This document shows, one piece after another, positions 1 through 34,447 of a stretch of 34,447 nucleotides of DNA (within the stretch, counting starts at the first letter, position 1; each line of letters starts with the position of its first letter). Location: positions 1 through 34,447 of the forward strand of contig JAPLZF010000018.1 of NCBI GenBank assembly GCA_026395175.1, written 5' to 3'. The stretch is from Candidatus Staskawiczbacteria bacterium. GTDB taxonomy: Bacteria; Patescibacteriota; Minisyncoccia; Minisyncoccales; Staskawiczbacteraceae. The position numbers and the translations under genes were made by a program. A model generated the notes under the pieces. The model worked only from the letters and a program-made list of their open reading frames with translations. It was not told where the DNA came from and searched no databases.

Positions 1-1041
1 GGAGAACAAGAAAGAATCTCTCGAATTTTAAGAATGCACGCAGACGAAAGGCAAGAATTGGATATTATTTATGCAGGAGAAATTGGAGCAACCGTGGGTT
101 TGAAAGCCACAAGCACAGGTCATACGCTTTGCGCAAAAGAAGCTCCGGTAATTTTGGAAAAAATTGTATTTCCAGAGCCGGTTATTGGAATTAGAGTTGA
201 ACCAAAAACAAAAGCTGACCAGGAAAAACTTATTATGTCTATTAGGAAGCTTACCGAAGAAGACCCAACATTTAGAATTAAAGAAGACCAGGAAACCGGA
301 GAAACAATTATTTCTGGCATGGGAGAATTGCACTTAGATATTATTGCAGACAGGCTTAGAAGAGAGTTCCACGTTGAGGCAAATTACGGCAGGCCTCAAG
401 TGGCTTACAAAGAAACAATTACACAGGAAGCCGAAGGTGAGGAAAAATATGTCAGGCAGTCTGGAGGAAAAGGACAATATGGCCACGTTTTATTAAGAGT
501 TGCTCCAAAAGAAAGAGGAGCCGGCTTTGAATTTGTTGACGAAATTAAAGGAGGGGCAATTCCAAAAGAATTTATTAAGCCAACAGAAAAAGGGGTTGTG
601 GAAGCAATGGACAAAGGAGTTGTTGCCGGTTATCCCATGGTTGACGTTGAAGTTACTCTTTACGACGGAAGCTATCACGACGTTGATTCTTCAGAATTTG
701 CCTTTAAAATTGCAGGTTCTATGGCTTTTCAACAGGCAGCCAAAAAAGCAAAGCCGGTTATTTTAGAGCCAATAATGAAAATGGAAATTGTAACTCCCGA
801 AGACTTTTTTGGACAAGTTATTTCAGATATTTCTTCAAGAAGAGGACAAATTAAGGAAACTTCAGAAAGAGTTGGAATGAAAGTTATTGATGCTTTGGTG
901 CCATTGTCTGAAACATTTGGATATGTTACAGTATTGCGGTCATTAACCGAAGGCAGGGCATCGTCTACAATGGAATTTGACAAGTACGAACCGGTCCCGG
1001 CAAACATTGCCCAAGAAATAGTTGACGGAAAGAGAAAATAA
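1..1041 (+). CDS. fusA: Elongation factor G, C-terminal part (5' truncated by window edge; frame open from base 1)
   Basis: In-frame [30 protein letters not shown]...; EF-G domains IV/V ([44 protein letters not shown]). Confidence 0.97.
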
Positions 1042-1081
1042 GGGAGCGTAGCGAACACTTATGCTGAGCGAAGCGAAGTAT

Positions 1082-1134
1082 AAAAAAAGCGCCGCGTCCT
1101 GAAAGCTTCAGATGAAACTATCAGAATTTGGCGC
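1082..1134 (-). terminator. Structured intrinsic terminator of cassette A (minus strand)
   Basis: Minus strand GCGCC-AAATT-CTGA-T-AGTTTC-ATCT-GAAGCT-T-TCAG-GACGC-GGCGC-TTTTTTT. Confidence 0.75.
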
Positions 1135-1160
1135 ATATTGCAGATGGTCGTTGTGGGCGG

Positions 1161-1478
1161 TTATATGTGGTCTTCCTCGGGTAGCGGTCCAGATATGTCA
1201 GGGCTATCTGGAATTGGAAAAGCTCTAATCCCCGGTGACTCTGGCGGTTCGGGCAGGTCGGGAATTTCCCGTCTAAGTAGGTCTGCAGGTTCGTGAAGTA
1301 TGATTTCCCTATCTGTTTCTATGAAGAAATCATCTTGGTCGTTGGTGTAGTAGCAGCAAGCGCTTTCGGGTTTGTACAAGCCAAGTATCGTCGCTGCAAC
1401 CAGCTCGTTGATAGCTTCAACGATACCCATGCACTGCTGTTTATTGGTCTTTACCACTTTGTGAACACGAAAAACCAT
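1161..1478 (-). CDS. Cassette A small protein, 105 aa, Pro-rich acidic C-terminus, unknown function
   Basis: ORF preceded on the minus strand by SD GGAAAGGAGAA and a promoter; followed by a terminator. Confidence 0.6.
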   Translation of the reverse strand: MVFRVHKVVKTNKQQCMGIVEAINELVAATILGLYKPESACCYYTNDQDDFFIETDREIILHEPADLLRREIPDLPEPPESPGIRAFPIPDSPDISGPLPEEDHI

Positions 1479-1521
1479 GATGCGATTCTCCTTTCCGAGG
1501 AAAAAGTTTCCAACACACGGT

Positions 1522-1584
1522 CATCCGACACATTGTCAAACGACTAAGAATATAGTATAATTAAAATGTTTGTAAGTCAAGGTT
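1522..1584. repeat. 63-bp repeat copy 1 carrying back-to-back promoters
   Basis: Identical to 2400-2462: CATCCGACACATTGTCAAACGACTAAGAATATAGTATAATTAAAATGTTTGTAAGTCAAGGTT. Confidence 0.95.
1552..1580 (-). promoter_or_regulatory. Sigma70-like promoter driving cassette A
   Basis: Minus strand TTGACT-N17-TACTAT. Confidence 0.65.
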
Positions 1585-1624
1585 TTTGACTTTAAAGAAA
1601 AACATAATATAATATAATAAAAAT

Positions 1625-1849
1625 ATGGTAAGAGAATTTACAGCAATATATAAAAAAAATAAGAAATGGTATTTAGGCTGGATTGAGGAAATTCCAGGAG
1701 TGAATACCCAAGGGAAAACTCTTAAGGAAACAAAAGAAAACTTAAAAGAGGCGCTTTTGCTTATTTTGGAAACTAATAAATTTTTAAATAAAAAAGAAAT
1801 ATTGAAAGGAAAAGTTATAAAAGAGCCGCTTTCTGTTTGCACCGAATAG
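1625..1849 (+). CDS. hicB: HicB-like antitoxin, 74 aa
   Basis: MVREFTAIYKKNKKWYLGWIEEIPGVNTQGKTLKETKENLKEALLLIL, typical HicB partial RNase H fold; adjacent to a HicA ORF; TTGACT-N16-type promoter at about 1586. Confidence 0.85.
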   Translation: MVREFTAIYKKNKKWYLGWIEEIPGVNTQGKTLKETKENLKEALLLILETNKFLNKKEILKGKVIKEPLSVCTE

Positions 1850-1850
1850 G

Positions 1851-2045
1851 ATGAAAAGAAGAAATTTTATAAAATATCTTTACGAAAATAAGTGTGTATT
1901 TGTAAGAGAGGGCGCCAAGCATAGCGTCTTTTTTAATCCGTTAGCCAGAAGATCTTCTACTGTGCCAAGGCACAATGAACTTGACGATGATTTAGCTAAA
2001 AAGATTTGTCAGGATTTAGGTATAAAAATAATAAATAGAAAATAA
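1851..2045 (+). CDS. hicA: HicA-like mRNA interferase toxin, 64 aa
   Basis: MKRRNFIKYLYENKCVFVREGAKHSVFFNPLARRSSTVPRHNELDDDLAKKICQDLGI, HicA/YcfA-like dsRBD motif including catalytic His region (GAKHSVF). Confidence 0.88.
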   Translation: MKRRNFIKYLYENKCVFVREGAKHSVFFNPLARRSSTVPRHNELDDDLAKKICQDLGIKIINRK

Positions 2046-2060
2046 ACTTTGAAAATTTGC

Positions 2061-2109
2061 AAAAAAAAGCGCCGCGTCCCGAAAATCAAAGATTTCCAGA
2101 ATTTGGCGT
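2061..2109 (-). terminator. Structured intrinsic terminator of cassette B (minus strand)
   Basis: Minus strand ACGCC-AAATT-CTGGAAATC-TTT-GATTTTCGG-GACGC-GGCGC-TTTTTTTT. Confidence 0.75.
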
Positions 2110-2143
2110 ATGAGCGAGCCGAATCGCATGGTCACTGCATGGA

Positions 2144-2356
2144 TCAGCTTTTCTTCTTGGATCCATCCCACGGATCGGTTGGGTCTTGAAACGTTGGAGT
2201 TGTGGGCGATTCGGGAATTTCCCGCTCCATAATCAACCACCTGTCTTCCTTGATACAGACTACTCTCCATCCCTTGTCAGCGAATCCGTTAATAACATTC
2301 TTCATCAGGCTGCCACCGGTATGTTCTATATCTGCGACTTCGTATTCCCATTTCAT
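2144..2356 (-). CDS. Cassette B small protein, 70 aa, DUF4177-like N-terminus with Pro-rich tail
   Basis: MKWEYEVADI...GFADKGWRVVCIKEDRWLIMEREIP resembles the WEY...GWELV...RWLIF pattern of DUF4177; SD GAAAGGAGAA upstream. Confidence 0.6.
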   Translation of the reverse strand: MKWEYEVADIEHTGGSLMKNVINGFADKGWRVVCIKEDRWLIMEREIPESPTTPTFQDPTDPWDGSKKKS

Positions 2357-2399
2357 GGCGCAGTTCTCCTTTCACAGAGAGAATACTTTCACACACTGC

Positions 2400-2462
2400 C
2401 ATCCGACACATTGTCAAACGACTAAGAATATAGTATAATTAAAATGTTTGTAAGTCAAGGTT
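2400..2462. repeat. 63-bp repeat copy 2 carrying back-to-back promoters
   Basis: Perfect match to 1522-1584. Confidence 0.95.
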
Positions 2463-2545
2463 GCGTCAACATGCTTGACTATTGTAAAATAATAATATAA
2501 TATAAAAAGAGTATTAATAAAATTAAAAAATAATTTTAAAAAAAA

Positions 2546-3742
2546 ATGGCAACAGAAAAATTTGAGAGGTCTAAACCTCACGTAAACGTTGGTACCATTG
2601 GTCACGTTGATCATGGAAAAACCACATTGTCCGCCGCAATTATGAAAATAACAAAAATGCGCGGTTTTAAGGGCTCTGACAAAGATGTAAATCAAATTGA
2701 CGCTTCACCAGAAGAAAAAGCAAGAGGAGTAACGATTTCTATTACACATTTGGAATATGAAACAGCAAAAAGGCACTATGCTTTAATTGACTGCCCGGGT
2801 CACGCTGACTACATCAAAAACATGATTACGGGAGCTGCTCAAATGGACGGAGGAATTTTATTGGTTTCTGCTCCAGACGGACCTATGCCTCAAACAAAAG
2901 AGCACATTTTGCTGGCCAGACAAGTAGGTTTGCCATCATTGGTTGTGTTTATGAATAAATGTGATATGGTTGACGACCCAGAAATTTTGGACTTAGTTGA
3001 ATCAGAAGTTAGAGAACTTTTAAAGAAAAATGGTTATCCAGGAGACGAAACTCCTATTATAAGAGGTTCTGCCACAGAAGCATTAAAAACATCTTCAATT
3101 GACGACGCAGCAGCAAAACCAATTGTTGAATTATTGGATGCAGTTGACAATTATGTTCCAGAGCCAGTTAGAGAATTGGACAAGCCATTTTCTATGGCAA
3201 TTGAAGACGTGTTTTCAATTGAAGGAAGAGGAACAGTGGCTACAGGAAGAATTTCAAGAGGAGTTATTAAGCCAAATGACGAAGTTGAAATAATTGGTAT
3301 CAGGCCAACACAAAAAACAGTTGTTGTATCGGTTGAAATGTTCCAAAAATCTTTAGACCAAGGAAACGCCGGAGACAACGTTGGAATTTTGTTAAGAGGC
3401 TTGAAAAAGGAAGATGTTGAAAGAGGACAGGTTATTTGCAAGCCAGGCTCTATCAATCCACATACAGAATTTGAGGCAGAAGTTTATGTCTTGTCAAAAG
3501 ATGAAGGCGGACGACATACGCCATTTTTCTCCGGCTACAAACCGCAGTTATACATTGGAACTTCAGATATTACCGGCGACGTAACTTTGGCAGAAGGTAC
3601 AGAAATGGTAATGCCGGGAGATACAGCCACTTTGAAAGTTAAATTGATTGTGCCTGTTGCTTTGGAAGAAAAAGGCAAGTTTGCCATTAGAGAAGGTGGA
3701 AAAACAGTCGGTTCTGGAGTTGTAATAAAGATTATTAAGTAA
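2546..3742 (+). CDS. tuf: Elongation factor Tu
   Basis: [46 protein letters not shown]. Confidence 0.98.
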
Positions 3743-3761
3743 GGGAGCAACAGCGACACTT

Positions 3762-4142
3762 ATGCCTGCAACAAAAAAACCAATCACTGCTGTCAAAAAA
3801 AAGGTTGTCAAGAAAGCAGAAAAGCCTGAAATTACAGTTGGGCTTAAGCTTAGAATAAAACTCAAAGCTTACGACCACAAAATAATTGATAATTCTGCCC
3901 GCCAGATAATTGACATTGCAAACAGGTTTGGAGCAGAAGTTTTGGGTCCTGTGCCATTGCCAACAGAAATTCTGAAATACACTGTAAACCGTTCATCCTT
4001 TGTGCACAAAAACGCAAGAGAACAATTTGAAATGCGGGTTCACAAAAGGATTATTGATATCTTAAACCCAAACCAGGAAATCATAGAATCCTTGAGAGAC
4101 CTAAATTTGCCTTCAGGCGTTGACATTACAATAAAAATTTAG
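3762..4142 (+). CDS. rpsJ: 30S ribosomal protein S10 (short Lys-rich N-terminal extension)
   Basis: [22 protein letters not shown]...GPVPLPTE...[19 protein letters not shown]. Confidence 0.97.
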
Positions 4143-4238
4143 TAAGCTAATTCATTAGGCGTAAAAGTCTAAAAAGCGCGATAGTTAACTTCCCAGCCTA
4201 AAGCTAAAGCATTATGGCGGGTAACAACATTGCTATGC

Positions 4239-4257
4239 GCTGGGCAAATAGCCCAGC
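4239..4257 (+). other. Perfect hairpin in the rpsJ-rplC intergenic region
   Basis: GCTGGGC-AAATA-GCCCAGC followed by TTTTAG, about 20 nt before the rplC start. Confidence 0.6.
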
Positions 4258-4277
4258 TTTTAGTTAATAAATGTAGT

Positions 4278-4874
4278 ATGAAATTTATATTAGGCCACAA
4301 ATTAGGAATGTCCCAAATGTTTGATAAAAATGGAAAGCTGACACCTGTCACTTTAATTTCAGTTGGGCCTTGCTATATTTTGCAGAAAAAGGGAAAAGAG
4401 AAAGAAGGATACGATGCAATTCAAATTGGTTTCAAAAAAATAGAAAAGAAAAACAAAATTGGGAAATCGATGAAAGGAAAGGAATATAAATTTATAAAAG
4501 AATATAGAATAGAAGGCGATGATCCATTAAGCGTTGGAGACGAAATAAACGCTTCAATTTTTGAAGAAGGAGAAAGGGTTAAGGTTTCCGGAATATCAAA
4601 AGGAAAAGGATTTCAGGGCGGAATAAAAAAACATGGAATGCATGGAAGAAATGCAACCCACGGCGTAAAACACGAAGAAAGAAATATTGGTTCTACCGGT
4701 TCAAGGTTTCCTCAGCACGTTATAAAGGGAAGAAAAATGCCCGGCAGAATGGGGTATGAGAGAACTAGCGTTAAAGGATTGAAAATAATGAAAGTTGATA
4801 AAGAAAACAATTTATTGGTAATTAAAGGCGCGGTTCCAGGAACAGAAAGGACATTATTAGAAATTAGAAATTAA
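4278..4874 (+). CDS. rplC: 50S ribosomal protein L3 (start trimmed from the 4230 ORF)
   Basis: MKFILGHKLGMSQMF...GKGFQGGIKKHGMHGRNATHGVKHEERNIGSTG. Confidence 0.96.
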   Translation: MKFILGHKLGMSQMFDKNGKLTPVTLISVGPCYILQKKGKEKEGYDAIQIGFKKIEKKNKIGKSMKGKEYKFIKEYRIEGDDPLSVGDEINASIFEEGERVKVSGISKGKGFQGGIKKHGMHGRNATHGVKHEERNIGSTGSRFPQHVIKGRKMPGRMGYERTSVKGLKIMKVDKENNLLVIKGAVPGTERTLLEIRN

Positions 4875-4875
4875 T

Positions 4876-5505
4876 ATGAAAGCTGATATTTACAACCAGG
4901 AAGGTAAAAAGCTGGAATCAATAACCCTGCCAAAGGAAATTTTTGACGTAAAATTCAATGCTGATTTGGTTCACCAAATTATGGTTACCTTATCAGCCAA
5001 CAAAAGGCAAATCTCAGCTCATGCTAAAATGAGAGGAGAAGTAAGGGGCGGAGGAATAAAGCCACGACCACAGAAAGGTTCAGGAAGATCCAGACACGGC
5101 TCTATTCGTTCACCAATATGGAAAGGCGGAGGAGTTACTCACGGCCCAAGAAATGACAGAATTTTTGCAAAAGAAATGCCAAAGAAAATGAGAAGAAAGG
5201 CATTGCTTATGGTTTTGTCTGAAAAAGCAAGAAACAGCCAGTTGGTTATTTTAGATAAAATTGAATTAGCAAATGGAAAAACAAAAGAAATGGCAAAAGC
5301 TTTGAAAGCCCTGCCATGTGGCAAAGACCGAACATTAATTGCATTGCCAAATTACGACAAAAAGACATTTTTGGCAGCAAGAAACATAAAGAAAACAACA
5401 ATTAACGACGCAAGAAATTTAAATGTTTTGGATTTGCTAAACAGCAAATATTTGTTACTGACAAAAGAAAGCATAAAAACAATTGAAAGCACATTTGTGA
5501 AGTAA
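4876..5505 (+). CDS. rplD: 50S ribosomal protein L4
   Basis: RPQKGSGRSRHGSIRSPIWKGGGVTHGPR. Confidence 0.96.
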   Translation: MKADIYNQEGKKLESITLPKEIFDVKFNADLVHQIMVTLSANKRQISAHAKMRGEVRGGGIKPRPQKGSGRSRHGSIRSPIWKGGGVTHGPRNDRIFAKEMPKKMRRKALLMVLSEKARNSQLVILDKIELANGKTKEMAKALKALPCGKDRTLIALPNYDKKTFLAARNIKKTTINDARNLNVLDLLNSKYLLLTKESIKTIESTFVK

Positions 5506-5506
5506 C

Positions 5507-5944
5507 ATGACAGCCTTATTAGATTTTTTAAAAAATAAAGAACAAGCCCAGAAATCAAAAAAAGCCGCAAAGAAGCCGGTAAAAGTTTCAGATGTAAAGA
5601 AAATTGAGAAAACAGAAATAGCTAAACCCGCTTCCGCCAAGGCTCCGGCGGGCAAAGCAAAAAGTGAAAAATTTTCATATGAAGCCATAAAACAGCCTCA
5701 TATATCGGAAAAAGCCAGTTATTTAGGCCAAATTGACCAATATATATTTGAAGTTTCACCAAATTATAACAAAAACGAAATTAAAAAATCAGTTGAAGGA
5801 ATTTACGGAGTTGATGTTTTGTCGGTAAATATTATAAAAATTCCGGCAAAAAAGAGAAGACTGGGAAGGACAGAAGGATTTAGAAAAGCCTACAAAAAAG
5901 CGATAGTAAAAATAAAGAACGGACAAAAAATAGAAATTTTGTAA
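5507..5944 (+). CDS. rplW: 50S ribosomal protein L23 with Lys/Ala-rich N-terminal extension
   Basis: AIKQPHISEKASYLGQIDQYIFEVSPNYNKNEIKKSVEGIYGVDVLSVNI. Confidence 0.95.
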   Translation: MTALLDFLKNKEQAQKSKKAAKKPVKVSDVKKIEKTEIAKPASAKAPAGKAKSEKFSYEAIKQPHISEKASYLGQIDQYIFEVSPNYNKNEIKKSVEGIYGVDVLSVNIIKIPAKKRRLGRTEGFRKAYKKAIVKIKNGQKIEIL

Positions 5945-5945
5945 C

Positions 5946-6773
5946 ATGAAAATATACAAGCCAACAACGCCATCAAGAAGGGGAATGACCGGAATAGACT
6001 TCTCACAGCTCTCAAAAAAGGGGCCAGAGAAAAGCCTTTTAAAATACGTCAGAAGGAATGCCGGCAGGTCGCCATCTACAGGCAGAATAACAGTCAGGCA
6101 CAAAGGCGGAGGAGTAAAACGATTATACAGAGTCATTGAATTTTCACAGACAAAAATTGATTCTTTGGCAAAAGTAATTGCTTTGGAATATGACCCAAAC
6201 AGAACAGCTTTTATTGCTTTAATAGAATACAAAGACGGGCAAAAGCAATATATTATTGCTCCTCAAAATTTGAAAATTGGCGAAGAAATTATTTTTGCTG
6301 AATCGGCCCCGCTAACTTCGGGAAACAGGATTAAATTAAAAAATATACCGGTTGGGACAGCAGTTTATAATATTGAATTGGAGGCTGGCAAAGGAGGAAA
6401 AATTGTAAGGTCAGCCGGAAGCTCAGCGCAAGTTTTAGCTTATGACGGAGATTACGTTAACTTAAAAATGCCGTCTTCTGAAGTCAGAAAATTCAAAGGA
6501 GAATGCTTTGCTTCAATTGGAATGGTTTCAAATCCGGAAAATAGATTTTATAGGATAGGAAAAGCCGGAAAATCAAGATTGAAAGGCAGAAGGCCACATG
6601 TTAGAGGTTCTGCAATGAATCCGGTTGACCATCCGCATGGAGGTGGAGAAGGCAGGCAGCCGATTGGATTGAAACATCCAAAAACTCCATGGGGTAAGCC
6701 GGCTTTAGGAGTAAAAACAAGAAACAATAAAAAATGGTCAAATAAATTAATTATAAGTAGACGAAAAAAATAG
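5946..6773 (+). CDS. rplB: 50S ribosomal protein L2
   Basis: [20 protein letters not shown]...[13 protein letters not shown]. Confidence 0.98.
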
Positions 6774-6774
6774 C

Positions 6775-7116
6775 ATGTCAAGAAGTTTAAAAAAAGGACC
6801 ATATATAGACGCAAAATTGCTTGAAAAGGTTTTAGCTTTAAGAAAAGACGAAAAGAAAATAATTAAAACCTGGGCAAGGCACTCTACAATTTCTCCGGAA
6901 ATGGTGGGACACACATTTGGCGTGCACAATGGAAAAGAGTTTGTTGCGGTTTATGCCACAGAAGATATGGTGGGACACAAATTGGGAGAATTTTCGCCGA
7001 CGACAAAATTTTCAAGGCACGGAGGAAAAATGCAAAGAGAAATTGAAGCAGGAGCCGAACAGAAAACAGCGGCAAAAATAGAAACACCGGCAGTAAAAAT
7101 ACCGGCTAAAAAGTAA
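6775..7116 (+). CDS. rpsS: 30S ribosomal protein S19
   Basis: [15 protein letters not shown]...[28 protein letters not shown]. Confidence 0.97.
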
Positions 7117-7125
7117 TTAAGGTAT

Positions 7126-7169
7126 ATCCCTCGCCTGCGGGCTCGGGATGAATTAACTTCGTAAATTCA
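7126..7169 (+). repeat. Tandem GC-hairpin plus AT-hairpin module before rplV
   Basis: ATCCCTCGCCTGCGGGCTCGGGA then TGAATTAACTTCGTAAATTCA; 2 nt from the ATG. Confidence 0.7.
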
Positions 7170-7170
7170 C

Positions 7171-7578
7171 ATGCAAATAAAAGTAAAACTATCAAATTTA
7201 AGAACAGCGCCAAGGAAAGCCAGATTGGTTGTTGACTTGGTCAGGGGAAAAAGAGTTGCAGAAGCGCAATCTATACTTTTGTTTACCGCAAACAAATCAG
7301 CCGGACCGGTATTAAAACTTTTAAATTCAGCAGTGGCTTCGGCAAAAAATGATTTAAAGCTGGACGAATCAAACTTATATATTTCTGCAATTACAGTTGA
7401 CGAAGGACCGAAATTGAAAAGATGGCATCCAATGTCTCGCGGGAGAGCATTTCCTATTATAAAAAGAAGTTCGCATATTGTATTGACGTTAAGCGAATTG
7501 AATCCAGCAGAGAAAAAAGCAGTAAAAAAGACAATAAAAAAAGCGGTTAAACTAAAAGCAAAAGTTAAAAAATCTTAA
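7171..7578 (+). CDS. rplV: 50S ribosomal protein L22
   Basis: LRTAPRKARLVVDLVRGKRVAEA...VDEGPKLKRWHPMSRGRAFPI. Confidence 0.97.
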   Translation: MQIKVKLSNLRTAPRKARLVVDLVRGKRVAEAQSILLFTANKSAGPVLKLLNSAVASAKNDLKLDESNLYISAITVDEGPKLKRWHPMSRGRAFPIIKRSSHIVLTLSELNPAEKKAVKKTIKKAVKLKAKVKKS

Positions 7579-7579
7579 T

Positions 7580-8251
7580 ATGTCACATAAAGTCCATCCA
7601 AAATCATTCAGAATAAAAGGAACAGAAGATTGGAATATCCGCGGTTTTTACGGCAGAAAAATGCCTCAATATTTAGAGGAAGACTTTTTGGCAAAGGATT
7701 TTTTGAGGACAAAATTAGCAGAAGCGTCTGTGGCTAATATACAAATAGAACATTCAGCAAACAAACTTAATATAATTATTGAAACCGCAAGGCCTGGTTT
7801 AATAATTGGAAGAGGAGGAAATGGAATAGATGTTTTGAAAAAAGAGGTAGAAAAGGTAATAAGAAAAAATAAGGCAAAAAAACTAGATTCTGCTAAAATT
7901 CCAAATAGTGAAATAAAAATAGAAATTAGAGAAATAAGAAATCCATGGATTTCGGCGCCTCTGATAGCTCAAATGGCAGCCCAGCAAATTGAAAAAAGAA
8001 TGCCGTTCAGGCAGGTTTTGAAAAAATCAATTGAGAGAGTTATGACGAACAGGGAAATAAAGGGAATAAGAATGGAAGTTGCCGGAAGATTGAACGGAAT
8101 TGAAATTGCCAGGCGAGAATGGTTGGGACAGGGCCAGTTGCCAAGAAATACAATTAGGGCCGACATTGATTACGCGCAAGACGAAGCTCACTGCACTTAC
8201 GGAAAAATAGGAATAAAGGTTTGGTTATATAAAGGAGATAAATTTGAATAA
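7580..8251 (+). CDS. rpsC: 30S ribosomal protein S3
   Basis: MSHKVHPKSFRI...RPGLIIGRGG...GRLNGIEIARREW. Confidence 0.97.
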   Translation: MSHKVHPKSFRIKGTEDWNIRGFYGRKMPQYLEEDFLAKDFLRTKLAEASVANIQIEHSANKLNIIIETARPGLIIGRGGNGIDVLKKEVEKVIRKNKAKKLDSAKIPNSEIKIEIREIRNPWISAPLIAQMAAQQIEKRMPFRQVLKKSIERVMTNREIKGIRMEVAGRLNGIEIARREWLGQGQLPRNTIRADIDYAQDEAHCTYGKIGIKVWLYKGDKFE

Positions 8252-8256
8252 AAAAC

Positions 8257-8676
8257 ATGGGAATATTAATGCCAAAAAAAGTCAAACACCGAAAGTGGCA
8301 CAGAGGCGTTTCCAGAGGGATTGAAAACAGGGCAACTGAAATTAATTTCGGCAGTTTTGGATTAAAATCAATGGACACAAAATGGCTGACAGCAAGACAG
8401 TTGGAAGCAGCCAGACGCTATATTTTAAGATATATGAAAAAAGGAGGAAAGCTTTGGATAAGGGTTTTTCCGGATAAGCCTGTCACTTTTAAGGGAGCTG
8501 AAGTGGGAATGGGAGGCGGGAAAGGCGGAGTTGACCATTATGTTTATCCGATAAGGCCGGGAAGAATGATTTTTGAAATTGACGGTTTGAAGGAAGAAAT
8601 CGCCAGGGAAGCTTTGGAGGGAGCTGGAAATAAGTTGCCAGTCAGAACAAAATTTGTTAAAAAAGACAATATATAA
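8257..8676 (+). CDS. rplP: 50S ribosomal protein L16 (start may be ATG 8269)
   Basis: MPKKVKHRKWHRG...FPDKPVTFKGAEVGMGGGKGGVDHYV. Confidence 0.97.
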   Translation: MGILMPKKVKHRKWHRGVSRGIENRATEINFGSFGLKSMDTKWLTARQLEAARRYILRYMKKGGKLWIRVFPDKPVTFKGAEVGMGGGKGGVDHYVYPIRPGRMIFEIDGLKEEIAREALEGAGNKLPVRTKFVKKDNI

Positions 8677-8677
8677 T

Positions 8678-8869
8678 ATGAAAGCAATAGAACTTCGAAA
8701 AAAAGACAGGAAAGAATTGGAAAAAACAGTCCAGTCAATGACAAAAAAACTGAGCGATCTTAGGTTTAAATTTTCATCGGGCAAATTAAAAAATGTGAAA
8801 GAGATTAAAAATTCCAAAAAAGAGATAGCAAGAATATTAACAATTTTAAAAGAAAAGAAAAATGCCTAA
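8678..8869 (+). CDS. rpmC: 50S ribosomal protein L29 (start trimmed from the 8654 ORF)
   Basis: [60 protein letters not shown]. Confidence 0.93.
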
Positions 8870-9095
8870 AAAATTATTACAAGGAATTGTGGTTTCAGAC
8901 AAAATGCAAAAAACAGTTGTTGTTGAGGTGGAAAGAATGAAAGAGCATCCAAAATACAAAAGAAGATTTAAAGTCCACAAAAAATACAAAGCCCATGATG
9001 AAAATGGAGAATACCATATGGGAGACAAAGTTGTCATAGAAGAAACAAAGCCCATTTCAAAAGACAAAACATGGATAGTTATCCGAAAAATTTAA
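8862..9095 (+). CDS. rpsQ: 30S ribosomal protein S17
   Basis: [42 protein letters not shown]. Confidence 0.97.
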
Positions 9096-9117
9096 AATTT
9101 AAAATTTAAAATTATTT

Positions 9118-9486
9118 ATGGTACAGCCAAGATCAATGTTAAAAGTCGCAGATAATTCTGGAGCAAAAATTGTCCAGGTTATTAACGTGCCGGGAGGAAC
9201 AAGAAAAAGATATGCTCAGCTGGGAGACATTGTTGTTTGCGCTGTCAAAAAAGCAGAACCGAGAAAGATTGTAAAAAAACACGACAAAGTAAAGGCAGTG
9301 CTGGTAAGACAGCATAAAGAATTCAAGCGGGCAGACGGTTCTTATATAAGATTTGACGACAACGCAGTTGTAATTTTGGGCGACGGGAAAGAACCGAAAG
9401 CCAGCCGAATTTTAGGTCCAATAGCAAAAGAAGTGAAAGAAAAAGGTTTTGTAACAATAGCTATGATGGCAAAAGACTTGCTTTAA
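9118..9486 (+). CDS. rplN: 50S ribosomal protein L14
   Basis: MVQPRSMLKVADNSGAKIVQVINV...RILGPIAKE. Confidence 0.98.
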   Translation: MVQPRSMLKVADNSGAKIVQVINVPGGTRKRYAQLGDIVVCAVKKAEPRKIVKKHDKVKAVLVRQHKEFKRADGSYIRFDDNAVVILGDGKEPKASRILGPIAKEVKEKGFVTIAMMAKDLL

Positions 9487-9499
9487 AAAATAAAAAATC

Positions 9500-9805
9500 A
9501 TGAAAGTCAAAAAAGGCGACAACGTTTTAATAATAGCAGGCAAAGACAAAGGCAGAACGGCTAAAATAATAAAAGCCATTCCAAAAGAATTGAAGGTTTT
9601 GGTTGAAGGAATTAATTTGAAGAAAAAACATGTCAGGCCGAAAAGAGAAGGAGAAAAAGGCCAGGTGGTTGATATTCCGGCGGCAATGGATGTTTCTAAT
9701 ATAAAAATAATTTGTCCAAAATGCGGAAAAGCAACAAGAGTTGGGTATAAAACAGAAGGGGAAATAAAAAATAGGATTTGTAAAAAATGCAAACAAATAA
9801 TTTAA
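9500..9805 (+). CDS. rplX: 50S ribosomal protein L24
   Basis: MKVKKGDNVLIIAGKDKGRTAKI; C-terminal CPKCGKATRVG. Confidence 0.97.
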   Translation: MKVKKGDNVLIIAGKDKGRTAKIIKAIPKELKVLVEGINLKKKHVRPKREGEKGQVVDIPAAMDVSNIKIICPKCGKATRVGYKTEGEIKNRICKKCKQII

Positions 9806-9806
9806 T

Positions 9807-10370
9807 ATGCAAAGCTTAAAAGAAAAATACAACAAAGAAGTGGTGCCGGAGATGATGAAAAGATTGGGCTACAAAAACAGAATGGCTGTTCCTTCAATAA
9901 GGAAGGTGGTTTTGAACAGTTCTTTTGGAAAAGCAGTTGTTGGAAAATCAGCTTCAGAAAGAGAAAAAATATTCAATCTTATATCGCAGGATTTATCTTT
10001 AATTGCCGGACAGAAAACAAATTTGGTAAAGTCAAAAAAATCAATTGCCGGATTTAAATTAAGAGAAAATTTGGAAATTGCGGCAGTTGTTACTTTGAGA
10101 AAGCAAAAAATGTGGGACATGTTGGAAAGATTAATTTATCTTTCCTTGCCAAGGTCTCGCGACTTTAAAGGACTGGACCCAAAATCAATCGATAAAAATG
10201 GAAATTTATCAATTGGGTTTAAGGAGCACATTTTCTTTCCGGAAATTTTTACAGAAAAGGAAAAAACAATTTTCGGGCTGGAAATAACAGTTGTCATAAA
10301 CGCAAAAAGCAAAGAAGAAGGATTGGAATTATATAAATTAATGGGATTTCCAATGAAGGAAATCAAGTAG
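9807..10370 (+). CDS. rplE: 50S ribosomal protein L5
   Basis: SIRKVVLNSSFG...GQKTNLVKSKKSIAGFKLRE...LPRSRDFKGL. Confidence 0.97.
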   Translation: MQSLKEKYNKEVVPEMMKRLGYKNRMAVPSIRKVVLNSSFGKAVVGKSASEREKIFNLISQDLSLIAGQKTNLVKSKKSIAGFKLRENLEIAAVVTLRKQKMWDMLERLIYLSLPRSRDFKGLDPKSIDKNGNLSIGFKEHIFFPEIFTEKEKTIFGLEITVVINAKSKEEGLELYKLMGFPMKEIK

Positions 10371-10379
10371 AATAATAAC

Positions 10380-10565
10380 ATGGCAAAAACATCACAAGAA
10401 GCAAAAGCAAAAATGAAACCGAAATATCCGTCAAGAAAGATTAGGAGATGTTTTAAGTGCGGCAGACGCCATGGTTTTATGAGAGCATTCGGTCTTTGCA
10501 GAATTTGCTTTCGCGAATTGGCAAATAAAGGAGAAATTCCGGGAATTAAAAAATCATCTTGGTAA
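10380..10565 (+). CDS. rpsN: 30S ribosomal protein S14 type Z (zinc-ribbon)
   Basis: [38 protein letters not shown]. Confidence 0.97.
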
Positions 10566-10600
10566 TTAAAAATTTAAAATTTAAAATTTAAAATTTCACC

Positions 10601-10990
10601 ATGACAGATCCAATTACAGATATGTTAAACCAAATAAAGAACGCAGAAGCTGTCGGCAAGACAGAGGTTTTGCTTCCTTTGTCAAAGTTGAAAAATGAAA
10701 TTGCCAATATTTTGGCAAAAGAAGGCTTTGTGGGAGAAGTTAAAAAAGCTGCAAAAGGAAAAATAAAAGGATTGAAAATTGTTTTAAAATATGAGGATGG
10801 CGTGCCGGCAATTTCGGGATTTAAAAGAGTTTCAAAACCAGGACAAAGGATTTATCAGGGCGTGCACGATATTAAAAAAATTCACGGAGGATATGGAATG
10901 TCGATAATTTCAACATCAAAAGGTTTGATGACAAACAAGGAAGCAAGATATAAAAAAATGGGCGGAGAAGTAATCTGCCAAGTTTGGTAA
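10601..10990 (+). CDS. rpsH: 30S ribosomal protein S8
   Basis: MTDPITDMLNQIKNA...SKPGQRIYQG...ISTSKGLMTNKEARYKKMGGEVICQVW. Confidence 0.97.
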   Translation: MTDPITDMLNQIKNAEAVGKTEVLLPLSKLKNEIANILAKEGFVGEVKKAAKGKIKGLKIVLKYEDGVPAISGFKRVSKPGQRIYQGVHDIKKIHGGYGMSIISTSKGLMTNKEARYKKMGGEVICQVW

Positions 10991-11012
10991 TAATTTAATA
11001 AATTGAATCATT

Positions 11013-11558
11013 ATGTCAAGAATAGGCAAAAAACCAATTGAAATCCCAGAGGGTGTAAAAGTGGAAATCTCAGAAAAAGAGATAAAGGTTTTGGGTCCAA
11101 AAGGAGAGTTAAAGCAAGCTTTGCATCGCGAAGTAAATGTTGAGGTAAAAGACAACAAGGTTTTGGTTTCGCAGAGAGGTGAAGCTTCAAAAAAGGGCAG
11201 AGGATTGTGGGGTTTGTACAGGGCTTTAATTGCAAATATGGTAGAAGGAGTAAGCAAAGGATTTGAAAAAAAATTGGAAATTGAAGGAGTTGGTTTTAAG
11301 GCAGCAGTTGATGCAGATGGACTGACAATGAATTTGGGTTTTACAAATCCTGTTAAAATTAAGAAAATAGACGGAGTTAATTTTTTGGTGGAAAAAAATG
11401 TTATTACGGTTTCGGGAATTGATAAAGAAAGAGTGGGACATATGGCAGCTGAAATTAGAAAACAAAAGAAAGCCGAACCATATAAAGGTAAAGGAATTAA
11501 ATATCAAGGAGAAAAAATTAGAAGAAAAGAAGGTAAAAAAGTAGTAGCATCAAAATAA
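11013..11558 (+). CDS. rplF: 50S ribosomal protein L6
   Basis: MSRIGKKPIEIPEGV...EPYKGKGIKYQGEKIRRKEGKK. Confidence 0.97.
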   Translation: MSRIGKKPIEIPEGVKVEISEKEIKVLGPKGELKQALHREVNVEVKDNKVLVSQRGEASKKGRGLWGLYRALIANMVEGVSKGFEKKLEIEGVGFKAAVDADGLTMNLGFTNPVKIKKIDGVNFLVEKNVITVSGIDKERVGHMAAEIRKQKKAEPYKGKGIKYQGEKIRRKEGKKVVASK

Positions 11559-11559
11559 T

Positions 11560-11907
11560 ATGTCTATAAAAAACGACAAAAGAATAAGAAGGCACAAAAA
11601 AATAAGAATGAATATGCATGGCGCAAAAGACATGCCAAGACTTTTTGTGTTTAGGTCTAACCAGCACATTTATGCTCAATTGGTTGATGATGACAAAGCA
11701 AAAGTCTTGATGTCAGCTTCTGATTTAGATTTAAAGGGAAAAAAGGGGAAAAAAATAGACATTGCAAAAGAAGTCGGAAAATTAATTGCCAAAAAAGCAA
11801 TGGAAAGCAAAATTGAAAAAGTTGTTTTTGACAGAGGAGGAACTGTTTTCCATGGCAGAATAAAGGCATTGGCCCAAGGAGCAAGAGAAGGAGGATTGAA
11901 GTTCTAA
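11560..11907 (+). CDS. rplR: 50S ribosomal protein L18
   Basis: RIRRHKKIRMNMHGAKDMPRLFVFRSNQHIYAQLVDD...VVFDRGGTVFHGRIKALAQGAREGGLKF. Confidence 0.96.
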   Translation: MSIKNDKRIRRHKKIRMNMHGAKDMPRLFVFRSNQHIYAQLVDDDKAKVLMSASDLDLKGKKGKKIDIAKEVGKLIAKKAMESKIEKVVFDRGGTVFHGRIKALAQGAREGGLKF

Positions 11908-11939
11908 TTTTAAATTTTAAATTTTAAATTTTTAATAAA

Positions 11940-12538
11940 ATGGAAGAAATAAAACAAAAAACAAATGATGGTTTTATACCTATTCCTACTGGCGAAACAC
12001 AGCCGGCTCCACAAAGAGGCGGGCAGAGAAATGATGGAGGCTTTCGACAAAGAAGGCCTGGTTTTGGCAGGGCTGGAGTTGGCAGAGACAGGCCAAAAGA
12101 TGAATTCCAGACAAAACTTTTAGATTTGGCCCGAGTTACCAGAGTTACCGGCGGAGGAAAACGAATGAGTTTTCGCGCAATTGTGGTTGCCGGAGACAAG
12201 AAAGGAAAAATTGGAATTGGAATAGACAAAGGAAAGATGTTTCCCAAGCAATTGAAAAAGCCACCAGGCGCGCCAAAAGAGAATTAATGAGCGTTGTTAT
12301 TGTTGACGGAACCATTCCGCACGAAGTTATGGCAAAATACGGACCGGCGGTAATTTTGTTGAAACCGCAGAAAAAGGGAAGAGGTTTGGTTGCGGGAGGA
12401 GCAGTTAGAACAATTTGCGACTTGGCAGGAATTAAAAATATTTCCTCAAAAATTCTTTCGGGATCAAAAAACAAATTGAACAACGCCCGAGCAACAATGG
12501 AAGCTTTAAAAAAATTAAAAGCGCCAAAAGTTAAGTAG
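11940..12538 (+). CDS. rpsE: 30S ribosomal protein S5, interrupted by an apparent 1-nt frameshift near 12231-12236 (ORFs 11940-12287 and 12287-12538)
   Basis: N-half RVTRVTGGGKRMSFRAIVVAGDKKGKIGIGIDKGK continues in the -1 frame as DVSQAIEKATRRAKRELMSVVIVDGTIPHEVMAKYGPAVILLKPQKKGRGLVAGGAVRTICDLAGI. Confidence 0.93.
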
Positions 12539-12550
12539 AGGAATTATCCT

Positions 12551-12616
12551 TCGCCTGCGGGCTCAGGCCATTCGGCTCTGAGAGCCTCAGGCTCGAAGAG
12601 ATGATTTATTAAATCA
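12551..12616 (+). repeat. GC-hairpin plus AT-hairpin module before rplO
   Basis: TCGCCTGCGGGCTCAGG ... TGATTTATTAAATCA, 1 nt before the ATG. Confidence 0.65.
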
Positions 12617-12617
12617 C

Positions 12618-13049
12618 ATGCAAATTCACGAATTAAAACCAAAACATAAAAACGCCTCAAAGAAAAGAATTGGCAGGGGAGGAAAAAAAGGGACAACTTC
12701 CGGAAAGGGAACAAAAGGGCAAAGCTCGAGAGCCGGCAGAAAAATGGTGCCAATTATAAGGGAATTTATTAAAAAATATCCAAAATTAAGAGGATATCGC
12801 GCAATTCGCATAGAAAATTATTTTGCCATTGTAAATTTGGAAGTTTTGGAAAAAAATTCAAAAGATGGCGAAACAATAAACCCGGAAAATTTGCTTTTGA
12901 AGGGACTTATTAGTAAAATGAAAGGAAAGACTCCGAAAGTTAAGATTTTAGGGAAAGGCGCGCTGACAAAAAAATTGGTTGTGGAAAATTGCAAAATTTC
13001 AAAATCTGCAAAAGAAGCTATAGAAAAAGCAGGAGGAAGCATTAAATAA
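12618..13049 (+). CDS. rplO: 50S ribosomal protein L15
   Basis: MQIHELKPKHKNASKKRIGRGGKKGTTSGKGTKGQSSRAG. Confidence 0.96.
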   Translation: MQIHELKPKHKNASKKRIGRGGKKGTTSGKGTKGQSSRAGRKMVPIIREFIKKYPKLRGYRAIRIENYFAIVNLEVLEKNSKDGETINPENLLLKGLISKMKGKTPKVKILGKGALTKKLVVENCKISKSAKEAIEKAGGSIK

Positions 13050-13093
13050 TTTTAAATTTAAAATTTTAAATTTTAAATTTGAGCGAAGCGATT

Positions 13094-14371
13094 ATGTGGT
13101 ACGAAAAAATATTATTTCTTTTTAAAAACAAGGAACTAAGAAACAAATTTTTATTTGTTATTTTTCTTTTTGTGGTTTTCAGATTGGCTGCAAACATACC
13201 TATACCGGGAATTGGTTCTGAAAATTTAAGGAAATTTTTTGACCAAAACCAGGTTTTTGGGCTTTTAAACTTGTTTACCGGGGGAGCCTTGAGCAATTTT
13301 TCAATTGTTTTGTTGGGTCTTGGGCCCTACATTACCGCCACAATTATTTTACAGCTTTTGACAATGATTTTTCCTGCTTTGGAAAAACTTTACAAGGAAG
13401 AAGGGGAAGCCGGCAGGCAAAAATTTAACCAATATTCAAGATTATTCACCATTCCGCTGGCTGCATTTGAAGGCTATGGAATGCTTACTGTTTTTGCAAA
13501 GCAAGGAATTATTACAGGGCTTACATGGCCGGTTATGATTTCGGCGATTGCGACAATTACAGCGGGAGCCATGTTTTTAATGTGGATTGGAGAAATTATT
13601 TCCGAGCAGGGAATGGGAAACGGAATTTCTCTGCTGATTTTTGCCGGAATAGTTGCCAGAATGCCAATCAATATTTTCCAGACATTTGTTACATTCGACT
13701 CGTCAAAAATTCCTGCATACATAGCATTCGTTGTGCTTTCTATTGTAATAATTGCCGGAGTTGTTTTAATTACAGAAGCTCGCAGAAACATTCCGGTTTC
13801 TTATGCAAAAAGAGTAAGAGGTATGAAAATGTATGGCGGAACTTCAACCTATTTGCCGTTAAGCGTAAACCCTGCCGGAGTTATTCCAATTATTTTTGCC
13901 TTATCGATACTTTTATTTCCCGGAGTGATTGCCAGTTATTTTGGCACGTATGCCGGCTATGTTGGAGCAATAGCAACAAACGTGGGCGTATTTTTCAACA
14001 ATGTTTGGATACACGGAGTTTTGTATTTTTTGCTGGTAATTCTTTTTACATATTTTTATACCGCAGTAACTTTCGACCCCAAAACAATTGCTGAAAATTT
14101 GCAGAGAATGGGCGGATTTGTGCCGGGAATAAGGCCTGGAAAATCAACAGCAGAATTTATAAAACACATTTTGAACAGAGTGTTATTTACCGGCGCAATA
14201 TTTTTGGGATTGATTGCCATATTGCCGTCAATTGTTGCAGGATTGACAGGCGTTACCGGCTTTACATTCTTGGTTGGAGGCACATCGCTTTTAATCGTGG
14301 TTAGCGTAGTATTAGACACAGTAAGACAAATTAACGCGCAACTCCAAATGCGTGAATACGAAACCTTCTAA
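13094..14371 (+). CDS. secY: Protein translocase subunit SecY (start trimmed from the 13079 ORF)
   Basis: RLAANIPIPGI...LGLGPYITATIILQLL...GMGNGISLLIFAGI...RMGGFVPGIRPGKSTAEFI. Confidence 0.97.
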   Translation: MWYEKILFLFKNKELRNKFLFVIFLFVVFRLAANIPIPGIGSENLRKFFDQNQVFGLLNLFTGGALSNFSIVLLGLGPYITATIILQLLTMIFPALEKLYKEEGEAGRQKFNQYSRLFTIPLAAFEGYGMLTVFAKQGIITGLTWPVMISAIATITAGAMFLMWIGEIISEQGMGNGISLLIFAGIVARMPINIFQTFVTFDSSKIPAYIAFVVLSIVIIAGVVLITEARRNIPVSYAKRVRGMKMYGGTSTYLPLSVNPAGVIPIIFALSILLFPGVIASYFGTYAGYVGAIATNVGVFFNNVWIHGVLYFLLVILFTYFYTAVTFDPKTIAENLQRMGGFVPGIRPGKSTAEFIKHILNRVLFTGAIFLGLIAILPSIVAGLTGVTGFTFLVGGTSLLIVVSVVLDTVRQINAQLQMREYETF

Positions 14372-14400
14372 AAAATAATAAATTTTAAACTAAAAATTGT

Positions 14401-14422
14401 CCCGCTTAGCGGGATTTTTTTT
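14401..14422 (+). terminator. Intrinsic terminator after secY
   Basis: CCCGC-TTA-GCGGG-ATTTTTTTT. Confidence 0.9.
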
Positions 14423-14494
14423 ATTATTCTATACTTTTTCACGTGGCGTGAAATACTATTTTTAACATATTATTTATCACATTGAATTAGTAGC

Positions 14495-14520
14495 GGTTTT
14501 TTGCCTCGAGGCAAAAAACC
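14495..14520. repeat. Perfect 26-bp palindrome
   Basis: GGTTTTTTGCCTCGAGGCAAAAAACC equals its reverse complement. Confidence 0.9.
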
Positions 14521-14548
14521 TACCATTCTAGAATTACAAATTTTTTGT

Positions 14549-14587
14549 AAAAAAACAGTCGCCGGCGTAAAACTACCACTCGGCGAC
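14549..14587 (-). terminator. Intrinsic terminator of the minus-strand unit C
   Basis: Minus strand GTCGCCG-N16-CGGCGAC-TG-TTTTTTT. Confidence 0.8.
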
Positions 14588-14616
14588 CTCACTCTTCTCG
14601 CTGAAGGCGAGACCTA

Positions 14617-14955
14617 TCAACATTCTTGTTGGCGCATGTCCTCCTCTTCCGCCATCAGCTCTCGCGAACCGAAATAGCGATAAAGTGGGAGACCTAAGGC
14701 GATCATAACGGGAATCTGCAAAAAACACGCGCAATTGACGGCGTTCTCGTAGACGACTCCGGTGGGGTGACTCGCTGTCGTTTGGATTGTCGACCAGATG
14801 AGCCATCCGTCGAAGGCGATAGTAAACGCCATTCCAATCAGGCACCATGCGAACGCAGCGCGATTGGAAATGAACTCGCTCCCCGCCTTTATGATGCAAA
14901 ACAAATAGAAACACATTCCTACAAGAACTGCTACTAGCGCGACTAACGGGTTCAT
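14617..14955 (-). CDS. Small predicted multi-pass membrane protein, 112 aa, unknown function (unit C)
   Basis: Hydrophobic segments MNPLVALVAVLVGMCFYLFCII, AFAWCLIGMAFTIAFDGWLIW, CACFLQIPVMIALGLPLY; SD TTGAAAGGAGAAAACCATG. Confidence 0.7.
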   Translation of the reverse strand: MNPLVALVAVLVGMCFYLFCIIKAGSEFISNRAAFAWCLIGMAFTIAFDGWLIWSTIQTTASHPTGVVYENAVNCACFLQIPVMIALGLPLYRYFGSRELMAEEEDMRQQEC

Positions 14956-15015
14956 GGTTTTCTCCTTTCAAGAGAGTGTTCACACCGACTACCGGCGTGA
15001 GCAATTTCCATTTGA

Positions 15016-15075
15016 GGGACACAAGTCCCTTCTTTTAAACAGCTAATTTAGTGGTCTAAAAGAAGGGAATGTCCC
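15016..15075 (-). promoter_or_regulatory. Long hairpin in the 5' leader of unit C
   Basis: Minus strand GGGACA-tt-CCCTTCTTTTAGAC-N13-GTTTAAAAGAAGGG-acttg-TGTCCC. Confidence 0.75.
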
Positions 15076-15102
15076 AATTTCAATGTGCTTCACTATATTC
15101 TT

Positions 15103-15131
15103 ATTATAGCACCATTAAGCAAGCTTGTCAA
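15103..15131 (-). promoter_or_regulatory. Perfect-consensus sigma70 promoter for unit C
   Basis: Minus strand TTGACA-N17-TATAAT. Confidence 0.85.
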
Positions 15132-15134
15132 TAG

Positions 15135-15163
15135 TTGAATGTTTGTTTTTATTTTGATATAAT
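15135..15163 (+). promoter_or_regulatory. Promoter for the adk unit
   Basis: TTGAAT-N17-TATAAT. Confidence 0.75.
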
Positions 15164-15171
15164 TTTAATAT

Positions 15172-15870
15172 ATGAAACCAATAAGCTTTGCATTAATAGG
15201 AAGGTCGGGTTGCGGAAAGGGAACTCAAGCTGAATTGTTGCAAAAACATTTTGGCAATTTGTTTTATATTTCCACCGGAGGCCTTTTGAGAGAGTTAGCA
15301 AAATTAGACACTTCTGCCGGAAAGTCGGCAAAACAAATTATGCAAGAAGGAAAATTGATTCCTGACTTTATGATAATTGGATTGTGGATGCGCGAATTAA
15401 ATGTAAATTTAAAAGAAGACCAAGGAGCTTTGTTTGACGGCGCATTTCGAAGGCTGGTTGAAGCTCAGCAAGCAGATGAATATTTTAAATTTTTGGAAAG
15501 GGAAAATACTTTAATGCCTATTTTAATTGACATTTCAAAACAAGAAGCATATGATCGCCTGACAAAAAGAAGGATTTGCAAAGATTGCGGAAAGATAATT
15601 CCGTTTGTTGGCGAGTTTAAAAATTTGGAAAAGTGCGACAACTGCGGAGGGGAATTACTGCACAGGCCCGATGACAACCCCGACGCAATAAACAACAGGC
15701 TGGCTTATTTTGACAACGAAGTTTTGGAAGTTCTTAATTATTACAAAAAAGACAACAGGCTGATTACAATAAACGGCGAGCAATCAATTGAAAAAGTTTT
15801 TGAAGATATACTAGATGCTGTAAAACAGCATCAAATCCCAAATTCCAAAATCCAAATCCCAAACAAATGA
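15172..15870 (+). CDS. adk: Adenylate kinase-like, with 4-Cys zinc LID
   Basis: GRSGCGKGTQAELLQKHF...STGGLLRE...CKDCGK...CDNCGGELLHRPDD. Confidence 0.92.
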   Translation: MKPISFALIGRSGCGKGTQAELLQKHFGNLFYISTGGLLRELAKLDTSAGKSAKQIMQEGKLIPDFMIIGLWMRELNVNLKEDQGALFDGAFRRLVEAQQADEYFKFLERENTLMPILIDISKQEAYDRLTKRRICKDCGKIIPFVGEFKNLEKCDNCGGELLHRPDDNPDAINNRLAYFDNEVLEVLNYYKKDNRLITINGEQSIEKVFEDILDAVKQHQIPNSKIQIPNK

Positions 15871-16637
15871 TTACGATAAAAACAAAAGAAGAAATTCAAA
15901 CAATAAAAGAAGGAGGCCAAATTTTGGCAACTGTCATAAAAGAAATTGAAAAAATGGCAAAGCCCGGAATTACCACCCTTGAATTAGACAGAGCCTCAGA
16001 GGCTCTTATTTTGTCTTATGGAGCAAAACAGGGTGGTGTCCACCACCCTGCAAAGCCCGCTTTTAAAAATTATGAGGGTTTTCCTTATTCTTTGTGCACT
16101 TCGGTAAATGAAAATATTGTCCACGGATATCCTTCAAAATATGTTTTAAAAGACGGAGATATTTTAAAATTAGACCTTGGAGTTTTGTATAAAGGTTTTA
16201 ATACAGATATGGCAGTAACAATTGCCATTGGGAATGTTTCTTTTGAAACAAAAAGATTATTAAATGTTACAAAAAAATCTTTAAGATTAGGAATTAAAAA
16301 AGCAAAAGTTGGAAACACAATTGGAGACATTGGAAATACAATTCAAAGATTTGTTGAAGACCAAGGCTTTGGAGTGGTGCGCGACTTGTGCGGGCATGGA
16401 ATTGGAAAAAAGGTGCACGAAGACCCAAAAGTTCCTAATTTTGGCAAAAGGGGAGCCGGTGAAAAACTGGCTGAAGGAATGGTAATTTGCATAGAACCCA
16501 TGGTAACAATGGGAGATTATAAACTTAGAAAATCAGACGACGGCTACGGATATGCCACTCGCGACAATTCATTAACTGCTCACTTTGAACACACAATTGC
16601 AATTGCAAACAGAGGTCCAATAATTTTAACAGAATAA
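15867..16637 (+). CDS. map: Type I methionine aminopeptidase
   Basis: ITIKTKEEIQTIKEGGQI...FPYSLCTSVNENIVHGYP...CGHGIGKKVHEDP. Confidence 0.96.
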   Translation: MITIKTKEEIQTIKEGGQILATVIKEIEKMAKPGITTLELDRASEALILSYGAKQGGVHHPAKPAFKNYEGFPYSLCTSVNENIVHGYPSKYVLKDGDILKLDLGVLYKGFNTDMAVTIAIGNVSFETKRLLNVTKKSLRLGIKKAKVGNTIGDIGNTIQRFVEDQGFGVVRDLCGHGIGKKVHEDPKVPNFGKRGAGEKLAEGMVICIEPMVTMGDYKLRKSDDGYGYATRDNSLTAHFEHTIAIANRGPIILTE

Positions 16638-16658
16638 ATTTTATAGTATAATTGAACT

Positions 16659-17372
16659 ATGAAAAATTTAATTGTGGCGAACTGGAAAATGAATCCGGCT
16701 AGCTTAGAAGAAGCAAAAAATATTTTTAGCGGAATTAAAAATGGGGTGGAAGGCACAAATAATGAAATAGTGATTTGCCCGCCTTTTGTTTACTTGGCAG
16801 AATTAAAAGGAACAGCCCTTGGCGCGCAAAATATATTTTATGAAGAACAAGGCGCTTTTACCGGAGAAGTTTCCGGAGAAATGTTAAAAAATTTGGGCGT
16901 TGAATATGTGATAATTGGGCATTCAGAAAGAAGAAAACTGGGGGAGACTAACGAAATGATAAATAAAAAAATAAAAAAAGCGCTGGAAGTTGGGCTGAAA
17001 GTTATTTTTTGTATTGGAGAAACAGCAGAAGAAAGAGAAGCCGGCAGGAAAAATGAAGTTTTAGAAAGGCAAATTAAAATTGGCCTGAAAGACATAAAAC
17101 TGGTCGATCTCGGAGATCGGCAAAATATTAATATAGCTTACGAACCTGTTTGGGCAATTGGAACCGGAAACAATTGCGGGGTGGAAGAAACTAAAAAATC
17201 TATAGATTTCATAAAAAATTTAGTGCCAAATGCTAGGGTTTTATATGGCGGAAGCGTGAAAAGCGAAAACTCCGGAGACTACATAAAAAATGCCGGAGCA
17301 AACGGATTGCTGGTTGGAGGAGCTTCATTAAACGCCGAAGAATTTGTAAAAATTGTAAAAAGCGCCGAATAA
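16659..17372 (+). CDS. tpiA: Triosephosphate isomerase
   Basis: MKNLIVANWKMNP...VIIGHSERR...IAYEPVWAIGTG...VLYGGSV...GLLVGGASL. Confidence 0.97.
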   Translation: MKNLIVANWKMNPASLEEAKNIFSGIKNGVEGTNNEIVICPPFVYLAELKGTALGAQNIFYEEQGAFTGEVSGEMLKNLGVEYVIIGHSERRKLGETNEMINKKIKKALEVGLKVIFCIGETAEEREAGRKNEVLERQIKIGLKDIKLVDLGDRQNINIAYEPVWAIGTGNNCGVEETKKSIDFIKNLVPNARVLYGGSVKSENSGDYIKNAGANGLLVGGASLNAEEFVKIVKSAE

Positions 17373-17381
17373 ATGTAGAAT

Positions 17382-19244
17382 ATGGTAATGACTTCCTCAG
17401 AACTAAGGAGAAAGTATTTGGATTTTTTTAAGAAAAATGGGCACGAGATAATTCCCTCGGCTTCTTTGATTCCTGAAAATGATTCCTCAACTTTATTTAT
17501 AAGCTCTGGAATGCAGCCATTAGTGCCGTATTTATTGGGTGAGAAACATCCCCAGGGAAACAGATTGGCTAATTCACAAAAATCTTTGAGGACAGAAGAT
17601 ATTGACGAGGTGGGGGATAACCTTCATACGACATTTTTTGAAATGTTGGGAAATTGGTCTTTAGGAGATTATTTCAAAAAAGAACAATTAAATTGGATCT
17701 TTGAATTTTTAGTAAAAGATTTGGAGATAGATCCAAAACGGCTATATTCAACGGTTTTCCGTGGCGAAGAAAAAATTGGTGTTTCTAAGGACGAAGAGTC
17801 GGTAAATATTTTAAAGCAAGTTTTCAAAAAATATAAAATTGAGGCAAAGGATATTGATTTTCCGGAAGAGAATGGAATGCAAGACGGCAGGATTTTTTAT
17901 TATTCGGCAAGGAAATGTTGGTGGTCAAAATCCGGTACGCCGGAAAAAATGCCATTAAGCGAGATTGGCGGGCCTGATAGCGAGATTTTTTATGATTTAG
18001 GCGCTGAATTAAAAAGGCACGAAAATTCTGAGTTTCGGGATTTGCCCTGTCATGTAAATTGTGATTGTGGGCGATTTGTTGAAATTGGCAATAGTGTTTT
18101 TATAGAATATAAGAAAATAGAAAACGGTTTTAAAAAATTGAAACAATATAATGTTGATTTCGGCGGGGGTTTGGAAAGATTAACAATGGTTGTTCAAGGA
18201 AAGAACAATGTTTTTGAAACAGACCTGTTTTCTGATTTAATTAAAAAAATTGAAGAGTTGTCCGGAAAAAAATATGAGGAAAATAAAAATTCTTTTAGAA
18301 TTATAGTAGACCATATAAGAGCCGCAACTTTTATAATTGGGGATGTCAGGGGAATTACTCCAAGCAATTTGGGGCAAGGCTATATTGTGCGACGCTTGAT
18401 AAGAAGAGCAATAAGATTTGGCAAAAAAATTGGAATTGGAAAAGACGGTTGGTTAAAAGAAGTTGCGGAAGTTGTGGCAATAAATTATGAAGATGTTTAT
18501 CCTGAGATAAAAGATAATTTGGATTTTATTTCAGCAGAACTGACAAAAGAAGAGGAAAAATTTATCTTAACCTTAGAAAAAGGTCTAAAAGAATTTGAAA
18601 AGCTTAATAATGTTTCCGGAACAGACGCATTTAATCTTTACCAAACTTACGGCTTTCCAATTGAAATTACAGCTGAACTGGCAAAAGAAAAAGGTATTAA
18701 TGTTAATGTGGAGGAGTTTAGGAATGAATTAGAAAAACATCAGGAATTATCAAGAACTGCTTCTGCCGGGATGTTTAAAGGGGGATTGGCCGATAATAGC
18801 GAGGCGACTACAAAATTACACACAGCAGCGCACTTGATGCTTGCCGGGCTGAGAAAGGTTTTGGGAGACGAAGTCTATCAGAAAGGAAGCAATATTACCG
18901 CCGAAAGATTGAGGTTTGATTTTTCACATAAGGAAAAAATGACAGGTGAACAACTGAAGGATGTGGAAAATTTTGTAAATGGTATAATAGAAAAAGATCT
19001 GCCTGTTTGGTTTGAGGAAATGCCCTTAGAAAAAGCAAAAGAAATAAATGCCATGGGAGTTTTTGAATCAAAATATGGCCAGAATGTAAAAGTTTATTTT
19101 ATTGGCAAGGGTGATAAAAATGTGAGCCGTGAAATTTGCGGAGGGCCTCACGTGGAACACACAGGAATTTTGGGAAAATTTAAAATTTTAAAAGAAGAAA
19201 GTTCTTCTTCTGGAATAAGAAGAATAAAAGCAATACTAGAATAA
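17382..19244 (+). CDS. alaS: Alanyl-tRNA synthetase, short form ending after the second additional (editing) domain; no C-Ala domain
   Basis: SELRRKYLDFFKKNGHEIIPSASLIPENDSSTLF...HTAAHLMLAGLRKVLG...CGGPHVEHTG...ESSSSGIRRIKAI. Confidence 0.93.
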   Translation: MVMTSSELRRKYLDFFKKNGHEIIPSASLIPENDSSTLFISSGMQPLVPYLLGEKHPQGNRLANSQKSLRTEDIDEVGDNLHTTFFEMLGNWSLGDYFKKEQLNWIFEFLVKDLEIDPKRLYSTVFRGEEKIGVSKDEESVNILKQVFKKYKIEAKDIDFPEENGMQDGRIFYYSARKCWWSKSGTPEKMPLSEIGGPDSEIFYDLGAELKRHENSEFRDLPCHVNCDCGRFVEIGNSVFIEYKKIENGFKKLKQYNVDFGGGLERLTMVVQGKNNVFETDLFSDLIKKIEELSGKKYEENKNSFRIIVDHIRAATFIIGDVRGITPSNLGQGYIVRRLIRRAIRFGKKIGIGKDGWLKEVAEVVAINYEDVYPEIKDNLDFISAELTKEEEKFILTLEKGLKEFEKLNNVSGTDAFNLYQTYGFPIEITAELAKEKGINVNVEEFRNELEKHQELSRTASAGMFKGGLADNSEATTKLHTAAHLMLAGLRKVLGDEVYQKGSNITAERLRFDFSHKEKMTGEQLKDVENFVNGIIEKDLPVWFEEMPLEKAKEINAMGVFESKYGQNVKVYFIGKGDKNVSREICGGPHVEHTGILGKFKILKEESSSSGIRRIKAILE

Positions 19245-19250
19245 AAATAA

Positions 19251-19326
19251 ACTACGAAATTACTAATCGCTACGAATATACTAATTTAGTATTCGTATAT
19301 TAGTAATTATTCGTAATTTAGTAGTT
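19251..19326. repeat. Imperfect inverted repeat built from alternating TACGAA/TACTAA units
   Basis: ACTACGAAATTACTAAT...ATTAGTAATTATTCGTAATTTAGTAGT directly before ATG 19330. Confidence 0.75.
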
Positions 19327-19329
19327 ATT

Positions 19330-20628
19330 ATGGCAAAAAAAATATACGATATTAAGCCTCCAAAAGTCGCGCAAAAAAAAGCTGTATCGCCCGAACATGT
19401 TAAAATCAAGAAATATCGGCCAGGGAAAGTTGCGAAAGAACAGCCGGTTCAAAAAATAAAAGAAAAACATTCTATTAGCAGGAGGCCAGTTTTAATTGGA
19501 GTTGCAATAGTTATAATTTTAATTGCCGTATATTTATTTTTTAAACTGCCAAAGGCCGATATTATTATCTGGCCGAAAGTTGACACATTAAGCTTCAAGC
19601 AAACAATAACAGCCGACAAATCAGCCAGCTCGGTTGACATTGCAAACGCTGTCATTCCGGCTAAATATTTTCAGGCGTCAAAAACAAACTCGCAGGATTT
19701 TCCGGCCACCGGAAACGCAGACAATGTTGGCCAGGCGACGGGAACCATAATAATATACAATAAAGTTGACCCGCCGGAATCTCTGTCTTTTAAAACGGGA
19801 ACGCATTTTATGTCTGATTCGGGAAAACTTTTCGTGTCTCTGCAAAAAGTTGTAATCCCGGCAGCAACAAAATCGGGAAGCAAAATTACGCCAGGATCTG
19901 TGCAAATAAAAATTCAGGCAGTTGAAGGAGGAAGCGACTACAACATAGCTCCTGCCAGTTTTTCAATTCCCGGATTGAAAGGCACTTCTTATTATTACAG
20001 CGTTTATGCTACGTCAACAAGCGCCATGGCTGGCGGTTATACCGGCAAAGTGAAAAAAGTGACAGACGACGATATCCAGGGAGCTAAAGATGTTTTGACC
20101 GGCAAGACTACATCTGACGCAATGTCTGCTGTAAAAAGCCAAATTTCGGCAGATTATGTTTTGCTGGACAATGCGATTTTGTCTAATGTTACCAGCGCTT
20201 CAACCCAGACAAAATCAGGAGCCGTGGCTGACAATTTTACATATCAGGCAACAGTTCAGGCAAGCGCTGTGGCTTTTAAAAAATCCGACATAGACCAGTT
20301 TGCCAAAAATTATATTATTTCCCAAATGCCGAATGGAAAAACTTTGTTGGACAATACATTCAAAAACAATTATTCGGCAAGTTCGGTAGATGTTTCCGGA
20401 GGCAAGGCAACAATTGATTTGGATTGTTCCTCGGGCGTTTACCAAAACATAGACAAAAATTCTGTGGCTTTGTCTTTGATAGGCGAAAATGCCGGCCAAA
20501 TAAATAACACTCTTAACAACAGCTTAGGAGACCAAATTTCCAAAGTCAAAATAAATTTTTGGCCATTTTGGGTGGTTTCGGCTCCAAACAACCAAAAGGC
20601 AATTAACATAGAGCTCAAATTCCAGTAA
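19330..20628 (+). CDS. Predicted single-TM surface/envelope protein with baseplate J-like region, unknown function
   Basis: TM RPVLIGVAIVIILIAVYLFF; GTIIIYNKVDPPESLSFKTGTHFMSDSGKLF...VEGGSDYNIAPASFSIPG. Confidence 0.7.
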   Translation: MAKKIYDIKPPKVAQKKAVSPEHVKIKKYRPGKVAKEQPVQKIKEKHSISRRPVLIGVAIVIILIAVYLFFKLPKADIIIWPKVDTLSFKQTITADKSASSVDIANAVIPAKYFQASKTNSQDFPATGNADNVGQATGTIIIYNKVDPPESLSFKTGTHFMSDSGKLFVSLQKVVIPAATKSGSKITPGSVQIKIQAVEGGSDYNIAPASFSIPGLKGTSYYYSVYATSTSAMAGGYTGKVKKVTDDDIQGAKDVLTGKTTSDAMSAVKSQISADYVLLDNAILSNVTSASTQTKSGAVADNFTYQATVQASAVAFKKSDIDQFAKNYIISQMPNGKTLLDNTFKNNYSASSVDVSGGKATIDLDCSSGVYQNIDKNSVALSLIGENAGQINNTLNNSLGDQISKVKINFWPFWVVSAPNNQKAINIELKFQ

Positions 20629-20678
20629 GGTATTGACCTTTTAGGGTTAATTTGCTAATATATTGTTATATATATTGA

Positions 20679-20912
20679 ATGGCTAGAAGCGAAGAAAAAA
20701 ACAAACAAATCATCAAAAAAGAAGGAAGAGTCATAGAGGCTTTACCAAATGCCTTTTTTAAGGTAGTATTAACTGACGGAAAAGAAATAACAGGATTTTT
20801 ATCGGGAAAAATGAGAATGAACAGAATTACCATTTTGCCCGGAGACAGAGTCACTTTAGAAATGACTCCATACGACGAAAACAAAGGCAGAATTACATAT
20901 AGATTAAAATAA
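20679..20912 (+). CDS. infA: Translation initiation factor IF-1
   Basis: [60 protein letters not shown]. Confidence 0.96.
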
Positions 20913-20960
20913 AAGAATTTTTGAGGTAATTATTGAAACCTTTTGGTTTTATATTTTTTT

Positions 20961-21077
20961 ATGAAAATTAGAGCATCAATAAAAAAAATATGCAATGACT
21001 GCAAGATTATCAGGAGAGATGGCCGGATTTACGTTATCTGCAAAAAGAATCCTAAACACAAACAGCGTCAGGGTTAA
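20961..21077 (+). CDS. rpmJ: 50S ribosomal protein L36 (38 aa; absent from the ORF track because of length)
   Basis: [38 protein letters not shown]. Confidence 0.97.
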
Positions 21078-21114
21078 TTAAAAATTTAAAATTTAAAATT
21101 TAAAATTTTCGCGC

Positions 21115-21504
21115 ATGCCAAGAATTGCCGGGGTAAATATACCCGAAAACAAAAGAATAGAAATTTCGCTGACCTATATTTACGGAATAGGGAATTCTTT
21201 GAGTAAGAAAATTTTGGAGGAAATGAAAATAGATATAAACAAAAAAGCATCTGATTTGTCTGCAAAAGAAGTCAACGATTTGAAATCATTCATTGAAAAG
21301 AATTATAAAATTGAAGGAGATTTGAGAAGGCAAGTTATGATGAATGTCAAAAGATTGAAAGATGTGGGAGCTTGGAGGGGAATGCGGCATGCCAAAGGCC
21401 TTCCTGTAAGAGGACAAAGAACAAAAACAAACAATAGGACAGTCAGGGGAAATGTCAGGAAAACAATGGGTTCTGGCAGAAAACCGGCAGCCGCGCCAAC
21501 ATAA
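21115..21504 (+). CDS. rpsM: 30S ribosomal protein S13
   Basis: MPRIAGVNIPENKRIEISLTYIYGIG...HAKGLPVRGQRTKTNNRTVRG. Confidence 0.98.
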   Translation: MPRIAGVNIPENKRIEISLTYIYGIGNSLSKKILEEMKIDINKKASDLSAKEVNDLKSFIEKNYKIEGDLRRQVMMNVKRLKDVGAWRGMRHAKGLPVRGQRTKTNNRTVRGNVRKTMGSGRKPAAAPT

Positions 21505-21516
21505 AACGAAAATAAA

Positions 21517-21975
21517 ATGGGAAAAAAGCATATAATCGAAACAAACCAAGAAGAATTGGCAAAAGAGCAGGAGAAAATAGACAAAGCAGTTAATAAAGAG
21601 GTTAAGGTAAAATCTGCTGTGTCTGGAACTCAAGGCGGAAAAATATACATTTCTTCTTCTTACAACAATACAATTTTAACTCTTACAAATTCAAAGGGTC
21701 AGGTTTTGGCTTGGAAATCAGCCGGTTCGGTTGGATTTAAGGGAACCAAAAAATCAACTTCTTTTGCCGCTTCAAGAGTGGCAGAAACCATTGCAAATGC
21801 CTGCAAAAAAATTGGCGTTGTCGACCGGATAGAAGTTTTGGTTAAAGGAATTGGAGCAGGAAGAGAATCTGCCGTAAGAACTTTAATTGCGCAAGGATTA
21901 AATGTGGTTTCAATAAAAGATGTAACGCCAATTCCTCACAATGGATGCAGGCAGAAAAAAGTAAGACGAGTTTAA
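21517..21975 (+). CDS. rpsK: 30S ribosomal protein S11
   Basis: [43 protein letters not shown]...[18 protein letters not shown]. Confidence 0.98.
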
Positions 21976-21979
21976 TTTT

Positions 21980-22609
21980 ATGAAATACGACCAATGTAAA
22001 ACTTGCAGAAGATTGGGACAAAAGCTCTTTTTGAAGGGCGACCGCTGTTTTTCGCCAAAATGCGCCATGGTAAGAAGGGCATATGCGCCAGGTCCTCAAA
22101 AAAAGAGAAGAGGCGGGAATCCGTCGGAATATAAAAAATCGTTGGAAGAAAAGCAGACATTGAAAAAATGGTACGGGCTTTCCGAAAGGCAGTTTAAAAG
22201 ATATGTAAAAGAAACTCTTGAAAAAATGGGCAAGGTTGACGACGTGTCAGCAGAACTTATTAGAAGGTTGGAAAAAAGGTTGGACAATGTAATTTTTAGG
22301 TTGGGATTTGCAAAGTCGCGAGTCATGGCAAGACAGCTTGTGTCGCACAGTTATTTTTTGATAAACGGAAAACCGGTTAATATTGCATCTTATCAGGTTC
22401 AAAAAGACGATATTATTTCTTTAAAAGAAAATAAAAAAACAAAAGGCATATTCAAAGAATTATCAGCAGAACTGAAAAGAAAAGAAATTCCGGCATGGCT
22501 GTCTTTAAACCAAGAAAAATTAGAAGCAAAAACTATCGGAGAGCCAAGCTTGGACGAAGTTAAGCCTCCGGCAGAAATTTCATTAATATTCGAGTTTTAT
22601 TCACGTTAA
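21980..22609 (+). CDS. rpsD: 30S ribosomal protein S4
   Basis: KYDQCKTCRRLGQKLFLKGDRCFSPKCAMVRRAYAPG...LEKRLDNVIFRLGFAKSRVMARQLVSHSYFLINGKPVNI. Confidence 0.97.
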   Translation: MKYDQCKTCRRLGQKLFLKGDRCFSPKCAMVRRAYAPGPQKKRRGGNPSEYKKSLEEKQTLKKWYGLSERQFKRYVKETLEKMGKVDDVSAELIRRLEKRLDNVIFRLGFAKSRVMARQLVSHSYFLINGKPVNIASYQVQKDDIISLKENKKTKGIFKELSAELKRKEIPAWLSLNQEKLEAKTIGEPSLDEVKPPAEISLIFEFYSR

Positions 22610-22639
22610 TTTTAAATTAAAAATTAAAAATTTAATTAT

Positions 22640-23578
22640 ATGATTTCTCTTCCATTGCCTCCAAAAGTAATACAAAAGAAAAAAAACCAAGCGGTTTTTG
22701 AAGTTGAAGGATTGTACCCGGGATATGGTGTTACTATTGGAAACTCTTTGAGAAGAGTTTTATTGTCATCTTTGCAGGGAGCAGCTGTAACAGAAGTTAA
22801 AATAAAAGGAGCTCCGCACGAATTTTCAACAATGTCCGGAGTTTTGGAAGACACCATAATGATACTTTTGAATATTAAAAATTTACGATTTAAAATTTTT
22901 GAAGGAGAGTCTCAAAAAGTAATTTTAAAAGTGAAAGGAGAAAAAGAAGTGACGGGAGCAGATTTTAAATGCCCTTCACAAATAAAGCTGGTAAATCCTG
23001 AATTGCACATAGCCACAATTACAGATAAAAAAACAGAATTGGAAATTGAATTGACCATTGAAAGGGGAATTGGGTATGTGCCAAAAGATTCAGTTAAAAA
23101 AGGAAAAGCAGAAATTGGAGCCATTGCAGTTGATGCAATTTTTACTCCAATAAGAAATGTGAATTTTCAGGTTGAGAATATGCGCGTTGGCGATAGGACA
23201 GATTTTGACAGACTAAGCCTGGAAATTGAAACAGACGGAACAATTACTCCGGAAGAAGCATTTTTTGAAGCTTGCGATATTTTGATTAAGCATTTCAATA
23301 TTATATTTCAGGGAAAAGCCGGCGATGAAAAAGAGGAAGCTGTGGTTTCTGAAGAATCAGAAGGAGAAGCCGATGTTACAAAATTAGTAGTTGAAGATTT
23401 GAAGCTGACAGGCAGAACGCTTAACGCATTGGTGAATAACGGAATAAAAACTGTTGGAGGAGTTATAAAGAAATCTGAAAAAGGATTGGCTGAGCTGGAC
23501 GGAATGGGAGATAAAGCAATTTCAGAAATAAAGAGAAAAATTAAGAAACTTGGATTAGAGTTAAAATCTGACGAGTAA
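22640..23578 (+). CDS. rpoA: RNA polymerase alpha subunit
   Basis: FEVEGLYPGYGVTIGNSLRRVLLSSLQGAAVTEVKIKGAPHEFSTMSGVLED; alpha-CTD present. Confidence 0.97.
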   Translation: MISLPLPPKVIQKKKNQAVFEVEGLYPGYGVTIGNSLRRVLLSSLQGAAVTEVKIKGAPHEFSTMSGVLEDTIMILLNIKNLRFKIFEGESQKVILKVKGEKEVTGADFKCPSQIKLVNPELHIATITDKKTELEIELTIERGIGYVPKDSVKKGKAEIGAIAVDAIFTPIRNVNFQVENMRVGDRTDFDRLSLEIETDGTITPEEAFFEACDILIKHFNIIFQGKAGDEKEEAVVSEESEGEADVTKLVVEDLKLTGRTLNALVNNGIKTVGGVIKKSEKGLAELDGMGDKAISEIKRKIKKLGLELKSDE

Positions 23579-23591
23579 TTTATTAATGTAT

Positions 23592-23641
23592 ACCCTTCGC
23601 CTGCGGGCTCAGGGTGATTTATTCACTTCGTTCATAAATCA
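23592..23641 (+). repeat. GC-hairpin plus AT-hairpin module before rplQ
   Basis: ACCCTTCGCCTGCGGGCTCAGGGT then TGATTTATTCACTTCGTTCATAAATCA abutting the ATG. Confidence 0.7.
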
Positions 23642-23991
23642 TGAGAAAGAAAAATCAAGGCACAAAATTTTCAAGGAAGATTGGACCAAGGAAAGCGCTG
23701 TTGCGAGTGCTGGTTAATAATTTTTTCTTACACGAAAAAATAAAAACAACCGAAGCCAAGGCAAAAACATTGAGGTCTATTGCTGAAAAAATGATTACAA
23801 AAGCTAAAAATATTGATTTGGCAAACCGCAGATTGCTGGCAAGAGATTTGACTCCAAATATGACAAAAAAAATAATTGAGGAAATTGCTCCAATGTATAA
23901 GGACAGGCAGGGCGGATATACAAGAATTATAAAACTTGGCCCGCGCCATTCAGACTCGGCAAAAATGGTAATTATAGAATTAGTGAAATAG
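23641..23991 (+). CDS. rplQ: 50S ribosomal protein L17
   Basis: RKALLRVLVNNFFLHEKIKTTEAKAKTLRSIAEKMITKAK...RQGGYTRIIKLGPRHSDSAKMVIIELV. Confidence 0.96.
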   Translation: MRKKNQGTKFSRKIGPRKALLRVLVNNFFLHEKIKTTEAKAKTLRSIAEKMITKAKNIDLANRRLLARDLTPNMTKKIIEEIAPMYKDRQGGYTRIIKLGPRHSDSAKMVIIELVK

Positions 23992-23995
23992 AATT

Positions 23996-24361
23996 ATGCC
24001 AAAAGAACAAATTCAACGAAAAATTATTTCAGTAGATGCAGCCGACAAATCTTTGGGAAGATTGGCTGTTGAGGTGGCTGTTTTGTTGCGAGGAAAAAAC
24101 AAGGCAGATTTTGTTCCTTATAAAGATGTGGGGGACACTGTTTTAGTAAAAAATATTGATAAAATGAAATTTACCGGAAAAAAATTAGAACAAAAGAATT
24201 ATTTTAGGTTTACAGGGTATTTGGGAAATATGAAAGAAACTTCTTTGAAAGAATATTTAATAAAGAAAGGGCCAAAAGAAGTTTTGAGAACAGCTGTTAT
24301 GGGAATGCTTTGTAAAAATAAATTGAGGGCGAAACAAATTAAAAGATTAAGATTTGAATAA
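23996..24361 (+). CDS. rplM: 50S ribosomal protein L13
   Basis: VDAADKSLGRLAVEVAVLLRGKNKADFVPYKDVGDTVLVKN...KFTGKKLEQKNYFRFTGYLG. Confidence 0.95.
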   Translation: MPKEQIQRKIISVDAADKSLGRLAVEVAVLLRGKNKADFVPYKDVGDTVLVKNIDKMKFTGKKLEQKNYFRFTGYLGNMKETSLKEYLIKKGPKEVLRTAVMGMLCKNKLRAKQIKRLRFE

Positions 24362-24362
24362 T

Positions 24363-24929
24363 ATGCCAGTAAAAAAGGTAATTAAAAAGGAAAAAGAAAT
24401 AGAAAAAAAGGATGCAATAGAGGAAGTAAAAATTCCTGTTGTTGCTGTGGAAAATGAAATTGATTTGGTTGATGATATGGGCGACGACGACATTTCAATG
24501 GAGATTGCAAAAACAATACGGGAAACAGCCGGCAAGCCCGACCGCTATCTTGAAGCAATTGGCAGAAGGAAAACATCAGTTGCCCGTGTGAGACTTTTTA
24601 CAAAAGGAGATAAAGAATTTATTGTAAATAACAAGCCATACCAGACATATTTTCAAACCGTGGAAGACCAGGAATCAGCTGTTGCTTCGATGAAGAAAAT
24701 GAAATGCTTGGATAAGTTTAGAATAACAGTGGTGGTGAAAGGAGGAGGCCACAGGGCTCAGGCAGAGGCAATAAGGCATGGAACAGCCAGAGTATTGGTG
24801 GATTTTAATGTAAACTTTAGAAAACGATTAAGAAAAGCAGGATTTTTAACAAGAGACCCAAGAATGCGAGAAAGAAAGAAATTCGGTTTGCGCAGAGCGC
24901 GTCGCGCGCCTCAGTGGGCTAAAAGATAA
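24363..24929 (+). CDS. rpsI: 30S ribosomal protein S9 with N-terminal extension (start trimmed from the 24354 ORF)
   Basis: YLEAIGRRKTSVARVRLF...GGGHRAQAEAIRHGTARVL...RDPRMRERKKFGLRRARRAPQWAKR. Confidence 0.96.
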   Translation: MPVKKVIKKEKEIEKKDAIEEVKIPVVAVENEIDLVDDMGDDDISMEIAKTIRETAGKPDRYLEAIGRRKTSVARVRLFTKGDKEFIVNNKPYQTYFQTVEDQESAVASMKKMKCLDKFRITVVVKGGGHRAQAEAIRHGTARVLVDFNVNFRKRLRKAGFLTRDPRMRERKKFGLRRARRAPQWAKR

Positions 24930-24936
24930 AGATTTC

Positions 24937-24963
24937 AAAAAGCCGTCGAAAGACGGCTTTTTT
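24937..24963 (+). terminator. Intrinsic terminator after rpsI
   Basis: AAAAAGCCGTC-GAAA-GACGGCTTTTTT. Confidence 0.92.
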
Positions 24964-24967
24964 GATG

Positions 24968-24995
24968 TTGACATAATGTATATTATCGTTAATAT
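24968..24995 (+). promoter_or_regulatory. Putative promoter of purL
   Basis: TTGACA-N16-TAATAT. Confidence 0.6.
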
Positions 24996-25138
24996 GAATA
25001 ATTACGTGCACCTTTACAATCTGCAGTGAAGAAAGACAAAAAAATAACAACCTAGGACAGTTGGATTTCAACTTCGTCGAGGTTTGAATATATATTGGGA
25101 AGTATCGAACAACAACCATCAAGGAAAGAGAGGTCAAC

Positions 25139-28100
25139 ATGATAGCACGCATACTTAGGAATTTTGGTTCGCATGAAGTTCGTTTTTATATCGAGGCGAT
25201 GTCGGCAATGACCGCGGAAGAGCTTGAAATGGTCCGCTGGGTAATTGCCGAAACCTTCGAACCGCTTTTGACGAGAACTGACACGTTTCCCATCAATGGC
25301 TCAACAGTAGAAATCGGTCCACGCATCAACGTGGAAACTCCCGTCTCGACCAACGCGGTAGCGATTTGTCGTGCAATGATGGGGTCAAACAAAGTGATGC
25401 GAGTCGAGTGTTCACGATTGTGCTTGGTGAACCCGTTGATGAGCGTCACGCGAGAAAGGATTCTCGCAGAACATCTGGACGTGATGACGCAGGCTGTCTA
25501 TCCAGAAGAAGGCATCACGAGTTTCGAGTTGGATGTGAAACCTGCGGAGGTGCAGTTTCTCCCGGTTCTCGAACAAGGAGAAGAAGCAATCCGTCAGGCT
25601 AACAAATTACTCGGACTCGGAATGGACGAATGGGACGTGGACTATTACACGAGACTCTTCCGACGATACGGACGAGACCCAACCGACGTGGAATTGTTCC
25701 AGATTGGCAACGCCAACTCGGAACACTCGCGTCACTGGTACTTCAAGGGCAAGCAAGTGATTGACGGTGTGGAGATGCCCGAATGCTTACTCGATATTGT
25801 TCGGTCACCGCTTAGAGCGGTTTCAGGGCAAAACGCAAGTGTTCTGGCTTTCGGCGACAACGTTGGCGCGCTCCATGGTTTCAGAGTGCCGGTTTTTGTA
25901 CCGGCTGAACCATGGAAACCTTCGCCGTTCAAAATCGTGTGGAGAACTCTCCACCCGACAGCGACTGCGGAAACGCACAATCACCCAACCCTTATCTGCC
26001 CCTATCCGGGTGCAGTGACAGGAGCGGGCGGTCGTGAGCGCGACAATCGTGCCGGTGGACGTGGGTCAGCAACAGGATTTGCTGTGGCAGGATACTGCAT
26101 CGGCAATCTGTTTATTCCCGGCTACAAAATCCCTGGTGAAGTCGTTGGTGGCGAAGCGAACGAAAAGCACGCAACGCCCCTTCGAATTCTCATCGAAGGA
26201 AGCAACGGAGTATCGGATTACGGAAATCAATATGGCGAACCGCTCGGATGCGGTTTTACCAGAGCGTTCTGCCAAGTAGTTTCTGGCGAGAGACGCGAAT
26301 TCCGCAAGCCCGTGCTGTACAGCGGAGGTGTTGGATATATCGACGATGCGCATACGGAAAAGCGTACCCCTGAAAAAGGAATGCTTATCGTGGCCATCGG
26401 AGGTCCGGCATACGCCATCGGCGAAGGCGGCGGAGCAGCGTCTAGCATGGTTCAAGGACAGAACGACGCTGGTCTGGATTACAAGTCGGTCCAACGAGGA
26501 AACGGCGAGATGGGAAACAAGACCGGTCGTGTTATTCAGGTGTGTCTGGAAATGGGAGATGAAAACCCCATTGAAAGCATTCATGATCAAGGCGCGGGCG
26601 GTCCGAGCAACGTTCTTACGGAACTCATGGAAACCATCGGTGGAGAGGTGGATATTCGTCAGATTGTCCTTGGTGACAAGACGATGTCCGTACTTTCCAT
26701 TTGGAGTGCCGAATATCAGGAACGATACGGCCTGCTGATCAGGACGGAAATGCTGTGGTTGTTCCAGAGCATCTGCGAACGTGAACGTGTGAACTGCGAA
26801 GTGTTGGGAGAAATCACCGGTGACGGTCACGTCACAGTGATTGATTCGTCAAACAACACAATGCCTGTTCATCTCGATTTGCGGGATATTCTGGGAAAGC
26901 TCCCGCAAAAAACATTCGCGTCCGACCATTTGCCACGGAACTTCGACCCGCCTGTGTTGCCGAGAGATCTTACGATCCGAAAGGCGATCGAGATAACTCT
27001 GCAACAATTGTCGGCAGGTTCCAAAGGCTTCTTGGTGCACAAAGTGGATCGCAGTGTTGGCGGACTGGTTGTACAACAGCCGTGTTGCGGTGTAAGCCAA
27101 GTGCCGATTGCGAATGTTGCAGTTCGTGCCGACAGCTATTTCGGTTTGACCGGCGTAGCCTCGGCGGTTGGCGAACAACCGTTGAAAATGTTGATCGATC
27201 CGAAAGCGGGTGGACGCATGGCCGTCGGAGAAATGGTTACCAACCTGATGTCTGCGGGTGGAATCGATCTCGGCAAGGTTCGTTGTCGCGCCAATTGGAT
27301 GTGCCCGGCAAAGCTCCCTGGCGAGGGTGCTCTTCTCTACGATGCAGCGCAAGCCATGCGAGATACGATGATCAAGCTGGGCATTGCGCCCGACGGAGGA
27401 AAAGATAGCCTCTCAATGGCGGCAACGGTTGGTGGAAAACTGGTGAAAGCGCCCGGCGAGTTGGTAATTCTTGGCTACGCCTCGATGCCCAACATTACAA
27501 AGGTGTTGACACCCGACATCAAAGCTCCCGGGAAAAGTTGTCTGGGTTTGATTGATCTTGGTTTGGGAAAGAATCGCATCGGCGGTTCAGCACTGCTCCA
27601 AGCTCTCAACCAGCTCGGGAACGAAACACCGGATTACGATCCTGAATTGCTCAAAGCGACGTGGCGTGCCATACAAATCCTTCACGATTGCGGGGTAATA
27701 CTTTCGCTTCATGACAGAAGCGACGGTGGCCTCGCAACAACCGTGATCGAAATGTGTCTCGGCGGAAACTGCGGTGCGAATCTCGTTGATGTAAGTGCCG
27801 ATCTGTCGGCTCTCTTTTCGGAAGAGCTCGGTCTTGTCATTGAATATCTTCCGGAAGACGAGGATTTGATTCGACGGGTTTTGAAAAAAGAAGGTGTTCC
27901 TTTCACAGCGGGAATCGGCACAACGACATCTGGCCGTTTTCCACAAGTGTTTGGGATCAACCTTCCCACGCTTCGTCAGTGGTGGGAAGCCACCAGCCAT
28001 CAGTTGGAAAAACTCCAAACGGAAAACGGAGTGGCCGATGAAGCGTTCGCGGGCTACGAAGTCGTTCACGAACCGGCGTACGAACTCAGTTTTACGCCAA

Positions 28101-28927
28101 GCGTGGTGACCGTGAACAACGGCGACTTCTGTCCGAAAGTGGCAATACTGCGCGAGGAAGGATCCAATGGCGATCGAGAAATGTCAGCCGCATTCTACAT
28201 GGCTGGATTGGATCCGTACGACGTCGCGATGAGCGACCTTTTGGCTGGACGAATCACTTTGGAGCAATTCCAAGGTCTTGTCGCGGTCGGAGGTTTCTCA
28301 TTTATGGACGTGTTCGACAGCGCCAAAGGCTGGGCGGGAGTTGTTAAGTTCAACCAGAGACTCAGGGAGATGTTCGATCAGTTTTACGCACGGCAGGACA
28401 CTTTCTCTCTGGGAGTCTGCAACGGATGTCAATGGATGGCACTGCTCGGATGGGTGCCGTTCAAAGGGTTGGACGAAGTTATCCAACCGCGATTCATCCG
28501 CAACCGTTCCAGGAAGTTTGAGTCGTACTGGGTCCAAGTGAAGATTCAACCAAGTCCGTCGGTTTTATTGGCGGGCATGGAAGGATCAATACTCGGCATT
28601 CACGTTGCTCACGGCGAAGGTCAGGTGAAGTTTCCTGATTTGAAAACGCTGGATGCGGTTCGGAAAGGAAATCTGGCGCCTGTCGTCTATGTGGATTCGG
28701 ATGGCAACCCGACCGAGGTGTATCCGCTCAATCCGAACGGATCTGCCGGCGGAATCGCTGCACTCTGTTCACCCGATGGACGACATCTCGCAATGATGCC
28801 TCACCCCGAGCGCGCCTTTCTTCCGTGGCAGTGCCACTACTGGCCTCAGGAATGGTCCAAATATCAGGGTTCGCCTTGGTTGCGGATGTTCCAGAACGCC
28901 CGTACGTGGTGTCTGCAATCCAAATAA
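25139..28927 (+). CDS. purL: Phosphoribosylformylglycinamidine synthase, large single-chain form with C-terminal glutaminase
   Basis: NSEHSRHWYFKGKQ, ETHNHPTLICPYPGAVTGAGGRERD, VAILREEGSNGDREM, LGVCNGCQWMALLGW, NPNGSAGGIAALCSPDGRHLAMMPHPER; SD GGAAAGAGAGG. Confidence 0.97.
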   Translation: MIARILRNFGSHEVRFYIEAMSAMTAEELEMVRWVIAETFEPLLTRTDTFPINGSTVEIGPRINVETPVSTNAVAICRAMMGSNKVMRVECSRLCLVNPLMSVTRERILAEHLDVMTQAVYPEEGITSFELDVKPAEVQFLPVLEQGEEAIRQANKLLGLGMDEWDVDYYTRLFRRYGRDPTDVELFQIGNANSEHSRHWYFKGKQVIDGVEMPECLLDIVRSPLRAVSGQNASVLAFGDNVGALHGFRVPVFVPAEPWKPSPFKIVWRTLHPTATAETHNHPTLICPYPGAVTGAGGRERDNRAGGRGSATGFAVAGYCIGNLFIPGYKIPGEVVGGEANEKHATPLRILIEGSNGVSDYGNQYGEPLGCGFTRAFCQVVSGERREFRKPVLYSGGVGYIDDAHTEKRTPEKGMLIVAIGGPAYAIGEGGGAASSMVQGQNDAGLDYKSVQRGNGEMGNKTGRVIQVCLEMGDENPIESIHDQGAGGPSNVLTELMETIGGEVDIRQIVLGDKTMSVLSIWSAEYQERYGLLIRTEMLWLFQSICERERVNCEVLGEITGDGHVTVIDSSNNTMPVHLDLRDILGKLPQKTFASDHLPRNFDPPVLPRDLTIRKAIEITLQQLSAGSKGFLVHKVDRSVGGLVVQQPCCGVSQVPIANVAVRADSYFGLTGVASAVGEQPLKMLIDPKAGGRMAVGEMVTNLMSAGGIDLGKVRCRANWMCPAKLPGEGALLYDAAQAMRDTMIKLGIAPDGGKDSLSMAATVGGKLVKAPGELVILGYASMPNITKVLTPDIKAPGKSCLGLIDLGLGKNRIGGSALLQALNQLGNETPDYDPELLKATWRAIQILHDCGVILSLHDRSDGGLATTVIEMCLGGNCGANLVDVSADLSALFSEELGLVIEYLPEDEDLIRRVLKKEGVPFTAGIGTTTSGRFPQVFGINLPTLRQWWEATSHQLEKLQTENGVADEAFAGYEVVHEPAYELSFTPSVVTVNNGDFCPKVAILREEGSNGDREMSAAFYMAGLDPYDVAMSDLLAGRITLEQFQGLVAVGGFSFMDVFDSAKGWAGVVKFNQRLREMFDQFYARQDTFSLGVCNGCQWMALLGWVPFKGLDEVIQPRFIRNRSRKFESYWVQVKIQPSPSVLLAGMEGSILGIHVAHGEGQVKFPDLKTLDAVRKGNLAPVVYVDSDGNPTEVYPLNPNGSAGGIAALCSPDGRHLAMMPHPERAFLPWQCHYWPQEWSKYQGSPWLRMFQNARTWCLQSK

Positions 28928-28957
28928 AAGTTCTCGCATCGGCGAGAGCGATGCTAT

Positions 28958-28997
28958 GCTACCGTGTATGCAGTTTTTGCACGGTAGCTCTTTTTTT
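28958..28997 (+). terminator. Intrinsic terminator after purL
   Basis: GCTACCGTG-N13-CACGGTAGC-TCTTTTTTT; preceded by a second hairpin TCTCGC-ATCG-GCGAGA at 28932-28947. Confidence 0.9.
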
Positions 28998-29016
28998 GTA
29001 TTTTATTTTATCAGAA

Positions 29017-29044
29017 TTGACAATTTGTTATAAACTGGTAAAGT
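29017..29044 (+). promoter_or_regulatory. Putative promoter of the purM unit with extended -10
   Basis: TTGACA-N16-TAAAGT preceded by TGG. Confidence 0.55.
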
Positions 29045-29121
29045 TATCTCAGCACCTGAAAAATTTAATATCCGAATGGTTCGGATTGATTCAGGCGAAA
29101 CTATAGTGGAGGAGAAAAGGA

Positions 29122-30273
29122 ATGGATGGCACTGGAGGAACGAAGTATGCCGAGGATGGAGTAGACGTGGTCGAAGGAGACACATTCAGCCGATATGCTG
29201 GTGCTCTGTGTCGGTCGACTTACAAGAATTCTCGGTACGTGGAAGTGCGGGATTTTTCCAGCGGTCATTTTCGGGGTCCTCGAGGTTTCAGACTGAAGGG
29301 ACTGCCCGCAGACTGCTGGCTGGACGCAACTCCTGATGGTGATGGAACGAAAGTCATATTGGTGGACGCCGCCGGCGACTACGACAACTCGGCTTACGGC
29401 TGGATTGCGATGACCTGCGGAGATATCACGCGCTGGGGTGGAATTCCGCTTGTCCTGGTCAACAACCTGGACACAGAGAATATTGGCAAGCTCGGTGATT
29501 CGGTTAACAATGCGTTCCGCGCTATGTTAGCTAGCGCTCAACAGATTGCCAACGAAAACCAGCTTGTTCTATTCAAGGGCGAAACAGCAGAACTTCCGGG
29601 TTGCGTAACTTCGCCAAACCACGTGGCTCTCGCAAGGTATCTTTGGTCGGGAGTTTGCGTTGGCGCCTACAATCCGCGGACAATCATTACCGGCGACCAT
29701 ATTTGCGAAGGTCTGGTGGTAATGGCTCTGCGCGAACTGGGCTTTCGCAACAATGGCATCAGTTCGGCGCGCACGGCCATTATAAAACGTTTCAGATCGC
29801 TTTCTTGCCCAGAGGCGCAGGAAGCTGTTAAAAAGGCGGCAAGGCATGCTGTTCTTTACGACAGATTTATGGCAACCGCCAACGGCTGGTTCGCCAAAGA
29901 CTTCGCGCCGCTTATCCCTATGTATCTCATTGTGCATTTGACGGGTGGGGCTTTCAAGTCGAAGCTTGCTGAGGACATTCTCTTCCCGCGAGGACTCTCG
30001 GCATATCTCGACAACCTGTGGGAACCGCCTGAAATTATGCGTCAGTGTGCAGAATGGCGTAATATGGACGACGAGGAGTGCTACGAAACCTGGAATGGCG
30101 GACAAGGGGCTCTCGTGATTATCAACGCCACTGACGAAAAAAGGTTTGGCGAATTAGCGGCCAGTTTCGGCATCGAAGCGAAGAATGCCGGCAGGATCAC
30201 CAAAGAAGCCAAGCCGAACGTGGTCATCGAATCCAAATTCACCGGAAAGACAATCTTATGGTTTGCGAAGTAA
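29122..30273 (+). CDS. purM: Divergent phosphoribosylformylglycinamidine cyclo-ligase (AIR synthetase, PurM-like)
   Basis: YAEDGVDVVEGDTFSRYAG, DGDGTKVILVDAAGDYDNSAYGWIAMTCGDITRWGGIPLVLVNNL; SD GGAGGAGAAAAGG; directly after purL. Confidence 0.82.
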   Translation: MDGTGGTKYAEDGVDVVEGDTFSRYAGALCRSTYKNSRYVEVRDFSSGHFRGPRGFRLKGLPADCWLDATPDGDGTKVILVDAAGDYDNSAYGWIAMTCGDITRWGGIPLVLVNNLDTENIGKLGDSVNNAFRAMLASAQQIANENQLVLFKGETAELPGCVTSPNHVALARYLWSGVCVGAYNPRTIITGDHICEGLVVMALRELGFRNNGISSARTAIIKRFRSLSCPEAQEAVKKAARHAVLYDRFMATANGWFAKDFAPLIPMYLIVHLTGGAFKSKLAEDILFPRGLSAYLDNLWEPPEIMRQCAEWRNMDDEECYETWNGGQGALVIINATDEKRFGELAASFGIEAKNAGRITKEAKPNVVIESKFTGKTILWFAK

Positions 30274-30306
30274 AGACTTCTCGAGTGTTTCTTCGTAGAT
30301 CGGTAT

Positions 30307-30340
30307 ATCCTGACGAACGTCGTTCGTTAGGATTTTTTTT
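30307..30340 (+). terminator. Intrinsic terminator after purM
   Basis: ATCCTGACGAAC-GTC-GTTCGTTAGGATTTTTTTT. Confidence 0.9.
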
Positions 30341-30362
30341 GCCTGCCTGCCGGCAGGCAGGC
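30341..30362. repeat. Perfect 22-bp palindrome GCCTGCCTGCCGGCAGGCAGGC
   Basis: Self-complementary over its full length. Confidence 0.9.
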
Positions 30363-30399
30363 TCTTGCTATTTTTTTATAAATAAAATAAAATAATTCT

Positions 30400-31062
30400 A
30401 TGTTAAAAGAGTTAATAGACCAGTTTTATTTAGAGAATCAGAAGAATAGGGAGCAGACACGATTTTATATTACAGACGCCGGGAAATGTCCGCGCGCTGT
30501 TTTTTTTAAGTTTAAAAATGTTCCCAAGGCTCCCATGGATGCCAGAATTATGCGCATATTCGAGCACGGCGAGAATATCCACAGAAGTATTTTTAATGTT
30601 TTGTATAGGTTGAGAATTGGCGTTGTCACCGAAATTCCAATTCCTTCGCAAGAAATAATTTCCGGCAGGGCAGATGCTATTTTATGTGTTGGAAATGAAA
30701 ACTATGTGCTGGATATAAAAAGCATGAACAGCATGATTTTTAGAAAACTGGAGGCGCCAAAAGAAGAAAATGTTTACCAAATTCAGCTTTATTTGCATTT
30801 TTTTAATATTAAAAAAGGCATTTTGCTCTACATAGATAAAGACCAGCAATCAATGAAAGAATTTTTTGTTGATTACGATGAAGAGCTTTGCAAATCACTT
30901 TTAGATAAATTTTACGCCTTAAAAGACCAGGTTGAAAATAGTGTTTTGCCGGAAAGATTAGATGAGTACCCCAAAAATTGGCAGTGCAATTATTGTCAGT
31001 TTAAAGATATTTGCAAAACAACAAACAACTGGGAAGAGCTAAAAGAAAAAACTATGGGGTGA
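30400..31062 (+). CDS. PD-(D/E)XK nuclease, Cas4/RecB-like with putative 4-Cys Fe-S cluster
   Basis: GKCPRAVFFK, SGRADAIL, YVLDIKS, QIQLYLHFF, CNYCQFKDIC. Confidence 0.82.
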   Translation: MLKELIDQFYLENQKNREQTRFYITDAGKCPRAVFFKFKNVPKAPMDARIMRIFEHGENIHRSIFNVLYRLRIGVVTEIPIPSQEIISGRADAILCVGNENYVLDIKSMNSMIFRKLEAPKEENVYQIQLYLHFFNIKKGILLYIDKDQQSMKEFFVDYDEELCKSLLDKFYALKDQVENSVLPERLDEYPKNWQCNYCQFKDICKTTNNWEELKEKTMG

Positions 31063-32410
31063 TTTTGTCTGAAGAGGATAATGTGTTGTTTGCCAAAATG
31101 TAAAGCTTGCCGTCTTGCGGGTTAAAATATATGTCGGGCGCTGTTTTGGAAAGGGTTATGGCATTTATATTGCCCCGATAATCAATTTCAGAAATTATAA
31201 TCTTGTCGTTGTCATTAAAAATTATATAGCCGTTGTTTATCCATTGGCAATTTTTTATGTCGGTGCCTGAAAATAGTTCGGTAAATTTTTTGTCTGCAAA
31301 AGAATATAAATATATTTTGCTGGAATTCCAAAAAATTAGGTTTAAATTTTTGTTTTCGTCCAAAGAATCTATAATTTTGTAATTTGTTTCTGGGGGAGTG
31401 ATGTCCTCCAATGTTTTTTTGTCTTGATTCAGCACGAATAAGAAATTATCTGCCTGCAATAAAGTTTTTCCCGGCAGAATAAATATTTGATAATTTTGGG
31501 TCGGGATTGGTGCAATATTTTTTACGGTTAATTGTTCTATTAATTTTCCTGCGATGTCAGAACTATATAACGAGCCATCGGCAGATAGCCACGTAATATT
31601 GTTGCTAGAAAATTTGTAAGTATTTAAGTTTTTGATAACAGCCAGAGTTTTGTTATTTATTGCAGAATACAGAATTTTATTCTTTACGAAAAATAATTCC
31701 TTTGAATTTTGCGGGTTGAAAGAAACTTGCTGGGTGGTTTTGTCTAAATAAGGCAAGCGGACAGCTGAAAGCTTTTTTAATGGGGTAACAACCTGAGCTG
31801 TGTCAAAAAGATAATAAAAATTATTGCCGGAGTTTTGTATATTTATTAGGGCTTTGGTTGAATCGTTAGACCATTTTATGTCTGATATTTTTTCTGTTTG
31901 AATTATTGAAAATGTTTGGGCAGGGCTTGTTGAGCCTAAAGAAAAATAGCTGAAGGTTATGTTTTTTGCATTCGTAGTTGCGGTTATGATGTTTTGATTG
32001 TTTGGCGCTATGGAAAAATAATCAACTTTGTCGGCTAAATTTTTAAATCCTATTGAATTTTTTATCAAAAGCACGTTTTCCAATTTTGTGACTTCATTTT
32101 CTTTTACAGGCAAGGTTTTAAAATAGTCATAGTAGCCGTCTTTTTTTATGGACACGGTGTGGTTTTTTGGCAACAGGCTTTGCACAAAAATTGAGTTTGC
32201 CAAAAATCCTGGCTTTTGCGAAATGTTTGAGTCAATTGTAATTTGTCCGGCTGAAGGAAAAGTTCTCACATAAATTCCGCCTGTTGCCACAATTTTGTTT
32301 TTTTCAAAATCATACCGATATCCCATGGAGTAGGCAACCAACATTGGAGCAACAACAAAAAAACATACAACGCAAACAAGCAATATTATTAAGCGAGATT
32401 TTTTAGTCAT
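31052..32410 (-). CDS. Membrane-anchored protein with PEGA-like domain and beta-propeller-like remainder
   Basis: N-terminal TM LIILLVCVVCFFVVAPMLVAYSMGYRYD; GGIYVRTFPSAGQITIDSN...LLPKNHTVSIKKDGYYDYFKTLPV. Confidence 0.7.
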   Translation of the reverse strand: MTKKSRLIILLVCVVCFFVVAPMLVAYSMGYRYDFEKNKIVATGGIYVRTFPSAGQITIDSNISQKPGFLANSIFVQSLLPKNHTVSIKKDGYYDYFKTLPVKENEVTKLENVLLIKNSIGFKNLADKVDYFSIAPNNQNIITATTNAKNITFSYFSLGSTSPAQTFSIIQTEKISDIKWSNDSTKALINIQNSGNNFYYLFDTAQVVTPLKKLSAVRLPYLDKTTQQVSFNPQNSKELFFVKNKILYSAINNKTLAVIKNLNTYKFSSNNITWLSADGSLYSSDIAGKLIEQLTVKNIAPIPTQNYQIFILPGKTLLQADNFLFVLNQDKKTLEDITPPETNYKIIDSLDENKNLNLIFWNSSKIYLYSFADKKFTELFSGTDIKNCQWINNGYIIFNDNDKIIISEIDYRGNINAITLSKTAPDIYFNPQDGKLYILANNTLSSSDKITP

Positions 32411-32452
32411 GTTTTAAGCTTATATTAGCACAAAATTTTACAGGTTTCACTA

Positions 32453-32480
32453 TTGACTTATGGGTATTTTATGGTAAAGT
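32453..32480 (+). promoter_or_regulatory. Putative promoter of the pseudo-receiver unit with extended -10
   Basis: TTGACT-N16-TAAAGT preceded by TGG; resembles 29017-29044. Confidence 0.55.
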
Positions 32481-32542
32481 TATATCAGTGACCTTGATAT
32501 TTGAATATGGCAGATGTGTAAAATAAACAGGAGGACGTTGTT

Positions 32543-32902
32543 ATGTCTGAGGAAATTCCGAAAGTTCTTGTTATTGGAGGTACAGAATTGCTTTGGCAGT
32601 GTTGGCAACACATTTTTGCCGGAAAAGCAGAGCTAATCTGCGCGCAGTCCTTAGACAAGGGCTGGGAGATGTTTATGGCCAACGATTTTGCTGCCATTGT
32701 TGTGGAAGCGCTTTCCGGTGGTACTATCGCAGACACCGAAGATTTCGTAAGAGATATTCGAGTTGGCTTTGACGGGCCAATAGTCGGCTTGTCAACCGAG
32801 CTGACATATCGCACGAGGCTGCAGGGGGCAGGATGCAGTCACAAATGCGGAAACGCCGCAGTCCCCGACATTATCTGTATGGTTCTCGGTATCCACCGAT
32901 GA
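32543..32902 (+). CDS. Small CheY-like (pseudo)receiver protein, 119 aa
   Basis: PKVLVIGGTELLWQCWQHIF...AQSLDKGWEMFMANDFAAIVVEAL...GPIVGLSTELTYRTRLQGAGCSHKCGN; SD CAGGAGG. Confidence 0.65.
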   Translation: MSEEIPKVLVIGGTELLWQCWQHIFAGKAELICAQSLDKGWEMFMANDFAAIVVEALSGGTIADTEDFVRDIRVGFDGPIVGLSTELTYRTRLQGAGCSHKCGNAAVPDIICMVLGIHR

Positions 32903-32924
32903 ATTCCTCTAAAGATTTTTCGTT

Positions 32925-32955
32925 AGGCCCTGGTGTAAACCCGGGCTCTTTTTTT
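32925..32955 (+). terminator. Intrinsic terminator after the pseudo-receiver
   Basis: AGGCCCTGG-TGTAAA-CCCGGGCTCTTTTTTT (one mismatch). Confidence 0.8.
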
Positions 32956-33019
32956 GCAAAATTTTAGGCTTTGACATTATCAATTTTTTAGATTAAGATA
33001 AGCATAATTAACCATATTT

Positions 33020-34276
33020 ATGGCAGATAAATTTATTATCAATGGAGGCAAAGAACTAAGCGGAGAAATTGAAGTCCGAGGTTCAAAAAATGCAGCAGGG
33101 CCAGCCCTGATTGCTTGTTTGCTTTGCAAAGAAGAATGCATTGTTGACAATGTTCCTTTTATAGATGATATCTTAAATATTTTGGATATTTTAAAAAGTA
33201 TGGGTGTTGAGGTTGAAAAAATTGGAGAAGAAAAAGTGCGGGTAAAAGCAGAGAATGTTGATGTGGAAAATATTGATTTTGAAAAAGTTTCAAAAACCAG
33301 AATTTCTGTTTTGTTTTTTGGAGCTTTGCTGAATCGCGCTAAATTTTTTAAATTGCCTCCGCCTGGCGGAGACAGAATTGGGCTGAGGCCAATTTCTGTG
33401 CAATTAAGAGCTTTGGAAAAAATGGGGGTAAAAATTGAAAGAAAGGATAATTTTTACGAAGTTAGCTGTGAAAAGCTGGTTGGAAAAGAAATCGTTTTGG
33501 AGGAATTTTCCGTAACAGCTACAGAGTCGTTAATGCTGGCGGCTGTTTTGGCAGAAGGAAAAACAATTATAAAGGGAGCTGCCGCAGAACCGCATGTGCA
33601 GGATTTGGGAGAAATGCTTTTAAAAATGGGAGCAAAAATTGAAGGACTTTCAACTCACACAATAAAAATTGAAGGAGTTGAAAAATTAAACGGCGGCACG
33701 CATTCAGTAATTCCAGACCCAATTGAAGCCGGAACTTTTATTGTGATTGGCGCTTTAATTCCCGGAAAAATTAAAGTAACCGGCGTTGACTTGTCGCACT
33801 TAGATTTATTTTTGGCAAAGCTGGAAGAAATGGGAGTTATCATGGAAAGGGGCGAAGATTATGTTTTAGTTTCTTATTCTCCAAATTTGAAAGCAACAAA
33901 AGTGCAAGCGCTTCCGTATCCCGGATTTCCAACAGATTTGTTGCCGATAATAATTCCTCTTTTAATTTCAGCAGAAGGGAAAAGTTTGGTGCACGACCCT
34001 TTGTATGAAAACAGATTTAATTACATCCAGGAATTAAAAAAAATGGGAGCTGATATTGAAATGGTTGACCCGCACCGAACATTTGTTTTTGGGCCAACAA
34101 AACTTTTGGGAGCAAAAATTGATTCATGGGACATTAGGGCAGGAGCTTGTTTGGTAATTGCGGCTTTGGGCGCTAAAGGAAAAACAACAATTGAAAATGT
34201 GTTTCAAATTGACCGAGGATATGAAAAAATTGAAGAACGTTTGCAAAAATTGGGAGCTGACATCAAACGAATTTAA
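33020..34276 (+). CDS. murA: UDP-N-acetylglucosamine 1-carboxyvinyltransferase
   Basis: FIINGGKELSGEIEVRGSKNAAGPALIACLL...FPTDLLPIIIPLLISAEGKS...YENRFNYIQELKKMGADI. Confidence 0.96.
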   Translation: MADKFIINGGKELSGEIEVRGSKNAAGPALIACLLCKEECIVDNVPFIDDILNILDILKSMGVEVEKIGEEKVRVKAENVDVENIDFEKVSKTRISVLFFGALLNRAKFFKLPPPGGDRIGLRPISVQLRALEKMGVKIERKDNFYEVSCEKLVGKEIVLEEFSVTATESLMLAAVLAEGKTIIKGAAAEPHVQDLGEMLLKMGAKIEGLSTHTIKIEGVEKLNGGTHSVIPDPIEAGTFIVIGALIPGKIKVTGVDLSHLDLFLAKLEEMGVIMERGEDYVLVSYSPNLKATKVQALPYPGFPTDLLPIIIPLLISAEGKSLVHDPLYENRFNYIQELKKMGADIEMVDPHRTFVFGPTKLLGAKIDSWDIRAGACLVIAALGAKGKTTIENVFQIDRGYEKIEERLQKLGADIKRI

Positions 34277-34290
34277 AATTTCAAATTTAA

Positions 34291-34447
<157 letters not shown>

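Follow-up and report, generated by a model that had tools for sequence, protein, structure and literature searches.

Inverted small-gene units between fusA and tuf and at other joints of the ribosomal gene cluster in a family of Patescibacteria: probable moron-like accessory genes

Ribosomal operons are usually taken to be conserved and closed to insertion, and Patescibacteria to be stripped down. The stretch of DNA analysed here (the window, 34,447 nucleotides in all, from the genome that we label G000; G, C, and L numbers denote genomes, contigs, and loci) raises the question of what two small units that face backwards between fusA and tuf, the genes for EF-G and EF-Tu, are and how they came to be there. 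From the end of fusA (position 1041) to the start of tuf (2546), the interval holds, in this order, unit A on the minus strand, hicBA on the plus strand, and unit B on the minus strand. Both neighbors are open reading frames on the plus strand: the 3' part of fusA upstream (34-1041), which served as the query for finding relatives, and tuf downstream (2546-3742). Among named organisms, Candidatus Staskawiczbacteria come closest in EF-G (79% identity).

Units A (1082-1584) and B (2062-2462), each given here from terminator to promoter, are of like build, as the earlier note on this DNA had proposed. They share a 63-bp block (1522-1584 and 2400-2462, assigned to neither strand), the identity of which we confirmed, and the similarity extends beyond it, at 84% over 109 nt, into the leader (1476-1584 and 2354-2462). 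Each leader carries the Shine-Dalgarno sequence GAAAGGAGAA ahead of an ATG (in unit A at 1486-1495, minus strand, as read from the sequence), and a stem-loop (1520-1544, minus strand) close to where the A transcript would begin overlaps the -35 box of a plus-strand promoter. At the other end, the terminators of the two units match at 22 of 23 nt (1082-1104 and 2062-2084), and folding reveals a hairpin plus T-run in both: in unit A (1082-1134, minus strand), a GCGCC..GGCGC hairpin followed by T7, with a fold of -23.3 kcal/mol and a z-score of -5.5, and in unit B the corresponding fold at 2062-2109 (minus strand). A simple terminator scan missed both, because the hairpins are larger than its limits. 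The small ORFs in between are different. ORF A (1161-1478, minus strand; 105 aa) consists of an N-terminal domain and a proline-rich tail with REIPD, ORF B (2144-2356, minus strand; 70 aa) is DUF4177-like with the tail EREIPE, and the two do not align outside the REIP tail. In that tail, both ORFs contain the 14-mer CGGGAAATTCCCGA (1258-1271 for REIPD and 2211-2224 for REIPE, minus strand), which the earlier note did not mention. Between the units, adjacent HicB and HicA domains define, by domain content, a putative HicBA toxin-antitoxin pair, in agreement with the earlier reading: the hicB antitoxin gene (1625-1849, plus strand) matches the UPF0150/HicB-like family, and the hicA toxin gene (1851-2045, plus strand) matches PF07927 above the cut-off.

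The 63-bp block had been taken for the promoter repeat of these units. It is indeed promoter-like, but its best sigma-70 match lies on the plus strand and overlaps a weaker one on the minus strand, such that the -10 elements overlap. By consensus scan, copy 1 contains the plus-strand promoter TTGTCA-17-TATAAT (11/12; 1533-1561) and the minus-strand promoter TTGACT-17-TACTAT (9/12; 1552-1580); in copy 2, the same elements lie at 2411-2439, directed towards tuf, and at 2430-2458. Two further promoter-like sites on the plus strand are TTGACT-16-TATAAT ahead of hicBA (1586-1613; 11/12, consensus scan) and TTGACT-17-TAATAT ahead of tuf (2475-2503), and a site similar to the latter is retained in loci without a unit. 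Because the stronger plus-strand match overlaps the minus-strand one, and strong overlapping divergent promoter pairs occur at 8 of 22 loci against a shuffle mean of 0.2, the block is probably a bidirectional promoter that would serve the small ORF on the minus strand and hicBA or tuf on the plus strand. For the conserved leader sequence TTTGACAAT, also considered as an untranslated-region motif, the simpler explanation is that it forms the -35 box of the plus-strand promoter.

The search for further copies of the block, which the earlier note had called for, covered 148 genomes and found two in G000, both at this locus, and none in the 147 relatives. The exact terminator of A and B is likewise present, among these 148 genomes, only at the fusA-tuf locus of G000. 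Since the block is absent elsewhere in G000 and from the relatives, its two copies are, judging by sequence, a local duplication, and neither the block nor the exact terminator, both confined to this locus, serves as the mark of a genome-wide family. Matches to the block in G007 and G035 lie in cassettes upstream of tuf, and weak matches in L013, L015, L018, L019, L026, and L028 turned out, on reading, to be ordinary sequence.

Comparison of orthologous fusA-tuf intervals, also proposed in the earlier note, gives a different picture for the site than for the block. In 8 genomes of the family, the site is empty (65-183 bp); in the remaining ones, it is filled (337-2423 bp), with small ORFs that are usually on the opposite strand and encode DUF4177-like proteins (often), a zinc ribbon (G006), a Clp_N protein (G027), or orphans. 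An opposite-strand unit is found in 20 of the 29 family loci, a count that was made by hand and includes G003 and G006, the loci of which are split between contigs. Elsewhere in the order, such a unit is found in 2 of 28 loci from other families (Fisher p 1.5e-6, with related genomes treated as independent). The alternatives had been framed as a local duplication, with the whole A-hicBA-B arrangement carried by relatives that lack empty sites, or a modular family. Of the former, the confinement of the block holds, but the A-hicBA-B arrangement is absent from relatives, and empty sites exist. Some details of the site in individual genomes are worth recording. The DUF4177-like ORF of the G015 unit (L042) is broken by an in-frame stop, perhaps in a decaying unit; contigs end just upstream of tuf in G003, G004, G005, G006, and G023, which would be expected if strains differ there and is, at most, a faint hint of that; a tRNA-Leu lies in the G141 gap (L211:1290-1362), and a tRNA-Pro in the G014 stretch (L178:257-328).

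Units of this kind are not limited to fusA-tuf. A terminator pattern search, together with a scan of the str-S10-spc cluster in family genomes, located like units at rplC-rplD (7), rpsH-rplF (6), secY-adk (5), rplD-rplW (1), and rplO-secY (1), whereas ten other joints of the cluster never exceed 250 bp; the systematic scan comprised the joints around this cluster, so a concentration of units in ribosomal operons, compared with elsewhere in the genome, is provisional. The earlier notion of a modular unit that sits at the boundaries of operons, its ends shared and its cargo swapped, is supported, and analogous units occupy other joints of the ribosomal operons. The window itself contains one, between secY and adk (14540-15131, minus strand; GC 0.51), with a structured leader, a terminator, an ORF (14617-14955, minus strand), and the promoter TTGACA-17-TATAAT (15131-15103, minus strand), which matches the consensus at 12 of 12 positions, compared with 9 of 12 for the minus-strand promoters of A and B. 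Among joints with an ORF and a terminator, the opposite strand is used in 35 and the same strand in 4 (binomial p 3e-7), and outside fusA-tuf, the ratio is 20:0, these counts resting on a crude ORF-plus-terminator detector and treating related genomes as independent. Same-strand units do exist: a pair beside rpsP, on contig C9 of G000, lies on the operon's own strand.

A long hairpin of the form GGGACAT-CCCTTCTTTCAAATCATTA...TAGTGATTTGAAAGAAGGG-TGTCCC makes up a second type of leader. In G000, it is followed by unrelated small ORFs at three loci (window 15015-15075, minus strand; C9:20990-21155; C13:2400-2590), and it is also found at G003:C15:6007. The fold z-scores of these leaders range from -6.3 to -7.6, the core recurs in G025:C131 and G020:C88, and leaders of either type have no Rfam match above the cut-off. 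Elsewhere in the window, a GC-rich (0.53) purL-like (FGAR-AT) gene with its own leader and terminator (25139-28927) stands among AT-rich genes, next to a gene (29122-30273), again with its own leader and terminator, that has a weak, sub-cut-off AIRS_C (purM-type) match; by their sequence features, both are likely foreign. A GC-rich 119-aa ORF (32543-32902) has its own terminator and no family match.

The proteins present another facet of the problem. For ORF B, the match to DUF4177 (PF13783; E 7e-4, 20.2 bits) is below the gathering score of 25 bits, and two relatives in the ORF B profile exceed the Pfam cut-off for this family (28.6 and 38.2 bits). The AlphaFold2 (AF2) model of ORF B, built with 22 relatives, has a pLDDT of 86, and its best viral Foldseek match is a DUF4177 protein (E 1.7e-3, prob 1.0), with phage DUF4177 proteins among the matches; the protein is thus predicted to adopt a DUF4177-like fold. 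Among solved structures, no convincing match was found. Within the family, matches to the DUF4177-like profile are overwhelmingly at fusA-tuf. ORF A has no match in Pfam, NCBIfam, or PHROG, and its AF2 model is poor (pLDDT 53). Membership of ORF A in DUF4177 was considered and rejected, only its REIP tail aligning with ORF B. The N-terminal domain of ORF A has one relative, in G013 (38% over 75 aa), which does not carry the REIP tail, and we count this occurrence without the tail in favor of the moron-like reading set out below. As to function, our guess is that the cargo products are small phage-type accessory proteins, with the DUF4177 fold, that would be of use under certain conditions and not for assembling ribosomes.

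In DUF4177-like proteins, the tail, REIP followed by E or D, stands behind the final strand of the domain; ORF A, a zinc ribbon, and a further orphan carry it as well. The same 12 nt encode 8 of 10 such tails, for which the printed chance figure of about 1e-15 presumes an independence that related sequences do not have, and these shared nucleotides appear to be a sign of common origin or of a nucleotide-level constraint. The near-palindrome CGGGAAATTCCCG (CGGGAA-A-TTCCCG; 1258-1271, 2211-2224, and the tails of relatives) has 8 of its 9 occurrences across 36 genomes inside these units.

The units of G000 are foreign in composition (GC3 0.47-0.62, CAI 0.34-0.53, compared with GC3 0.24-0.39 and CAI 0.61-0.75 for resident genes). 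The composition of hicBA is resident-like, unlike that of A and B, and this pair therefore looks like a separate arrival. Many units of genus g8 are AT-rich and close to the composition of the host, so not all units are recent arrivals; foreign composition marks some units but not every one.

In the light of these observations, we consider it probable that the units are moron-like accessory transcription units that ribosomal operons tolerate in the inverted orientation and that are locally duplicated and exchange their cargo. Units A and B would both belong to a class of accessory mini-gene transcription units that is enriched in this clade. Every such unit would have a promoter of its own, a hairpin leader, a Shine-Dalgarno sequence, one small ORF as a rule, and an intrinsic terminator, and would act autonomously. 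When inverted, these units would be tolerated at a small number of recurring joints within the str-S10-spc cluster, and the orientation would be set by selection: a strong terminator in the direction of the operon would cut off the downstream ribosomal genes, whereas an inverted one would not. At fusA-tuf, the unit and the fusA/tuf strand would use one overlapping bidirectional promoter. In G000, the promoter-leader region appears to have been duplicated, giving rise to A and B, with hicBA coming separately between them, and the part of the ORF upstream of the REIP tail would have been exchanged, with the tail itself, the promoter, the leader, and the arms of the terminator left in place. A bolder extension, which we put forward tentatively as possible but hardly probable, is that these are an undescribed class of inverted, self-contained mini-gene cassettes for which the ribosomal cluster is a platform, the promoter-leader, tail, and terminator acting as homology arms for the exchange of small proteins, such that species would differ in the set of small proteins that they express strongly.

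Somewhat unlikely, in our assessment, is the alternative whereby a DUF4177 gene was an ancient resident, inverted between fusA and tuf before the family arose, and the present diversity stems from divergence, tandem duplication, and loss, with no insertion at this site. The G141 genome, from another family, has a DUF4177-like gene at the same site and in the same orientation (L211), with a protein and leader similar to those of G016, and this speaks for an old resident, as do the promoter architecture kept in several species and the tandem DUF4177-like ORFs in G014, G002, and G003. However, such a history does not readily accommodate the unrelated cargo at the same site (Clp_N, zinc ribbon, ORF A, and others), the same kind of units at rplC-rplD, rpsH-rplF, and secY-adk, the foreign composition in G000, or the rarity of opposite-strand units outside the family (those 2 of 28, G141 being one).

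A family of mobile, integron-like cassettes, moved by a dedicated recombinase acting in trans on the 14-mer or the terminator arms as the recombination site, is very unlikely. The constancy of the short 14-mer amid sequence that differs on both sides, the scattered joints, and the second-type leader common to three G000 loci would fit such a mechanism, but many units do not have the 14-mer, the 63-bp block and the exact terminator are found only here, and in the unit loci that we read, there is no recombinase and no att or attC-like site. Searches for viral, phage, and plasmid carriers, in which phages and plasmids were queried with ORF B by tblastn and viral contigs with DNA patterns, were negative; of a phage or plasmid origin, considered separately, the only trace was two viral 14-mer matches, attributable to chance, and no donor was found. 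With neither a recombinase nor an att site found in those loci, and no viral source in these searches, the units do not qualify as a mobile-element family, and a mobile element defined by the 63-bp block or by the exact terminator is not supported, both being restricted to this locus. It is, finally, very improbable that the bidirectional promoter and an antisense transcript tune fusA and tuf (or hicBA), with the ORFs incidental: the plus-strand promoter of the block outscores the minus-strand one and is conserved across species, but the DUF4177-like ORFs are conserved at the protein level, with Shine-Dalgarno sites and two relatives above the Pfam cut-off, and eight relatives have no unit at all.

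With head-on, foreign-looking small genes at fixed joints of its ribosomal cluster, this family lends itself to asking where an operon can accept an insertion and why the direction of the insert matters. Small accessory proteins that ordinary annotation skips can be sought in these units, which also provide a concrete list of structured leaders and candidate bidirectional promoters whose expression could be assayed.

Among known systems, morons come closest. A moron is recognized by insertion between genes that are adjacent in relatives, its own promoter, and its own terminator. Like phage morons, the units occur in some genomes and not in others between genes that are neighbors in relatives, have their own terminator and, by consensus, a candidate promoter, are often of foreign composition, and encode small accessory proteins; unlike them, they are chromosomal rather than prophage-borne, reside in a bacterial ribosomal cluster, and are inverted, at fixed joints, with a shared bidirectional promoter. 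Morons are defined by independent regulation (PMC7380047). We call the units moron-like but do not file them as morons because they lie outside a phage genome and have no known fitness effect. Our search of the open-access literature brought up no account of such units from ribosomal operons; the kind of unit is known, and, as far as this limited search goes, the setting is novel. With the DUF4177 family, ORF B and many of its relatives share the M-x-x-W-E-Y start, the G-W motif, and the beta-alpha-beta-beta fold, but ORF B falls below the Pfam cut-off, has the extra REIPEP tail, and occurs in a different gene setting. Other members of this family include YjzH, reported from an RNA-binding fraction (PMC12456014), and PEG 446, with reported antibacterial activity (PMC11322243), properties that are not transferable as such to the proteins of the units. 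Integron gene cassettes are similarly modular small genes with changing cargo in a fixed place, but here, no integrase or attC is seen, the units run opposite to the host operon, each has a putative promoter of its own, and the ends of A and B are not repeated at several genomic sites as those of a mobile element or integron cassette would be. As at accessory-gene hotspots between core genes, the flanks are conserved and the content varies, a toxin-antitoxin pair being part of it; from such hotspots, the units are set apart by the strong orientation bias, their very small, stand-alone form, and their location inside ribosomal operons.
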